Assembly (NCBI RefSeq): GCF_024580145.1
Contig: NZ_JANINI010000006.1
Span: forward strand, 49,594 to 112,181
Source: Methyloversatilis sp. XJ19-49
GTDB lineage: Bacteria; Pseudomonadota; Gammaproteobacteria; Burkholderiales; Rhodocyclaceae
Direction: 5' to 3'
DNA: 62,588 nucleotides
Shown: piece by piece, positions 1-62,588 of the stretch
Layout of the letters: every line of letters begins with the position of its first letter
Numbering within the stretch: position 1 is the first letter of the stretch
Program-made: the position numbers and the translations under genes
The notes under the pieces: generated by a model
Told to the model about the DNA's origin: nothing
The model's database searches: none
What the model saw: the letters and a program-made list of their open reading frames with translations, nothing else

Positions 1-1
1 G

Positions 2-241
2 GGCGGCCCGATCGACGTGCCGACACCGTCGGGTCCGGTGACCCTGACGGTGCCGGCAGGGTCGCAGACGGGCCGCAAGTTGCGCCTGAAATCGCGCGGC
101 ATTCCGGGTGAACCGCCCGGCGATCTGTACGTCGTGCTCGAAGTGGTGCTGCCGCCGGCCGACAATGACATCGCACGCCGCCTCTACGAAACCATGGCAC
201 GCGACCTGCACTTCGATCCGCGCCGCACAGCGGGAGCCTGA
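2..241 (+). CDS. cbpA: CbpA/DnaJ-type co-chaperone, C-terminal fragment
   Basis: Only the last 79 codons are present; the gene begins before the window. The fragment matches the end of the second substrate-binding beta domain of DnaJ-class proteins: a GPIDVPTPSGPVTLTVPAG stretch, then RLKSRGIP and the typical GDLYVVLEV strand. The absence of a zinc finger cannot be judged from this piece. The cbpM gene follows after 3 bases, and that pairing is what points to CbpA (a DnaJ paralogue working with DnaK) rather than DnaJ itself. Confidence 0.85.
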   Translation, partial: GGPIDVPTPSGPVTLTVPAGSQTGRKLRLKSRGIPGEPPGDLYVVLEVVLPPADNDIARRLYETMARDLHFDPRRTAGA

Positions 242-244
242 GCG

Positions 245-553
245 ATGACACACGAAGACATCCTGACCGGCGAGCTGCTTGATGACGCGCGCCTCACCCT
301 CGACGAATTGGCGCAAGCCTGCGCCGCAGAACCCGGCTGGATCATCGAGCGGGTCGAAGCGGGTTATCTGTGCCGCATGGACGCCGGGCAACCCGAGACG
401 TGGCGCTTCGCCAGCGCGGAACTGGTGCGTGCCCGACAGTTGCGTGCGATGGAGCGCGATTTCGATGCCAACCCGGAACTGGCCGCGCTGGTAGTGGACC
501 TGATCGAAGAGGTGAGGGGGCTCCGCCAGCAGCTCTCGCGCATGCGACGGTGA
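245..553 (+). CDS. cbpM: CbpM-type modulator of CbpA
   Basis: A 102-residue protein of the size and sequence type of CbpM, a MerR-like helix-turn-helix adaptor that binds the J domain of CbpA and restrains its co-chaperone activity. The N-terminal part (about residues 15-55, LTLDELAQACAAEPGWIIERVEAG) resembles a MerR-type winged helix. The C-terminal part (about 60-100) is helical and probably coiled coil (DLIEEVRGLRQQLSRM). It starts 3 bases after cbpA ends, so the two are cotranscribed. ArsA follows after 10 bases and may be in the same transcript. Confidence 0.85.
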   Translation: MTHEDILTGELLDDARLTLDELAQACAAEPGWIIERVEAGYLCRMDAGQPETWRFASAELVRARQLRAMERDFDANPELAALVVDLIEEVRGLRQQLSRMRR

Positions 554-563
554 GGGCCGTGCC

Positions 564-2345
564 ATGACGATGAAACTGCTGTCAGGCGCGACGCGCTACC
601 TCTTCTTCACCGGCAAGGGCGGCGTGGGCAAGACCTCGCTGTCCACCGCGACCGCGATCGCCCTGGCCGATGCCGGCCAGCGCGTGCTGCTGGTCAGCAC
701 CGACGCGGCGTCCAATCTCGATGAAATGCTCGGCGTGCCGCTGAGCAACCAGGCCACGCCGGTGCCCGGCGTGCCCGGTCTGTCGGTGCTCAACATCGAT
801 CCGGATGCCGCGGCCGAATCGTATCGGCAGCGGGTGCAGGACCGGATGGCGCCGGACACGACCGATGCCGAACGCGCGACCGTGCGCGAACAGTTGTCGG
901 GCGCGTGCACGACGGAAATCGCCGCCTTCGACGAGTTCTCCGGCCTGCTCGCCGGTACCGCCGACGGCTTCGATCACGTCGTGTTCGACACCGCGCCCAC
1001 CGGCCACACCTTGCGCCTGCTGAGCCTGCCCAAGGCGTGGAGCGGCTTCCTGCACGGCAACGACCGCGGTGCGTCGTGCCTCGGCCCGCACTCCGGATTG
1101 AAGATGCAGGAAGCGCGCTTCAACACTGCCCTGAGCACGCTGAGCGATGCCGGCCAGACCACTGTGGTGCTGGTGACGCGGCCCGACCACGGCGCCATCG
1201 GCGAGGCGGCGCGCACTTCGGATGAATTGCGCACGCTCGGTCTGGGCAACCAGCGACTGGTGATCAACGGCCTGTTCCGCGCGACCGATCCGGGTGATCC
1301 GGTGGCGGCCGCCATCGAAGCGCTGGGGCGCCAAGCGCTGCGCGACATGCCGGACAGCCTGCGCGCGCTGGCGCAGGACGTGGTGCCGCTGCGCGCATTC
1401 GACACGGTCGGTCTGCCGGCACTGCGCGCACTGATGTCCGACGCGCCGGCACTTCCGGTGCAGCCGCCGCGGTCGGGGGCCGATCGAGCGCCGCCCGCCG
1501 ACTGTCTGGCAACGCTCGTCGATGAACTGGCCGCCGGCGATCGCGGGCTGATCATGGTGATGGGCAAGGGCGGCGTCGGCAAGACCACGATTGCCGCGGC
1601 GCTGGCGCTGGGCCTGGTGCAGCGCGGCAAGTCGGTGCATCTGAGCACGACCGATCCGGCCGCCCACCTGACCGCAACGCTGGGCACCGGGGTGCCGGGG
1701 CTGAAGGTGGATCGCATCGATCCTGCGGCGGAGACGCGGCGCTATGTCGACAAGATCATGGCGGCGCGCTCACCCGGGCTGGATGAACAGGAGCGCGCGC
1801 TGCTGCTTGAAGACCTGCGTTCGCCATGCACCGAGGAAGTGGCCGTCTTTCATGCGTTCTCGCGCATCGTCGGCGAGGCGCGCAGCGCCTTCGTGGTGCT
1901 GGACACCGCGCCGACCGGGCACTCGCTGCTGCTGATGGATGCCACCGGCGCCTATCACCGGCAGACGCTGCGCGAATACGAAGGCCGCACCGGCGCGCAC
2001 TTCGTGACGCCTCTGATGCGCCTGCAGGACGCGTCCTACACCCGCATCATCCTGGTCACGCTGCCCGAGGTGACCCCGGTGTCGCAGGCCGCCGCGCTGC
2101 AGGACGACCTGCGCCGCGCGCAGATCGAACCGCATGCATGGGTGGTCAACAAGTCGATTGTCGCCGCGGGTACCCGCGATCCGCTGCTGTCCGCGCGCCT
2201 CGACGGAGAACGCGCACAGATGGCGCGCATTGCCGCCGGTCTGGCACGGCGCACGTATGTCGTGCCATGGGTGACCGAAGCGCCGGTCGGGGTGGCCGCA
2301 CTGTCCGCGCTGCTCGGCGCACCGACCCGGCCTACTGCGGCGTGA
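564..2345 (+). CDS. arsA: ArsA-family ATPase, two fused ATPase halves
   Basis: 593 residues with two homologous ATPase halves, the length and plan of the ArsA subunit of the arsenite/antimonite efflux pump. P-loops of the deviant GKGGVGKT type lie at residues 17-24 and 334-341. The ArsA signature DTAPTGHTLRLL follows the first (about 142-153), and a DTAPTGHSLLL copy is in the second half. Cys115, Cys172 and Cys422 occupy the positions of the three metalloid-binding cysteines of plasmid R773 ArsA, so arsenite sensing is plausible. No arsR, arsB, arsC or arsD is nearby; the neighbours are cbpA-cbpM. A role in tail-anchored protein targeting (Get3-like) is less likely because of the fused halves and the three cysteines. 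The last 14 bases overlap the convergent lipocalin gene. Confidence 0.85.
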   Translation: MTMKLLSGATRYLFFTGKGGVGKTSLSTATAIALADAGQRVLLVSTDAASNLDEMLGVPLSNQATPVPGVPGLSVLNIDPDAAAESYRQRVQDRMAPDTTDAERATVREQLSGACTTEIAAFDEFSGLLAGTADGFDHVVFDTAPTGHTLRLLSLPKAWSGFLHGNDRGASCLGPHSGLKMQEARFNTALSTLSDAGQTTVVLVTRPDHGAIGEAARTSDELRTLGLGNQRLVINGLFRATDPGDPVAAAIEALGRQALRDMPDSLRALAQDVVPLRAFDTVGLPALRALMSDAPALPVQPPRSGADRAPPADCLATLVDELAAGDRGLIMVMGKGGVGKTTIAAALALGLVQRGKSVHLSTTDPAAHLTATLGTGVPGLKVDRIDPAAETRRYVDKIMAARSPGLDEQERALLLEDLRSPCTEEVAVFHAFSRIVGEARSAFVVLDTAPTGHSLLLMDATGAYHRQTLREYEGRTGAHFVTPLMRLQDASYTRIILVTLPEVTPVSQAAALQDDLRRAQIEPHAWVVNKSIVAAGTRDPLLSARLDGERAQMARIAAGLARRTYVVPWVTEAPVGVAALSALLGAPTRPTAA

Positions 2346-2985
2346 GCTCGATCTTCGGAATATCGAAGCCCTTGGCAGCCAGTCGCTCAAGCAGCGCCTG
2401 ATAGCGTGCCGGATCGACGCGCGGCGTTTTCGACAGCACCCACAGGTAGTCGCGGCCGGGTTCGCTGACCGCGGCGAGCTGATAGTCGGCGTCGATGTCG
2501 ATGACCCAGTAGTCGCCCCACAGGAAGGGAATGAAGGACAGCCAGGCCGGCGCGAAACTCACCTTGAGCCGGGCCGAGGTCGTGCCGCCCTGCTGCAGCG
2601 CCGTGCCCTTCGCTTCGTCGAATTCGTCGTTGGCCTGCCGGCAGCGGTTCAGCACCTTGAGGCTGCCGTCGCTGTCGAGCGCGTAGTCGGCCGTCACCTG
2701 GCCGACGCACTTGCGCTGGAACCAGTTGGGATAGCGTGCGATTTCGTGCCAGGTGCCGAGGTAGCGCTGTACGTCCAGCGTGTCGATGGCGGTCAGCGGG
2801 GCGGTGGATGTCGTTCGGTGCTGTGAGTCCGGACTGGCGGACGAGCGATCCTGCGCGCCGGCTCCGCCGCATGCGAGACAGGCGGACACGGCGAGCACGG
2901 ACAGCAGGCGTGCATTCGCGAAGTGGCTTCCGGCTGTCCGCACGGCGGCCGCCATCGTCCGGCGAGGCGGCCGCGTCGGCTGCAT
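2332..2985 (-). CDS. Lipocalin, Blc-type outer-membrane lipoprotein
   Basis: A bacterial lipocalin of 217 residues from the first ATG. The N-terminus has a hydrophobic signal (about residues 26-38) with a lipobox-like VSAC ending at Cys36, so the protein is probably lipidated and outer-membrane anchored. The lipocalin GxW motif is GTW at 77-79 (YLGTWHEIARYPNWFQ). Later motifs (VTADYAL, YWVIDIDADYQLAAVSEP, LWVLSKTPR) match the Blc family, which binds fatty acids or lysophospholipids and is linked to membrane stress. The start codon overlaps the stop of the upstream gene by one base (TGATG), indicating translational coupling. An internal ATG at residue 11 is an alternative start. The 3' end overlaps arsA by 14 bases. 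Confidence 0.85.
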   Translation of the reverse strand: MQPTRPPRRTMAAAVRTAGSHFANARLLSVLAVSACLACGGAGAQDRSSASPDSQHRTTSTAPLTAIDTLDVQRYLGTWHEIARYPNWFQRKCVGQVTADYALDSDGSLKVLNRCRQANDEFDEAKGTALQQGGTTSARLKVSFAPAWLSFIPFLWGDYWVIDIDADYQLAAVSEPGRDYLWVLSKTPRVDPARYQALLERLAAKGFDIPKIELTPQ

Positions 2986-3347
2986 CAGCGGCGGATGCCG
3001 CCTTCTTCCAGCACGAAGTACTGCGGCTTCATGGCCGTCAGCGGATCGCGCAGCTTCGCGATTTCGGCTTCCGGTGCATGGACTTCGAGCTTGATCAGGT
3101 AGGCGATCGCGAGCGCTTCCTGCAGCAGCGCGCCGACGTTCTCGAGGTGATGCAGGATGGCCTCTGCATTGTCATAGCCTTCGCGGCAATGCGCCGTGCA
3201 GCCGCTGAACGAAAAGGCGTAATGCACGCAACCCGGTTCGCTGCGCGTGCGCTCGACGAAGCGTTTGCCTAGGGCCTTGAATTCATCGACCTTGTCGGCC
3301 GGCACGTCGAAGTACGGAACGAGGGTGCATACGGTGTCTTGATTCAT
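2985..3347 (-). CDS. Antibiotic-biosynthesis-monooxygenase (ABM) fold protein
   Basis: About 120 residues. I chose the ATG at 3347 because a strong AAGGAGG ribosome site lies just before it; an upstream in-frame ATG (3419) lacks one. The sequence (PYFDVPADKVDEFKALGKRF, then TRSEPGCVHYAFSFSG) has the look of the dimeric ferredoxin-like ABM fold, where a substrate or haem-like ligand sits between strands and helices. Three cysteines (TVCTL, PGCVHY, GCTAHC) are noticeable. It is translationally coupled to the lipocalin gene. The substrate is unknown; it may be a quinol- or lipid-related enzyme, or non-catalytic. Confidence 0.7.
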   Translation of the reverse strand: MNQDTVCTLVPYFDVPADKVDEFKALGKRFVERTRSEPGCVHYAFSFSGCTAHCREGYDNAEAILHHLENVGALLQEALAIAYLIKLEVHAPEAEIAKLRDPLTAMKPQYFVLEEGGIRR

Positions 3348-3667
3348 GTCTGTTGCCTCCTTGGGTTCGAAATCTGCACGATATGGCTCATGCTCGCTGC
3401 CGCAATCTATCTGATGCATTGCGGAGTGGCCGGAGTATGCCTGAGCCGGGCTGCGTCGGGCACGCTCTGCCCGGCTGAGGCCGGATCGCAGTCAGTGCGG
3501 GCAGATCAAATGCCTGGACGTGTCGGCAGGCTCCGGTGCATGACGCAAGCGCGGCAGTGTTCTCCCGCATGTCTGTCGTACATCGTCGACGATCCGGCGT
3601 CGGGCTTCCCGCATCAGAGCGGCGATGGTGTCGCGCCGCAAAGCGGGGTGCGGTGATGACATCCGGA

Positions 3668-3698
3668 GTTGGGCATCGCTGCGCTCACCCCAACCTAC
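3668..3698 (-). repeat. Dispersed 31-base repeat, copy 1
   Basis: A full copy of a repeat whose forward form begins GTAGGTTGGGG, continues through GAGCGCAGCGAT and ends GCCCAAC. The ends GTTGGG and CCCAAC are inverted, and the centre CGCAGCG is also self-complementary, so each copy can form a short hairpin. This copy is in reverse orientation and pairs with the forward copy at 3810. Confidence 0.9.
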
Positions 3699-3809
3699 GT
3701 GTTGTACCGGGCGAAGGGCGGCGGGTACGGACAATCGATGTGCATCGCCGGCAATGGGATGGACCACACCCGAAGGAGCGCCCGTATCGGGTGACAGGAG
3801 ACAGCCGCA

Positions 3810-3840
3810 GTAGGTTGGGGTGAGCGCAGCGATGCCCAAC
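3810..3840 (+). repeat. Dispersed 31-base repeat, copy 2
   Basis: Forward copy, identical to the consensus across all 31 bases. It lies 38 bases past the stop of the membrane-protein gene that ends the nar operon. With copy 1 it makes an inverted pair around 111 bases, a possible 3'-end structure for the nar transcript. Confidence 0.9.
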
Positions 3841-3877
3841 AGGGTCGCCTGCGCCGCGAAGACTCCGGAAGCGGGGT

Positions 3878-4276
3878 TCAGCTGCGTTGGCCGGGGCGCA
3901 GGTGGCGAAAGGCTGCCGGTGCGTGCGACACGATGGATGACGCGACCAGCAGCAGCCAGAAGATGCCGGCGGCGAGCTGGGGCAGCACGATCATCGCGGC
4001 CACGCCTGCCAGTTTGAGCGGGATGAACAGACCGGCAAGTTCGACGGCGTGGCGCGGCTTGCTCCACACTTCGATGCCGTACAGGCCGATGCCGGTCACC
4101 AGCATCAGCGCGGCGGCTGCGGGCCGGTATGCATCGTGATCACCGAGCAGCGCGGCGCCGACCAGTACGACGCCGATCAGATGCACCGAACGCAGCGCGA
4201 CCAGCAGCCAGCGGCGGCCGGGAAAGTCGCGCCGGTTGCTCGGCGCGAAGTCGTGGGGCAGGTCGTGGTTCGACAT
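3878..4276 (-). CDS. Small integral membrane protein of the nar operon
   Basis: About 132 residues with four likely membrane segments: WLLVALRSVHLIGVVLVGAALL, AAAALMLVTGIGLYGIEVW, HAVELAGLFIPLKLAGVAAMIVL and AAGIFWLLLVASSIVSHAP. The ends are basic. I do not recognise a characterised family. It is the last gene in the same direction as narGHJI, parvulin and carbonic anhydrase. A start at 4309 would overlap the carbonic-anhydrase stop by 7 bases and add 11 residues; neither start has a clear ribosome site, and I chose the ATG at 4276. Confidence 0.6.
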   Translation of the reverse strand: MSNHDLPHDFAPSNRRDFPGRRWLLVALRSVHLIGVVLVGAALLGDHDAYRPAAAALMLVTGIGLYGIEVWSKPRHAVELAGLFIPLKLAGVAAMIVLPQLAAGIFWLLLVASSIVSHAPAAFRHLRPGQRS

Positions 4277-4302
4277 GGCGCGAGTATGACCGAGCGCCGG
4301 GC

Positions 4303-4998
4303 TCACCATGCATCCACCGGGCTGATGTCGTCGCCCGCGAAGGGCAGGAAAGGGCCGGTGCCGCTGTGTTCGGAACTGGACGCCGGCACGAAGGCGCCCT
4401 GATGCACGTCGAACACGTGCACTTCGCCGTCCTCGATCACGTAGTGCCAGCCGTGCAATGCGAGCTGACCTGCATCGACCTGACGGCGCACCATCGGGTA
4501 GTCCATCAGCCGTTCCAGCTGCAGCACGACGGCGCGCTGTTCAGTACGGCGCAGCGCCTCGTCGGTCAGCTGCACGGGCAACACCGCTTCGCGGCCGAGG
4601 TCGAGCCAGGCGTTCAGATTGGGCGCGTCCGGCCCGACGCCTTCGTAAAGTGCGCGCACGCCGCCGCAGTGGCTGTGACCGCACACGATGATGTGTGCCA
4701 CCTTCAGGTTCAGGACGGCGTATTCGATGGCCGCCGTGGTACCGTGGAATCCGGCCAGCTGTCCGTGCTGCGCGCGGATGTCGTAGGGCGGCACGAAAGC
4801 GCCCACGTTGCGCACGATGAACAGCTCGCCCGGACCGGTGCCGGTCAGCAGATAGGGCACGAGGCGCGAATCCGAACAACCGATGAACAGGATGGTCGGG
4901 TGCTGCCCGTCGCGCACCAGATCCTGGAACCGGTCCTGCACGCCGGGAAAGGTGTGGTCGTGGAAGCGGCGCAGGCGGGCCAGCAACTCGTCGGGCAT
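4303..4998 (-). CDS. Beta-class carbonic anhydrase
   Basis: 231 residues. Reversible hydration of carbon dioxide to bicarbonate in the cytoplasm. Zinc ligands are visible as Cys41 in the GCSDSRLVP motif and His108/Cys111 in CGHSHCGG; Asp43 and Arg45 form the usual catalytic dyad. The C-terminal third carries the family's LAEEAV-type helix region in variant form and ends VFDVHQGAFVPAS. It lies 6 bases downstream of the parvulin gene and so probably shares the nar operon transcript. It could supply bicarbonate under the anaerobic conditions in which nar is expressed, or support the Calvin cycle genes elsewhere in the window; both roles are inference. Confidence 0.93.
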   Translation of the reverse strand: MPDELLARLRRFHDHTFPGVQDRFQDLVRDGQHPTILFIGCSDSRLVPYLLTGTGPGELFIVRNVGAFVPPYDIRAQHGQLAGFHGTTAAIEYAVLNLKVAHIIVCGHSHCGGVRALYEGVGPDAPNLNAWLDLGREAVLPVQLTDEALRRTEQRAVVLQLERLMDYPMVRRQVDAGQLALHGWHYVIEDGEVHVFDVHQGAFVPASSSEHSGTGPFLPFAGDDISPVDAW

Positions 4999-5004
4999 GT
5001 CGGC

Positions 5005-5787
5005 CTACTGCACCAGCGGCGAATCGGCGCGGTCGAGCGCGACGCCTTCGATCGCGGCCGCGCCGGCCAGCAGGCTCAGGTACTGGCGCAGGGCGGTGAC
5101 GAAGCTCTGCTGGCGCAAGGCACCGGCGACCGCGCCGTGTACCGATTCGTAGCCTTGCAACCGGCCGTGGTCGCGTTCGAGCACCTCGACCACATGCAGG
5201 CCGAAGCGGCTGTGCGCAAGTCGCGGCAGCACGCCGACTTCGGCGTGACCGAACAGCTCGCGCGCGAACTCGGGGGCACAGTCGCCGGCGGTCAGCCAGC
5301 CCAGATCGCCGCCCTGTGCGCCGGTGGGGCAGTTCGAATACTTCAGCGCGGCGGGGCCGAATACATCGGCCGATTGTCCGTCGTGGCAGCGCACGTCCAG
5401 CAGCACGCCTTCGGCACGCTTGCGCAGCGCGACCACATCGACGCCCTCCGTCACTGCGAACAGGATGTGGCGCACCCGCACGCGTTCACCGGTGCGGTAC
5501 GTCGCCTCGTTCGCCGCGTAGTGACGGCTGCACGCGTCGTCCGAGGGGTCGGGCACCTGCACAGACTGTTCGACCAGCATGTTGATCGCGTCGGCGGCTG
5601 CCTCGCTGATGACACCGTCCGCCGTTGCGGGGTCGTCGGCCGGCAGCAGGCCGGCGTGCTGTGCCGCCTGTCGAAGCAGTTCGGAGTAGGCGCGCTGCTG
5701 CAGCGCCTCCTGGCTGAGGTCCTCTTCGGCGGTGTTGATCGGCACGCCATTGACGCGTGCGACGCGGGACAGGTTCTCGATGGTCAT
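5005..5787 (-). CDS. Parvulin-type peptidyl-prolyl isomerase (NifM/SurA-like)
   Basis: 260 residues from the ATG at 5787, which has a GAGGA ribosome site; an earlier in-frame ATG only extends into narI. The C-terminal half holds a parvulin (rotamase) domain, about residues 105-215, with VRVRHILFAV, GGDLGWL, FARELF and SRFGLHVVEV. There is no signal peptide, so it acts in the cytoplasm. A parvulin gene directly after narI is a known arrangement in denitrifying pseudomonads, where it is thought to help nitrate reductase mature. The stop is 6 bases before the carbonic-anhydrase start, and narI ends 10 bases upstream. Confidence 0.85.
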   Translation of the reverse strand: MTIENLSRVARVNGVPINTAEEDLSQEALQQRAYSELLRQAAQHAGLLPADDPATADGVISEAAADAINMLVEQSVQVPDPSDDACSRHYAANEATYRTGERVRVRHILFAVTEGVDVVALRKRAEGVLLDVRCHDGQSADVFGPAALKYSNCPTGAQGGDLGWLTAGDCAPEFARELFGHAEVGVLPRLAHSRFGLHVVEVLERDHGRLQGYESVHGAVAGALRQQSFVTALRQYLSLLAGAAAIEGVALDRADSPLVQ

Positions 5788-5797
5788 GGCGAAGTCC

Positions 5798-6535
5798 TCA
5801 GACGCCGGCGCCGGGCTGGCGCGGCTGATTGTGACCGGCCGGCAGGTTGAGCCGGCGCGCGCGCACCACCTGATACGGACGGAACAGGTAGGACACCGAC
5901 GCAAAGCCGCTCCATACATGCACGAGGCGGGTGAAGGGGAAGATCAGGAAGATGCTCATGCCGAGGAACATGTGCATCTTGAATATCCAGCCTGCCTCGG
6001 CCAGCAGTTCCGGCGCGCCGGCACGGAAGGTGACGATGCGCTGCGCCCATTCGGCCAGCCGCATCATCATGCTGCCGTCCAGATGCTGCGCCGACAGCGG
6101 GATGGTGGCCAGGCCGAGCAGCAGCTGTAGCCACAGCAGCACGGCGATGACGATGTCGCTGGTTTTCGAGGTGGCGCGGATGCGGGGTTCGCTCAGCCGG
6201 CGGTGCAGCAGCAAGGTCAGGCCGACGAAGCCGAGCAGCCCGGCCACGCCACCGGTCACCATGGCCACGATCTGCTTGTCGCCGGCTCCGATGAAGGGTT
6301 CGTAGATGAAGTGCGGCGTCAGCATGCCGAAGAAGTGGCCGAAGAACAGGAACAGCACGCCGATGTGGAACAGGTTGCTGCCCAGCCGCAGCTGGCCGCG
6401 GCGCAGCAGTTGCGACGAATCGCTCTTCCACGAGTACTGGTCGCGGTCGAAGCGCAGCAGGCTGCCGATGAAGAACACCGCGAGGCAGATGTAGGGGTAG
6501 TAGCCGAACAGCAGGTTGTCGAGCCAGGATGTCAT
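5798..6535 (-). CDS. narI: Respiratory nitrate reductase gamma subunit (cytochrome b)
   Basis: 245 residues, close to the 225 of E. coli NarI. It is the membrane diheme cytochrome b that oxidises quinol and feeds electrons to NarH. Five membrane helices are visible. The four haem-ligand histidines fall at His57, His67, His188 and His206, one residue on from E. coli (56, 66, 187, 205). The ATG overlaps the narJ stop as ATGA (6532-6535), so translation is coupled. Confidence 0.95.
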   Translation of the reverse strand: MTSWLDNLLFGYYPYICLAVFFIGSLLRFDRDQYSWKSDSSQLLRRGQLRLGSNLFHIGVLFLFFGHFFGMLTPHFIYEPFIGAGDKQIVAMVTGGVAGLLGFVGLTLLLHRRLSEPRIRATSKTSDIVIAVLLWLQLLLGLATIPLSAQHLDGSMMMRLAEWAQRIVTFRAGAPELLAEAGWIFKMHMFLGMSIFLIFPFTRLVHVWSGFASVSYLFRPYQVVRARRLNLPAGHNQPRQPGAGV

Positions 6536-7233
6536 GGTTGTACTCCTTCGGTGGCGGAGGACTTGCGAACGAGATGGATGGGTTGCACGGCGCCGGGTCT
6601 GGCCTGGCCTTGAGACGAGCAGCCGTCGAAGGCCAGTGGTTCGGCCCAGCTTTCGTCGAGTGGCTCGTCGGGCGCGATGGTGACGGCCTGAGCCGTTTCG
6701 CCCGCCAGTTCGATCAGCGCGCCGAGCACGCTGGCGTAGCCGCTCTGCCGCTGCAGCAGTGCGGAGAACACGGCGTTGAGGATGTGCGCCATCTCGGCGA
6801 GCAGTGCGCGCGCCTCTTTCGGCGGCTGCGTGGAGGCGAACTCCAGCAGCGCCGGCAGGAAGTCCGGCAGCTCGCCGGGTGCGAGATAAAGACCGGCCTT
6901 TTCGTAGGTCTGTGCCAGGTCGATCATCGCCGGACCGCGGTCGCGCGAATCGCCGTGCACATGTTCGAACAGGTGCAGCGAGGTGCTGCGGCCGCGGTCG
7001 AACAGTTCGACATAGGCCGCTTCGGTGTCGAGCACATCGGTACGGGCGAGGTGCTCGATCAAGGCGTCGAGTTCGGCGATGCGCGACGCCGACAGCGCGC
7101 CTTCGGCATGCAGCGCATCGCGCAGGTCGGTCAGATGGGCGCGCAGCGCCGCGTCCGGATAGGACAGCAGGTGGGCGGCGACGCGCAATGTGTGGGCGAT
7201 GCGCCCGGTGCTGGATGCAGTGAACAGTCCCAT
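6532..7233 (-). CDS. narJ: Nitrate reductase assembly chaperone
   Basis: 233 residues. NarJ is the cytoplasmic chaperone that binds apo-NarG, allows molybdenum-cofactor insertion and holds back membrane docking until maturation is finished; it is not part of the final enzyme. Family features include LLSYPDA, AAYVELFDRGRSTSLHLFEHVHGDSRDRG (in pieces) and LYLAPGELPDFLPALLEF. It starts 2 bases after narH ends and overlaps narI by 4 bases. Confidence 0.95.
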   Translation of the reverse strand: MGLFTASSTGRIAHTLRVAAHLLSYPDAALRAHLTDLRDALHAEGALSASRIAELDALIEHLARTDVLDTEAAYVELFDRGRSTSLHLFEHVHGDSRDRGPAMIDLAQTYEKAGLYLAPGELPDFLPALLEFASTQPPKEARALLAEMAHILNAVFSALLQRQSGYASVLGALIELAGETAQAVTIAPDEPLDESWAEPLAFDGCSSQGQARPGAVQPIHLVRKSSATEGVQP

Positions 7234-7235
7234 GA

Positions 7236-8759
7236 TCAGACCACCGCCTTGATCGGAATCGTGCGGCGTTTCGAACCGCCGAACAGGCTGGTGTCCGAAC
7301 TGCCTTCCGAACAGCCGTTGCCGAACGAGAAGCCGCAGCCACCGCGCACATCGAAGGTGTTTTCCGCGTATTCGCGATGCGCACTCGGGATGACGAAGCG
7401 GTCTTCGTAGTTCGCGATGGCCATCACGTGGTACATGTCCTCGACCTCGGCCTGGGTCAGTCCGACCTGGTCCAGCGCCGCCAGATTGATCTGGCCGTCG
7501 ACATGCTTCGCGCGCTGGTAGGCGCGCATCGCCAGCATGCGTTCGAGCGCGCGCACCACCGGCTGGGTGTCGCCGGCGGTCAGGAGGTTGGCCAGGTACT
7601 TCACCGGGATGCGCAGCTGATGCACGTCGGGAATCTCGCCGTTGATGCCGACCTGGCCGGCGTTGGCCGCGGCGGTGATCGGCGACAGCGGCGGCACGTA
7701 CCACACCATGGGCAGCGTGCGGTACTCCGGGTGCAGCGGCAGCGCCACCTTCCACTCGACCGCCATCTTGTAGACCGGGCTGTGCCGGGCCGCTTCCATC
7801 CATGCGTCGGGGATGCCGTCGATGCGCGCCTGTTCGATCACCTTGGGGTCGTTCGGGTCGAGGAAGATGTCTAGCTGCGCCGGGTAGAGGTCACGGTCAT
7901 GTTCGACCGATGCCGCTTCCTGGATGCGGTCGGCGTCATACAGCAGAACGCCGAGGTAGCGGATGCGGCCGACGCAGGTTTCCGAGCACACGGTCGGCTG
8001 GCCGGCTTCAATGCGCGGATAGCAGAAGATGCACTTCTCGGCCTTGCCGCTGGTCCAGTTGTAGTAGATCTTCTTGTACGGGCAGCCGCTGACGCACATG
8101 CGCCAGCCGCGGCACTTGTCCTGGTCAATCAGCACGATGCCGTCCTCTTCGCGCTTGTAGATCGAGCCGGACGGGCAGGAGGCGACGCAGGCCGGGTTCA
8201 GGCAGTGCTCGCACAGCCGCGGCAGATACATCATGAAGGTGTTTTCGAACTGGCCGTAGATGTCCTTCTGCACCTCTTCGAAGTTGCTGTCCTTCGAGCG
8301 CTTCGAAAATTCACCGCCGAGAATCTCTTCCCAGTTCGGGCCCCATTCGATCTTCTCCATGCGCTTGCCGGTGATCAGGCTGCGCGGCCGGGCAGTCGGC
8401 GTTGCCTTCATTTCGGGCGCCGACTGCAGGTGGTCGTAGTCGAAGGTGAAGGGCTCGTAGTAGTCGTCGATCTCCGGCAGGTGCGGGTTGGCGAATATCT
8501 TCATCAGCAGCTGCCACTTGCCGCCCTGGCGCGGCGCGATGCTGCCGTCCGCCCGGCGCACCCAGCCGCCCTGCCACTTGTCCTGGTTTTCCCATTCCTT
8601 CGGGTAGCCGATGCCCGGCTTGGTTTCGACGTTGTTGAACCATGCGTATTCCATGCCGGGGCGGCTGGTCCATACGTTCTTGCAGGTGACCGAACAGGTG
8701 TGGCAACCGATGCATTTGTCGAGATTCAGCACCATTCCGATCTGTGCGCGTATTTTCAT
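7236..8759 (-). CDS. narH: Respiratory nitrate reductase beta subunit (Fe-S)
   Basis: 507 residues (E. coli 512). It carries the electron wire of one [3Fe-4S] and three [4Fe-4S] clusters from NarI to NarG. Cysteine groups appear at C16-C19-C22-C26, C183-C186-C191-C195, and C216-x2-W219-x2-C222-x3-C226, with a further CIFC group after that. Trp219 in place of cysteine is the hallmark of the [3Fe-4S] site. The start at 8759 has AGGA upstream and sits 11 bases after the narG stop. Confidence 0.96.
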   Translation of the reverse strand: MKIRAQIGMVLNLDKCIGCHTCSVTCKNVWTSRPGMEYAWFNNVETKPGIGYPKEWENQDKWQGGWVRRADGSIAPRQGGKWQLLMKIFANPHLPEIDDYYEPFTFDYDHLQSAPEMKATPTARPRSLITGKRMEKIEWGPNWEEILGGEFSKRSKDSNFEEVQKDIYGQFENTFMMYLPRLCEHCLNPACVASCPSGSIYKREEDGIVLIDQDKCRGWRMCVSGCPYKKIYYNWTSGKAEKCIFCYPRIEAGQPTVCSETCVGRIRYLGVLLYDADRIQEAASVEHDRDLYPAQLDIFLDPNDPKVIEQARIDGIPDAWMEAARHSPVYKMAVEWKVALPLHPEYRTLPMVWYVPPLSPITAAANAGQVGINGEIPDVHQLRIPVKYLANLLTAGDTQPVVRALERMLAMRAYQRAKHVDGQINLAALDQVGLTQAEVEDMYHVMAIANYEDRFVIPSAHREYAENTFDVRGGCGFSFGNGCSEGSSDTSLFGGSKRRTIPIKAVV

Positions 8760-8770
8760 GATCAGTATCC

Positions 8771-11700
8771 TCAGGCGTGAGTCGTGTCGGCCGTCGCGGC
8801 TTCGTTGTCGAGCCAGTCGATGCGCTTCATCTTGCGCACGACGACGAACTCGTCGCGGTTGGTACCGATGGTTCCGTAGTAGTTGAAGCCGTAGCTGAAC
8901 TGCGCGTAGCCGCCGATCATGTGCGTGGGCTTGAGCACGATGCGGGTGACCGAGTTGTGGATGCCGCCGCGCGCGCCGGTGATTTCCGACCCCGGCGTGT
9001 TCACGATCTTTTCCTGCGCGTGATACATCATCACCATGCCCGGCTTGACCCGCTGGCTCACCACGGCGCGGGCCGCGATGGCGCCGTTCAGGTTGAACAG
9101 CTCGATCCAGTCGTTGTCGACGATGCCGACCTTCTTCGCATCGTCCTCGCTCATCCACACGCAGGGGCCGCCGCGGCTCAGCGTGAGCATCAGCAGGTTG
9201 TCGGTGTAGGTCGAGTGGATGCCCCACTTCTGGTGCGGCGTGATGAAGTTGAGCGCGATTTCCGGGTTGCCGTTCGGCTTGATGCCCTGGATGCCGGCCG
9301 TGGTCTTCAGGTCCACCGGCGGGCGGTAGCTGCTGAAGCCTTCGCCGAAGGCGATCATCCACGGGTGGTCCATGTAGAACTGCTGGCGCCCGGTCAGCGT
9401 GCGCCACGGGATCATTTCGTGCACGTTGGTGTAGCCGGCGTTGTACGACACGGTTTCCGATTCGATGCCGCTCCACGTGGGTGAGCTGATGATCTTGCGC
9501 GGCTGCGCCTGAATGTCGCGGAAGCGGATCTTCTCGTCCTCGCGGTGTATCGCCAGATGGGTATGGTCGAGCCCGGTCTGCCGGCCCAGAGCTTCCCATG
9601 CCTTCACGGCGACATGGCCGTTGGTTTCCGGTGCCAGCATCAGCACTACTTCCGCGGCGTCGATGTCGGTTTCGATCTTCGGCATGCCGCAGGTCACGCC
9701 TTCGGCCGTGACCAGACCGCTCAGTTCGCCGAGCTGCCGCACTTCGGTCTGCGTGTTCCACGCGATGCCCTTGCCGCCGTTGCCGACCTTTGCCATCAGC
9801 GGGCCGAGCGCGGTGAAGCGCTTGAACACATTCGGGTAGTCGCGCTCGACGACGACCAGATTCGGTGCGGTCTTTCCCGGAATCAGTTCGCACTCGCCGC
9901 GCCGCCAGTCCTTCACGTCGAAGGGCTGCGCCAGTTCCGACGGGCTGTCGTGCATCAGCGGCATCAGCACCAGTTCGCGTTCGACCCCGAGGTGACCGAC
10001 GCACACCTCGCTGAATTTCTTCGCGAAGCCCTTGTAGATGTCCCAGTCGCTCCTCGACTGCCAGGCCGGATCGACCGCCGTCGACAGCGGGTGGATGAAG
10101 GGATGCATGTCGCTGGTATTGAGGTCGTTCTTCTCGTACCAGGTCGCCGTCGGAAGCACGATGTCGGAATACAGGCAGGTCGTGCTCATGCGGAAGTCGA
10201 GCGTCACCAGCAGGTCAAGCTTTCCTTCCGGCGCCTTGTCGTGCCAGACGACCTCGGTGGGCTTGGCCTCTTCCAGTCCGAGATCCTTGCCCTGCACGCC
10301 GTTGCTGGTGCCGAGCAGATGTTTCAGGAAGTACTCGTGGCCCTTGCCGCTCGACCCCAGCAGGTTGGAACGCCACACGAACATGTTGCGCGGCCAGTTG
10401 TCCGGGTGGTCGGGGTCGGTGCAGCTCATCTTCAGCGTGCCGTCCTTGAGCCCCTTGACGGCGTACTCTTTCGGATCCAGGCCGGCGCCCGCCGCATCGC
10501 GCACCACCTGCAGCGGATTGGTCTGCAGCTGCGGCGCCGACGGCAGCCAGCCCATGCGTTCGGCGCGCACGTTGTAGTCGATCATGCTGCCGCCGTACAT
10601 CTTTGCGTCGGCCAGCGGCGAAATGACTTCTTCCATGCCCAGCTTTTCGTAGCGCCACTGATCGGTGTGCGCGTAGAAGAAGCTGGTGCTGTTCATCTGC
10701 CGCGGCGGGCGTATCCAGTCGAGCGCGAAGGCCAGTGCCGTCCAGCCGGTCTGCGGGCGCAGTTTCTCCTGGCCGACGTAATGCGCCCAGCCACCGCCGC
10801 TCTGGCCGATGCAGCCGCACATCATCAGCATGTTGATGACGCCGCGGTAGTTCATGTCGCTGTGATACCAGTGATTCATCGCCGCACCGATGATGACCAT
10901 CGACTTGCCGTGCGTCTTGTGCGCGTTCTCCGCGAACTGGCGCGCCACGGTGATCAGCTGCGCACGCGGCGTGCCGGTGATGCGCTCCTGCCAGGCCGGC
11001 GTGTAGGGCGTGTCGTCGTCGAAGTCCTTCGCGGCCAGCTCACCCTGCAGGCCGCGCGCCACGCCGTAGTTGGCGACCTGCAGATCGAACACCGTGGCGA
11101 CCAGCGCTTCACGCTTCTCGCCCGCCTTGCCGAGTGCGATGCGCTGCACCGGCACGGTGCGGACCAGCACGTCGGTCTGCGTGTTGTGCGGGAAATGCTC
11201 GCTGACGATGCCGCCAAAGTAGGGGAAGCCCACCTTCGCGGTTTCGCCGCTCGGCGTGTCGCCTTCGAGCAGTGACAGTCTGAGGTTCACGTCGTTGCCG
11301 TGGCGCGCCTCCTTCGCTTCCAGGTTCCACTGGCCCTCGTCGGCGCGTCCGTCCGGACCCCAGCGGAAACCGATGGCGCCGTGCGGCAGCACGACCTTGC
11401 CCTCGTCGTCGAAGGCGACCGTCTTCCACTCCGGATTGTTGGCCTGGCCGAGCTTGCCGTTGAAGTCGGATGCGCGCACGTAGCGGTCCGGCACCATGAT
11501 GACTTCGCCGCTCGGCAGCGTGTGCTCCTTCAGCATCACCAGCATCGGCATGTCGGTGTAGCGGCGCACGTAGTCGTCGAAGTAGGGGCTGCGTTCACCG
11601 GTTTCCGGAAAGTAGAACTCCTTCAGGATGACATGGCCCATGGCCATCGCCACCGCGGCATCGGTGCCCTGCTTCGGGTTCATCCAGATGTCGGCCAGCT

Positions 11701-12565
11701 TGGCGACTTCGGAGTAGTCGGGGGTGATCGCCACCGTCTTCGCGCCCTTGTAGCGCACCTCGGTGAAGAAGTGCGCGTCCGGCGTGCGCGTCTGCGGCAC
11801 GTTGGAGCCCCAGGCGATGATGTAGGTCGAGTTGTACCAGTCAGCCGATTCCGGCACGTCCGTCTGTTCGCCCCAGATCTGCGGGCTGGACGGCGGCAGG
11901 TCGCAGTACCAGTCGTAGAAGCTCATGCAGACGCCGCCGATCAGGCTCAGGTAACGCGAGCCTGCGGCGTAGCTCACCATCGACATGGCCGGAATGGGCG
12001 AAAAGCCGATGATGCGGTCCGGCCCGTGCTGCTTGATGGTGTAGACGTTCGCGGCGGCGATGATCTCGTTCACTTCGTCCCAGCTCGAGCGGACAAAGCC
12101 GCCGAGGCCGCGCACCTGCTGGTAGTCGCGCCGCTTGGCGTCGTTCTCCACGATGGAGGCCCAGGCTTCGACCGGGCCATGCGCCAGGCGCGCCTCGCGC
12201 CAGCTCTTCAGCAAGCGGCCGCGCACCATCGGGTACTTCACGCGGTTGGCGCTGTACAGGTACCAGCTGTAGCTGGCACCGCGTGCGCAGCCGCGTGGCT
12301 CGTGGTTGGGCATGTCCCAGCGCGTACGCGGGTAGTCGGTCTGCTGGGTTTCCCAGGTGACGATGCCGCCCTTGACGTAGATCTTCCACGAACAGGAGCC
12401 CGTGCAATTCACGCCGTGCGTCGAACGCACGATCTTGTCGTGCGCCCAGCGGTCGCGGTAGGCGTCTTCCCAGCTGCGGTCCTCGCCGGTGGCGACGCCG
12501 TGGTCACCCGAAAAGCTTTCCTTCGGGTTCGAGAAGTGGTTCAGGCGGTCGAGAAAATGGCTCAT
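8771..12565 (-). CDS. narG: Respiratory nitrate reductase alpha subunit (Mo-bisMGD)
   Basis: 1264 residues (E. coli 1247). The cytoplasm-facing catalytic subunit reduces nitrate to nitrite at a molybdenum bis-MGD site. The N-terminal FS0 [4Fe-4S] site is visible as His50, Cys54, Cys58 and Cys93, the His-first pattern of NarG. Asp222, in the YDWYCDLPPSSPQIWGEQTD region, matches the aspartate that coordinates molybdenum. The N-terminus shows a remnant twin-arginine-like stretch but no cleavable signal, as expected for a cytoplasmic orientation. narK2 ends 43 bases upstream. Confidence 0.97.
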   Translation of the reverse strand: MSHFLDRLNHFSNPKESFSGDHGVATGEDRSWEDAYRDRWAHDKIVRSTHGVNCTGSCSWKIYVKGGIVTWETQQTDYPRTRWDMPNHEPRGCARGASYSWYLYSANRVKYPMVRGRLLKSWREARLAHGPVEAWASIVENDAKRRDYQQVRGLGGFVRSSWDEVNEIIAAANVYTIKQHGPDRIIGFSPIPAMSMVSYAAGSRYLSLIGGVCMSFYDWYCDLPPSSPQIWGEQTDVPESADWYNSTYIIAWGSNVPQTRTPDAHFFTEVRYKGAKTVAITPDYSEVAKLADIWMNPKQGTDAAVAMAMGHVILKEFYFPETGERSPYFDDYVRRYTDMPMLVMLKEHTLPSGEVIMVPDRYVRASDFNGKLGQANNPEWKTVAFDDEGKVVLPHGAIGFRWGPDGRADEGQWNLEAKEARHGNDVNLRLSLLEGDTPSGETAKVGFPYFGGIVSEHFPHNTQTDVLVRTVPVQRIALGKAGEKREALVATVFDLQVANYGVARGLQGELAAKDFDDDTPYTPAWQERITGTPRAQLITVARQFAENAHKTHGKSMVIIGAAMNHWYHSDMNYRGVINMLMMCGCIGQSGGGWAHYVGQEKLRPQTGWTALAFALDWIRPPRQMNSTSFFYAHTDQWRYEKLGMEEVISPLADAKMYGGSMIDYNVRAERMGWLPSAPQLQTNPLQVVRDAAGAGLDPKEYAVKGLKDGTLKMSCTDPDHPDNWPRNMFVWRSNLLGSSGKGHEYFLKHLLGTSNGVQGKDLGLEEAKPTEVVWHDKAPEGKLDLLVTLDFRMSTTCLYSDIVLPTATWYEKNDLNTSDMHPFIHPLSTAVDPAWQSRSDWDIYKGFAKKFSEVCVGHLGVERELVLMPLMHDSPSELAQPFDVKDWRRGECELIPGKTAPNLVVVERDYPNVFKRFTALGPLMAKVGNGGKGIAWNTQTEVRQLGELSGLVTAEGVTCGMPKIETDIDAAEVVLMLAPETNGHVAVKAWEALGRQTGLDHTHLAIHREDEKIRFRDIQAQPRKIISSPTWSGIESETVSYNAGYTNVHEMIPWRTLTGRQQFYMDHPWMIAFGEGFSSYRPPVDLKTTAGIQGIKPNGNPEIALNFITPHQKWGIHSTYTDNLLMLTLSRGGPCVWMSEDDAKKVGIVDNDWIELFNLNGAIAARAVVSQRVKPGMVMMYHAQEKIVNTPGSEITGARGGIHNSVTRIVLKPTHMIGGYAQFSYGFNYYGTIGTNRDEFVVVRKMKRIDWLDNEAATADTTHA

Positions 12566-12608
12566 GAGTATTTCTCCGTGTGGCGTGCCGGATGGCGGCG
12601 TAAGCGGG

Positions 12609-14264
12609 TCAGGGGTTCTTCACGTACGCGTTGGCGCGCAGGTAGAACCACCAGTTGAGAATCAGGCAGATGGCGTAGAAGGCGGCGAAGCCATACATCG
12701 CGACTTCGGGGGTTCCGGCCTTGATCTGTTCGCCGATGACGACCGGTGCGATGAAGGCACCGTAGGCGGCGACGGCCGAGGTCCAGCCCAGCACCGGACC
12801 GGCCTGGGTGCGGTCGAAGATGACGCCTATGGTGCGGAAGGTCGAGCCGTTGCCGATGCCGCTGGCGAAGAACAGCACCATGAACAGGCCGAGGAACATC
12901 GGGAAGTACTGTTCCGGCGTGGCCGAGCCGTAGGCCTGCATCATCACGTAACCCACTGCAACGGACGCGACGGCCATCGCGACCGAAATCACCTGGGTGA
13001 CGATGGAGCCGCCGAGCTTGTCGGATATCCAGCCGCCCAGCGGTCGCACGGCGGCGCCTACGAAGGGGCCGATCCAGGCGTAGGTCAGTGCAGACGGCGC
13101 ATTCGGGTTCTTCAGCGTGTGCTGCATGACACCGGCGGCATCCGGCACGTGGCTGGTGCCGAAGATGACCGTGATGGCCAGCGGCAGCGCCATCGAGAAG
13201 CCGATGAAGGAACCGAAGGTGACGATATAGAGCGCTGTCATCGACCAGGTGTGCTTGTTCCTGAAGATCGCGAACTGTCTGGTCACGCCTTCCTTCATTT
13301 CGCCGAAGGCGGCGACCTTCATGACCAGCAGCGCGAGAATGATGTCGAGCGGAATCGCCACCCACATGCTCAGCACGCCGAGACCGGTCGGGGCGGGCAG
13401 ATACAGCCACAGCATGAAGATGGCGGGCACGAAGGCCAGCGTGTACAGATAGGTGATCTTGGAGAACGCGACGATCGGATTGCCGGTGTTCGGCGACACG
13501 GTCTTCAGGTTGTTCATGCCGAACCAGCACAGGACGGACAGCGGCACCAGCGACAGCACCCAGGCGAAGCCGGCGTTCTGTATCCAGGTCGGCGTGCCGG
13601 CGGCGATCTTGCCGAAGATCCAGCCGCTGTCCTTCACCAGCGTCATCGGTTCGCCACCGAAGCCGCCCAGCAGGCCGACCGTCATGACCAGCGGAATGAC
13701 GATCTGCATCGTCGTGACGCCGAAATTGCCCAGACCCGCGTTCAGGCCGAGCGCCGTGCCCTGCAGCTTCTTCGGGAAGAAGGTGCTGATGTTGGACATC
13801 GAACTGGCGAAGTTGCCACCGCCCACGCCCGACCACAGCGCCATCAGCTGGAATACCCACAGCGGCCACTCCGGGTGCTGCAGCGCGATACCCGTACCGA
13901 TGGCTGGTGCAAGCAGCATCGCGGTGGTCAGGAAGATGGTGTTGCGGCCGCCGGCGAGGCGGATCAGGAAGGACGCCGGGATGCGCATCGTGGCCCCGGC
14001 GATGCCGGCGATGGCGGTCAGCGTGAACAGTTCTTCCTTGGCGAACGGGAAGCCCAGGTTGAGCATCTGCACGGTGATGATGCCCCACATGCCCCAGACG
14101 GCGAATCCGCAGAGCAGCGCCGGCACCGATATCCAGAGGTTGCGGTAGGCGATCTTCTTGCCGGTGGATTCCCAGAACTGCTCGTCCTCCGGACGCCAGT
14201 CCTCGATGGTGCTGACGCCTGCCTGGGCGGGCGGCGGCGTGCCGGCGCGGGTGTTCGTGTTCAT
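12609..14264 (-). CDS. narK2: Nitrate/nitrite transporter, NarK2-like (MFS)
   Basis: 551 residues, about 12 membrane helices of the major facilitator superfamily nitrate/nitrite porter group. The signatures GNFASSMSNISTFFPKKLQG and GLNAGLGNFGVTTMQ match the NNP nitrate motifs, and the second motif copy lies in the C-terminal half (FFASGIGNGSTFRTIG). It has an extended N-terminal region (about 40 residues) before helix 1 and a cytoplasmic insert in the middle. Being second in the operon and adjacent to narG, it is the better candidate for nitrate/nitrite exchange; the type assignment rests on position and sequence resemblance. Confidence 0.9.
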   Translation of the reverse strand: MNTNTRAGTPPPAQAGVSTIEDWRPEDEQFWESTGKKIAYRNLWISVPALLCGFAVWGMWGIITVQMLNLGFPFAKEELFTLTAIAGIAGATMRIPASFLIRLAGGRNTIFLTTAMLLAPAIGTGIALQHPEWPLWVFQLMALWSGVGGGNFASSMSNISTFFPKKLQGTALGLNAGLGNFGVTTMQIVIPLVMTVGLLGGFGGEPMTLVKDSGWIFGKIAAGTPTWIQNAGFAWVLSLVPLSVLCWFGMNNLKTVSPNTGNPIVAFSKITYLYTLAFVPAIFMLWLYLPAPTGLGVLSMWVAIPLDIILALLVMKVAAFGEMKEGVTRQFAIFRNKHTWSMTALYIVTFGSFIGFSMALPLAITVIFGTSHVPDAAGVMQHTLKNPNAPSALTYAWIGPFVGAAVRPLGGWISDKLGGSIVTQVISVAMAVASVAVGYVMMQAYGSATPEQYFPMFLGLFMVLFFASGIGNGSTFRTIGVIFDRTQAGPVLGWTSAVAAYGAFIAPVVIGEQIKAGTPEVAMYGFAAFYAICLILNWWFYLRANAYVKNP

Positions 14265-14319
14265 GATGTTCCTCTCGTCGGAAGTTGGGTGTCAGCCCTG
14301 CGCGCCGGCAGATTGGCCG

Positions 14320-14346
14320 CAGGTCGGCGTGAGCGCAGCGATCCCC
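14320..14346 (+). repeat. Degenerate dispersed-repeat copy
   Basis: A partial forward copy (CAGGTCGGCGTGAGCGCAGC core, then GATCCCC) 33 bases before the full copy at 14379. It keeps the GTGAGCGCAGCGAT centre but has lost the CCCAAC end. Confidence 0.6.
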
Positions 14347-14378
14347 TGAAGATATGTCCTGTGCAAGGGCGTGCCGCC

Positions 14379-14409
14379 GTAGGTTGGGGTGAGCGCAGCG
14401 ATGCCCAAC
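14379..14409 (+). repeat. Dispersed 31-base repeat, copy 3
   Basis: A perfect forward copy in the 148-base gap between narK2 (start 14264) and narK1 (stop 14413), directly after the narK1 stop. It could form a hairpin in the narK1-narK2 transcript and modulate downstream expression or 3' processing. Confidence 0.9.
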
Positions 14410-14412
14410 GAA

Positions 14413-15660
14413 TCAGCTCTGCACACCGCTCGTTCCCCCCATCAGCGGTGTGCGGCGCACCTCGGTGAAATACATCCAGATCAGCGACACCCACACCACG
14501 GCGTACATCAGCATGAAGGCGCTCGAACGTATGCCGGTCAGATCGACCAGGGCGCCGAACATGATGGGCAGCACGAAGCCGCCGAGACCGCCGGCCAGGC
14601 CGACGATGCCGCTGATGGTGCCGATGTTGGCCGGGTAGTCGTCGCTGATGTACTTGAACACGCTGGCCTTGCCGAAGGCCCAGGCGATGCCGAGGATGAA
14701 CATCAGGCCGGTGAAGGCATACACGTTCAGGCCGATGTCGAAGGTCTTCGGGCCGTCGACCGTGACGATGGTGAAATGCGTCTGCGGATAGCTCAGCAGG
14801 AACAGGCAGATCCAGCTCACCCAGAGCACCCACCACGTGACGCTGTGCGCGCCGTACTTGTCGCTGAGCCAGCCGCCGGCCGCGCGCAGCACGCCGCCGG
14901 GCAGAGAGAAACAGGCGGCCAGCAATGCTGCGGACCGGATTTCCATGCCGTACTCGCCGACGTAGTACTGCACCATCCACAGGCTCAATGCGACATAGCC
15001 GCCGAACACGATGCTGTAGTACTGGCAATACTTCATCACGCGCGGATCCTTCAGCGCCTTGAGCTGATCCATGAAGCGCACGTTGCTCGGCACGAGGTGA
15101 GCCGGGTCGCTGTGGCTGAACAGCCAGAAGATGACGACCGTGCCGAGCATGATGGCCGCGTAGGCCTGCGGCACCATGGTCCAGCCGAAGGCGACCAGCA
15201 GGGCCGGGGCGACGAACTTGTTCACCGCAGCGCCCGAATTGCCGGCGCCGTAGATGCCCATCGCGAAGCCTTGCTGGCCCTTGGGGAACCAGCGCGCGAC
15301 GTAGGGCGTGCCGACCGAGAATGAACCGCCTGCAAGACCGACGAACAGGCCGATGACGAGGAAATGCCAGTATTCCGTGGCATAGCTCATCATCCAGATC
15401 GCCGGTACCGTGCTCGCCATCAGCAGGGTCATCACGATGCGGCCGCCGTACTTGTCGGTCCAGATGCCCAGCGGCACCCGCACCAGCGAGCCGGTGAGCA
15501 CCGGTGTGGCGGTCAGCAGACCGAACTGCGTGGCATTGAGATCGAGCGCCTTCTTGATCGGTATGCCGATCACGCCGAACATCATCCACACCATGAAACA
15601 CACGGTGAACGCCAGGGTGCTGACGATGAGCACCGATAGCGCCTGCCCTTTCCTGGTCAT
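14413..15660 (-). CDS. narK1: Nitrate transporter, NarK1-like (MFS)
   Basis: 415 residues from the ATG at 15660, which has a GGGAGGG ribosome site; an in-frame ATG 114 bases earlier lacks one. Twelve membrane helices of the nitrate/nitrite porter family, with ATPVLTGSLVRVPLGIWTD and GGSFSVGTPYVARWFPKGQQG near the first motif, and FVGLAGG/GIVGLAGGLGGF glycine-rich helices. As first gene of the transport-reductase operon it matches NarK1-type nitrate/proton symporters that start uptake before nitrite accumulates. A candidate FNR site and -10 element lie upstream. Confidence 0.92.
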   Translation of the reverse strand: MTRKGQALSVLIVSTLAFTVCFMVWMMFGVIGIPIKKALDLNATQFGLLTATPVLTGSLVRVPLGIWTDKYGGRIVMTLLMASTVPAIWMMSYATEYWHFLVIGLFVGLAGGSFSVGTPYVARWFPKGQQGFAMGIYGAGNSGAAVNKFVAPALLVAFGWTMVPQAYAAIMLGTVVIFWLFSHSDPAHLVPSNVRFMDQLKALKDPRVMKYCQYYSIVFGGYVALSLWMVQYYVGEYGMEIRSAALLAACFSLPGGVLRAAGGWLSDKYGAHSVTWWVLWVSWICLFLLSYPQTHFTIVTVDGPKTFDIGLNVYAFTGLMFILGIAWAFGKASVFKYISDDYPANIGTISGIVGLAGGLGGFVLPIMFGALVDLTGIRSSAFMLMYAVVWVSLIWMYFTEVRRTPLMGGTSGVQS

Positions 15661-15785
15661 GACCGAACCCTCCCTTGTCGTTGCGACGATGGTAGGCAGA
15701 CGGCCCGGATGACAACATCCTTCCGTCGGGTGTCGGGTATGCGGCAGAAGAACGATGGCGAGCGCGCACGCCATCGTTCGAAAGA

Positions 15786-15826
15786 ACTATCGGGCGAATA
15801 ACGCGCAGGAAGTTGCGCAGGGTCAA
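15786..15826 (-). promoter_or_regulatory. Candidate FNR-type site and -10 for the narK1 operon
   Basis: On the - strand, TTGAC-CCTG-CGCAA (15826-15813) matches 7 of 10 positions of the FNR/Anr box TTGAT-N4-ATCAA. A GATAGT -10 candidate lies at 15791-15786. The spacing puts the box centre about 41 bases before the predicted start near 15779, the classical activating distance. The ATG is about 120 bases further down, leaving room for NarL sites. The box is imperfect, so this is a candidate only. Confidence 0.4.
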
Positions 15827-15899
15827 GCCGGCACAGCCGGCGAGCAGGTCGGATCCGGCCGAAGGGACGTCAGGCGACGCCCTTCGCGGAGTGTCCGGT

Positions 15900-16610
15900 T
15901 CAGGTCAGACCGCGTTCGACTGCGATGACGGCGACCTGCACCCGCGAGGAAACACCCAGCTTGCGCAGGATGTGCTGTACGTGAATCTTCACCGTGGTTT
16001 CGGCGATGCCCAGATCGCGTGCGATCTGCTTGTTGCTGTCGCCGCGGGCGATACCGCGCAGGATGTCTGTTTCGCGCGGTGACAATGCGCCATTGCCTGC
16101 GGTATCGGGCGCACACCCCGCTGCGGGGGCGTCGCCGGGGAGCGGTGGCGCGGCGGCGGCCTGGCGATAGACCGCCACCAGCTTGCCGGTCATTTCGTTG
16201 GCGACGACGCTTTCGCCGCGCATCGCACGGTGGATCGCGTTGGCCAGTGCCTCGCCTTCCATGGTCTTGAGGAGATAGCCGCATGCGCCCGCGCGCAGCG
16301 CGGCGGCCAGATCGTTCTCGTCTTCGCTGATCGTCAGCATCAGCACGCTCGCATGCGGCGCAGCTTCGCGCAGGGCCGGCAGCGCATCGATGCCGTTGAC
16401 GCCGGGCAGATGATTGTCGAGCAGGATGATGTCCGGCTGCAGGCTTGCGGCACGTCGCTGCGCTTCACCCGCGTCGGCTGCATCGCCGACCACCTGCAGC
16501 CCGGGGTCGCGCGACAGCAGCGCCGTGAGGCCGCGCCGGAACAGGGTGTGGTCGTCTACCAGCAGGATGCGGATCGGCGGGCCTGCATCACGCACTGTGC
16601 GGTCATTCAT
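15900..16610 (-). CDS. narL: Nitrate/nitrite response regulator
   Basis: 236 residues. N-terminal receiver domain (about 12-130) with acidic pocket Asp19/Asp20, phosphoacceptor Asp65 (IILLDNHLPG) and the lysine in YLLKTMEG. C-terminal LuxR-type helix-turn-helix (about 175-236: LSPRETDILRGIARGDSNKQ, then IAETTVKIHVQHILRKLGV). It activates narK/narG transcription when phosphorylated by NarX. Its start overlaps the narX stop as ATGA, so the pair is coupled. Confidence 0.93.
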   Translation of the reverse strand: MNDRTVRDAGPPIRILLVDDHTLFRRGLTALLSRDPGLQVVGDAADAGEAQRRAASLQPDIILLDNHLPGVNGIDALPALREAAPHASVLMLTISEDENDLAAALRAGACGYLLKTMEGEALANAIHRAMRGESVVANEMTGKLVAVYRQAAAAPPLPGDAPAAGCAPDTAGNGALSPRETDILRGIARGDSNKQIARDLGIAETTVKIHVQHILRKLGVSSRVQVAVIAVERGLT

Positions 16611-18517
16611 GATTCGGTGGCTTCCGCGGCAGTTGCCCGCTCGAACAGCTCGGTCGAGGGCGGCAGGGTGAGCACCACGGAGGTGCCGCGTTGCGGCGTC
16701 GAGAAGACCTCAACCCGTGCGCCGATGCGTTCGGCGCGTTCCGTCATGATGCGCAGCCCGACGTGTGTTTCGTCGGCGGCGCCACGACTGACGTCGAATC
16801 CGCTGCCGTCATCGCGCACCTCGAAAACCCACAGCGGCTGCTGCCGCACATTGAGCCAGACCTGGCTCGCGCGGGCGTGCTTGCGTACGTTGGAAAGCGC
16901 TTCCTGCACGATGTGCAGCACCTGGATCTGTATGTCCGGCGGCAGCGGTATGCCGTGATCGCGCATGTTGAGCGTTGCATGGACGCCGCTCTGATGTTCG
17001 AACTTGCGCAGCGTACCGAGCAGCGCGCCTTCGATGTCTTCGGCATTGGTGCGGGTGCGGAAGTGCAGCAGCAGTTCGCGCACATCGCCTGTGCTTTCCC
17101 GCAGCCCGGCATCCAGCTCGCCCAGGATGCGCTCCGTCTGCAGGGTATCCCGTTCGGCCAGCGCGCCGCGAATCATTTCCAGCTGCATCTTCATGAAGGC
17201 AAGTGACTGGGCGATCGAATCGTGCAGTTCGCTGGCCAGGAAGTTGCGCTCCTGCGAGACCGCAGCTTCGTTGCGCAGTGCGGTCAGGCGCAGGTTTTCC
17301 ATGCCGCTCGCCAGATGGGTGGTCAGCGCCTCGAGCAGCGACCGTGCCGAAGGCGACAGATCGATTTCGGCATGGAAGAACAGATCGACCTCGCCCATCA
17401 CCCTGTCCTTCAGACGCACCGGTATCGACACCAGTGTTTCAAAGCCGGCCTCGGCGCAGTACTGCAGACCACCCGGCGTCATCGAACGGATCGGGATGAT
17501 ACGTGCTTGCAGCGGAGCGTCGGGCACGCCGCAGTGGCATTCGTGTGCCTTCAGGCAGCGCTCGCCCTCCGTCATGTAGGCGGGGAGGCCCTGCGATGCC
17601 AGCATCAGGAAGCGGCGGTTCGATTCGTCGGACCAGCGCAGACCCACACCATCCGCATGGAGCGCCCGCGCGACATATCCGACGAAGCCTTGCGCCAGTT
17701 CGTCCAGCGACCGGGCGGTGGCGATCAGCGAGGTGACCTCGTACAGCGCTTCGAGGCGTTCCTGCTTCTCCTGCAGTTCTGCGGTCTTGGCGCTTACCTT
17801 GGCTTCGAGGTTTCGATACATGGCCTGGATCTGGTCTGCCATGCCGTTGAAGCCATCTGCGAGCGTACCGAACTCGTCATCCGTCGAACGCTCGACCCGG
17901 GCACCCAGATCACCCGACTGGATGCGTTCGATGGCTTGCTTGAGGTGCCCTACGGGTTCCAGCACGAACAGGAAGCCGACGTACAGCAATACGCTGGCGC
18001 CCAGTACCGCAATGGCGATGGTTGCAAGCTGCAACAGATGCAGCAGCGCCGTCCAGCGCGACATGTGCGATTCGATGCCGGATACCAGGGCGTCGATGTC
18101 TGCGCTGAAGGCCGCAGTGTCGGCGCCGAGGGATTGCAACTGCACCGGTGGCGCATCCAGCCAGGTTGTCCGGTACTCCTGCCAGGCGGCTTCCACGCGC
18201 GCGAAACGATCCCTGACCGCGTCGTCCCACGGCACGAAAAGGGGGCGTTCCGGGTCGCCGTTGCGCAGCAGCGCGACACTGTGTTCGAAAGCCTCGATGG
18301 CGCCCGGTAGCGCGTCCTGTTCGTGGCGACTGACCAAGAGCGACAGCCGGTAAGCCTGCATGCGCATGCGGCCCGCTTCATTGACGGCGGCAGCGCCACC
18401 GTCGAGCTGCCACGATACCCACAGCGTCAGGGTGACCGACAGCAGTGCGAGCAGCGCAAACGGCGCAGCCGACAGGGCGAGTTTGGCGCCAAGGCCCCGA
18501 AGTTTGCGAACGTTCAT
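16607..18517 (-). CDS. narX: Nitrate/nitrite sensor histidine kinase
   Basis: 636 residues from the ATG at 18517, where the membrane anchor begins properly; a start 28 codons earlier is possible. Membrane segments at about 12-33 and 163-187 flank a periplasmic sensor. The ligand-binding P-box is seen at about 45-61 (VNEAGRMRMQAYRLSLL), as in NarX and NarQ. A HAMP region follows (about 187-240), then a central GAF-like module with Cys321, Cys327 and Cys329, and a HisKA_3 kinase with His432 in LASELHDSIAQS and an ATPase domain (RDDGSGFD). It senses nitrate and nitrite and phosphorylates NarL. Confidence 0.92.
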   Translation of the reverse strand: MNVRKLRGLGAKLALSAAPFALLALLSVTLTLWVSWQLDGGAAAVNEAGRMRMQAYRLSLLVSRHEQDALPGAIEAFEHSVALLRNGDPERPLFVPWDDAVRDRFARVEAAWQEYRTTWLDAPPVQLQSLGADTAAFSADIDALVSGIESHMSRWTALLHLLQLATIAIAVLGASVLLYVGFLFVLEPVGHLKQAIERIQSGDLGARVERSTDDEFGTLADGFNGMADQIQAMYRNLEAKVSAKTAELQEKQERLEALYEVTSLIATARSLDELAQGFVGYVARALHADGVGLRWSDESNRRFLMLASQGLPAYMTEGERCLKAHECHCGVPDAPLQARIIPIRSMTPGGLQYCAEAGFETLVSIPVRLKDRVMGEVDLFFHAEIDLSPSARSLLEALTTHLASGMENLRLTALRNEAAVSQERNFLASELHDSIAQSLAFMKMQLEMIRGALAERDTLQTERILGELDAGLRESTGDVRELLLHFRTRTNAEDIEGALLGTLRKFEHQSGVHATLNMRDHGIPLPPDIQIQVLHIVQEALSNVRKHARASQVWLNVRQQPLWVFEVRDDGSGFDVSRGAADETHVGLRIMTERAERIGARVEVFSTPQRGTSVVLTLPPSTELFERATAAEATES

Positions 18518-18677
18518 CAAACATAGTGTAGTCAAGCGGCTCGCAATCCACATTGTCGCAGCGCAAGCCTGCGGCGTGCGGTCATCCGGGCAATTGCGCA
18601 CGCTTGCCTGCTCTGTTCCAGTCTTTCGGCATCGCGACAGTCGGTAGTCTGCAGGTTTGCCCGATGTCCCGGCCGCA

Positions 18678-21335
18678 ATGGAGCGGATGCATTTGAAGGA
18701 CAGCCCTCAATCAAGACTGCAGGCGGCGACCATCCTGCGCAGCCCGTCCGGCGCCGTGCTCGGTTGCGTGTTCGCGCTGTGGCTGCCGGCTGCGTGGTGG
18801 ATCGGGCGCGATGCGCTGCTGCTTCAGGCTGCCTGGGCGATCTGGTGTGCAGCCTGCGCCGCGCTGCTGCGGCGGGTGCATCGCCGCACGCCAGTGGCGA
18901 CGCCGTCGGAGATGCCTGCGCCTGCCGGGGCCGATTCGGCCGACCACGATATCGTGCAGGCGATTCCGCTGTCGATCTGCGTCTGTGCCTTGCCGGGCGG
19001 CGAGATCCTTTTTGCCAACGATGCCATGGTGGATCTGGCGGGCGAGCCGCGCGACAGCCTGCTCGGCCGTGCGCTGGGCGAGTTCTGCGCCCAGTCGCAT
19101 GACCGGGAGCGCCTCGGACTTGCCCTGGCGACCGGTCACGGCTTTGACGACGTCGAGCTACCGGTGCGTCGTGCAGACGGCAATGTACGCTGGCTTTCCG
19201 TATGCGGTCGCCCGGACGAATTCGCGGGGAGGGCGGCGCTGTTCGTCGTCTGTCACGACGTCACCGTACACAAGCAGGCGCAGCGCTCGCTGATCGCCAG
19301 CGAAGAGCGCTTCCGCGTGCTGCTCGGTGCGCTGTCGGAATCGGTGGTGCTGTACGACGCGCAGGCGAAGGTGCTGACCCGCAATCGTGCCGCCGAGGCC
19401 TGTACCTGGCTGGACGATGCGCACGCCGGTCTGCCCGGCGGGCATGCCGAGGCGCAGCTGTTCGATGAGCAGGGGCGGGCGCTGTCGAACGACCGCCATC
19501 CGGTGATGCGTTCTCTGACCGACGGCCAGGCGCAGCGCGAGGTGGTGATCGGTACCGGCCGCGCGGGCAGCCCAGTGCGCTGGTTGTCGGTCACGACGCA
19601 GCCGCTTTTTCATGCCGGTGCCAGCCGGCCGTATGCCGTGGTCGCGTCCTACTCCGACCTGACGGCGCGCATCCGCGCCGAACGCGCGCTGCGCGCCAGT
19701 GAACAGCGCTACGCCCTGGCACTGCGCGGCATGAACGAGGGGCTGGCGGAATGGATCAACGGCAGCGAGGAGCTTTACGTCTCGCCGCGGCTGTCTCACA
19801 TCATGGGCTATGACGGCGGCGGTCGTCGCATGCCGGTCAAGGATTTCGTTGCGGGCATCCATCCGGCGGACAAACCGGGCTGGGACGCCATGATGGACGA
19901 CCTGCTGGGCGGCGGGCACGACGTATTCCAGCTAGAGGTGCGCATGCGCCATGCCGACGCCAGCTATCACTGGTTCATGGTGCGCGGCGTGGCACAGCGC
20001 GATGCGGCGGGCCGCAGCACGCGGGTGGTCGGCACCATCGGCGACATTTCGCTGCGCAAGCGCCTGGAACAGGTCGATCTGGCCGAACGTGAGCTGCTGG
20101 CGCGGATCGCTGCCGGCGTGCCCCTGGCGGACGTGAACGCCAGGCTGGCCGTTCTGGTCGAGGGGTTGCTGAACGAAGATTCCCGCGTGGCCGTGCTGAC
20201 CTGCGGTGCGTCGGCAGACGACAGCGTCGATGTCGTGGCGCCCGGCCTGTCCGCCGGTTTCCGCGCCGCGCTGGCCCGGCTGCCGCTGCCGTCCGGCGCC
20301 GGTGCGACGCCGCTGGTGATCGCCGATACGGAAGGTGAGCCGGACGCAGACGCGCATCGCGCCGCGCTGGCAAAGGAAGGCCTGAACGCCCTGTGGGCGT
20401 TGCCGTTGGCCGGGCCGGGCGGCATTGCGCTGGGCGCACTGGTGATCTGTCACCGCCGGCCCTGGCGGCCGGGACGTTCTGACGAGAGCCTGGTGCAGCG
20501 GCTGGTCGACATTGCGCAGCTGGCCCTCGAAAGGGCGCGCGGCGAACGCCAGGTCAGGGAGTTGAACGAGTCGCTGGAACGGCGTGTCGCGGAACGCACA
20601 GCCTTGCTGGAGCAGGCCAACAACGAACTGGAGGCCTTCTCGTATTCGGTGTCGCACGACCTGCGCAGCCCGCTGCGCGCGATCAACGGTTTCGCCCATC
20701 TGCTGAGCGAGCATGCCGCCGCAACGCTCGATGACGAAGGCCGGGACATGCTGCAGCGCATTCAGCGCGGGTCGAACCGGATGGGCCAGTTGATTGACGA
20801 CATCCTGCGTTTTTCGCGCATGGCGCGCATCGACATGGCACACGCCGAGGTCGCGCTGGACAAGCTGGCGCGCTCGGTGGCTGCAGAGCTGCTCGAACAG
20901 TATCCGGTCGCGCGCATCACCGTCGCGCCGCTCGGGCTGGTCAGCGGCGACAACGCGATGTTGCGGCAGGTGTTCGCGAACCTGATCGGTAACGCGCTGA
21001 AGTTTTCGGTGCATGCCGAACAGCCGCTGATCGAGCTGTTCGTTGCATTGCAGGATGGCGAGCCGGCGATCTGCGTGCGCGACAACGGGGTCGGTTTCGA
21101 TCCGCTGTACGCAGACCGTCTGTTCGGGGTGTTCCAGCGCATGCACGGCGCAGAGGAGTTTCCGGGCACCGGCGTCGGGCTGGCCATCGTCAAGCGCATC
21201 GTCGAGCGTCACGGTGGTCGCGTCAGCGTGCAGGCAACGCCCGGCAAGGGCGCGACCTTCTGCTTCACCCTGCAGGGTTTCGTGCCGACCGAACCGCTGG
21301 GCGGCCCGGTCGGCGAGACGCGGACCGGGACCTGA
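18678..21335 (+). CDS. Orphan multi-PAS sensor histidine kinase
   Basis: About 885 residues. Two hydrophobic segments near the N-terminus (AVLGCVFALWLPAAWW and LLLQAAWAIWCAACAALL) suggest a membrane anchor. Three PAS modules follow (roughly 90-200, 210-330 and 340-460), then a GAF-like region (about 470-600), a short coiled coil (RELNESLERRVAERTALLEQ) and a HisKA domain with His660 in SYSVSHDLRSPL. The ATPase domain shows DNGVGFDP and GTGVGLAIVKRIVERHGG. This bacteriophytochrome-like kinase core is common in orphan kinases. No response regulator adjoins it apart from divergent narL. The first possible start is a TTG at 18657; I chose the ATG at 18678, with 18687 also possible. Confidence 0.85.
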   Translation: MERMHLKDSPQSRLQAATILRSPSGAVLGCVFALWLPAAWWIGRDALLLQAAWAIWCAACAALLRRVHRRTPVATPSEMPAPAGADSADHDIVQAIPLSICVCALPGGEILFANDAMVDLAGEPRDSLLGRALGEFCAQSHDRERLGLALATGHGFDDVELPVRRADGNVRWLSVCGRPDEFAGRAALFVVCHDVTVHKQAQRSLIASEERFRVLLGALSESVVLYDAQAKVLTRNRAAEACTWLDDAHAGLPGGHAEAQLFDEQGRALSNDRHPVMRSLTDGQAQREVVIGTGRAGSPVRWLSVTTQPLFHAGASRPYAVVASYSDLTARIRAERALRASEQRYALALRGMNEGLAEWINGSEELYVSPRLSHIMGYDGGGRRMPVKDFVAGIHPADKPGWDAMMDDLLGGGHDVFQLEVRMRHADASYHWFMVRGVAQRDAAGRSTRVVGTIGDISLRKRLEQVDLAERELLARIAAGVPLADVNARLAVLVEGLLNEDSRVAVLTCGASADDSVDVVAPGLSAGFRAALARLPLPSGAGATPLVIADTEGEPDADAHRAALAKEGLNALWALPLAGPGGIALGALVICHRRPWRPGRSDESLVQRLVDIAQLALERARGERQVRELNESLERRVAERTALLEQANNELEAFSYSVSHDLRSPLRAINGFAHLLSEHAAATLDDEGRDMLQRIQRGSNRMGQLIDDILRFSRMARIDMAHAEVALDKLARSVAAELLEQYPVARITVAPLGLVSGDNAMLRQVFANLIGNALKFSVHAEQPLIELFVALQDGEPAICVRDNGVGFDPLYADRLFGVFQRMHGAEEFPGTGVGLAIVKRIVERHGGRVSVQATPGKGATFCFTLQGFVPTEPLGGPVGETRTGT

Positions 21336-21345
21336 TGGAACCCGA

Positions 21346-22227
21346 TCAGCCGATCAGGCGGGTCAGCGCTTCGCGGTACTTGTCGCCGGTGCGCTGGATG
21401 ATGTCGGCCGGCAGCAACGGGCCCGGCGCGCTCTTGTTCCAGTCCAGCGTTTCCAGATAATCGCGCACGAACTGCTTGTCGAACGAAGGCGGATTGACGC
21501 CTTCCCGGTACTGATCGGCCGGCCAGAAGCGTGACGAATCCGGGGTCAGCGCCTCGTCGATCAGGATGAGCTTGCCATCCGGATCGAGGCCGAATTCGAA
21601 CTTGGTGTCGGCGATGATGATGCCGCGGCTCTTCGCGTAGTCCGACGCCGCGCTGTACAGCGCGATCGCGGTATCACGCACCTGCGCCGCCAGCGCCGGG
21701 CCGATCAGTGCCTCGGTCTGTTCGAAGCTGATGTTCTCGTCGTGATCGCCCACGGCGGCCTTGGTGGCCGGCGTGAAGATCGGAGCCGGCAGCTTCGACG
21801 CCATGCGCAGGCCGTGCGGCAGCGCCACGCCGCATACCGCACCGGTACGCGAATAGTCGCCCCAGCCCGAGCCGATCAGGTAACCGCGCACGACCGCTTC
21901 GATCGGCAGTGGCTTGAGCCGCCGCACGACGATGGCGCGCCCCTCGACCTGGTCGCGCTCGTCGGCGGTCACCACCGACTCCGGCGCGATGCCGGTCAGG
22001 TGGTTGGGCGATACGCCCGCCAGTTTGCCGAACCAGAAGTTCGACACGGCGGTCAGCACCTTGCCCTTGCCCGGTATCGGGTCGGGCAGGATGACGTCGA
22101 ACGCCGACAGGCGGTCGGTGGTCACGATGAGCATCGTCGCGTCATCGATCGCGTAGATGTCGCGCACCTTGCCACGGGCGATCAGCGGCAGGCTGTTGAT
22201 GCGGGATTCGAACAGTGCGTCGGCCAT
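21346..22227 (-). CDS. purC: SAICAR synthase
   Basis: 293 residues. Phosphoribosylaminoimidazole-succinocarboxamide synthase joins aspartate to CAIR with ATP in purine synthesis. Seen: [16 protein letters not shown] near the N-terminus, [35 protein letters not shown] and the late DTKFEFGLD and [14 protein letters not shown] motifs. The length fits the longer, yeast-like form common in betaproteobacteria. It is the last gene of the tkt-gap-pgk-pyk-fba run, 8 bases after fba, and converges on the histidine kinase with a 10-base gap. Confidence 0.96.
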
Positions 22228-22235
22228 GGTCGTCT

Positions 22236-23300
22236 TCAGATCACCTGCTGGGCAAGCTTTCCGCTGGCGTAGTTCTGTGCCACCTGAACCAGCGGAATGG
22301 CCTTGATCTTGCCGGCCTGGCCTTCGCAGCCGAATTCGACGTAGCGCTGCTTGCAGATGCCCTTGGCGGCTTCGCGCGCCGGCTTCAGGTAGTCACGCGG
22401 ATCGAACTTGCTCGGGTTCTCGAACATGTACTTGCGGATGGCGGCGGTCATCGCCAGGCGGATATCGGTGTCGATGTTGATCTTGCGCACGCCGTGCTTG
22501 ATCGCTTCCTGGATTTCCGACACCGGCACGCCGTAGGTTTCCTTCATGTCGCCGCCGTACTGGCGGATGATCGCCAGCAGATCCTGCGGCACGCTGGACG
22601 AGCCATGCATCACCAGGTGCGTATTCGGGATGCGCTTGTTGATTTCCTTGATGCGGCTGATCGCGAGGATGTCGCCGGTGGGCTTGCGCGTGAACTTGTA
22701 GGCGCCGTGGCTGGTGCCGATGGCGATGGCCAGCGCGTCGAGCTGGGTGCGCTTGACGAAGTCAGCCGCTTCTTCCGGATCGGTCAGCAGCTGGTCCATG
22801 GTCATCGTCGCCTCGGTGCCGTGGCCGTCTTCCTTGTCGCCCTTCATCGTTTCCAGCGAACCGAGGCAGCCCAGTTCGCCTTCGACCGTCACGCCGAGCG
22901 CATGCGCCATGTCCACCACCTTGCGCGTCACTTCGACGTTGTAGTCATAGCTGGCGATGGTCTTGCCGTCAGCCTGCAGCGAGCCGTCCATCATGACCGA
23001 ACTGAAACCGAGGTCGATTGCGCCCTTGCACACGTCCGGGCTCTGGCCGTGATCCTGGTGCATGACCAGCGGAATGTGCGGCCAGCTTTCGATGGCGGCT
23101 TCGATCAGGTGCTTGATGAAAGGCTCGCCGGCGTACTTGCGGGCACCTGCGCTGGCCTGCAGGATGACTGGCGCGCCGACTTCATCGGCAGCGCTCATCA
23201 CGGCTTGCACCTGTTCGAGGTTGTTCACGTTGAAGGCGGGGATGCCGTAGCCGTTTTCGGCGGCGTGGTCGAGCAACTGGCGCATGGAAACCATGGGCAT
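22236..23300 (-). CDS. fba: Class II fructose-bisphosphate aldolase
   Basis: 354 residues. Zinc-dependent aldolase cleaving or forming fructose-1,6-bisphosphate and, in Calvin-cycle bacteria, sedoheptulose-1,7-bisphosphate (CbbA). Seen: [24 protein letters not shown] with the metal-binding His, [31 protein letters not shown] and [10 protein letters not shown]. Strand, order and close spacing place it in the cbb-like operon between pyk and purC. Confidence 0.96.
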
Positions 23301-23320
23301 GGCAATTTCTCCTGGCTGGA

Positions 23321-24769
23321 TCAGATAACGGTAGAGAGTTGACGATACTCCCCGACCTTGACGATTTTCAGTGTATTGGTGCCGCCCGGTACGCCGATCG
23401 GCTCGCCGAACGACAGAACGATGAGGTCACCGACCTGCACGGCGCCGCTGCGCAGCAGTTCGGCTTCTGCATCGACCAGCATCCGGTCGCGGTCGGCGTC
23501 CGGATCGAGCTTGATCATGAGCGGCGTCACGCCGCGGTACATCGACAGCTTGTAGCGGGTACGCACTTCAGGTGTCAGCGCGTAGATCGGCACGCCACTG
23601 TTCAGGCGCGACATCCACAGCGAGGTCGAGCCGGACTGGGTGAGCGTGGCGATCGCCTTCACCTTGAGGTGGAAGGCGGAAAACAGCGCGGCCATCGCGA
23701 TCGACTGGTCGATGCGGGTGAATACGCGGGTCAGGAACTCCTGGTCCAGCTTAACCTCGGCCGATTTCTCGGCTTCGATGCAGATGCGCGCCATCGCCTC
23801 GACCGTTTCGACCGGGTACTCGCCGGATGCAGTTTCGGCCGACAGCATGACTGCGTCGGTACCGTCGAGCACTGCATTGGCGACGTCGGACACTTCGGCG
23901 CGCGTCGGCACCGGGCTGTGGATCATCGACTCCATCATCTGGGTCGCGGTGATGACCAGCTTGTTCATTTCGCGCGACACGCGAATGATGCGTTTCTGCA
24001 TCGCCGGCACGGCTGCGTCGCCCACTTCGACCGCGAGGTCGCCGCGCGCCACCATGGCGCCGTCGGACGCGTCAAGAATCTCCTCCAGCGCCGGAATGGC
24101 TTCCACGCGCTCGATCTTGGCGATCAGCAGCGCGTTCGACCCGGCCGCACGCAGCAGCTCGCGCGCCTGGCGCATGTCGGCGCCGCTCTTCGGGAAGCTG
24201 ACCGCCACGTAGTCGACATTCAGCGACGCCGCGATCTTGATGTCTTCCATGTCCTTGGGCGTCAGCGCCGGCGCCGACAGACCGCCGCCCTGACGGTTGA
24301 TGCCCTTGTTGTTCGACAGTTCGCCGCCGTGGCGCACCGTGCAGTGGATCTGCGTGGCATTGACCGACTTCACGTCCATCACGATGCGGCCGTCGTCGAG
24401 CAGCAGCACGGCACCCGGTTCGACGTCATTCACCAGTTCGGGATAGTCGAGGCCGACACGGCCCTCGTCGCCCAGCGTGCATTCGATGTCGAATACGAAG
24501 GCCTGGCCACCCTTGAGCATCACCTTGTTTTCGGCAAACTTGCCGACGCGGATCTTCGGACCCTGCAGGTCGGCCATCACGCCCACCGTGCGGCCCGCCC
24601 TGGCTGCGGCGACCGCGAGGGTTTCCACGCGCGCGCGGTGGTCGTCCGCCTTGCCGTGCGAAAAATTGAGCCGTACCACATCGACGCCGGCCTCGACGAG
24701 GCGGGTCAGGGTGGCGAGGTCGCTCGATGCGGGGCCGAGCGTGGCGACGATCTTGGTGAAACGGTGCAT
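23321..24769 (-). CDS. pyk: Pyruvate kinase
   Basis: 482 residues. Makes ATP and pyruvate from phosphoenolpyruvate. Seen: [13 protein letters not shown] at the N-terminus, [18 protein letters not shown], the substrate and metal site [11 protein letters not shown] and [26 protein letters not shown], and the [14 protein letters not shown] signature. A C-terminal regulatory domain is complete. Pyruvate kinase within a Calvin-type gene cluster is typical of betaproteobacteria and links fixed carbon to central metabolism. Confidence 0.96.
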
Positions 24770-24836
24770 GGCGGACGAACTCCTCGTGATGTCTTTGTTG
24801 TTTTAGTGGGCGGTGCCTTGCGCGTGCTGCGCCGTA

Positions 24837-26003
24837 TCAGCCGCGGGCGCGCCGCAGCAGGATATCGACAGCCGGCAGCGTCTTGCCTTCGAGGAACTCC
24901 AGGAAGGCGCCGCCGCCGGTCGAGATGTAGCTCACCTGGTCGGCGATGCCGTATTTTGCGATGGCAGCCAGGGTGTCGCCACCGCCGGCGATCGAATAGG
25001 CCTTCGATGCTGCAATGGCACGCGCCACGGTTTCGGTGCCGTGACCGAAGGCGTCGAATTCGAATACGCCGACCGGGCCGTTCCACACGATGGTGCCGGC
25101 CGCCTTCAGCATGTCCGCCAGTTGGGCAGCAGCCTTCGGGCCGATGTCGAGAATCATGTCGTCGGCGGCGACGTCATCGACCGACTTGACCGTTGCCGGT
25201 GCATCGGCCGCAAATGTCTTGGCGCACACCACGTCTTCCGGCAGCGGCACTTTCGTCTTGGCCATCACACGCCTGGCGGCATCCACCAGATCGGCTTCGG
25301 CGAGCGACTTGCCGATCTGCTTGCCGGCAGCCAGCAGGAAAGTGTTGGCGATGCCACCCCCGACGATGAGCTGATCGACCTTGTCGGCCAGGTTTTCCAG
25401 CAGTGTCAGTTTGGTCGATACCTTGGAGCCGGCGACGATGGCCGCCAGCGGCCGTGCCGGCTGGCCGAGTGCCTTCGACAGCGCGTCCAGTTCGCTGGCC
25501 ATCAGCGGCCCGGCGCAGGCAATGGGCGCGTACTGGCCCATGCCGTAGGTCGTCGCTTCGGCGCGGTGGGCGGTGCCGAAGGCGTCATTCACCCACACGT
25601 CGCACAACGCTGCGAGCTTTCTCGACAGCGCCTCGTCGCACTTCTTCTCGCCCTTGTTGGCGCGGCAGTTTTCCAGCAGCACGACCTCGCCCGGGGCGAC
25701 CGAAACGCCATCGACCCAATTTGCGACCAGCGTCACTTCGAAGCCGAGCAGTTCCGACATGCGGCGGGCGATCGGTGCCAGCGAATCTTCCGGCTTCAGT
25801 TCGCCTTCGGTCGGCCGCCCGAGGTGCGACGTCACCATGACCGCAGCGCCGGCGTCACGCGCGCTGCGGATGGCCGGCAGCGAGGCGCGGATGCGGGTGT
25901 CTTCGGTGATGTTGCCGGCGTCGTCCTGCGGCACGTTAAGGTCAGAGCGGATGAACACCCGCTTGCCCTTGAGGTCGAGATCGGAAAGTCGTGTGAACTG
26001 CAT
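24837..26003 (-). CDS. pgk: Phosphoglycerate kinase
   Basis: 388 residues. Interconverts 1,3-bisphosphoglycerate and 3-phosphoglycerate with ADP/ATP. Seen: [15 protein letters not shown] at the N-terminus, [43 protein letters not shown], and [13 protein letters not shown] with [14 protein letters not shown] at the C-terminal nucleotide site. It lies 67 bases before pyk in the same direction. Confidence 0.97.
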
Positions 26004-26148
26004 CGTTTGTCCTCTGCGATGGCGCGTGAAGGGAATCTGACGGAGCGAATACGAGGTGGGACGGGGGAGGCGGGGGAAAGCGATGCGGGACGGACGAAGC
26101 GGGGCAGGGATGCTGCCGCCAGGAACCCCGCCCCGGATCCGGAAATCC

Positions 26149-27162
26149 TTACTTTGCCGCCATCAGTGCAACCGTCGTGTCCAGCATGCGATTCGAGAAA
26201 CCCCACTCGTTGTCGTACCAGGACAGCACCTTCACCAGCGTGCCACCCATGACGCGCGTCTGCGTCGAGTCGAAGATCGACGAGCGGGCGTCATGGTTGA
26301 AATCGACCGACACCAGCGGCTCGACGTTATAACCCAGCACGCCCTTGAGCTCGCCTTCCGACGCGGCCTTCAGGATGCCATTCACTTCGTCGGTCGTGGT
26401 GGCGCGTGCTGCCGTGAAGGTGAGGTCGACGATGGATACATTGATCGTCGGTACGCGCATCGCGAAGCCGTCGAGCTTGCCGTTCAGGTCCGGCAGCACC
26501 AGACCGACCGCAGCGGCGGCGCCGGTCTTGGTCGGGATCATCGACATCGTGGCACTGCGCGCGCGGCGCAGATCTTCATGATAGACGTCGGTCAGCACCT
26601 GGTCGTTCGTGTAGGCATGGATGGTGGTCATCAGGCCGTGCACGACGCCGATCTTGTCATGCAGCGGCTTGACCAGTGGCGCCAGACAGTTGGTCGTGCA
26701 GCTGGCGTTCGAAATGACCGTGTCGGTCGCCTTCAGCACGCCGTGATTCACGCCATAGACGATCGTGGCATCGACATCCTTGCCGCCGGGCGCTGAAATG
26801 ATGACCTTCTTCGCACCACCTTTGATGTGGGCCGACGCCTTTTCCTTGGTCGTGAAGAAGCCGGTGCATTCGAGCACGACATCGACGCCCAGCTCGCCCC
26901 ACGGCAGTTCGGCCGGATTGCGGTTGGCCAGCACGCGGATGCGGTCGCCATTGACCACCATGTATTCGCCGTCGACGCTCACGTCGCCCGGAAACTTGCC
27001 ATGGGCGGTGTCGTAGCGGGTCAGGTGGGCGTTGGTCTTGGGGTCGCCAAGATCGTTGATCGCGACGATCTGGATGTCGTGGCGCTTGCCGCCCTCGTAG
27101 TGCGCGCGAAGCACGTTGCGGCCGATGCGCCCGTATCCGTTGATGGCAACCTTGATCGTCAT
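26149..27162 (-). CDS. gap: Glyceraldehyde-3-phosphate dehydrogenase, type I
   Basis: 337 residues from the ATG at 27162, preceded by GGAAAGGAAG; the longer frame upstream has no homology. Rossmann motif [15 protein letters not shown] at the N-terminus, catalytic cysteine in [12 protein letters not shown], and a late [14 protein letters not shown]. The full NASCTTN motif and standard length make it a phosphorylating enzyme used in glycolysis and in the reducing step of the Calvin cycle. It is 145 bases from pgk, with nothing recognisable in between. Confidence 0.96.
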
Positions 27163-27248
27163 GTCTGCAACTTCCTTTCCAGTGGGTATGGATTCAATGA
27201 AACCTGCGGATTGTGCAGCGCAACTCGTGGTGGCGCTGCGCCGTAGTT

Positions 27249-27271
27249 GGCACCGTCCGCCGCGCGGTGCC
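27249..27271 (-). other. Hairpin between tkt and gap
   Basis: GGCACCG (27249-27255) and CGGTGCC (27265-27271) form a perfect 7-base-pair stem with a 9-base loop in the 124-base gap between tkt and gap. It has no following T run, so it is more likely an RNA-stability or partial-termination element than a full terminator. Confidence 0.4.
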
Positions 27272-27286
27272 CGGATGTGTGAAGGC

Positions 27287-29317
27287 TTACCTGCCGAGCA
27301 CCTTGCGGGCGGCTGCGGCGACAGCTTCTGCGGTGATGCCGAAAGCCTTGTACAGCTCGCCAGCCGGTGCCGATTCACCGAAGTGGTCCAGGCCGATGAC
27401 GGCGCCGTCGAGACCGACGTACTTGCGCCACAGATCGGTCACGCCGGCTTCGACTGCCACGCGCGGGAGCGCGCGTGGCAGAACCTTGTCGCGCCACGCA
27501 GCGTCCTGCCGGTCGAACACCGTGGTCGACGGCATGGACACCACGCGCGCCGCGATGCCTTCGGCTGCGAGCGTCTTCTGCGCAGCGAGCGCCAGCGACA
27601 CCTCCGAGCCGGTTCCGATCAGCACGACCTGCGCGCCATCGGCGTCCGACAGCACGTAGCCGCCGCGGGCGATTGCTGCGATCGTCGCGGCATCGCGCGC
27701 GGTGTGCGGCAGGTTCTGGCGCGAAAACATCATCGAGGTCGGGCCCTCATCGCGCTTGAGGGCACTGGCCCAGGCAACGGCGGATTCGACCGTATCGGCC
27801 GGTCGCCACACGTCCATATTCGGCATCAGGCGCAGCGTGGCCGTCTGTTCGACCGGCTGGTGCGTCGGGCCGTCTTCGCCGAGGCCGATCGAGTCGTGCG
27901 TGAACACGAACACCTGGCGCAGCTTCATCAGCGCCGCCATGCGCAGCGCGTTGCGCGCGTACTCGGAGAACATCAGGAAGGTGGCGGTATAGGGAATGAA
28001 ACCGCCGTGCAGCGCGATGCCGTTGGCGATGGCCGACATGCCGAATTCGCGTACGCCGTAATAGATGTAGTTGCCGCCAGGGTTGTCGGCCGATATCCCC
28101 TTCGAGCCCGACCACAACGTCAGGTTGGAGCCGGCGAGGTCGGCGGAGCCGCCGAGCAGTTCCGGCAGCGTCGGCGCGAAGGCTTCAATGCAGTTCTGGC
28201 TGGCCTTGCGGCTGGCGATGTTGTCCGCCTTGCCGTCGAACTTTGCGATCGTGTCGCTCACCACCTGATCGAAGTGGGCGGGCAGCGTGCCGTGCATGCG
28301 CCGTTTGAACTCCGCCGCGAGGTCAGGGTGGGCTGCCGCATAGGCTGCAAATCGGTCGTTCCAGCCGTCTTCTGCCGCTTTGCCTGCGGGACGCGCGTCC
28401 CACGCTTCATAGACGTCGGCCGGAATGTGGAATGGCGCGTTCGACCAGCCGATGAAGGCCCGTGCCGCGTCGATCTCGGCCGCCCCGAGCGGCGCACCGT
28501 GAACATCGTGGCCTCCGGCCTTGTTCGGCGAGCCGAGGCCGATCACCGTGCGGCAGCAGATCAGCGTTGGCCGCGACAGTTCGGCCTTTGCCGCGATCAC
28601 TGCAGCGTTGATGGCCGCGCTGTCGTGACCGTCGACAGCCGGGATGACCTGCCAGCCGTAGGCTTCGAAGCGCTTCGGCGTGTCGTCCGCGAACCAGCCC
28701 TCGACGTGGCCGTCGATTGAAATACCGTTGTCGTCGTAGAACACGATCAGCTTGCCCAGACCTTGCGTGCCGGCCAGCGAGCAGGCTTCGTGCGATATCC
28801 CTTCCATCAGGCAACCGTCACCCGCGAAGGCGTAGGTGAAATGATCGACGACGGTATGGCCGGGCCGATTGAATTGCGCCGCCATGCCGCGCTCCGCGAA
28901 CGCCATGCCGACCGCATTGGCGAGACCCTGGCCGAGCGGGCCGGTGGTGGTTTCCACGCCCGGTGCGTAGCCACGTTCCGGGTGGCCCGGCGTCTTGGAG
29001 TGCAACTGCCGGAACGATTTCAGATCCTCGATCGACAGGTCGTAGCCGGTCAGGTGCAGCAGTGCATACAACAGCATCGAACCATGCCCGTTCGACAGCA
29101 CGAAGCGGTCACGGTCGGCCCACACTGGATTGGCCGGGTTGTGCTTCAGGTGATGGCGCCACAGCACTTCGGCGATTTCCGCCATGCCCATCGGGGCGCC
29201 CGGATGGCCGGAGTTGGCTTTCTGGACGGCATCCATCGCCAGCGCACGGATGGCGCCGGTGATCGGATTGAAGCCCCCGCGGGGTGTGATGGTCGGGACG
29301 GCGGTCGAGGCGGTCAT
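27287..29317 (-). CDS. tkt: Transketolase
   Basis: 676 residues from the ATG at 29317. Thiamine-diphosphate enzyme moving two-carbon units in the Calvin cycle and pentose-phosphate pathway. Seen: [39 protein letters not shown], the ThDP motif [13 protein letters not shown] to [10 protein letters not shown], and [20 protein letters not shown] with [19 protein letters not shown]. It lies 226 bases from prkB in the same direction. A GATAAT-like -10 is visible about 35 bases before the start, so tkt may also have its own promoter. Confidence 0.96.
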
Positions 29318-29543
29318 AGGGCAAGGTTCCGGCCAGAAAAACCCATAATTATCCGCGAAAACAAGGCCTCTGGATAGCACGCTGCGTTCCGCAATCCGGC
29401 CGACTTTCTTTACCCGGCCTTGCGGGATTCACCAGAGGCGGGCTGAAGCGACACGGATCGCACCAGGGGGATGCTGCTGCCGGTCCTCGTGAACGAGGAA
29501 TCTGCGTTGATCCGCTTCTTCAGCGGGCGCTGTGACGGCAAGT

Positions 29544-30428
29544 TCAGTAGCGCGCCCGCGCCTTGCGCCCGTTTTCCACCAGCCGCAGGATCAGCGGCGT
29601 GAAGATCAGCTGCATGGCCAGTTCGATCTTGCCGCCCGGGATTACGATGGTGTTGGCGCGCGACATGAAGGAACCCTGCAGCATGCTCAGCAGGTACTGG
29701 AAGTCGATGCCACGCGGGTTGGCGAAGCGGATCACCACCATTGACTCTTCCGGTGTCGGGATGGCGCGTGCGATGAAGGGGTTCGAGGTATCGACCATCG
29801 GAACCCGCTGGAAATTGATGTGCGTGTTCTCGAACTGCGAACAGATGTAGTGCACGTATTCCGGCATGCGGCGCAGGATGGTATCGGTCACGGCTTCGGT
29901 CGTGTAACCGCGCTGCTCGCGATCGCGGTGCAGCTTCTGTATCCACTCCAGATTGATGATGGGTACCACGCCGATGCGCAGGTCGGCATGCTGTCCGACA
30001 TCGATGCGATCGGTTTTCACTGCCCCATGCAGGCCTTCGTAGAACAGGATGTCGGTGCCTGCCGGTATGTCCTCCCAGGGCGTGAATGTCCCCGGCGGCT
30101 GACCAAAAGGCGCGGCTTCCTTGTCGTTGTGCAGATAGGCGCGAGAGCGCCCGGTTCCTTCGGCGCCATACTGCCGGAACAGGGCCTCAAGCTCTTCGAA
30201 CAGGTTGGCATCCGGGCCGAAATGGCTGAAATGTTCATTTCCGGCAGCCGCTTCGCGTGCCATGACGACCTTCATCTCCTCCCGGTCGTAACGATGAAAG
30301 GCATCGCCTTCGACAATGACGGGATTGACCCCTTCGCGCCGGAAGATGTGCTGGAAGGTTCGCGTGACCGTGCTGGTGCCCGCGCCCGATGATCCGGTGA
30401 TGGCGATGACAGGATGGCGTACCGACAT
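29544..30428 (-). CDS. prkB: Phosphoribulokinase (class I)
   Basis: 294 residues. Phosphorylates ribulose-5-phosphate to ribulose-1,5-bisphosphate, the step specific to the Calvin cycle. Seen: P-loop AITGSSGAGTSTVTRTF at residues 9-25, VIVEGDAFHRYDREEMK, HFSHFGPDANLFEEL and ILFYEGLHGAV. The length matches the octameric bacterial (CbbP) type. RuBisCO is not in the window. It lies 10 bases after fbp, so the two are cotranscribed. Confidence 0.95.
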   Translation of the reverse strand: MSVRHPVIAITGSSGAGTSTVTRTFQHIFRREGVNPVIVEGDAFHRYDREEMKVVMAREAAAGNEHFSHFGPDANLFEELEALFRQYGAEGTGRSRAYLHNDKEAAPFGQPPGTFTPWEDIPAGTDILFYEGLHGAVKTDRIDVGQHADLRIGVVPIINLEWIQKLHRDREQRGYTTEAVTDTILRRMPEYVHYICSQFENTHINFQRVPMVDTSNPFIARAIPTPEESMVVIRFANPRGIDFQYLLSMLQGSFMSRANTIVIPGGKIELAMQLIFTPLILRLVENGRKARARY

Positions 30429-30438
30429 CCGTCAGTCC

Positions 30439-31533
30439 TCAGAGCGTGGAAAACAGGCCACGGATATTGAAAAGTGGCGAAGTGTATTCACGGTCCAGTC
30501 CCTGGTCATTTTCGTGGTGATACTGGGCAATGCGACGCACTTCTTCGCTCGATCCGAAGATCAGTGGCGTGCGCATCTGCAGACTGCGCGGTGGCAGTTC
30601 GAGGATGCGGGTTCGGCCGTTGGTCGCCTCGCCACCGGCCTGCTCGATCAGAAAGGCAATCGGATTGGCTTCGTACATCAGCGAAATACGGCCCGGCGGC
30701 TGCGACGGCATGGTGTCCGCCGGATACATGATGACGCCCCCGCGCGTCAGTACGCGATGGGTTTCAGCCACCAGCGAAGCGATCCAGCGCATGTTGAAGT
30801 CGGTGTTGCGCGGGCCGGTCTGGCCAGCCAGACACTCCTCGACATAGCGTTTGACCGGCGGTTCCCAGAAGCGCGATTTCGATGCATTGATCGCAAATTC
30901 GTTGGTTTGCGCCGGAATGCGCATCTTCGGATGGGTCAGGATGAAGGCGCCGATGTCGCGGTCGAGCGTGAATCCGTCAACGCCTTCGCCGGTGGTCAGC
31001 ACCAGCATGGTCGAAGGGCCGTACAGCGCATAGCCGGCGCACACCTGTTCGGTTCCCGGCTGCAGAAAGTCCGATAACTGCGGCTCGGCGCCCGGGTTTG
31101 GTGCGTGCAGCACCGAAAAAAGCGTGCCGACAGTCAGATTCACGTCGATGTTGTTGCTGCAGTCCAGCGCATCGAACAGCAACAGATATTTGCCGCGCGG
31201 CGACTGTTCCGGCGTGGGGATGAAGCCGTCGAGGCCGTCAGGTGCGAGCGCCGCAAGATGACCGCCCCATTCGCATTCGCGCTGCATCGCCTCGTTTGCG
31301 ATGGTGTCGAGCTTCTGCGTGACGTCGCCTGCCAGATTGATGGCGGCGCCGCTGCCAATCGCCTCGAAGCTGCCGAGCGAGCCGACCAGCGCGCCCTTGT
31401 TTACATTATTGGCGATGATTTTCACCGCCGTCGCAACCGCGTTCAACAGACTCGAAAAGATCCCGCTGGCTTGCGGGTGTCTCTGCTGGGCCTCGATGGT
31501 GTAACGCGTGAGGGTCTTGCGCCCTTCGATCAT
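30439..31533 (-). CDS. fbp: Class I fructose-1,6-bisphosphatase
   Basis: 364 residues. Hydrolyses fructose-1,6-bisphosphate (and often sedoheptulose bisphosphate) in the Calvin cycle and gluconeogenesis. Seen: TLTRYTIEAQ, NKGALVGSLGS, CEWGGHLAAL, KYLLLFDALDCSNNIDVN, YALYGPSTMLVLTTG and GGVIMYPADTM. The family metal motif is normally DPLDGSSN; here it reads DALDCSNN, keeping both aspartates but changing three neighbours. The ribosome site AAGGAGG precedes the ATG, and a sigma-70 promoter candidate lies 31-59 bases upstream. Confidence 0.94.
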   Translation of the reverse strand: MIEGRKTLTRYTIEAQQRHPQASGIFSSLLNAVATAVKIIANNVNKGALVGSLGSFEAIGSGAAINLAGDVTQKLDTIANEAMQRECEWGGHLAALAPDGLDGFIPTPEQSPRGKYLLLFDALDCSNNIDVNLTVGTLFSVLHAPNPGAEPQLSDFLQPGTEQVCAGYALYGPSTMLVLTTGEGVDGFTLDRDIGAFILTHPKMRIPAQTNEFAINASKSRFWEPPVKRYVEECLAGQTGPRNTDFNMRWIASLVAETHRVLTRGGVIMYPADTMPSQPPGRISLMYEANPIAFLIEQAGGEATNGRTRILELPPRSLQMRTPLIFGSSEEVRRIAQYHHENDQGLDREYTSPLFNIRGLFSTL

Positions 31534-31563
31534 GGCAACCTCCTTCGCAACCGGTGTCGATTT

Positions 31564-31592
31564 ATCCTAGCCGTCGACCGCCGTGCTGTCAC
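31564..31592 (-). promoter_or_regulatory. Candidate sigma-70 promoter of fbp
   Basis: On the - strand GTGACA (31592-31587), a 17-base spacer and TAGGAT (31569-31564) precede fbp by about 30 bases. The predicted start near 31557 leaves a short leader with the strong ribosome site. It lies downstream of the terminator at 31692-31727, so fbp need not depend on the upstream small transcript. Confidence 0.45.
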
Positions 31593-31691
31593 ATCGGCTT
31601 GTCGCGCTCCGACAGGTCATCGTGACAGCAAATGATGTGCTGCAACCATGGAGCGGTGTGTTCCACCGTAAGCAACAGAGTGTGCAAACGC

Positions 31692-31727
31692 AAAAAAATA
31701 CCCCGGGCTCTTGCGAGTCCGGGGTAT
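31692..31727 (-). terminator. Strong intrinsic terminator of the small RNA
   Basis: ATACCCCGG (31727-31719) and CCGGGGTAT (31706-31698) form a perfect 9-base-pair stem, extended inside by CTC/GAG closed by a GCAA tetraloop, and followed by seven T residues (31698-31692). Stem, tetraloop and T run are all on the - strand. It has no function on the + strand. Confidence 0.85.
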
Positions 31728-31865
31728 GAATCCACAAACAAGGTTGTGGAGGAGGAGCCTGGGTCACCTGTCGATTCTTGTTGAGCAGACAGGCTTTGAC
31801 GCTAAAATCGTGGGCTTCCGAAAACGCGCTGCAGTTTTGATGCGCTTCGTTTTCGACCGCTGTTG
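31692..31865 (-). ncRNA. Putative structured small RNA between cbbR and fbp
   Basis: A predicted transcript of about 174 bases with its own promoter and terminator and no plausible reading frame. Three stems are visible before the terminator. First, CGAAAACG (31855-31848) pairs with CGTTTTCG (31826-31819). Second, CCTGTC (31793-31788) pairs with GACAGG (31772-31767). Third, TCCACAA (31750-31744) pairs with TTGTGGA (31737-31731). Between the second and third lies an unpaired pyrimidine run CCCAGGCTCCTCCTCC (31763-31748), complementary to Shine-Dalgarno sequences. It resembles no RNA family I know and is not like 6S RNA. It could instead be an attenuated leader of fbp, but fbp seems to have its own promoter. 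Confidence 0.55.
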
Positions 31866-31871
31866 CAGTGC

Positions 31872-31899
31872 AATATATCTGGAATCAGCCGTGGTTCAA
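31872..31899 (-). promoter_or_regulatory. Candidate sigma-70 promoter of the small RNA
   Basis: TTGAAC (31899-31894), a 16-base spacer and TATATT (31877-31872), on the - strand. The predicted start is near 31865. The -10 is five of six to consensus, unusually good for this G+C-rich sequence. Confidence 0.55.
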
Positions 31900-31910
31900 A
31901 ATAAGTTGTT

Positions 31911-31923
31911 TTGATACGATCAA
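31911..31923. promoter_or_regulatory. Candidate CbbR (LysR-type) binding box
   Basis: TTGAT-ACG-ATCAA is a perfect 5-base inverted repeat that also fits the LysR-family T-N11-A rule. It lies 25 bases before the cbbR start and about 52 bases before the predicted small-RNA start on the other strand. This is where a LysR regulator would repress its own gene and activate a divergent one. The arms also match FNR half sites, but the spacer is 3 rather than 4 bases. Confidence 0.5.
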
Positions 31924-31947
31924 TTAAATTTCCTGATACCGACTGAT

Positions 31948-32892
31948 ATGACGACCCAGTGGACACGAGGCGTGTCGCTACGCCAGTTACGGATATTCGA
32001 AGCGGTCGCCCGTCTGGGGTCGATTTCGCGCGCTGCCGAAGAACTGCATCTGACACAACCCGCAGTCTCGATGCAGGTGAAGGCGCTCGATGGGCTGATC
32101 GGGCTGCCGCTTATCGAAACCCTGGGCAAGAAGCTGCGGGTGACCGATGTCGGCATGGAAATCGCCCGTCACGCACGTGCCATCGAACACCAGCTGGCCG
32201 AGGCGGAAGCCGCGCTCGCCCAGATGGCGAGCGGTCACGCCGGACTGGTGTCGGTTGGCGTGGTCAGCACTGCGAAGTACATCGCGCCGAAGCTGCTGAT
32301 GGCTTTCCGCGAGCGCTTTCCGGACGTGCAGGTCCGCATTTCGCTGCACAACCGCGACGACATCTTCCGCCAGCTGGAAGACAACCTGATCGACCTCGCC
32401 ATCATGGGGCGCCCGCCGGCTGCATTGGGTTGCGAGGCGCATGTGTTCGCCGAGCATCCGCTGTCCATTCTCGCCTGCGAAGGTCACCCGCTGACCGGCG
32501 GCGGCATGGCCAGCACCGAGGATCTGGGGCGCGAAGCCTTCCTGATCCGCGAACGCGGATCAGGTACGCGGGTGACCCAGGAAAGCTTTTTGATCGAACA
32601 CGGCATTCGCCCGACCGAAATCATCGAGCTGCCCAGCAACGAGATCATCAAGCAGGCCGCAATTGCGGGAATGGGGCTGGCGTTCCTGTCGGAGCATACC
32701 TGCCAGCTCGAACTGCGGACTGGCGTGCTGCGCCGGATCGCTGCACCGGGCACGCCGGTAATCCGCAACTGGCATGTGGTCTATCGCGACCGCAAGAACC
32801 TGCTGCCAGCCGCCCAGGCACTGCGCGATTTCCTGCTGGCAAGGGGCGGCGGGCTGGTCAATGCACAGGTGACGTCCGCGCAGCCGGTGTGA
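31948..32892 (+). CDS. cbbR: LysR-type regulator of Calvin-cycle genes
   Basis: 314 residues. N-terminal winged helix-turn-helix (about 8-67: VSLRQLRIFEAVARLGSIS, RAAEELHLTQPAVSMQVKAL), then a periplasmic-binding-like effector domain (VSVGVVSTAKYIAPKLLMAF, LAIMGRPP, FLIRERGSGTRVTQESF). These motifs and the divergent position to fbp-prkB-tkt are typical of CbbR, which senses metabolites such as NADPH or phosphoenolpyruvate. The upstream gap is AT-rich and holds a LysR-type box. Confidence 0.9.
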   Translation: MTTQWTRGVSLRQLRIFEAVARLGSISRAAEELHLTQPAVSMQVKALDGLIGLPLIETLGKKLRVTDVGMEIARHARAIEHQLAEAEAALAQMASGHAGLVSVGVVSTAKYIAPKLLMAFRERFPDVQVRISLHNRDDIFRQLEDNLIDLAIMGRPPAALGCEAHVFAEHPLSILACEGHPLTGGGMASTEDLGREAFLIRERGSGTRVTQESFLIEHGIRPTEIIELPSNEIIKQAAIAGMGLAFLSEHTCQLELRTGVLRRIAAPGTPVIRNWHVVYRDRKNLLPAAQALRDFLLARGGGLVNAQVTSAQPV

Positions 32893-32913
32893 TGCGGGTT
32901 CTGCGTCGGCAGC

Positions 32914-33714
32914 TCAGCGCGCGCCGTGCGCGTTGAGCCAGTCCATCCACTCCCGATACAGCGCCGCGTTGGCGCCGACAACAACCGGTGTCTTGTGGCC
33001 GGGCGACATGTTCAGCGGCTCGCCATCGAGCATCGAGCACTGTGCGCCTGCTTCGGCCGCAATCAGGGTGCCGGCAGCGAAATCCCACATCATCTGGCCG
33101 CCGTGCAGGTAGACATCCAGTCGCGCCGCCGCGACGAAGCACCACTCGAGCGCGCTGGAACCGAAGTTGCGCTGCGAATAGAACGGCGACTTCGTGGCGA
33201 GCGCATCGGCCAGGGGCTTCGGAATCCGCTTGAAATCGACGCCGGCGACCGCGTCCAGCAGATGGCGGGCCGGCGTGCGCAGCGGCAGTGCGGTGCCGTT
33301 AAGGAAGGCACCGCCTCCTTCTTCAGCGTAGAAGGCCTCGTCGGTCATCGGGTTGTACACCACGCCATAGCGCGTCCGGCCTTCGGCTATATAGGCGATC
33401 GCCACGCCGAAGAACGGAATGCCGTTGATGAAATTCGTGGTGCCGTCGATCGGATCGATGCACCAGATGCCGTCCTGGCCTTCGTGCCACAGACGCAACT
33501 GCAGCGATTCCGGCATCTCTTCGCCCAGAACCGGACGATCGATGATGCGCGGCAGGCGTTCGATCAGCGCTTCCTGCGCCGCGAGATCGACCACCGTGAA
33601 GAGGCTGCCATCGTCCTTGGTGTTGCGTTGTGCCGTCAGGAAGTGCGGCATGATGACTTCGCGCGCCACATCGCGCGCGGTGTCGACGATCTGGGTGAGG
33701 GTGGGTGAGTTCAT
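32914..33714 (-). CDS. Inositol-monophosphatase family phosphatase
   Basis: 266 residues from the ATG at 33714, just after the stop of the upstream gene. Magnesium-dependent phosphatase fold with GEEMP (first metal site), WCIDPIDGTTNFINGIPFFG (second) and MMWDFAAGTLIAAEAG (third). SuhB, CysQ (PAP phosphatase) and histidinol-phosphate phosphatase all share these motifs. The general IMPase arrangement favours an inositol-phosphatase or HisN-like role; the substrate cannot be chosen from sequence. A 4-base gap links it to the redoxin gene. It converges on cbbR. Confidence 0.88.
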   Translation of the reverse strand: MNSPTLTQIVDTARDVAREVIMPHFLTAQRNTKDDGSLFTVVDLAAQEALIERLPRIIDRPVLGEEMPESLQLRLWHEGQDGIWCIDPIDGTTNFINGIPFFGVAIAYIAEGRTRYGVVYNPMTDEAFYAEEGGGAFLNGTALPLRTPARHLLDAVAGVDFKRIPKPLADALATKSPFYSQRNFGSSALEWCFVAAARLDVYLHGGQMMWDFAAGTLIAAEAGAQCSMLDGEPLNMSPGHKTPVVVGANAALYREWMDWLNAHGAR

Positions 33715-33718
33715 GAAT

Positions 33719-34279
33719 TCAATCCTGACGCCATTTGATGGAACAGCCAATGCCGGGCGTCTGTACGCGCGGGCCGTCGCCGGTCAGTGCTACGAGGCGC
33801 ATGGCCTCGAAAAGATCGCGCGGCGTATCCGGCGGTGCAGCCTCCTTGCGGGAGGCGTCGAAGCGACCGCGGTACTGCAGCTGCAATGCGCTGTTGTAGC
33901 CGAAGAAATCCGGCGTGCACACGGCGCCATAGGCGCGCGCCACCGACTGGTCGGCGTCCAGCAGATACGGGAAGGAAAACGCCCTGTCGCGCGCCAGTGC
34001 GTGCATCGCGTCCGGGCCATCATCCGGATACTGGACAGTATCGTTCGACATGATCGCCACAACGCCGACGTCGAGCGCCTGCAGCTCACGCACCGTAAAG
34101 ACCAGCCGGGGCAGTATCGCCTGCACATAGGGGCAGTGGTTGCAGATGAACATCACCAGCAGACCGGCCGGTCCGCGCAATGTGTCCGGCGTGTGTTCGC
34201 GGCCGTCGGCGTCGCGCAGCCGGAAGCCGGGCGCCGCCAGACCGAAGTCGCAGACAGGTGTAGAAGTGCTGACCATCAT
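33719..34279 (-). CDS. Thioredoxin-fold redoxin, PRX-like family
   Basis: 186 residues of the AhpC/TSA-like thioredoxin fold: APGFRLRDADG at the N-terminus, a resolving pair Cys46-x2-Cys49 in FICNHCPYV, then VAIMSNDTVQYPDD and GAVCTPDFFGYN. The CNHCP motif is typical of a conserved family of thioredoxin-like proteins without an assigned substrate. It has no signal peptide. It begins with ATGATG; either could be used. It is divergent from rsmE with a 71-base gap. Confidence 0.82.
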   Translation of the reverse strand: MMVSTSTPVCDFGLAAPGFRLRDADGREHTPDTLRGPAGLLVMFICNHCPYVQAILPRLVFTVRELQALDVGVVAIMSNDTVQYPDDGPDAMHALARDRAFSFPYLLDADQSVARAYGAVCTPDFFGYNSALQLQYRGRFDASRKEAAPPDTPRDLFEAMRLVALTGDGPRVQTPGIGCSIKWRQD

Positions 34280-34350
34280 GCTTCCATGGGTTTGCCCGCC
34301 GTGGCGGGGCGCGGACTTTTATCCTCTCGCAGTGCACCAATGATAATACG

Positions 34351-35073
34351 ATGAATCCACGCTTCTTTTGCCCTCTCCCCGATGAACCCCAGGGCGAGCT
34401 GTTGCTGCCGGCGGCGGTGGCCCACCATGTTGAACGCGTGCTGCGTCTGTCGTCCGGCGATTTGCTGACCCTGTTCGACGGTCGCGGTTTCGAAGTCGAG
34501 GCCCGACTCGAAGGCAAGGGTCGCGATCTCAGGGCAGTGCTCGGCGAGCGCCGCGCGCCGCTGCGCGAGCCCGCGCTGCGAATCACGCTGATGCAGTGTC
34601 TGGCCGCGTCGGACAAGATGGACTGGATCGTGCAGAAGGCCGTCGAACTGGGGGTTGCGCGGGTGCAGCCTGTGAGCTGCCGGCGCGCCGTCGTGCGCCT
34701 GGCCGGCGACCGTGCCCAGCGCCGGGTGGAACACTGGCGCCAGATTGCCGTGGCTGCCTGTGAACAGTGCGGCCGCAATGTCGTGCCCGAAGTGCGGCCG
34801 CTGCTCTCCTTCGAACAGGCCGTCGCGGGTGCCGACGGGCAGCGCCTGCTGCTGCACCCGGAAGGTGGGGTGTCGCTGCGCTGCGCGGGTCTGAAAGCCG
34901 ATCAGCCGATCAGCCTGCTGATCGGTCCGGAAGGCGGTTTCGACCACGACGAACTGCGGGTCGCGCGTGGCAGCGGGTTTGCCGCGCTCACTCTCGGCCC
35001 GCGCGTTTTGCGCACTGAAACTGCAGGTGCGGCCGTCGTGGCCGCGCTCAACGCCCTGATCGGAGATTTCTGA
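34351..35073 (+). CDS. rsmE: 16S rRNA m3U1498 methyltransferase
   Basis: 240 residues. SPOUT-class methyltransferase acting on uridine 1498 of 16S rRNA. Seen: HVERVLRLSSGDLLTLFDGRG in the N-terminal PUA-like part, MDWIVQKAVELGV, and the knot motifs SLLIGPEGGFDHDEL and TLGPRVLRTETA at the SAM site. Its stop overlaps the next start by one base (TGATG). Confidence 0.95.
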   Translation: MNPRFFCPLPDEPQGELLLPAAVAHHVERVLRLSSGDLLTLFDGRGFEVEARLEGKGRDLRAVLGERRAPLREPALRITLMQCLAASDKMDWIVQKAVELGVARVQPVSCRRAVVRLAGDRAQRRVEHWRQIAVAACEQCGRNVVPEVRPLLSFEQAVAGADGQRLLLHPEGGVSLRCAGLKADQPISLLIGPEGGFDHDELRVARGSGFAALTLGPRVLRTETAGAAVVAALNALIGDF

Positions 35074-36557
35074 TGTTCGATTCGCTGCCCCCGTTCGAAG
35101 CGATGGATGAAGACCGGTTCGATCGGGCGGTTGCGCGGCTGCGTGCCGACCTGCTCGATGCGCAGTACTCGATCCTGGAACATGCACGCACGCCGGTCAT
35201 TCTGCTGATCGCCGGCGTGGCAGGCGCCGGGCGCGGCGTGGTGGTCAATACGTTGAATGAGTGGATGGACCCGCGCCATATCCGCACCAGTGCGTTCGGG
35301 GCGCGTGACGAAGCCGCACGTCTGCGACCCCACATGTGGCGTTTCTGGCAGGCATTGCCGTCGCGCGGGCGTACCGCCATCATGTTTGAAGCCTGGTACA
35401 GCGAGGTCATTCGCGACCGCGTCGACCGCCGCATCAAGCGGCCGGCGTTCGGCCGCACCCTGCAGTCGATACGCCGTTTCGAGCACATGCTGGCGATGGA
35501 AGATGCGGTGGTGCTCAAGTTCTGGCTGCATCTGGACGCCGACACGCAGCGTGCCCGCTTCAAGGTGCTCGAAAAGGACGCTGCAACGCGCTGGCGCGTC
35601 ACGTCGGAGGACTGGCACGAACACCGTCGTCACCGCAGGCTGTGCAAGGTGGCGGAAGAAGCGATCCGCGAGACGGACGACCCGCATGCGCCGTGGCATC
35701 TGATCGACGCACGGGACCCCCGTCTGTGCGAACTGGCGGTGGGTCGCGTCGTACTGCGCGCGTTGCGTGCCACGCTGGCAGGGCGTCCGCCGCGACCGGC
35801 GCCGTTGCCGCCGCCTTCGATGGCAGTGGCCGAGGCGCCGGCGGCACCGGTCGGCGAAGCAGCGGCCCAGTCAAAGCCGATGACCAAGGCGCAATACCAG
35901 CCTGCGCTGGAAGCCCTGCAGGGGCGGTTGAACCTGTTGCTGCGTCAGCCGGCTTTCGAAGATCGCGCGCTCGTGCTGGTGTTCGAAGGCATGGATGCAG
36001 CCGGCAAGGGGGGCGCGATCCGCCGCATCACCCATGCACTCGATGCGCGGTATTACCGCGTGCATCCGGTGGCGGCGCCGTCCGAACATGAGCGCAAGTA
36101 CCCCTGGTTGTGGCGCTTCTGGCGCGATGTGCCACGCAACGGCCGGGCGGCACTGTTCGACCGCTCCTGGTACGGCCGGGTGCTGGTCGAGCGGGTCGAA
36201 GGCTTTGCCGAGCCGGATGAATGGGCGCGCGCCTACGACGAAATCAACGCCTTCGAGCAGGAATGGGTGGCGCATGGCGCCATCGTCTGCAAGTTCTGGC
36301 TCGACGTCAGCCCCGACGAACAGCTGAAGCGCTTCAACGAGCGCAGTCGTACCCGGTTCAAGCGCTTCAAGATCACGCCGGATGACTGGCGCAACCGCGA
36401 AAAGTGGCCGGCCTATCTGCCGGCAGTGCGCGACATGCTGGCGCGCACGCACACCGAGGCGGCGCCGTGGGCGTTGATCGGCTCGGACGACAAGTACCGC
36501 GCCCGCCTCGACATCCTGCAAACCGTCTGCGACCGTCTCGAATCCGCGATCGGCTGA
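35073..36557 (+). CDS. pap: Polyphosphate:AMP phosphotransferase, two PPK2 domains
   Basis: 494 residues made of two PPK2-family kinase domains, the class II plan that converts AMP to ADP with polyphosphate. The C-terminal copy has a good Walker A (FEGMDAAGKGGAIRR, Gly306-Gly313) and the lid motif FDRSWYGRVLVERVEGF. The N-terminal copy has a changed P-loop, GVAGAGRGVVV at 48-58, with Arg in place of the Walker lysine, so it is probably structural or regulatory. A proline/alanine-rich linker (about 235-270) joins the halves. It is translationally coupled to rsmE. Confidence 0.92.
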   Translation: MFDSLPPFEAMDEDRFDRAVARLRADLLDAQYSILEHARTPVILLIAGVAGAGRGVVVNTLNEWMDPRHIRTSAFGARDEAARLRPHMWRFWQALPSRGRTAIMFEAWYSEVIRDRVDRRIKRPAFGRTLQSIRRFEHMLAMEDAVVLKFWLHLDADTQRARFKVLEKDAATRWRVTSEDWHEHRRHRRLCKVAEEAIRETDDPHAPWHLIDARDPRLCELAVGRVVLRALRATLAGRPPRPAPLPPPSMAVAEAPAAPVGEAAAQSKPMTKAQYQPALEALQGRLNLLLRQPAFEDRALVLVFEGMDAAGKGGAIRRITHALDARYYRVHPVAAPSEHERKYPWLWRFWRDVPRNGRAALFDRSWYGRVLVERVEGFAEPDEWARAYDEINAFEQEWVAHGAIVCKFWLDVSPDEQLKRFNERSRTRFKRFKITPDDWRNREKWPAYLPAVRDMLARTHTEAAPWALIGSDDKYRARLDILQTVCDRLESAIG

Positions 36558-36612
36558 GCGTTCCGGCGGGTCGTGCTCGGATAGAATCGGGAACTTACCG
36601 GACGGAACCTGA

Positions 36613-37935
36613 ATGCACGCTGATCCCGATTCACCGCGCTTCGTCGCCTGGGTGCGCAGCGCAGCGCCCTATATCCATGCCTTCGGCGGCCGAACCTTCG
36701 TGGTCGCGGTTGGCGGCGAGGTGCTGAAGAGCCCGTTCGCCAATTCGCTGGTGCAGGACTGCAACCTGCTTGCCGCGCTCGGCATCAAGCTGGTGCTGGT
36801 GGTCGGGGCGCGCCCGCAGATCGAGGAAGAACTGGCGGCACGCGGCCTGGAGCCCCGCTATCACAATGGTTTGCGGGTGACCGACGCGCCGGCCATGGAC
36901 TGCGTGAAACGCGCCAACGGCGCCATCCGCATCGATGTCGAGGCGCTGTTTTCGCAGGGGCTGCCTAATACGCCGATGGCCGGCAGCACGATCGAGGTGG
37001 CGTCGGGCAACTTCCTGACGGCGCGTCCGGTGGGCGTGGTGGATGGCATTGACCACGGCTACACCGGGGCCGTGCGCAAGGTCGACGTCGAAGCGCTGAA
37101 TGACGCGCTTGTCGACAGCGATATCGTGCTGATGCAGCCCTACGGCTATTCGCTGACCGGCGAGGTGTTCAATCTGTGCATGGAAGAAGTGGCCGAATCG
37201 GTTGCCATCGGCCTGCAGGCGACGAAGCTGATCTATCTGTGCGACGCGCCGGGCATCGTCGATGAAGCCGGAGAGCTGGTGCCGGAACTCACCGCTGACG
37301 AAGCATCGCAATGGCTGAAGGCGGGTCGCGGCATCACCGAAGACCTGGGCCTCTACCTGCCGCGTGCGATCCGTGCGGTGAAGATGGGTGTGGCGCGGGC
37401 GCACATGATCGACCGCGACCTCGATGGTGCGCTGCTGCTTGAATTCTTCACCACGCAAGGCGTCGGCAGCGTCATTTCGCGCGAACGGCTTGCGCTGATG
37501 CGCAACGCGCGCATGGACGATGTGCCGGCGGTGGCCGGCCTGATCGCGCCGATGGAGGCAGATGGCACGCTGGTCAGTCGCGGCCGCGAGCGGCTCGAAC
37601 GCGAGATCGATCGCTTCAGCGTGCTCGAACACGACGAAGTCATCATGGGCTGTGCCGCCTTCTACCCGTATGCGGAAGAAGAAATGGCCGAACTCGCCTG
37701 TCTCGCGGTCATGCCCGAATACCGTCGCCACGGCTATGGTGAACAGATACTCAGCTTTGTCGAGGGGCGGGCGCGGGCCGAGCGCATGAAACGCCTGTTC
37801 GTGCTCACCACCGTGACGGCACACTGGTTCGTCGAGCGTGGTTTCGTCGAAGCCGGCATCGATGTGCTGCCGCGCCTGAAGCGCGACAGTTACAACCCGC
37901 AGCGTCGCAGCAAGGTTCTGGTGAAAGTGCTCTGA
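36613..37935 (+). CDS. argA: N-acetylglutamate synthase
   Basis: 440 residues. First step of arginine synthesis. The N-terminal amino-acid-kinase domain (about 1-290) has the argininosensor region (VVAVGGEVLKSPFANSLVQD, KLVLVVGARPQIEEEL) and lost kinase catalysis; the C-terminal GNAT acetyltransferase domain (about 295-440) has LACLAVMPEYRRHGYGEQIL for acetyl-CoA. This is the classical ArgA fusion. A separate transcript is likely, with 55 bases to the PPK2 gene. Confidence 0.95.
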   Translation: MHADPDSPRFVAWVRSAAPYIHAFGGRTFVVAVGGEVLKSPFANSLVQDCNLLAALGIKLVLVVGARPQIEEELAARGLEPRYHNGLRVTDAPAMDCVKRANGAIRIDVEALFSQGLPNTPMAGSTIEVASGNFLTARPVGVVDGIDHGYTGAVRKVDVEALNDALVDSDIVLMQPYGYSLTGEVFNLCMEEVAESVAIGLQATKLIYLCDAPGIVDEAGELVPELTADEASQWLKAGRGITEDLGLYLPRAIRAVKMGVARAHMIDRDLDGALLLEFFTTQGVGSVISRERLALMRNARMDDVPAVAGLIAPMEADGTLVSRGRERLEREIDRFSVLEHDEVIMGCAAFYPYAEEEMAELACLAVMPEYRRHGYGEQILSFVEGRARAERMKRLFVLTTVTAHWFVERGFVEAGIDVLPRLKRDSYNPQRRSKVLVKVL

Positions 37936-37959
37936 TGTCGCGGCGGCCGCTCCACTGAC

Positions 37960-40023
37960 ATGAAACCGGCCCTGCTTGCCCGCATCGGCACGCTGAAGGC
38001 ACGCCTCATCGGGTCGGCCGTCGTGCTGGCCCTGCTGCTGATCGCTGGCCTCGGGCTCACTCATCACCTGCTGGCCGGCCACCTGATTGCGCTGGAAGAT
38101 GCTCGCATCGATGCGCTGGCCGCGGACATGCAGACCCGGTTGGCCGAGATCGTGGTGCATGATCAGGCGCGGCTCGCGTCGGAAGCGGGTGCGTTGCGCC
38201 GGCTGGGTGGCCTTGGTTACATCGAGGTTCGCGATGCTGCCGGGCGCGTGCTGGTGGCGGACGGTGGGCCGGCCGTACTCGGTGCGCCGCACGCCGATCT
38301 GAATGCCGCACTGGCGGCCGGACGCAGTCGCCACGATTTCCGCATCGCGCTGAGGTCGGCCGACGCCACCGCGTCGGTTGGCGTACTGCGCGCCAGTGCG
38401 AGCCTGGTTCGGCTCGAAGCGGCACTCGCCACCCTGACGACATCAATGTTGCTGCTGGGCATCCTGATCCTGTCGCTGCATGTGCTGCTGACCCGCTGGG
38501 TGCTCGGCGGTGTGCTGGATGGTGTGACCGCGATCGAAACGCGTGCGATCGCGCTGCGCCGGGCAGAGGTCGTCAATCCGCTTCCGGTGGTCGGCGACGA
38601 TGCGCTGGCGCGTCTGACCCGCGCCTTCAATCAGATGGTTCAGGCGCTCGATGAGCGGGTCATGGCGTTGCGCAAGAGTGAATCGCGCTTTCATGCGATC
38701 GCCGATTTCACCTTTGGCGTCGAGGCCTGGTTCGGGCCGCAGGGTCGCCTTATCTGGGTCAATCGTTCGATCGAACGGGTGACCGGCCACAGCCCGCTGG
38801 ATTGCCTGCTGAGCGAGAATCTCGCTGGCATGCTGGTCCATGAGAAGGACCGCAAGATCTTCGCCACCCGCGCGCAGGAGGCGCTGGCTGGCGCCAGCGG
38901 CGAAAATTTCGAAGTGCGTCTGCTGCGTCGCGATGGCGGGGTGGTGTGGGTATCCCTGAACTGGCAGCCGATCTACGACGAGGCAGGCGTTTGTCTGGGC
39001 GTGCGGGTGTCGGCCGACGACATCCAGAGCCGCAAGGAAGCCGAGCTGAAGCTTCTCGATACGGTGACCGCGCTGCGTCGCGAACAGGGCTTGCGCGATT
39101 ACTACCTCACGCGCAGCGAGGAAGAGCGTTCGCGCCTCGAGGCGTTGCTCGATCTGATCAAACTGGGTGTGCTGTTCGTCGATCGCGACGGGCGCGCACA
39201 GCACGCAAACCGGATGCTGAAGCTGATCTGGGGCATGGCGCCGGACGAAAACCTTTCCGGCATGCGGGACAGCGTGCTGATCGAGCGCACAGCGGCGCTG
39301 CGTGCCGACGAAGACGGCTACCGGGAGCGAATGGCGCAGATTCTTGCCACGCGGCTGCCGACCGAGCCGCTGGACATCCTGCTGCGTGACGGCCGCATCA
39401 TCCGCGAACAGTCGGCGCTGGTGCCGTCAGCCACGCCCGGTCGCTTCCTGGGTCGCGTATGGATCTATGAAGACGTTACGGCCGAGCGGCGTGCAGCCGA
39501 AGCGCTGGTACAGATGGCAGAACGCGACCCGCTGACCAATCTTTACAATCGTCGCCGCTTCCATGAAGAGCTGGAACGCATGATTGCAGACGCCAGCCGG
39601 CGGCACACGCAACTTGGCCTGCTGCTGTTCGATCTTGACGGCTTCAAGCCGGTCAACGACCGGCATGGCCATCAGGCTGGCGATCAGGTGCTGATGAAGC
39701 TGGCGCGCGAGGTCGGCGCGGTCGTGCGGCGGAACGAAATCTTCTTCCGGCTCGGCGGCGATGAGTTCGGTGTGCTCGCTCCGGACACCGACGAACAGGC
39801 CATCACCGGTCTGGCGCGACGGATCGGCGAACGCGTGTCGGGCATGAATTTCGAATTTGACGGCGAGCGCGCCTATGTGACCGTGAGCACGGGCATCGGC
39901 ATCTATCCGGTTCACGCATCGACCGGCGAGGCCTTGCTGGGTGCGGCGGACGCTGCGATGTACGCGGCCAAGAACGATGGCAAGAATGCTTTCCGGATGT
40001 ACGAACGCCGACATGGCACCTGA
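37960..40023 (+). CDS. Membrane PAS-GGDEF diguanylate cyclase
   Basis: 687 residues. Two membrane helices (about 18-40 and 160-182) enclose a periplasmic sensor; a HAMP-like stretch, two PAS modules (about 235-360 and 385-505) and a GGDEF domain follow. GGDEF is intact at 599-603 (RLGGDEFGV), and the earlier [18 protein letters not shown] loop is present, so the enzyme should make cyclic di-GMP. The inhibitory site normally RxxD five residues before GGDEF reads RRNE, so product inhibition may be weak. No EAL domain is present. Confidence 0.9.
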
Positions 40024-40091
40024 CGGCAGCTGCCGCTCACGCGCTGCTTATACGCAGATTACAAACCCTATTTTTTAGAAGGAGTGACACG

Positions 40092-40364
40092 ATGGCACGC
40101 ATGGTCAATTGCATCAAACTGGGTCGCGAAGCGGAAGGTCTGGATTTTCCGCCGGTGCCCGGCCCGCTCGGCGCGCGGATTTTCGAATCGGTCTCCAAGG
40201 AGGCCTGGCAGCAGTGGGTGAAGTACCAGACCATGCTGATCAACGAAAACCGCCTCAGCCTGATGGATGTGCGTGCGCGCAAGTATCTTGCCGAGCAAAT
40301 GGAGAAACACTTCTTCGGCGAGGGCGCTGACGGCGTGTCGGGATTCGTGCCGCCAGCTGCCTGA
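40092..40364 (+). CDS. yggX: Probable Fe(II)-trafficking protein
   Basis: 90 residues, the size and sequence of Ygg[25 protein letters not shown], then [24 protein letters not shown] and [11 protein letters not shown]. It is a small cytoplasmic protein that protects iron-sulfur clusters from oxidants, probably by iron handling. The conserved cysteine is Cys7. A strong AAGGAGTG ribosome site precedes the ATG, after an unusual run of T. Confidence 0.95.
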
Positions 40365-40435
40365 TTTGCCTTGCGCCTGTCCGCGCCACAGTAATTCACG
40401 GCAAGTCCTTGCTCCATCATGCTAATTTTACGCGG

Positions 40436-41308
40436 ATGAATGTTTCCACCCGTACCTCCGGCATCCTGCAGGGCGCACGTGGCTGCCCCTACTGCATGAG
40501 TCGGAACACCAAAGACTCGAGCTGGAGGAACGCAGCCGAGAAGGCCGGCCGCTTCTGGTTGCGTCCGGTGCGCTGCCGCAACTGCCACAAGCGCTTCGTG
40601 CGCTTCAGGCGCGTGCCGCTGGCTGCGTTTGCGGGTCTGGTGTTTCTCGGCATGTCGGCGCTCGTGGTCATCACCGTGCAGAGCGCCGGATCGCGCATTC
40701 CAAGTGAGCACGAAAGAAAACTGGCCGAACTCGATCCGCGTGACGTCGCACGTATCCGGGCCGAAGCAGGCAATTCGCTGGCACAGTTCGAATACGCGAT
40801 GCTGTTGTCGCAGGGCGGAACCGGCGAACGCGAAGATCTGGTCGAATCGATCAAGTGGTTTGAAAAGGCTGCGGAGCAGGGGCACGCCCAGGCACAGTAC
40901 GAACTGGCACAGGTCTACAAGCTGGGCCGAGGCACGCTGCAGGACTATGACGCCTCTGCCAGGTGGTTCATGGAGGCGGCGCGCAAGGGCCATGTTGCCG
41001 CGCAATATCACATGGGACGCCTGTACCGCATCGGCGAGGGGGTGGATCTTGACCTGATCCGGGCGTACGCCTGGTTCAATCGTGCGGCGGCCCTGGGGCA
41101 TGGCGCTGCACGCGGCGCGCGGGATGAAATTGCTGCATCGCTCAAACCGGAACAGGTGGAAGCGGCGCAGAAGCTGTCGCGCGATCTGCTCTCAGCACCC
41201 CCTGCCTCAGGTCCTGCGGCAAACGCATCCTCCAGCACAGGGCCGGAAGTCACAGCTTTGGCTCCGTCGGAGAAGGGTCGGGCCATCGGCGTGACGGTCA
41301 AGCCTTAA
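40436..41308 (+). CDS. Zinc-ribbon, membrane-anchored Sel1-repeat protein
   Basis: About 290 residues from the ATG at 40436 (a start at 40409 is possible). A CPYC...CRNC pair (Cys17, Cys20, Cys47, Cys50) suggests a small zinc ribbon in the cytoplasm. A membrane helix follows (about 57-78). The outer part has three to four Sel1-type repeats of about 36 residues (AQFEYAMLLSQGG, AQAQYELAQVYKLGRG, VAAQYHMGRLYRIGEG) and ends in a low-complexity tail. Sel1 repeats mediate protein contacts; no function can be assigned. Confidence 0.75.
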   Translation: MNVSTRTSGILQGARGCPYCMSRNTKDSSWRNAAEKAGRFWLRPVRCRNCHKRFVRFRRVPLAAFAGLVFLGMSALVVITVQSAGSRIPSEHERKLAELDPRDVARIRAEAGNSLAQFEYAMLLSQGGTGEREDLVESIKWFEKAAEQGHAQAQYELAQVYKLGRGTLQDYDASARWFMEAARKGHVAAQYHMGRLYRIGEGVDLDLIRAYAWFNRAAALGHGAARGARDEIAASLKPEQVEAAQKLSRDLLSAPPASGPAANASSSTGPEVTALAPSEKGRAIGVTVKP

Positions 41309-41455
41309 CCTGAATTCAGACGCGTCGGGGGCGTTCGTGCAGACCCGATGCCAACCCGTCGTGATCGTGCATCCGTACCCATATGGCGCGCGGACCTTGC
41401 CGTGGGCGAAAGCTCCCATCGCTGCAACGGCTGCCCAAGGCCAACTGTGAAGTGG

Positions 41456-42529
41456 TCAACACGAATCAAGTCGCGAACAGCCCGGGCTGTTCGAAGGTAC
41501 TGGTGGTATTCCGCCGTTTCCGAATGCCTTCTCGAGCCGGCTGGCAAGGTCCGTGTCGGCCAGCGCCAGTTCGTTGCGGATATTTTCGGCCTCGTCGCTG
41601 CGCCCGGTGCGCGACAGCGCCAGTGCGGTATGGAACAGTATCTGCGGGTGACCCGGCGCCAGGGTGATCGCCTTTTGCAGCGCAGCCAGCGCCTCCGCAT
41701 GGCGATCAAGTCGCGACAGCGCCACGCCTGACTGATGCCAGGCGTCGGCATTGTCGGGCTGTGCCTGTGTCCATTCGCCTGCCAGTTCGGCGGCGGCCTG
41801 CCAGCGCGCCTGTGTGCCCATGCGTGCGACACGCAGGAACCACGGTTGCGCCGTATCCGGTTGCTCCCAGATGGCCAGGCCGTCGATCGGCGCCACATCG
41901 CTTTCGGGCAGCGTGCGGACGCGCCGGATCATCTCCGCCGGCATGGCGAAGTAGCCGCCGGCGTGGCCGGACGCCAGAAACGTGGTGATGCCCATCAGCC
42001 TGCCGCGAGCGTCGAACAGCCCGCCGCCGCTGCCGCCCAGCGCGAAGCCGCTCGAGGTTTCGATCACCGCCATGCCGTCATGCGGATGCGTGGTGGCCAC
42101 GCGCCCGGGTGCGAAAAAGGCTTCGATCCCGCCCGAGTAACCATAGTAGAAGGACTTCTCGCCTGCCTTAACCGATGCCGCATCGCGCAGCTCGGCTACG
42201 CGCAGCGGCATCGGTCCTGTGCGCAGCAGGCAGAGGTCGTTGGCCATGTCCGCCTTCTGGCCGAATACCGGATACACCAGCGCTCCCTTGGCCACCTCGA
42301 TGCGCACCGCCTGCCGTGTGACATGGCAGTTGGTGACGACTTCGTTTTCCGCCACCACAACGCCCGACCCGAAATAGCCCTTGCCGCCCCCGTTGAGCAC
42401 GCGTACCTGCACAACGCTGATCGACAGACCGGTGTAGAAGGCCGAGCCGAATTCTTCCGCCGCATCGTTCGCCGTGGCGGCGGAAGACAGGCCCAGACAA
42501 CAGGCGAGCAGTGCAGTCAGACGGATCAT
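41456..42529 (-). CDS. Secreted trypsin-like serine protease with TPR tail
   Basis: 357 residues. The N-terminus is a signal peptide (MIRLTALLACCLGLSSAATA, cleavage near 20). A trypsin-like fold follows with the catalytic triad His69 (VTNCHV), Asp98 (MANDLCLL) and Ser167 (GGSGGGLFD, the family GxSGG motif). The C-terminal third has tetratricopeptide-like repeats (about 215-350; ADAWHQSGVALSRLDRHAEA). This protease-TPR form is periplasmic and probably recognises partner proteins through the TPRs. Its 3' end faces the Sel1-repeat gene. Confidence 0.8.
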   Translation of the reverse strand: MIRLTALLACCLGLSSAATANDAAEEFGSAFYTGLSISVVQVRVLNGGGKGYFGSGVVVAENEVVTNCHVTRQAVRIEVAKGALVYPVFGQKADMANDLCLLRTGPMPLRVAELRDAASVKAGEKSFYYGYSGGIEAFFAPGRVATTHPHDGMAVIETSSGFALGGSGGGLFDARGRLMGITTFLASGHAGGYFAMPAEMIRRVRTLPESDVAPIDGLAIWEQPDTAQPWFLRVARMGTQARWQAAAELAGEWTQAQPDNADAWHQSGVALSRLDRHAEALAALQKAITLAPGHPQILFHTALALSRTGRSDEAENIRNELALADTDLASRLEKAFGNGGIPPVPSNSPGCSRLDSC

Positions 42530-42627
42530 GGGTGGCCTCGCAACGGGTGGCGGTGGAATGGTGGAGCATCGAACAGCTGTTATCGGAACGTCGCAAGCGC
42601 AGAAAAGTTCGCGTTGCCGGCAAACAG

Positions 42628-43206
42628 TCAGTCGGCGCCGCCGTCCATCATCGGTCCGGTCACGAAAAAGGCGCCGCCGGCCACGTGGTGGATCGTGCGC
42701 AGCGCGTCGTGTTCCGGGCCGAAATGCCATCGCCCGGCGCTGAATACACGGCTGTCGGCATGTGCCGCGACCACCTCGCCGATGAACAGGTCGTAACGGT
42801 TCTGGTTGTGTGTTTCGGGGATGACGCGACATTCCAGCCAGGCCACGCAGCCCTCGATCAGCGGTGCTGCGACCGTGTCGCCAGCGAAGGTCGTGATGTG
42901 CAGCTCGGCGAACTTGTCCCGCTCGCGGCCGGAATCGCTGCCGACCGCCACGGTGAGCGCACGCTGCGCCTGCGTCGGCACATTGATCGCGAACTCGCCC
43001 GACGCCTCGATCAGTTCGCGCGTGAAGGTGGATTTGTCGATCACCACCAGCAGTTTGGGTGGTTCGAAATCGAGCGGCATGCACCAGGCAGCCGCCATCA
43101 CGTTGCGTTGTGCCCCGTATGCACTGCTGACCAGCACGGTCGGGCCGTGGTTCAGCAGGCGGTAGGCCTTCGCCAGCTCCACGGTTTCGACAGTTGATGC
43201 GGGCAC
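42628..43206 (-). CDS. Flavin reductase-like FMN-binding protein
   Basis: 192 residues of the flavin-reductase-like split-barrel fold: LNHGPTVLVSSAYGAQRNVMAAAW, VVIDKSTFTRELIEASGEFAINVP, and CRVIPETHNQNRYDLFIGEVVAA. Such proteins bind FMN and reduce it or act as NAD(P)H:flavin oxidoreductases. It lies 3 bases after glnS, so they may be cotranscribed. Substrate and partner are unknown. Confidence 0.85.
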   Translation of the reverse strand: MPASTVETVELAKAYRLLNHGPTVLVSSAYGAQRNVMAAAWCMPLDFEPPKLLVVIDKSTFTRELIEASGEFAINVPTQAQRALTVAVGSDSGRERDKFAELHITTFAGDTVAAPLIEGCVAWLECRVIPETHNQNRYDLFIGEVVAAHADSRVFSAGRWHFGPEHDALRTIHHVAGGAFFVTGPMMDGGAD

Positions 43207-43209
43207 GCG

Positions 43210-44985
<1,776 letters not shown>

Positions 44986-45145
44986 GGTGTCCGGGTCTTG
45001 AAGTGGCGGTCGACGCGAATTCTATCCGGTCGCTGCCGCGCCCGACGGCAGGCAGGCGATTTCAGTCGTGACGAGTCAGCGCCTGACAGCCGTGAGCCGC
45101 CCCGGACACCTTGCGCCAGGGCGGCTTGCGGCCAGCGTCACCCGC

Positions 45146-45565
45146 TCAGACCGCACCGCCACCCTGGCAAACCTGGGGCTGCAGCTGGGCTCGCCAGTGG
45201 CGGGCCAGCAGGCGCGAGCCAAGGTGACCGGAAAAAAGGCCGCTGCTGCCGCACAGCACGATGGCAATGTCGGGCAGCAAGAATGCGCTACCGGCTGCAA
45301 TGCCGGCGAGCAGGCCGCCCAACGGCAGCAGATAGGCGGCTGCGATGGCACGCATGGTCGCTCCGTCGGCGATGGTGACCGACACCTGGTCGCCGGTGCG
45401 CAACCGGCGCGCCAGATCGGCCGCAACCTCGATCTGATGCGTACTGCCATCGCCGTTGCCGCAGGCCGACTTGGACCGGCAGCCGCCGCACGCTGCCGGG
45501 GCATCGACGGCAACGGTGAGGAGGTTGCCTTCAATGGCGAGGATCCGTGTTGGCTGCGCTTTCAT
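45146..45565 (-). CDS. rseC: RseC/MucC-family membrane protein
   Basis: 139 residues from the ATG at 45565. Short N-terminal cytoplasmic domain with Cys26, Cys29 and Cys35 in AACGGCRSKSACG, two membrane helices (about 73-93 and 97-115), and a late CQGGG. This is the RseC plan; family members modulate sigma-E, or with RsxABCDGE reduce SoxR using Rnf-like electron flow. A near-perfect sigma-54 promoter lies in front, and nifA is divergent, so a role in redox supply for nitrogen fixation is plausible (inference). Confidence 0.82.
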   Translation of the reverse strand: MKAQPTRILAIEGNLLTVAVDAPAACGGCRSKSACGNGDGSTHQIEVAADLARRLRTGDQVSVTIADGATMRAIAAAYLLPLGGLLAGIAAGSAFLLPDIAIVLCGSSGLFSGHLGSRLLARHWRAQLQPQVCQGGGAV

Positions 45566-46119
45566 GTCCCGCTCCGGCCTGTGCATTGATGAATGCTTAG
45601 CAAACGTCGTGCCATTTCGCGATCCGCTGCGGCAATACGATGTCGAGCCGCCCGGGCACGGCGATCGTGGTCCGGCAGGATGCCGTCCGGCGGATATGTA
45701 GCGTGTGACAGGGTTTGTCGGCTTTGCAGCATCAGCGACAGCCCGCGGCGCACCGCTTTGGTATTGAGCTGCACCAACCCGGACAGCATCGACGACCAGC
45801 TGAACTGCAGGCGAGCGCGGGTGCGCCCGCGCGTCACACGCAAACGGCGTCGTGCCGGCATTCGTGCTTCCGACAGCCTTCGTGCGCGATGACCCTGCTC
45901 CGGGTACGGGCTTTGCTTGGAGGTATCCGGGCGGAGACACATGCGGGCTAACCACCATCTGGAGCAAGCCGCCGGACGGTCGCCAGCGTTGGCGACAGGG
46001 TCGCTCGCCCGCCTTTCCCCAACATAACAAGACTTCCAGGGGCCACTGCACCGTGGGAACCCGACGCGACCGCACAGGCGTCGCTTCGGATTTCCGGACC
46101 AACCGCCGGGGGCTGCATC
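45566..46119. other. 554-base gap between rseC and nifA
   Basis: Besides the rseC sigma-54 promoter, I see one notable feature: GTCGCCA (45979-45985) and TGGCGAC (45990-45996), a perfect 7-base inverted repeat with a 4-base loop, 124 bases before the nifA start. It could be an operator or an RNA hairpin in the nifA leader. No open frame here looks real. Confidence 0.6.
45599..45614 (-). promoter_or_regulatory. Sigma-54 promoter of rseC
   Basis: On the - strand TGGCAC (45614-45609), five bases GACGT, and TTGCT (45603-45599): an exact match to the -24/-12 consensus including the GG and GC pairs. The predicted start near 45588 leaves a 23-base leader. I could not find a TGT-N10-ACA NifA site with exact spacing upstream; one with 8 bases lies near 45697. 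Confidence 0.75.
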
Positions 46120-47793
46120 ATGGGTGCCAATGGAGTCGAGCTGAACGCTCGTGCCAATGTAGAACTGGTGACGGTCTACGAGATCAGCAAGATCCTGAGC
46201 TCGTCGCTTGACGTCACCAAGACGCTGCGCGAAGCGCTCAACGTGCTTGCGCATCACCTTGATTTCCGACGCGCAATGATTGCGCTGGCTGACGAGGATG
46301 GCGAATCGCTGAGCCTCGCTGCGGCCGTCGGGCTGAGCGCCAAGGAGTGGGCGAGCGGACGCTATCGGGCGGGCGAAGGGATACTCGGACGCATCTACAG
46401 ATCGGGTTCGCCCATGGTGGTGCCCGACATATCGGTCGAACCGCTGTTCCTCAACCGCACCGGCGCCCTGGATGAAGCCGACGGCCACACGATCGCCTTC
46501 ATCGGCGTGCCGATACGCGGCAGCAGCGAAGCCCTTGGCGTGTTGTGCGTGGATCGTGCCGTGACGCCGCGGGGCAGTTTCAGCAGCGATGTTCGCGTGC
46601 TGACGATGGCAGCCAATCTGGTCGGTCAGTCGGTGGCGTTGCGCCGCGTTGTCCATGATGAACACGAACGTCTGCTGAACCAGGCCAAACTGGCGCGGCG
46701 GGAGACACTCGGCCGCTTCAAACTGGACAATGTGGTCGGTTCCTCGCCCCGCATGCAGGAAGTATTTGCCGAAGCGCACCAGGTGGCACCGTCGCGCGCC
46801 ACCGTGCTGTTGCGTGGCGAGAGCGGTACCGGCAAGGAGGTCATTGCGCGGGCAATCCATGAATTGTCGACCCGCAAGGGCGGGCCGTTCATCAAGCTGA
46901 ACTGCGCGGCGCTGTCCGAATCTCTGCTCGAGTCGGAATTGTTCGGCCACGAAAAAGGCTCGTTCACCGGCGCCAGCGGCGAGCGCAAGGGGCGCTTCGA
47001 ACTGGCCGACGGCGGCACGCTCTTTCTGGACGAGATCGGCGACATATCGCCGGCGTTCCAGACCAAGCTGCTGCGCGTGCTGCAGGAGCGCGAATTCGAG
47101 CGTGTCGGCGGCTCGCGTCCGATCAAGGTCGATGTGCGGCTGGTCTGCGCCACCAACCGAAATCTTGAAAAGATGGTGGCCGCCGGTACCTTCCGCGCCG
47201 ACCTGTATTTCCGGATCAATGTGGTGAGCATCTTCCTGCCGTCGCTGCGCGAACGGCGCGAGGACATTCCGGCACTGACCCGCCATTTTCTCGAACGCTT
47301 CAATCGCGAGAACGATCGCACGATGAAGCTCGCACCGAGCGGACAGACGGTGATGATGCAGTGCTACTGGCCAGGCAATGTGCGCGAACTGGAAAACTGC
47401 ATAGAGCGCACCGCGACGATGGCGCACCACGATTCGATCGAGGCGTCGGACTTTCCCTGTTCATCAAACCGGTGTCTTACCCAGGTGCTGCATTTCGTCA
47501 AGAAGGACGACGCCGTGTCGCCGGTACTGGTGAGCGCGGCACTGCATCATCCTGACGACTCGGCTGCAGACGATCCGGTGGAGGCTGCAGCGCCGCCGAC
47601 ACGCTTGGAAGCCGGCGCATCGGCCGTGCGGCCCACGGATGACGACAAGCCGCAAGGCGAGCGTGAGCGGCTGGTGTGGGCGATGGAGCAATGCGGCTGG
47701 GTGCAGGCCAAGGCGGCTCGGCTGTTGAACATCACGCCGCGCCAGATGGGCTATGCCCTGAAGAAGTACGACATCGAAGTCAGACGCTTCTAG
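46120..47793 (+). CDS. nifA: Nif-specific sigma-54 activator
   Basis: 557 residues. GAF domain (about 20-175), AAA+ domain with Walker A GESGTGKE (233-240), the sigma-54 contact loop as GSFTGA (280-285, usual form GAFTGA), and Walker [10 protein letters not shown] linker then has the pattern C415-x11-C427-x19-C447-x4-C452, and the C-terminal helix-turn-helix is at about 515-557 ([20 protein letters not shown]). The four cysteines are the known oxygen-sensitive motif of NifA in rhizobia and Herbaspirillum-type bacteria. No nifL is next to it. The start is the ATG at 46120. Confidence 0.95.
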
Positions 47794-47805
47794 ACTGTGA
47801 CGACC

Positions 47806-47835
47806 ACCGGTCATGGCGCGCACGCCACGACCGGT
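47806..47835 (+). terminator. Hairpin after nifA
   Basis: ACCGGTC (47806-47812) and GACCGGT (47829-47835) enclose TGGCG/CGCCA around a CGCA loop: twelve base pairs with a single mismatch, 13 bases after the nifA stop. There is no T run, so it could be a rho-independent terminator of reduced strength or a stabilising 3' end. Confidence 0.5.
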
Positions 47836-47883
47836 TGTGAGGCGGGCCATTCGTCACGTCGCGGCATCCCCCTGTTCCTTTCC

Positions 47884-47899
47884 TGTTGCAAACGGCACA
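47884..47899. promoter_or_regulatory. NifA upstream activating sequence before nifV
   Basis: TGT, ten bases, ACA (47884-47886 and 47897-47899) is an exact match to the NifA binding consensus TGT-N10-ACA. The centre is about 138 bases before the predicted start near 48030, a usual distance for DNA looping to sigma-54 polymerase. Confidence 0.7.
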
Positions 47900-48003
47900 A
47901 AGCCGACAGGCGCGCCGCGCCGCTTTCCTTCACTGCCGGTCGGTCTGTCGGTACGACACCAGAAAATCACTTCATATCAACAGGTTGAGATCAGGCTGGG
48001 TGG

Positions 48004-48019
48004 TGGCATAGCGCTTGCT
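48004..48019 (+). promoter_or_regulatory. Sigma-54 promoter of the nifV operon
   Basis: TGGCAT (48004-48009), five bases and TTGCT (48015-48019) match the -24/-12 consensus with the invariant GG and GC. The predicted start near 48030 falls just before the ribosome site GGGAGG (48031-48036) and the nifV ATG at 48046. Confidence 0.8.
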
Positions 48020-48045
48020 GAATGACTGTCGGGAGGAATCGCGAC

Positions 48046-49185
48046 ATGGCAGCCGACTTCATCATCAATGACACCACGCTGCGCGACGGCGAACAGACCG
48101 CCGGCGTTGCATTCACTGCGGATGAGAAATGCACCATCGCCCGCGCGCTGGCACGGGCCGGTGTTCCGGAGATGGAAATCGGCATTCCGACGATGGGTGA
48201 AGCGGAAATCGAAGTCATCCAGGACATCGCCTCGCAACATCTGTCGTCGCAGCTGATGGTGTGGGCGCGCATGGTCGATGCCGATCTGGATGCCGCGCTG
48301 CGCTGTCCGGTGGACATCGTGCACATGTCACTGCCGGTGTCCGACCTGCAACTCGAGTCCAAACTTCGACGCAGCCGCGACTGGGTGCTGGCGCAGATCG
48401 CGCCGCACGTCGGGCGTGCGCTCGACGCCGGTGTCGATGTCAGCGTCGGCATGGAAGACGCATCGCGTGCCGACATCGACTTCCTGTGCCGCGTGGCCGA
48501 AGAAGCGCAGCGGGCCGGCGCGCGACGGGTGCGCTTCGCCGACACGCTGGGCATGCTCGATCCCTTCGGCACCTGGACGATGGTGTCGCGCCTGCGTCGT
48601 GCGGTCGACATCGAGATCGAAATGCATGCCCACAACGATCTCGGGCTGGCCACCGCCAACACGCTGGCCGCCTTCCGCGCCGGGGCGACGCATGCCAACA
48701 CGACGGTGAACGGTCTGGGCGAACGCGCCGGCAATGCGCCTCTGGAAGAGGTGGTGATGGCGATGCGCCACATCCACGGGGCCGATGCCGGCATCACGAC
48801 GCAATCGCTGGTGCAGATATCCCGCCTGGTCGAGCGCGCTTCCGGCCGACGCATCGCCGCCAACAAGAGCATCGTCGGTTCGGATGTGTTCACGCACGAG
48901 TCGGGCATCCATGTCGATGGCCTGATCAAGAACCCGCGCAACTACCAGAGCTTCGACCCGGCGGAACTGGGCCGTTCGCACCGCATGGTGCTGGGCAAGC
49001 ATTCGGGCTCGCACGCGGTACTCGCCGCTTATGCGCAGCTCGGCATGTACCCGTCGGTGCCGGAGGTCGCGCAGATCATCGAGCGCATCCGCGCCTACGC
49101 CACGCGCAACAAGTGCGAACCGGACGCCACCCAGCTCGCCGATTTCTACCTCGAGGTCATGCGCACGCAGCGGGAGACTTCATGA
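48046..49185 (+). CDS. nifV: Homocitrate synthase
   Basis: 379 residues from the ATG at 48046 with GGGAGG upstream; the predicted sigma-54 start excludes the longer frame. Condenses acetyl-CoA and 2-oxoglutarate to homocitrate, the organic ligand of FeMo-co. DRE-TIM motif [15 protein letters not shown] (5-19), metal site in MHAHNDLG, and [15 protein letters not shown]. Its stop overlaps the cysE start as ATGA. Confidence 0.95.
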
Positions 49186-50009
49186 ACACGGACCACGCCA
49201 CCTTGGATTCCTGCATCGATCCCTCGTCGCCGCCCGCAAAGCTGGGGCTGTTCGCCATGCTGCGCGAAGACGTGGCCTGCGTGTTCAAGCGCGATCCGGC
49301 CGCGCGCAGCACGCTCGAACTGCTGACCATCTACCCCGGCATCCAGGCGCTGGTGATGCACCGCCTGGCGCATGCGATGTGGCTGCGAGGCCTGCGCTAT
49401 CTGCCGCGTCTGCTGTCCTTCCTCACCCGCTTGCTGACCAATGTGGACATCCATCCGGCGGCCTGCATCGGCCGTCGCTTCTTCATCGATCACGGCGCCT
49501 GCGTGGTGATCGGCGAGACGGCGGAAATCGGCGACGACGTGACGCTGTATCACGGCGTCACGCTCGGCGGCACGACGTGGAGCGCCGGCAAGCGTCACCC
49601 GACGCTGGGTTCCGGCGTCATCGTCGGAGCCGGCGCCAAGATACTCGGTGCCATCACGGTCGGCGACCGCGCTCGCGTGGCGGCCAATTCGGTGGTGATC
49701 GAAGACGTGTCACCCGGCATGACTGTGGTCGGCATTCCCGGCCGCATGGTGCTGCCGAAGAGCCAGCGCCGCATCGCCGATGGCGGCATCGACCTCGACC
49801 ACCACCAGATGCCCGATCCGGTGGGCAAGGCACTTGCCTGCCTGCTCGAACGCATTGCCGATCTCGAACGCGAGATCGGCCGCCTCAAAGGCGACCTGCC
49901 TGCCATGCAGGGCGCCTGTCGCGACTGCGACGACACCTGTTCTCAACCCGCCTTCGACGGCAGCCTGCACGCCGCCGACATCCAACAAGGAGTGAAACGT
50001 CATGGATGA
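49182..50009 (+). CDS. cysE: Serine O-acetyltransferase, nif-linked
   Basis: 275 residues. Makes O-acetylserine for cysteine synthesis. N-terminal helical part ([21 protein letters not shown]) and left-handed beta-helix hexapeptides ([40 protein letters not shown]) with the catalytic His/Asp area. A longer C-terminal tail contains CRDCDDTC. A cysE next to nifV is also found in Azotobacter vinelandii (cysE1), and probably raises cysteine supply for iron-sulfur cluster assembly. It overlaps nifV by 4 bases and nifW by 8. Confidence 0.93.
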
Positions 50010-50334
50010 ACTGACCCAGCGTCTTGCCACACTTTCGTCGGCCGAGGATTTCCTGGAATTCTTCGCACTGCCCTTCGATCAGTCGGTCGTCAATGTGAAC
50101 CGGCTGCACATCCTCAAGCGCTTCTACCAGTATCTGCGTGGCGAGCAGGGTGTGGCCGAGGGCGAACCCGCCGTCGTGTATGCGCGTTATCGCGGCCTGC
50201 TGCTGCGCGCCTACGAAGACTTCGTCAAGTCCACGCCGGCGCAGGAAAAAGTGTTCAAGGTATTCCAGGAGGCGGACGGCCAGCAGCGCGTCTCGCTCGA
50301 AAGCCTGCGTTCGACGCTGCCGTCGGTCGTCTGA
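50002..50334 (+). CDS. nifW: Nitrogenase-stabilising/protective protein
   Basis: 110 residues with the NifW pattern ([51 protein letters not shown]; shown in parts). NifW associates with the MoFe protein, and is needed for full activity, perhaps in oxygen protection or P-cluster maturation. It overlaps the cysE 3' end by 8 bases with a GGAGTG ribosome site. Confidence 0.93.
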
Positions 50335-50358
50335 ACGTGCGCAAGGAGTGCGATCGTC

Positions 50359-50808
50359 ATGATGGATACCAGCGATACATTTCTCGCCCGCGTCGGCGCG
50401 CTTGAGAGCGAAGCGGCCGGCCACTACGAAGTGGCTGCGCAGCACGCGTTGAATGCCGGCGATCTCGAACTCGAAATCTTCTTCCAGAACCTTGCTTCGC
50501 TGGCCCGCATGGAAGCAGGTGAAGCACTCGGCGGCTCGCTGCCGGTGACCGCGCTGCTGCCGCGCATCCGGCCGATCGAAATGGAAAAGCCGCGCAGCGC
50601 CGTCAAGGTGATCAGCGACGAAGCGCTCGACCTGTTCCGCTCGCTCGAACGCGCACTCGACCTGAAGCGGCGCAGCCACAGCTACTACGCCACGATGGCC
50701 GTGCTCGCCCCCGAACCGGGGCTGCGCAAGATGGCACGTGCCTTCGCCCACGACGACGCGGCGCACCTCACGGAGATCGAGACCTGGATCTCCCGCATGA
50801 CCGCCTGA
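50359..50808 (+). CDS. Ferritin-like (rubrerythrin-type) nif-operon protein
   Basis: 149 residues, predicted all-helical. VGALESEAAGHYEVAAQHAL and NLASLARMEAGEAL resemble helices 1 and 2 of rubrerythrin, and KRRSHSYYATMAVLAPEP with FAHDDAAHLTEIETW the later pair. Some iron ligands of a true ferritin-like di-iron site are present (Glu, His), but the typical ExxH of the second helix is changed. There is no rubredoxin domain. As a nif operon member it may handle iron or oxygen for nitrogenase assembly. The assignment is by resemblance. Confidence 0.65.
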   Translation: MMDTSDTFLARVGALESEAAGHYEVAAQHALNAGDLELEIFFQNLASLARMEAGEALGGSLPVTALLPRIRPIEMEKPRSAVKVISDEALDLFRSLERALDLKRRSHSYYATMAVLAPEPGLRKMARAFAHDDAAHLTEIETWISRMTA

Positions 50809-50832
50809 CCCTTCCAACCTGAAAGACGCATC

Positions 50833-51156
50833 ATGCCCAAGCCGCTCAAACACGTATTCGTATGCAGTCAGCAACGCCCGAACGGCCATCCGCGCGGATC
50901 CTGCGCCCAGAAGGGCGGTGCCGAAGTGCTGCAGACCTTCTGGGCCGAACTGCAGGCACGCAACTGCTTCGACAAGATCGCCGTGACCTACTCGGGTTGC
51001 CTCGGCCCATGCGATCAGGGCACCAACGTCGTTGTCTATCCGGAAGGCGTCATGTACTCGAACGTGACAAAGGCCGATGTCGCTGAGATCTTCACCCAGC
51101 ATCTGCTTGGCGAAGCGCCGGTGGAAAGACTGCTTGCCGGCGAGGCGGTCTGGTGA
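50833..51156 (+). CDS. [2Fe-2S] thioredoxin-like ferredoxin (Shethna type)
   Basis: 107 residues with the thioredoxin-fold ferredoxin pattern Cys11, Cys24, Cys56, Cys60 and the usual RPNGHPRGSC and GCLGPCDQGTNVVVYP motifs. This is the Azotobacter vinelandii Shethna protein I/Clostridium pasteurianum [2Fe-2S] ferredoxin family, which interacts with nitrogenase. The stop overlaps the next GTG start. Confidence 0.92.
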   Translation: MPKPLKHVFVCSQQRPNGHPRGSCAQKGGAEVLQTFWAELQARNCFDKIAVTYSGCLGPCDQGTNVVVYPEGVMYSNVTKADVAEIFTQHLLGEAPVERLLAGEAVW

Positions 51157-51641
51157 ATCTGTTCACCGGCGAAAGCGCGGACGAATTCTTCGGTGGCAGC
51201 GTGCCGCCCGCGGTGCGCCGCCTGCTCGACGAGGCGGTCGGTGCGCCGCCACTAAGGGTCGAGGCGCTGCTATGGACCGCGCAGGCCAGTGCGCCGGAAT
51301 GTCTGCCCGTGTATTACCTGCTGTACAAGTTTCACGCCGGGCGGCGCCAGTTCGAGCTGGCCGAAAAGGCCGCCCGCAAGGGCATCGAAGTTGCCGGTCG
51401 GCAGGCGAAGTTGGCTGTTGACTGGGCGCAGGTGCAACCCGGCGACGGCGATTTTTCGTCGACCGGCCCGGCGCGCTTCTGGCTGTTCAGCCTGAAGGCA
51501 CTGGCCTTCATCTGCCTGCGTTCCGGCCGGAGCGACGAAGCGCGCGCACTGGTCGGGCACATCACCCGCCTCGATCCGACGCAGGGGCTGGGCGGTGAGG
51601 TCCTCACGTCCCTGCTCGACGGCAGCGCCGCCGGCGATTGA
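51153..51641 (+). CDS. TPR-like protein ending the nifV operon
   Basis: 162 residues, starting with a GTG (51153) that overlaps the ferredoxin stop as GTGA. Helical with TPR-like repeats (VYYLLYKFHAGRRQFELAEKAARKG, WLFSLKALAFICLRSGRSDEA). I do not recognise a named family, but position and coupling argue for a nif-related role such as a partner-binding adaptor for the ferredoxin. Downstream is the repeat region. Confidence 0.65.
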   Translation: MNLFTGESADEFFGGSVPPAVRRLLDEAVGAPPLRVEALLWTAQASAPECLPVYYLLYKFHAGRRQFELAEKAARKGIEVAGRQAKLAVDWAQVQPGDGDFSSTGPARFWLFSLKALAFICLRSGRSDEARALVGHITRLDPTQGLGGEVLTSLLDGSAAGD

Positions 51642-51685
51642 TCCCGGACGGGGTTGTCGTCTTTCCGGAGCGCGCCGCGGAGCTT

Positions 51686-51716
51686 GTTGGGCATCGCTGC
51701 GCTCACCCCAACCTAC
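51686..51716 (-). repeat. Dispersed 31-base repeat, copy 4
   Basis: Reverse copy 44 bases after the TPR gene stop. With copy 5 it makes an inverted pair that could serve as a two-way 3' end between the converging nifV operon and methyltransferase gene. Confidence 0.9.
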
Positions 51717-51722
51717 GGGTCA

Positions 51723-51833
51723 CGGTTATTGATCGACATTCCGTGATCCTCGATCGGCGATGTGGTCGCTCGTAGTCGAGCAGGCCGTCAGTCAGCCACC
51801 CCGTAGGTTGGGGTGAGCGCAGCGATGCCCAAC
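51723..51833 (+). repeat. 192-base-period tandem repeat, unit A (with repeat copy 5)
   Basis: 111 bases nearly identical to 51915-52025, exactly 192 bases apart. The unit begins like the tail of the methyltransferase gene (CGGTTATT...), continues through GATGTGGTCGCTCGTAGTCG and ends with a perfect forward 31-base repeat (51803-51833). Confidence 0.85.
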
Positions 51834-51914
51834 GACCGCCCGTCGCTTCACACATCCGCTGCAACACCGGATGCACGTCACTGCACGCTCCCTGCCCCTC
51901 GCCACACGACACAC

Positions 51915-52025
51915 CGGTTATTGGCCGGCATTCAGTGATCCTCGATCGGCGATGTGGTCGCTCGTAGTCGAGCAGGCCGTCAATCAGCCACCCCGTAGGT
52001 TGGGGTGAGCGCAGCGATGCCCAAC
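51915..52025 (+). repeat. 192-base-period tandem repeat, unit B (with repeat copy 6)
   Basis: Second copy of the unit, ending in the forward 31-base repeat at 51995-52025. Its left part, ACACACCGGTTATTGGCCGG, also matches the gene sequence at 52103-52122, again 192 bases away, so the gene end itself is the third register of the array. Confidence 0.85.
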
Positions 52026-52072
52026 GCCCGCCCGCCGCCGCCTGCTTCCCGCTGCAACCCGATTGCACGCCG

Positions 52073-52687
52073 CTACGTGCCCCGTACCTGCTGCCAAACG
52101 ACACACCGGTTATTGGCCGGCATTTCGTGTTCCTCGATCAACTGCAATCCGGCCTTGCGTGCCAGTGCATCGACGGCCTCGAAATCGCGGATGCCCCGGT
52201 GCGGTGCGCCGGCCTTGAGCGAGCGGTCGAATTCGGCGTTGCTGTCGCTGGTGAAGCGTCCGTCGTAGTTGAACGGTCCGTAGATCACCAGCAGCCCGCC
52301 CGGCGACAGCACGGCCGGCAGCGCGGCGAACAGTGCGACCACTTCGTTCCACCCCATGATGTGCAGCGTATTGGCGCTGAACATTGCATCATGCGACGCG
52401 TCGGGCCAGTAACGGCTGACGTCGAGCGGCAAAGGTGGTGGCGTGTTGGGCAGCGCTGCTTCTGCGAGCCACATGCGGATGCCCGGCAGCATGTCTTCCC
52501 GGTCGCTGCACTGCCAGCGCAGATGCGGCAGCGCGGCCGCGAAGTGCACGGCGTGCTGGCCGGTGCCGCTGCCGATTTCCAGCACCGTGTGCCGATCGGC
52601 GAAGTGGATGCGCAGACGCTCGAGGATGACGTCGCGGTTTCTATCGCATGAAGGCGCGTACGGTTTGTCGGGTGAAGGACTGTTCAT
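52073..52687 (-). CDS. DUF938-type SAM-dependent methyltransferase
   Basis: 204 residues from the ATG at 52687, coupled to the upstream acetyltransferase by an ATGA overlap. SAM-binding motif VLEIGSGTGQHAVHFA at about 36-51, then MFSANTLHIMGW and GGLLVIYGPFNYDGRF. This is the DUF938 family (unknown substrate; a similar fold is seen in several small methyltransferases). Its last codons lie in the tandem duplicated sequence of the following intergenic region. Confidence 0.85.
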   Translation of the reverse strand: MNSPSPDKPYAPSCDRNRDVILERLRIHFADRHTVLEIGSGTGQHAVHFAAALPHLRWQCSDREDMLPGIRMWLAEAALPNTPPPLPLDVSRYWPDASHDAMFSANTLHIMGWNEVVALFAALPAVLSPGGLLVIYGPFNYDGRFTSDSNAEFDRSLKAGAPHRGIRDFEAVDALARKAGLQLIEEHEMPANNRCVVWQQVRGT

Positions 52688-53220
52688 GTCCGTACTTTGG
52701 CATGAAGGAACACGTCGCGCGGCTCCGGCGAGATATTTGGATGCAGGATGTAGCGACGCAGCAGGCCCTCGGTCTGCATGCCGACGCGTTCGAGCGTGCG
52801 CGCCGAGCGCGGGTTGCCGATGTCGCTCACGGCCTCGACCCGGTAAAGCGTGGCGTGGCTGAAGGCTTCGTCGAGGATGGCCGCGAGCGCTTCCGAGGCG
52901 AGACCGCGACCCCACAGATCGTGTGCCAGCGCGAACCCGAGGCGCATCGAATGTCCCTGGCCAAGCAGTTGCAGCAGGCCGCCGGGTTCGCCGTCATCGG
53001 TCACCAGCACCCAGGTGCGCGCGGCGTCGCGCTGCCAGCGTGCGAGGTCGTGCGAAATCTGTCGCTGTGTCTGTGCTGTTTCGGTGTGTGCGGTCCAGCC
53101 GAGATAGCGCGTCACGCGCGCGTCGCCGCTGACCCGTTCGAACAGTGTCCGTGCGTCATACGGCAACGGCTTGCGCAACAGGCAGCGCGCGGTGCGAAGC
53201 GTCTGTGCCCATTCAGCCAT
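52684..53220 (-). CDS. GNAT-family N-acetyltransferase
   Basis: 178 residues from the ATG at 53220. RimJ/RimL-like GNAT fold: RCLLRKPLPYDARTLFERV, MRLGFALAHDLWGRGLASEA (acetyl-CoA motif A) and NPRSARTLERVGMQTEGLLR. It probably acetylates a protein N-terminus or small molecule. A TTG two codons upstream is an alternative start. It overlaps the methyltransferase by 4 bases. Confidence 0.87.
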   Translation of the reverse strand: MAEWAQTLRTARCLLRKPLPYDARTLFERVSGDARVTRYLGWTAHTETAQTQRQISHDLARWQRDAARTWVLVTDDGEPGGLLQLLGQGHSMRLGFALAHDLWGRGLASEALAAILDEAFSHATLYRVEAVSDIGNPRSARTLERVGMQTEGLLRRYILHPNISPEPRDVFLHAKVRT

Positions 53221-53650
53221 GCGCAAGATGCCCCGGCCTGCGTTTTCCCGGCAGCATCGCGTTCATGAGCGGATGCGAGTGGCCGCCCTGTCGGGAGTGT
53301 CCGGTTGTAGTGTCATGTTTGTTGCGTTGGTGCGGGTCTCGGGGTGCTGCACACCACAGTGCATGTTCCGGGCCAGCGGCTCATCAGCGGTCAGGCACCT
53401 CGCCGGGCGATACCCGCTAAATGTTGCTGTCGGCGAACGGGCCAGGCAGACCTGCCTGCTGCAGTCAAGTCTGATCTTCGGCGTGCCGCATGCCTGTCTC
53501 CCCGTGGCTCGCCTGCACGATGTGTGTGCCTGAAAGCCGGGAACGACGCTCGACATGCAGCGAAGGAAATGCGAATCCTGCGCCAGTTCAGGCCGGCCCA
53601 GGACCTCTTCTTGCTTTGTACCTCGCAGGTACACACGGAGAATCACTGCA
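53221..53650. other. 430-base gap before the FmdB gene
   Basis: No open frame here looks real: those present are short, lack motifs and overlap on both strands. A hairpin is visible near the right end: TGTACCT (53618-53624) and AGGTACA (53628-53634), a perfect 7-base stem with a 3-base loop. It sits 17 bases before the FmdB start and could affect its translation. Confidence 0.5.
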
Positions 53651-53890
53651 ATGCCGCTGCATGACTTTCACTGCCGCAAATGCGAAATGAACTTCGAACG
53701 GCTGGTTCGCGGTGATACGCCCATCCTCTGTCCCGGGTGTGGCAGCGACCAGGTGGACAAGCTGCTGTCGGCACCGCAAGCCCCCGGCCGCAGCAAGGGC
53801 ATCATCGCAGCCGGTCGCGCTGCCGCGGCACGGGAAGGACACTTCAGCAACTACTCGGCGAGCGACCAGGCCAGGACGCGACGCAGGTGA
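53651..53890 (+). CDS. FmdB-family zinc-ribbon protein
   Basis: 79 residues. N-terminal putative regulatory zinc ribbon: HDFHCRKCEMNFERLV and ILCPGCGSDQVDKLLS give CxxC twice (first pair Cys8 and Cys11). The rest is basic and unstructured. These proteins occur in many bacteria with no proven function; the name comes from a possible role in regulating formamidase or amidase. The start at 53651 has a CGGAG ribosome site. Confidence 0.85.
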   Translation: MPLHDFHCRKCEMNFERLVRGDTPILCPGCGSDQVDKLLSAPQAPGRSKGIIAAGRAAAAREGHFSNYSASDQARTRRR

Positions 53891-53900
53891 CGGGCTGCTT

Positions 53901-53931
53901 GTTGGGCATCGCTGCGCTCACCCAAACCTAC
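53901..53931 (-). repeat. Dispersed 31-base repeat, copy 7
   Basis: Reverse copy with a changed end (CCCAAACC for CCCCAACC), 11 bases after the FmdB stop. Only 17 bases separate it from copy 8 in opposite orientation, so the two can form one long hairpin. Confidence 0.85.
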
Positions 53932-53948
53932 GGTCTCGTCATGCCTTT

Positions 53949-53979
53949 GTAGGTTGGGGTGAGCGCAGCGATGCCCAAC
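53949..53979 (+). repeat. Dispersed 31-base repeat, copy 8
   Basis: Perfect forward copy. With copy 7 it forms a stem of about 28 paired bases, a probable two-way transcription end between fmdB and nifQ. Confidence 0.9.
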
Positions 53980-54046
53980 AGGGCGACCGGTCACGTCCCC
54001 CGCACGTTGGGCCGATCGACGCGACGTGCGGTCCCTCGGCAAACTC

Positions 54047-54077
54047 GTGGGTCGGAGTGAGCGCAGCGATGCCCAAC
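54047..54077 (+). repeat. Dispersed repeat, degenerate copy 9
   Basis: Forward copy with several changes on the left (GTGGGTCGGAGTGAGCGCAG) but the standard GCGATGCCCAAC end. It lies 69 bases past the nifQ stop. Confidence 0.75.
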
Positions 54078-54145
54078 GAGTGCCCGTGGCGAGCCGGCAT
54101 CGCGTGGCGAGTCTTCGGCGAAACCCGACAAGTACTGCTCCGAGC

Positions 54146-54757
54146 CTATTCTTCCGGGCCGAAGCAGGCGATGTAGTCGGTGCAGGCGCCGCAGCTGGGC
54201 GACTTGCACACGCGGATGTCGGCACGTTCGCACAACTGCAGGTAGAGGAACTTCTTCCATTTCATGTCCTGCGTGTTGCGCACCGCCAGCGAGGTGAAGT
54301 GCTCGCGCATGAGTGTGGTGAGCATGCTGCGGTCCGGCAGGTCCATGTCCTGCCACAGGTGGTCGGCGCCGACGCAGGCGGTGGCGACCGCGTGGGCGAG
54401 CCACAGATTGTCTTCGTCTGCCAGCGTGCGGTGATCCGCCAGCAGCGTCACCACGTCGTCGATCTCGATGGCTTCGACGAAGTCATCCGGCGTGTCGAGC
54501 CACAGGTCCGGCAGCCACTCCGCTCCAGGGAAGTGCTGCGCCAGCAGTCGTCGTGTGGTCGCGGTGTCGAGACCATACAGCGGCAGCCTGTGCAGGCCAT
54601 GCCGTCGCCAGCGCTGGCCGATCACGCCGGCCAGCGCATGTGTCAGCCTGCTTTCCGGTTCGCGTGCGAGACGCATCAGCAGACTGCGGAAGCTGACGGC
54701 GCCGGGCCGCGTTGCGGAGATGGCACGGTCCTTCAACGTTTCGGTGCGAGTGTCCAT
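54146..54757 (-). CDS. nifQ: Molybdenum-handling protein NifQ
   Basis: 203 residues from the ATG at 54757 (GGAGA site). The C-terminal motif Cys184-x4-Cys189-x2-Cys192-x5-Cys198 is the NifQ iron-molybdenum-sulfur cluster site. NifQ delivers molybdenum to the NifEN/NifH stage of FeMo-co synthesis. It is the last gene of the nifE operon, 32 bases after fdxB. Confidence 0.95.
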   Translation of the reverse strand: MDTRTETLKDRAISATRPGAVSFRSLLMRLAREPESRLTHALAGVIGQRWRRHGLHRLPLYGLDTATTRRLLAQHFPGAEWLPDLWLDTPDDFVEAIEIDDVVTLLADHRTLADEDNLWLAHAVATACVGADHLWQDMDLPDRSMLTTLMREHFTSLAVRNTQDMKWKKFLYLQLCERADIRVCKSPSCGACTDYIACFGPEE

Positions 54758-54789
54758 GTCTGTCTCCGGTAGAGGTCGGACCGCTGGAT

Positions 54790-55098
54790 CTAGACTTCGG
54801 CCGGCTCGTGCGTGTAGCACTTCTTCGGACACACCTTCGAACAGGCCTGACAGCCGATGCAGTTGGCCTGGTGTCCGATCGTCATGACCTTTCTTTCGTA
54901 CTCGTCGTCGTCATCGTCGTTCTCGGGATCCACCACGACCAGATCCCCGTCTTCGGTCATGCCGGCCAGCGCCAGCACGTTGTTGGCGCACACCTTGACG
55001 CAGCGGGCACAGCCGATGCATTTGTCCTGGTTCAGCTTGCTGACGAATTTCGGGGTCCAGATTTCGCCGCTGGGCAGCGTGACGGAAAAGGTGGCCAT
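54790..55098 (-). CDS. fdxB: Nif-specific ferredoxin III, 2[4Fe-4S]
   Basis: 102 residues with two cluster motifs: Cys27-x2-Cys30-x2-Cys33-x3-Cys37 and Cys80-x2-Cys83-x2-Cys86-x3-Cys90. The acidic stretch DDDDD (61-65) lies between them. This is the FdxB family found beside nifNX-nifQ and proposed as electron donor in FeMo-co synthesis or to nitrogenase. A GAAGGA ribosome site precedes the start; the gap to the upstream gene is 116 bases. Confidence 0.93.
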   Translation of the reverse strand: MATFSVTLPSGEIWTPKFVSKLNQDKCIGCARCVKVCANNVLALAGMTEDGDLVVVDPENDDDDDEYERKVMTIGHQANCIGCQACSKVCPKKCYTHEPAEV

Positions 55099-55214
55099 GA
55101 TGCTTCCTTCGATCAGGAGGTCCGTTCGGCAGCGCGATGTCGGTCGCGTATCCGGACAGTACCCGGGTGGTGTCGCGATGGCTGAGCCGCCACGACGGAC
55201 AGTGCTGTACGTGC

Positions 55215-55412
55215 TCAGGCCGTCGCGGCCGCCAGATCCTTGCGCGCCGCCATCAGCGACTGGTGCGCGTCATAAGCCGTCTGCGCCACGTCGAGGATCT
55301 TTTCCCAGTTGGTCGGCAGGTCTTCCGACAGATCGTGAAGATCCATCTTGGCCTGGGTCGCCCGCGCGTTGAGCTTCTTCACTTCGGCCTTCAGCGTTTC
55401 GATGTCAGGCAT
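55215..55412 (-). CDS. DUF683/CCE_0567-type small nif protein
   Basis: 65 residues from the ATG at 55412, with GGAG upstream. Almost entirely helical with a coiled-coil N-terminus (IETLKAEVKKLNARATQAKMDLHDLSED, shown in part by helices) and LPTNWEKILDVAQTAYDAHQ. This family always occurs between the nifX-associated gene and a ferredoxin in nif clusters and includes proteins described as metal-binding; function is unproven. Confidence 0.85.
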   Translation of the reverse strand: MPDIETLKAEVKKLNARATQAKMDLHDLSEDLPTNWEKILDVAQTAYDAHQSLMAARKDLAAATA

Positions 55413-55422
55413 GGCGCGCTCC

Positions 55423-55899
55423 TCAACCCCAGTTGGCAACTTCGTTGTACTTGGTCACCATGCCGACGCCCTCTTCGACGTACTTCTGTCCCGCTTCGGC
55501 CAGCTTGGCATAGCTGGGGAAGCCGAATCGATGTGCGTCTCGCAGTTGCTTGTTCACCGCGATCAGGCGACCGGCGATCAGCACCATGCGGCCGAAGCCT
55601 TCGTGCGACATTTTCATCATCGGCGTCACCATGACCTTGGTTTCGCGTTCGATGGTGAGCCCCACGGCATTGAAGAACAGTTCGATGCGCCACAGCGTTT
55701 CCGGGTCCGGATCGCCCATCAGCGGCAGTGCGCGGCGCGCCTCGGCACTCAGGATGTAGGGCTCGAGCAACTGTGCATCGCTCTTGCCTTCCCACGCACC
55801 GTGCATGTCCTGCGCACGGAACTGCTTGATCAGCTCGCTCAGGAAGGGGGTTGCCAGTGCCGCACTGTCTTCGGCGGTGATGTCCAGGGTTTCAGCCAT
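55423..55899 (-). CDS. NifX-associated protein (DUF269)
   Basis: 158 residues from the ATG at 55899, which has GAGG and overlaps nifX by 8 bases; an earlier ATG (55920) lacks a site. [22 protein letters not shown] and [20 protein letters not shown] are the conserved core of the DUF269 family, found after nifX across diazotrophs. The role is unknown but linked to FeMo-co synthesis by context. Confidence 0.9.
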
Positions 55900-56308
55900 T
55901 TTGTTCAACCTCGTCTTCAAAATCGAAATCGCGCCGCGCGTCCTTGTCCAGTCCCTTGCGCAGCCACGGCGGCGGCGTACCGCGCAGCACTTCCTGCAGC
56001 TTGTCGAGAATGTCCATGATGGGTTCCGGCTGATTCACCTTGATCGGGTGGATCTTGCTGGCCACCACGCGTGCCGCCGCCGATCCACCGATGGCGGCGA
56101 CATAGACGATGGCGACGTCCTTGATCGCTTCGAGCTTGGGTGCGAGCTTGTCTTCATCGCCGTCCTCGTCGAGCTTGCCGCCGAAGTCGAAACTTTCGAG
56201 AAAGTGGTAGCCGTCGCGGTCGATTTCGTACACCGCGAGGTGTTTGGCCCAGCCGAAGTGCGCGTCGACGCACTGCTTGTCCTGGGTGGCGAAGGCGATT
56301 TTCATCAT
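55892..56308 (-). CDS. nifX: FeMo-co precursor carrier NifX
   Basis: 138 residues. Binds NifB-co and the VK cluster and passes them between NifB, NifEN and later steps. [27 protein letters not shown] is at the N-terminus, and [19 protein letters not shown] in the middle. The start is ATGATG after AGGAG; the second ATG (56305) has better spacing. The acidic end (DFDFEDEVE) overlaps the DUF269 gene. Confidence 0.93.
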
Positions 56309-56340
56309 CTGCTCCTCATGGTTTCGATCGATGGTCGGCT

Positions 56341-57786
56341 TCAGGCGCCGACCGCATCGGGTACGACATCGACTGCCGGGATGGAACTGCTGCAGCCACA
56401 GCCGCCGGTACTGCACGATGCGGCTTCCGCGCCGCTCGCCGCGCGACGGCTCTCTTCCGGCAGCGGCCAGTCCTGCGGTGTGTTCTGGTGCTCGTCGGCG
56501 AGGAAGGTGTTGGCCCAGCCGTTGATCAGTTCGCGCGTGCCGCGATAGCCCACCATCAGCATGTGGGCGGCGCCCAGGCGGTCGAACATCGGGATGCCGA
56601 CGCGCGCCAGCGGCACGCCGAGCCGCTCGGCCGCCTGGCGGCCGTGCGAGTGGGTGATCAGCAGTTGCGCGCCGCCCGCCTTGGCGCGGATTTCGAGGTC
56701 TTCGAGGTCGCCCATCAGCACTTCGGCGCAGGGCACGTCTTCAAGCACGCGCGAGTGCGTCGTGGTGACCGCGGCCACCACGTGCGCACCCATTTCGGTT
56801 GCGGTGGTCGTCAGTGCGTACAGCAGGTCGGGCTCGGCTGCGAAGGCCATGTTCTTGCTGCCGACCCAGAAGTGGGCGTCGAGCATCACGTCCTGCAGCT
56901 GGCTGCGCTGGCGCCGGTACTTGTGCGGCACCGGCCGGCCCGACAGCGCCGACAGGTGCTGCAGGAAGTCGTCGACTGCGCTCAGCCCCGTCAGGCGGTC
57001 GAACACGCGGAACGGCACGCCGCAGCGTTCTTCGATCGCGGCGGCGGCGGCGTCCATGCGCGCGCCGACGGCCAGCGTGGCCTTGGCCGCGCCGAGCTGG
57101 CGCAGTGCGTCGGGCGTGGTGCCGCCGAGCGTGGTCGGCGTGAAGTTCTCCGGAATGTGGCCGTCCATCGAGCCCGATATGTCAGGCATCACGCGCGCCT
57201 GCAGGCCGAAGGCCTCGATCATTTCGCGCAGTTCGTCGATGTCGGCCGGCGTCAGGTGGGCGCCCGGCAGCAGGTTCACCAAGTGGTCGTCGCGCACCTC
57301 GCACGGCTGCGCGAAGGCATCGACCACGGCCAGCACGGCCTTGCCCCAGCCGTCCTCGAAGGCGCCGACGTAATCGGGGGTCGATACATAGACGATGTCG
57401 GTGCCGGCCAGCGTTTCACCGTGCTTTGCGCGAATCAGGTTCAGGTAGCCGTCGACGTCGTCACCCTTGGTTTCGGTGAGCCCGGTCGAGGCGATGGCGA
57501 TCAGCGACGGATTGGCCCGCTTCTTGATGTTGAGGATGGCCTGCTCGATGTTTTCCAGGCCGCCGAGGATGGTGCTCACCTCGTTCATCGCCGTGGTCTG
57601 CATCGGGATCGCTTCCTTGAAGTGGCGCACCAGCAGCACCAGTCCGAACGAGGTGCAGCCCTGCGAGCCATGCATCATCGGCATGCAGTTGTCCAGGCCC
57701 ATGAAGGCGTAGCACGCACCGAGCGGCTGGCTCATCTTCAGCGGATTGACTGTGCACGCCTTTTTCGAATCGACGACGGTGGCCAT
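56341..57786 (-). CDS. nifN: FeMo-co scaffold subunit NifN
   Basis: 481 residues. With NifE it forms the scaffold on which NifB-co is turned into FeMo-co. Relevant stretches: CTVNPLKMSQPLGACYAFMG, MPMMHGSQGCTSFGLVLLVRHF, NEVSTILGGLENIEQAI and LPGAHLTPADIDELR. A cysteine-rich tail SCSTGGCGCSSS occurs near the C-terminus. It begins 17 bases after nifE. Confidence 0.96.
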   Translation of the reverse strand: MATVVDSKKACTVNPLKMSQPLGACYAFMGLDNCMPMMHGSQGCTSFGLVLLVRHFKEAIPMQTTAMNEVSTILGGLENIEQAILNIKKRANPSLIAIASTGLTETKGDDVDGYLNLIRAKHGETLAGTDIVYVSTPDYVGAFEDGWGKAVLAVVDAFAQPCEVRDDHLVNLLPGAHLTPADIDELREMIEAFGLQARVMPDISGSMDGHIPENFTPTTLGGTTPDALRQLGAAKATLAVGARMDAAAAAIEERCGVPFRVFDRLTGLSAVDDFLQHLSALSGRPVPHKYRRQRSQLQDVMLDAHFWVGSKNMAFAAEPDLLYALTTTATEMGAHVVAAVTTTHSRVLEDVPCAEVLMGDLEDLEIRAKAGGAQLLITHSHGRQAAERLGVPLARVGIPMFDRLGAAHMLMVGYRGTRELINGWANTFLADEHQNTPQDWPLPEESRRAASGAEAASCSTGGCGCSSSIPAVDVVPDAVGA

Positions 57787-57803
57787 GGTTCACGTCCTCC
57801 GGT

Positions 57804-59204
57804 TCAGGCGGCGTCGACCGCGATGTCCCACGGGGCGGGCTTGCGCACCTGCTCCCAGATCGGGTTGTGGAGCGCCTTGTCGATCTCGCGCACCAGATCG
57901 ACCATGCCTTCGTAGCCGGCGTAGGCGTGGTGGCGTTCCTGGTTGATGTCCAGCCAGGGCATCTTCGCCTTCAGCGCGATGAACTGGCTGCGACCGCCCG
58001 ACAACATGATGTCGGCCTTGGCGTCCTTGAGCATCGCGTACATTTCGCGCGGCGTCATGTCGTCGATCATGTGGGCGTCCTGACCCATCAGTTCCTTGAT
58101 CTTTTCCTTGTCTTCCTTGGTCGACTTCTTGACGCTGGTGCCGACGATTTCCAGACCGGCTTCCTGCAGCGCGGCGACCACCGACCAGCTCTTCACGCCG
58201 CCGGTGATCAGCAGCACCTTCTTGCCTTCGAGCCGCGGGCGATAGGCGGCGATGCGTTCGAAGGCACGCTTTTCCTCGACCGCGATCAATGCTTCGGTGC
58301 GTGCCTTGAGCTCTTCCGGTGCGCCCTTCTGAACCAGCAGGCGGGCGATTTCGCGCAGTGTTTCCGACATGTCGCCGATGCCGTAGAACGAGCCTTCGAA
58401 GAACGGGATGTCGTAGCGCTCTTCCATCTTGCGCGCGATGTTGATCATCGACTTCGAGCACACCATCATCGCCGCCTTGGCGCGGTGGCTGTACGCGACT
58501 TCGCGATAGCGGCCGTCGCCCGAGATACAGGACAGGATGCGCACGCCGAGCGCGTCGAGCAGCGGCTTGATCTGCCACAGTTCGCCGGCCAGGTTGTATT
58601 CGCCGATGATGTTGATGTCGTAGGGCGTGACGAAGTCCGGCTCTTCGGTGCCGATCACGTAGTCGAGCAGCGCCTCGGCGCCGAGCTTGTTGCCGAGGTT
58701 CTTCGGGCCGACGAAGCCAGGGGCGTTAACCGGAATCACCGGCTTGCCGAATTTTTCGGTGGCCCGCTTGCACACCGCCTCGATGTCGTCGCCGATCAGC
58801 GCGGTGACACAGGTCTGATAGACGAACACCGCCGGCGGGTCGTACTTCTCGATGATTTCCTTCACCGACCTGAACAGCCGCTTCTCGCCGCCGTAGATCA
58901 CGTCCAGTTCATTGATGTCGGTGGTGAAGCCGGTGCGGTAGAGCTGCGAGGTGCTGGACGAGGAATTGCGGTTGTCCCACGAGTTGCCCTCGCAGGCGAT
59001 CGGGCCGTGCACCAGATGGGCGACATCGACGATGGGCTGCAGCGCGACCTTGGCGCCGTCGAAGGCACAGCCGCCGGCCGCCGCGCCGGGAGAAAGCTGC
59101 TTGGTGCAGCCCTTCTTCTTTTCCTTGGCCGACTTGTTCTGGTTGTGCTCGCAGGCGGGTTCTTCGAACACGTCCTGGATCTTGGCGGATACACGGGCAT
59201 CCAT
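57804..59204 (-). CDS. nifE: FeMo-co scaffold subunit NifE
   Basis: 466 residues. Partner of NifN, related to NifD. Seen: AAAGGCAFDGAKVALQPIVD, VAHLVHGPIACEGNSWDNR, VFVYQTCVTALIGDDIEAVC and the VNAPGFVGPKNLGNKLG region. A lysine- and cysteine-rich N-terminus (CEHNQNKSAKEKKKGCTKQL) precedes the first cluster site. A sigma-54 promoter candidate is 59 bases upstream. It is the first gene of a seven-gene operon to nifQ. Confidence 0.96.
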   Translation of the reverse strand: MDARVSAKIQDVFEEPACEHNQNKSAKEKKKGCTKQLSPGAAAGGCAFDGAKVALQPIVDVAHLVHGPIACEGNSWDNRNSSSSTSQLYRTGFTTDINELDVIYGGEKRLFRSVKEIIEKYDPPAVFVYQTCVTALIGDDIEAVCKRATEKFGKPVIPVNAPGFVGPKNLGNKLGAEALLDYVIGTEEPDFVTPYDINIIGEYNLAGELWQIKPLLDALGVRILSCISGDGRYREVAYSHRAKAAMMVCSKSMINIARKMEERYDIPFFEGSFYGIGDMSETLREIARLLVQKGAPEELKARTEALIAVEEKRAFERIAAYRPRLEGKKVLLITGGVKSWSVVAALQEAGLEIVGTSVKKSTKEDKEKIKELMGQDAHMIDDMTPREMYAMLKDAKADIMLSGGRSQFIALKAKMPWLDINQERHHAYAGYEGMVDLVREIDKALHNPIWEQVRKPAPWDIAVDAA

Positions 59205-59262
59205 TGCACACCTCCGATTCGGTCATGGCATCCGTCGCTCGCGACGGCCCTGCAGCCACTTC

Positions 59263-59278
59263 AGCAGGAATGATGCCA
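59263..59278 (-). promoter_or_regulatory. Sigma-54 promoter of the nifE operon
   Basis: On the - strand TGGCAT (59278-59273), five bases CATTC and CTGCT (59267-59263): GG and GC at the right distance, one mismatch in the -12 element. The predicted start near 59252 gives a 48-base leader. A NifA-like TGA-N10-ACA (one mismatch) is at 59352-59367, about 107 bases before the start. Confidence 0.65.
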
Positions 59279-59405
59279 AGCCGCTGCAGCGCACAAAGCA
59301 GCCATCGAATCAGCGCAGTAGCGTCACGACGCCCTTCAGTCCGACAAACCGTGAGCGGTTTGCGACACGGCTTTGTCGGGTTTGGCAGGTGTCGCGCCGG
59401 CGGCA

Positions 59406-59720
59406 TCACTCGATGCCGTCCATTTTTGCCTTCTGATAGATGGCCGCCTGCAGGCGCCGTGCAATGCCGCCAGGACTGGCGTCGAAGTCACGGCTTGCCG
59501 CGTTCAGGGCGTCCTGCGCGATGGCCGACTCGGGCAGGGTGAGCGCGATGCGCCCGGCCATGTGCGTGGCCTGCGGCACCGCACGCAGGATGGCCTGGCG
59601 GTTCGGGTGCTCGATCAGCGGCACCAGCTTCGTGGCTTCCGGCCTCCCGTCAAGGCATACGGCATCGTCGATCACTTCGACCTTGCGGCCGTCTTCCGTC
59701 GTCTTTACATGGATCGTCAT
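59406..59720 (-). CDS. Small unknown nif-cluster protein
   Basis: 104 residues from the ATG at 59720. I do not recognise the family. The N-terminal part (MTIHVKTTEDGRKVEVIDDA) looks like a beta hairpin; the rest is helical with conserved-looking NRQAILRAVPQATHMAGRIA and GIARRLQAAIYQKAKM. A single cysteine is at 22. It has a candidate sigma-54 promoter, lies between nifE and the receiver-AAA+-nifF operon, and is divergent from the latter. Confidence 0.65.
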   Translation of the reverse strand: MTIHVKTTEDGRKVEVIDDAVCLDGRPEATKLVPLIEHPNRQAILRAVPQATHMAGRIALTLPESAIAQDALNAASRDFDASPGGIARRLQAAIYQKAKMDGIE

Positions 59721-59762
59721 TTCGCTTCTCCCGTCAGGATGGGTTGCACACAGGGGGCGTGA

Positions 59763-59778
59763 AGCAGGAGACGTGCCG
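59763..59778 (-). promoter_or_regulatory. Sigma-54 promoter candidate of the small unknown gene
   Basis: On the - strand CGGCAC (59778-59773), five bases GTCTC and CTGCT (59767-59763). The GG and GC pairs are at the correct distance, with one mismatch in each element. The predicted start is near 59752, 32 bases before the ATG. Confidence 0.55.
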
Positions 59779-59782
59779 CGAC

Positions 59783-59798
59783 GGGAACGAAGCTTGCT
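59783..59798 (+). promoter_or_regulatory. Sigma-54 promoter candidate of the receiver-AAA+-nifF operon
   Basis: GGGAAC (59783-59788), five bases and TTGCT (59794-59798), with GG and GC correctly spaced and the -12 element perfect. The predicted start near 59810 is 29 bases before the receiver ATG. It is only four bases from the oppositely directed candidate. Confidence 0.55.
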
Positions 59799-59838
59799 CA
59801 TGTGTCGGCAGACACCCATCGACACGGAGGCAACCAGC

Positions 59839-60264
59839 ATGCAGATCGGCGTAGACAGCCAGCGCGCGGTGGAAAACAAGCGCGTATTCGTGGTCGACAA
59901 CGACGACGTCGTCAGCATGGCGCTGCAGTTCATGCTGGCCGACGAAATGGAAACCCATGTGCTGGCCGACAGCGCCGAGGCGCTTGCCAAGGGCCGCAGC
60001 GCGCCGCCCGACCTGCTGCTGCTCGGTGCCGGCGTGCTGGCGAGCGAAGGCGTTGACGTGGTGACGCGCCTGAAGGAAGGGCTGGGCGGCGTGAAGATGC
60101 TCGTGGTGTGCAGCGATGCCGACGACGACGACGTCAGGGCGGCTCTGGCACTGGGTGCGGAAAGCACCTTGCTGCGTCCGCTCAAGGTAGAGAACGTGCG
60201 GCGCAAGGTCGACACCCAGCTGGGCCGTCGCACGCCGCTCGAAATCCCGGTGGTGCTGCGCTGA
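59839..60264 (+). CDS. Degenerate receiver-domain protein
   Basis: 141 residues from the ATG at 59839 (CGGAGG site). The fold matches a response-regulator receiver: KRVFVVDNDDVVSMALQFML, then LLLLGAGVLASEGVDVV and KMLVVCSDADDDDVRAALALG. The phosphoacceptor aspartate is replaced by Gly63, and the conserved lysine by Arg113, while Asp20 remains. It therefore should not be phosphorylated in the normal way. No output domain. It may be an adaptor for the AAA+ ATPase encoded 10 bases downstream. Confidence 0.75.
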   Translation: MQIGVDSQRAVENKRVFVVDNDDVVSMALQFMLADEMETHVLADSAEALAKGRSAPPDLLLLGAGVLASEGVDVVTRLKEGLGGVKMLVVCSDADDDDVRAALALGAESTLLRPLKVENVRRKVDTQLGRRTPLEIPVVLR

Positions 60265-60274
60265 GCGCCCGGCG

Positions 60275-61984
60275 ATGAAAGTCCTGATCGACGCCCCGCA
60301 CGTCGAGAGCATGATCGACGCCTTCCCCGACCTGGCGACGCTGCGCGAGCAGCTTCGCTTCGGCAATCGGGTTGAAGTGCCGGTGTCGCGGCTGTCCATC
60401 GACGCCATGCGCTTCCTCGGCAAGCTCTACAGCGAGGCGGGGCCGGCCATGCAGGCGCGCGCCGCGCACCTGGCCACGCTGCAGCGTGCGCTGGAAGGTG
60501 ACGGCCGGCGCTTCGCCGCCGGCGACCTCGAATCGCTGGTGCCGGCGCTGGCGCGCCACCTGGCGACAGATGCCATCCGCGGCTGGCTGTTCACAGCCAA
60601 TCTGATGACCCGGCCACTGCCCTGGGTGGTCAGCCGGCTCGACTACACGCCGGCCGGAAGCGATGAAACCGGCAAGGTGTTCATCGAGCTGAAGGCCAAT
60701 GTGAAAGCCACGCTTGCGACTGCCGTCATCCGCATCTACGGCGCCGACGTGGTCGACCGCACCGTGGGCGAAATACTGGCCGCCAAGGGCTTCCTGAAAG
60801 AGACGCCGGAACTGATCGACGCCTACGACGACACCATCGGCCGCTACTTCGACTGGCGCGGCCGCTACGGCGAACAGTTCTCCGGCACCGGCACCGGCTT
60901 CCACGCCGAAGATCCGGGCGCCAGCCACCGCGACACCGACTGGACGCGCAAGGACGTCGTCGTGCTGTCGGCCTGCGGCGGCGCGGCGCGTCTGGTCAAC
61001 GACGAAGGCATCCTGCCGGCGCGCACGCTGCTGCTCGACGCGCCGGGCGACATCCTCGGTCCGTATCTGCGCAAGGCGGCGAAGAGCAACCGCTACGACG
61101 CCGAAGAAGAGGTCGGCGCCTCGCGCGACGCGATGCCAGAAGGCCTTTTTTCGCAGTTGCCGGTGCACCCTTACATCCTGATGTTCCACCTCGACCTGCA
61201 CCACTATCTGTGGGTGCACGTCGACGACATCTCGCCCTACGCCTACCAGCCGGCGCTGAAGCAGAAGCTGGTGCTGCCGCCGGAACAGACCGATCTGATC
61301 GATATCCTGACCGCCGAGATGGACGTGCTGATGGACGACATCATCGCCGGCAAGTCGGGCGGCACGACCGTGCTGTGCGCCGGCCCGGCCGGCGTCGGCA
61401 AGACGCTGACCGCCGAGGTGTATTCGGAGATCATCCGCCGTCCGCTGTACCGCGTGCATTCGGGCCAGCTCGGCCTGAATGTGGCGCAGATGGAAACCGC
61501 GCTGAAGGACGTGCTCACCCGCGCCCAGCGCTGGGGCGCGGTGATGCTGATCGACGAGGCCGACGTCTATATCAAGCGGCGCGACGACAACATCACGATG
61601 AACGCCGTGGTCGGCGTATTCCTGCGCGTGCTCGAGTACTTCAACGGCCTGCTGTTCCTGACCACCAACCGCGTCGACGACATCGACGAAGCCATCGTGT
61701 CGCGCTGCATCGCGCTGATCAAGTACGTGCCGCCCGACCATGCGGCGCGTGCTCGCATCTGGCAGGTGATGGCGGCGCAGTTCGCGCTCGACATCGACGA
61801 CGCGCTGATCGCGCAACTGACCGTGCTGTTCCCCGCCGCCACCGGACGCGACATCAAGGGCCTGTCGAAGCTCGCTGCCAAGTACTGCCAGCACAAGGCC
61901 TGCCTGCCGACGCTCGACGTGTTCAAGCGCTGCGCGATCTTCCGCGGCATGGACCAGGCGCACGAAATTGAAACCGCTTCCTGA
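60275..61984 (+). CDS. AAA+ ATPase with unknown N-terminal domain, nif-linked
   Basis: 569 residues. The C-terminal AAA+ module has Walker A GPAGVGKT (370-377), Walker B VMLIDEAD with Asp427/Glu428, sensor-1 Asn465 (TTNRVDDIDEAI) and arginine finger Arg477. The N-terminal about 330 residues are of no family I can name; they contain WLFTANLMTRPLPWVVSRLD and GGAARLVNDEGILPARTLLL. It is not ClpX: no zinc-binding domain and no IGF loop. Position between a receiver-like gene and nifF is similar to Azotobacter vinelandii, where clpX2 adjoins nifF. A remodelling role for a nitrogenase component is inference. Confidence 0.8.
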   Translation: MKVLIDAPHVESMIDAFPDLATLREQLRFGNRVEVPVSRLSIDAMRFLGKLYSEAGPAMQARAAHLATLQRALEGDGRRFAAGDLESLVPALARHLATDAIRGWLFTANLMTRPLPWVVSRLDYTPAGSDETGKVFIELKANVKATLATAVIRIYGADVVDRTVGEILAAKGFLKETPELIDAYDDTIGRYFDWRGRYGEQFSGTGTGFHAEDPGASHRDTDWTRKDVVVLSACGGAARLVNDEGILPARTLLLDAPGDILGPYLRKAAKSNRYDAEEEVGASRDAMPEGLFSQLPVHPYILMFHLDLHHYLWVHVDDISPYAYQPALKQKLVLPPEQTDLIDILTAEMDVLMDDIIAGKSGGTTVLCAGPAGVGKTLTAEVYSEIIRRPLYRVHSGQLGLNVAQMETALKDVLTRAQRWGAVMLIDEADVYIKRRDDNITMNAVVGVFLRVLEYFNGLLFLTTNRVDDIDEAIVSRCIALIKYVPPDHAARARIWQVMAAQFALDIDDALIAQLTVLFPAATGRDIKGLSKLAAKYCQHKACLPTLDVFKRCAIFRGMDQAHEIETAS

Positions 61985-61998
61985 CCCACCTCATCTGA

Positions 61999-62553
<555 letters not shown>

Positions 62554-62555
62554 TC

Positions 62556-62588
62556 GTGGCCGAGCGTTGGGGCAAGCAGCGCGCACCC
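62556..62588 (+). CDS. Possible start of a further gene
   Basis: A GTG two bases after the nifF stop opens an 11-codon frame (VAERWGKQRAP) that runs out of the window. The start is close enough to be coupled to nifF but has no clear ribosome site of its own, so this is tentative. Confidence 0.3.
   Translation, partial: MAERWGKQRAP

Follow-up and report, generated by a model that had tools for sequence, protein, structure and literature searches.

A conserved small RNA between cbbR and fbp of Methyloversatilis with kinship to RF02278 and a putative PhaR operator

Our results point to a small RNA (sRNA) between cbbR and fbp in Methyloversatilis sp. XJ19-49 that, judged from its sequence, is a conserved gene. 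Its 3′ half is a divergent, sub-threshold relative of RF02278, and its best-supported control signal is a putative PhaR (PHB) operator. We consider it about 60% probable that this is a trans-acting RNA of the RF02278 kind, made from a PhaR-controlled promoter and restraining carbon use at times of carbon surplus. The window, that is, the whole stretch of DNA that we analyzed, is 62,588 nucleotides long; the features discussed below are collected in Table 1.

Table 1. Features of the cbbR–fbp region, in window coordinates
Feature	Position	Strand	Remarks
fbp (class 1 fructose-bisphosphatase), 3′ neighbor	30439..31533	-	
fbp promoter GTGACA-17-TAGGAT	31564..31592	-	promoter scan; conserved in relatives
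sRNA gene	31692..31866	-	kept in 12/13 Methyloversatilis genomes; fold z -3.4; both ends predicted
Conserved 3′ domain: stem 2, linker, stem 3, terminator	31692..31800	-	95% mean column identity, 12 sequences
RF02278-like double-hairpin part	31692..31757	-	sub-threshold Rfam match
Intrinsic terminator, seven T	31692..31727	-	fold; compensatory change in 2/12 pairs
Stem 3, UCCACAA/UUGUGGA, loop CCUUGU	31731..31750	-	7 pairs invariant in 12/12
Linker AGGCUCCUCCUC, Shine-Dalgarno-complementary	31749..31760	-	invariant 12/12; last two bases in stem 3 foot
PhaR-type operator TTGCACTGCAA over -10 and transcription start	31863..31873	.	arms invariant 12/12
Sigma70-like promoter TTGAAC-16-TATATT	31872..31899	-	-10 invariant; -35 weak, variable
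CbbR-type TNA-N7-TNA site (TCAAAACAACTTA), about -49 to -37	31902..31914	-	TCA-N7-TTA, 12/12 relatives
cbbR (LysR family), divergent neighbor	31948..32892	+	best NCBIfam match CbbR; Pfam LysR domains

A conserved RNA with its own promoter and terminator

The sRNA element is present in the window's genome and in 11 of the 12 other genomes of the genus, and in none of the 48 genomes outside it (61 genomes searched). The sole genus genome without the element (G007) also lacks a matching fbp: the closest fbp there has 56% identity, compared to 88–100% in the other genus genomes. The fold of 31866–31692 has a free energy of -59.9 kcal/mol, which none of 200 shuffles equaled. Conservation is uneven along the RNA. 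The 5′ part of about 65 nt varies among the 12 genus copies and the last 109 nt are near-invariant.

The preliminary description of this locus listed three stems. Stems 2 and 3 and the terminator are paired in 100% of cells (12 genus sequences, 29 pairs). Stem 1 (CGAAAACG/CGTTTTCG) is seen by eye in just 4 of 12 rows and hence is no common feature. Two-sided changes occur in 3 of the 29 pairs, in one genome per pair, and fall within stem 2 and the terminator. Four of five covariation measures were reached by no shuffle, and the fifth (further pair types) by 83 of 500; slid controls were lower in all five. We rate this covariation as modest, because kinship alone can beat such shuffles. A covariance search had been suggested as a check. 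With the 109-nt 3′ part as the model and filters that lose weak matches, we searched 297 family genomes and obtained 12 matches at 127–139 bits, all in Methyloversatilis, and 25 other genomes with at most 39.1 bits.

One could also argue that a strong terminator and a pyrimidine stretch have been conserved by chance, and that no regulatory RNA exists. Much of the strongest conservation does lie in the terminator half. However, a block of 36 nt is invariant in 12 genomes and 34 nt of it precede the terminator stem, stem 2 and the terminator contain compensatory changes, and there are Rfam-like relatives. We regard chance conservation as very improbable.

A coding role of the sRNA was considered and rejected. 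Nine of the 12 copies, including that of the window, contain no ATG; the other three hold frames of 3–5 aa, and one of these (L010) also has a 60-aa frame that passes the terminator.

The minus-strand promoter of the preliminary description is present, in a region where the promoter scan found 3 promoter-like sites in 2.5 kb against 0.5 expected. The terminator is visible in the fold as described, with a mismatch in addition: a 9-pair stem, the mismatch, CTC/GAG, the GCAA loop, and seven T. A simple terminator scan misses it, and the internal mismatch is the probable cause. The separate fbp promoter past the terminator is found in all 12 relatives as GTGACA-N17/18-TA[GC]GAT, 30–31 nt upstream of the fbp ATG in the 10 relatives with an anchored ATG. 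Because this promoter is conserved throughout, an sRNA separate from the fbp mRNA is the natural reading, and the proposed transcription unit of its own stands as a predicted, conserved RNA gene with promoter and terminator.

Alternatively, the element could be a leader with an attenuator, in which most CbbR-activated transcription ends at the terminator and a remainder continues into fbp; the sRNA would then be a by-product. The two genes are on the same strand, just 158 nt separate the T-run from the fbp start codon, and the promoter and LysR-type site adjoin cbbR, where the promoter of a cbb operon would be expected. What makes this improbable is that all 12 genomes have a separate fbp promoter, that the linker and stem 3 are conserved beyond the needs of an attenuator, and that comparable elements are found at different loci in other genomes.

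Kinship to RF02278

At gathering scores, no Rfam family matches anywhere in the window. At a relaxed threshold, RF02278 matches the sRNA with 35.7 bits (E 5.7e-6), and the 12 genus copies score 34.2–37.9 bits. These values are below the gathering score of 50, so that by the curated score the sRNA is not a member of RF02278. The cmscan alignment nevertheless has the same order of parts in both, CUCCUCCUCCAC, hairpin, GUGGAUUC, terminator, and an order test for RF02278 (CU-rich stretch, GUGGAUU-closing hairpin, terminator) finds this order in the window's sRNA. The second anti-ribosome-site motif of RF02278 (CUCC) is missing from the hairpin loop, where CCUUGU is invariant. A canonical RF02278 copy is located in the same genome (G000:C6:118774-118837; 66.7 bits), with a PhaR-type box of its own, GTGCGACGCAA, near -116. 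Anti-hemB (RF02837) also matches weakly over the same stretch of the sRNA (21.3 bits, E 0.0046), far below its gathering score of 49.5. PyrR, Yfr10, ClpQY promoter, ar14, and other weak Rfam matches are far below their cut-offs and were judged to be chance.

RF02278 RNAs are known mainly for slowing growth. The family comprises the Betaproteobacteria toxic sRNA or double-hairpin RNAs, such as ncS03, ncS05, ncS27, and ncS62 of Burkholderia cenocepacia (PMC4603805, PMC5688073). Since the 3′ half of our sRNA is a sub-threshold relative of a family already known from Burkholderia (PMC5688073), the earlier label “undescribed” has to be dropped. The window's sRNA shares with the B. cenocepacia RNAs a CU-rich anti-ribosome-site stretch, a short hairpin ending in GUGGAUU, and then a terminator; it differs in its longer 5′ part, in its place between cbbR and fbp, and in lacking the loop CUCC. 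According to PMC5688073, double-hairpin RNAs are tied to carbon metabolism: ncS03, ncS05, and ncS27 are higher in glucose medium, starvation, and biofilm, many of the predicted targets are carbon transport and metabolism genes, overexpression of ncS27 slows growth, and ncS27 is also processed out of a longer form.

RF02278 is further related to S17 of Bordetella pertussis, an RNA with a 190-nt long form and a processed 67-nt 3′ part that starts at the CU-rich stretch (PMC11722255). S17 represses by pairing at ribosome sites, which was demonstrated with compensating mutations. In contrast to the promoter proposed here, S17 is controlled by BvgA, and we liken it to the window's sRNA by description, not by letters (PMC11722255). 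The sRNA probably descended from the double-hairpin RNAs, and its sequence suggests that it may work like them.

Relatives outside the genus

Loci were available for 18 of the 25 genomes matched outside the genus. In 9 of the 18 a phasin ORF ends before the element (8 PF09361, 1 PF05597), and the CU-rich stretch starts 18–38 nt past the phasin stop in eight loci and 128 nt past it in the ninth (L103). These Rhodocyclaceae loci (L086, L088, L089, L092, L093, L094, L095, L102, L103) have the phasin gene followed by an RF02278-like CU-rich hairpin and a terminator; the elements are possibly small RNAs derived from the 3′-UTR. In another 8 of the 18, where the RF02278-like element was recognized by eye, TGC-N3-GCA lies exactly 34–35 nt before GTCTCC, and the preceding ORFs end 94–226 nt upstream. 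In the remaining locus (L101) the element follows a symporter gene and has no TCCTCC.

We also surveyed the 3′ side of one phasin gene per genome in 30 of the 51 phasin-positive genomes. TCCTCC occurs within 70 nt of the phasin stop in 7 of 17 genomes outside the genus, in 0 of 13 Methyloversatilis genomes, and in about 1% of random 70-nt pieces from the same loci. Methyloversatilis has no such RNA behind the surveyed phasin gene, but it has one between cbbR and fbp. Hence, the RNA may have moved from a phasin gene to the cbbR–fbp locus.

RF02278 is common in the wider order: it was found in 107 of 250 Burkholderiales genomes (E 1e-7 or better). In one genome (G043), at least eight copies exceed the Rfam cut-off, and two of these are separated by 0.4 kb.

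A PhaR-type operator over the start site

PhaR is a PHB-sensing regulator that is drawn off the DNA as PHB granules accumulate. The genome of the window has a phaR gene (G000:C1:46782-46964, PF07879, E 4.1e-31) and two phasin genes. The best-conserved part of the sRNA promoter, TATATTGCA(CT/CC/TC)GCAACAG, contains TTGC-N3-GCAA in all 12 genus copies. The center of this box is ACT in 10 copies, ACC in one, and ATC in one, a variation that stays within the R-N-Y of the published PhaR consensus. In all 12 copies the box has two mismatches to the Ralstonia eutropha consensus YTKNTGCRNYGCANMAR (PMC12849132). Footprinting of PhbF, the Herbaspirillum PhaR, gave the motif TG[N]TGC[N]3GCAA (PMC3206438).

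Looser patterns are common in the window. KTGCNNNGCAM occurs 11 times against 10.4 expected, the consensus with at most three mismatches 107 times against 86 expected, and several other sites have one or two mismatches. An independent matrix was built with the window's genome left out; it combines 62 boxes that precede RF02278 RNAs in 57 other PhaR-positive genomes. Its top site in the 62.6-kb window is 31858–31878 with 20.1 bits; the next site has 16.5 bits and the maximum of 20 shuffles is 17.2. In all 13 Methyloversatilis phaP loci the best site of the same matrix (23.2–24.9 bits) precedes the phasin start, and in 10 of the 13 it is the separately listed box. Part of the conservation of the sRNA site could be explained by its overlap with the core promoter.

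The association extends to Burkholderiales. With the same search settings, 172 of the 250 genomes are PhaR-positive. For 102 of the 107 genomes with RF02278 (74 PhaR-positive, 28 PhaR-negative), we read the 150 nt upstream of the best copy. The R. eutropha consensus with at most two mismatches is present in 58 of the 74 and 1 of the 28 (Fisher 1.7e-12, a value inflated by relatedness, since the PhaR-negative genomes are concentrated in few families: f15, f33–f35, f43, f47, and f50). With at most one mismatch the counts are 27 of 74 and 0 of 28. The core TGC-N3-GCA is found in 58 of 74 and 4 of 28 (Fisher 3.8e-9, inflated in the same way), where Markov shuffles average 7.6 and 1.2. Among core spacings, 3 is highest by far, followed by 6 (22 of 74) and 1 (18). 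The strict KTGCNNNGCAM occurs in 35 of 74 and 3 of 28, and in 7 and 0 for the stretch farther upstream. In the control stretch from -300 to -150, the consensus with at most two mismatches is also enriched in PhaR-positive genomes (17 of 74, against 0 of 28), so that part of the contrast reflects base composition. The core box is absent from 16 of the 74 PhaR-positive genomes, including all seven of f21 and both of f48. Taken with the promoter of our sRNA, these relatives suggest that the sRNA is switched by the PHB store.

Several PhaR-less genomes (L203, L211, L214, and L215 are examples) have another shared upstream motif, seen by eye around AATATTAGATAAT before GTCTCC, which may be a promoter or the site of a different regulator. 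A common upstream motif of three double-hairpin RNAs is mentioned in PMC5688073 (Fig. S3); it may be the PhaR-type box.

A CbbR-type site next to a weak -35

The preliminary description proposed CbbR control through a palindromic T-N11-A LysR box. What survives is a CbbR-type site, TCA-N7-TTA, conserved in 12 of 12 relatives. TNA-N7-TNA has been described as a CbbR motif, together with its relation to T-N11-A (PMC2942843). The palindrome itself (TTGAT..ATCAA) is present in the window, but by eye its left arm is not conserved, and we rejected it as a conserved operator. The CbbR-type site lies directly upstream of the weak, variable -35, an arrangement that fits an activated promoter.

This raises the possibility of an sRNA of the Calvin locus controlled by CbbR, in which PhaR is uninvolved and the conservation of TTGCACTGCAA is a constraint on the core promoter and start. 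Such a reading would explain why the CbbR-type site is kept in all 12 copies beside the weak -35 and divergent from cbbR, and why the sRNA is present in the 12 genus genomes with a matching fbp and absent from the one that lacks it. It does not account for a site that fits the PhaR consensus including its variable center and ranks first in the window by the independent matrix. Elsewhere, 17 of the 18 relatives examined lie behind phasin genes or PhaR-type boxes, and no TCCTCC was seen in the fbp loci that we read from the four genera whose fbp comes next in similarity (G016, with partial upstream sequence, G013, G019, and G028). Although more plausible than the attenuator, control by CbbR without PhaR seems unlikely to us.

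It had also been proposed that the RNA is a new regulatory arm of carbon fixation. This finds no support here: the best-supported signal is a PhaR-type operator, which the preliminary description did not mention, and no RuBisCO was found among the 20 ORFs scanned in the window, which contains further ORFs.

Possible targets

The claim that a pyrimidine stretch could pair with ribosome sites finds support in the invariance of the linker, which by complementarity can cover such sites. Genome-wide counts of candidate sites are less specific. GGAGGAGCC before ATG has 39 matches in 13 genomes compared to 24 for the reversed control, GGAGGAGCC..ATG has none in the window's own genome, and GGAGGAG before ATG is common (44–96 matches per genome).

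The one striking match concerns a PQQ-dependent dehydrogenase of the methanol/ethanol family (TIGR03075, 650 bits). Its gene carries GAGGAGGAGCCT in 9 of 9 genomes read, and GAGGAGGAGCCU, with 12 nt complementary to the linker, lies just 5′ of the dehydrogenase start in all nine readable genomes (7 nt farther in G012). GAGGAGGAGCCU is missing from neighboring dehydrogenase copies with other leaders in five genomes. In the window's genome and in G009, the copy read is at a contig end and has another leader (AAGGAGAAGCCA); in G003 the dehydrogenase is represented by a contig-end fragment, and no copy in G007 exceeds 55% identity. We treat the dehydrogenase as a lead to a target only, because GGAGGAG before ATG is common and the excess of GGAGGAGCC is modest.

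Other genes have similar sites. In three genomes (L327, L328, L329), the start of a cysteine-rich protein gene is preceded by GGAGGAGCCTG, which can pair with the linker over 11 nt. In six genomes (L269, L277, L278, L286, L290, L291), GGAGGAGCC belongs to a gene whose L290 copy matches NrdJ, the B12 ribonucleotide reductase.

A proposed brake on carbon use

From the conserved RNA, its promoter sites, and the association in Burkholderiales we infer how such an RNA could act. At carbon surplus PHB would build up and PhaR would leave the -10 and transcription start. The sRNA would then be made, possibly only with CbbR on the site by the weak -35. It would perhaps be trimmed to its 3′ part, as are S17 and ncS27 (PMC11722255, PMC5688073). 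The CU-rich linker would cover the Shine-Dalgarno sequence of target mRNAs and lower their translation, and the result would be a brake on further carbon uptake and oxidation, perhaps through a methanol dehydrogenase. PhaR can also activate, as it does for phaP3 of R. eutropha (PMC12849132), and hence its effect on the sRNA promoter could have either sign.

A similar arrangement is known from Sinorhizobium meliloti. The promoter of MmgR (alpha-r8) has a PhaR (AniA) site and is repressed by PhaR, and this RNA is also linked to PHB and phasins; it differs in belonging to another bacterial class and, at 77 nt, to another RNA family, and we compare the two by description (PMC8401924, PMC12542648). 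Control of an sRNA by PhaR is thus known. Possibly new are the link between RF02278 and PhaR and its general reach. Our searches of openly accessible literature listed no publication that connects RF02278 RNAs with PhaR or with phasins. Of the papers that name RF02278, PMC5688073 and PMC11722255 do not contain PhaR, PHB, or polyhydroxy; PMC4603805 has “phar” only inside “Pharmaceutical”; and in PMC7011215, which lists four RF02278 RNAs for Herbaspirillum seropedicae, PhbF and phasin are absent and PHB occurs only in a reference. Apart from Bvg control of Bordetella S17, the accessible parts of the cited literature state no switch for RF02278 RNAs.

A broader proposition is that, in all PHB-storing Burkholderiales, RF02278-type RNAs serve the PHB (PhaR) regulon as its RNA arm, turning the filling of the store into repressed carbon uptake and oxidation. 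They would be made either as stand-alone RNAs behind PhaR boxes or as 3′ ends of phasin mRNAs, and the Methyloversatilis copy, with a new linker, would have come under joint PhaR-type and CbbR-type sites beside Calvin genes. We see the odds for this general form as even. If the PhaR link is true, the PHB store becomes the signal to which the RF02278 family responds, its logic is to slow the use of carbon during a surplus, and sRNA-based control of PHB extends from alphaproteobacteria (MmgR) to betaproteobacteria. The link could also be relevant for bioplastic production strains.

Neighboring genes and other fbp loci

The product of cbbR scores 301.5 bits against the NCBIfam model for CbbR, below the curated cut-off of 450. 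Past fbp the gene order is prk, tkt, gap, pgk, pyk, fba. Near cbbR is a gene for polyphosphate kinase 2, which matches in two stretches (35073-36557, + strand). In two other genera (L059 of G028 and L062 of G015), the ORF that precedes fbp resembles, by eye, the large subunit of RuBisCO; in the window the position 5′ of fbp is taken by cbbR. In G019, another genus, a terminator and a CUCC stretch also precede fbp, and RF02278 is not among the matches listed there. The locus concerned (L058) has the CUCC stretch, a small hairpin, and the terminator between a promoter-like region and fbp, and this element may be an independent small RNA in the equivalent position.
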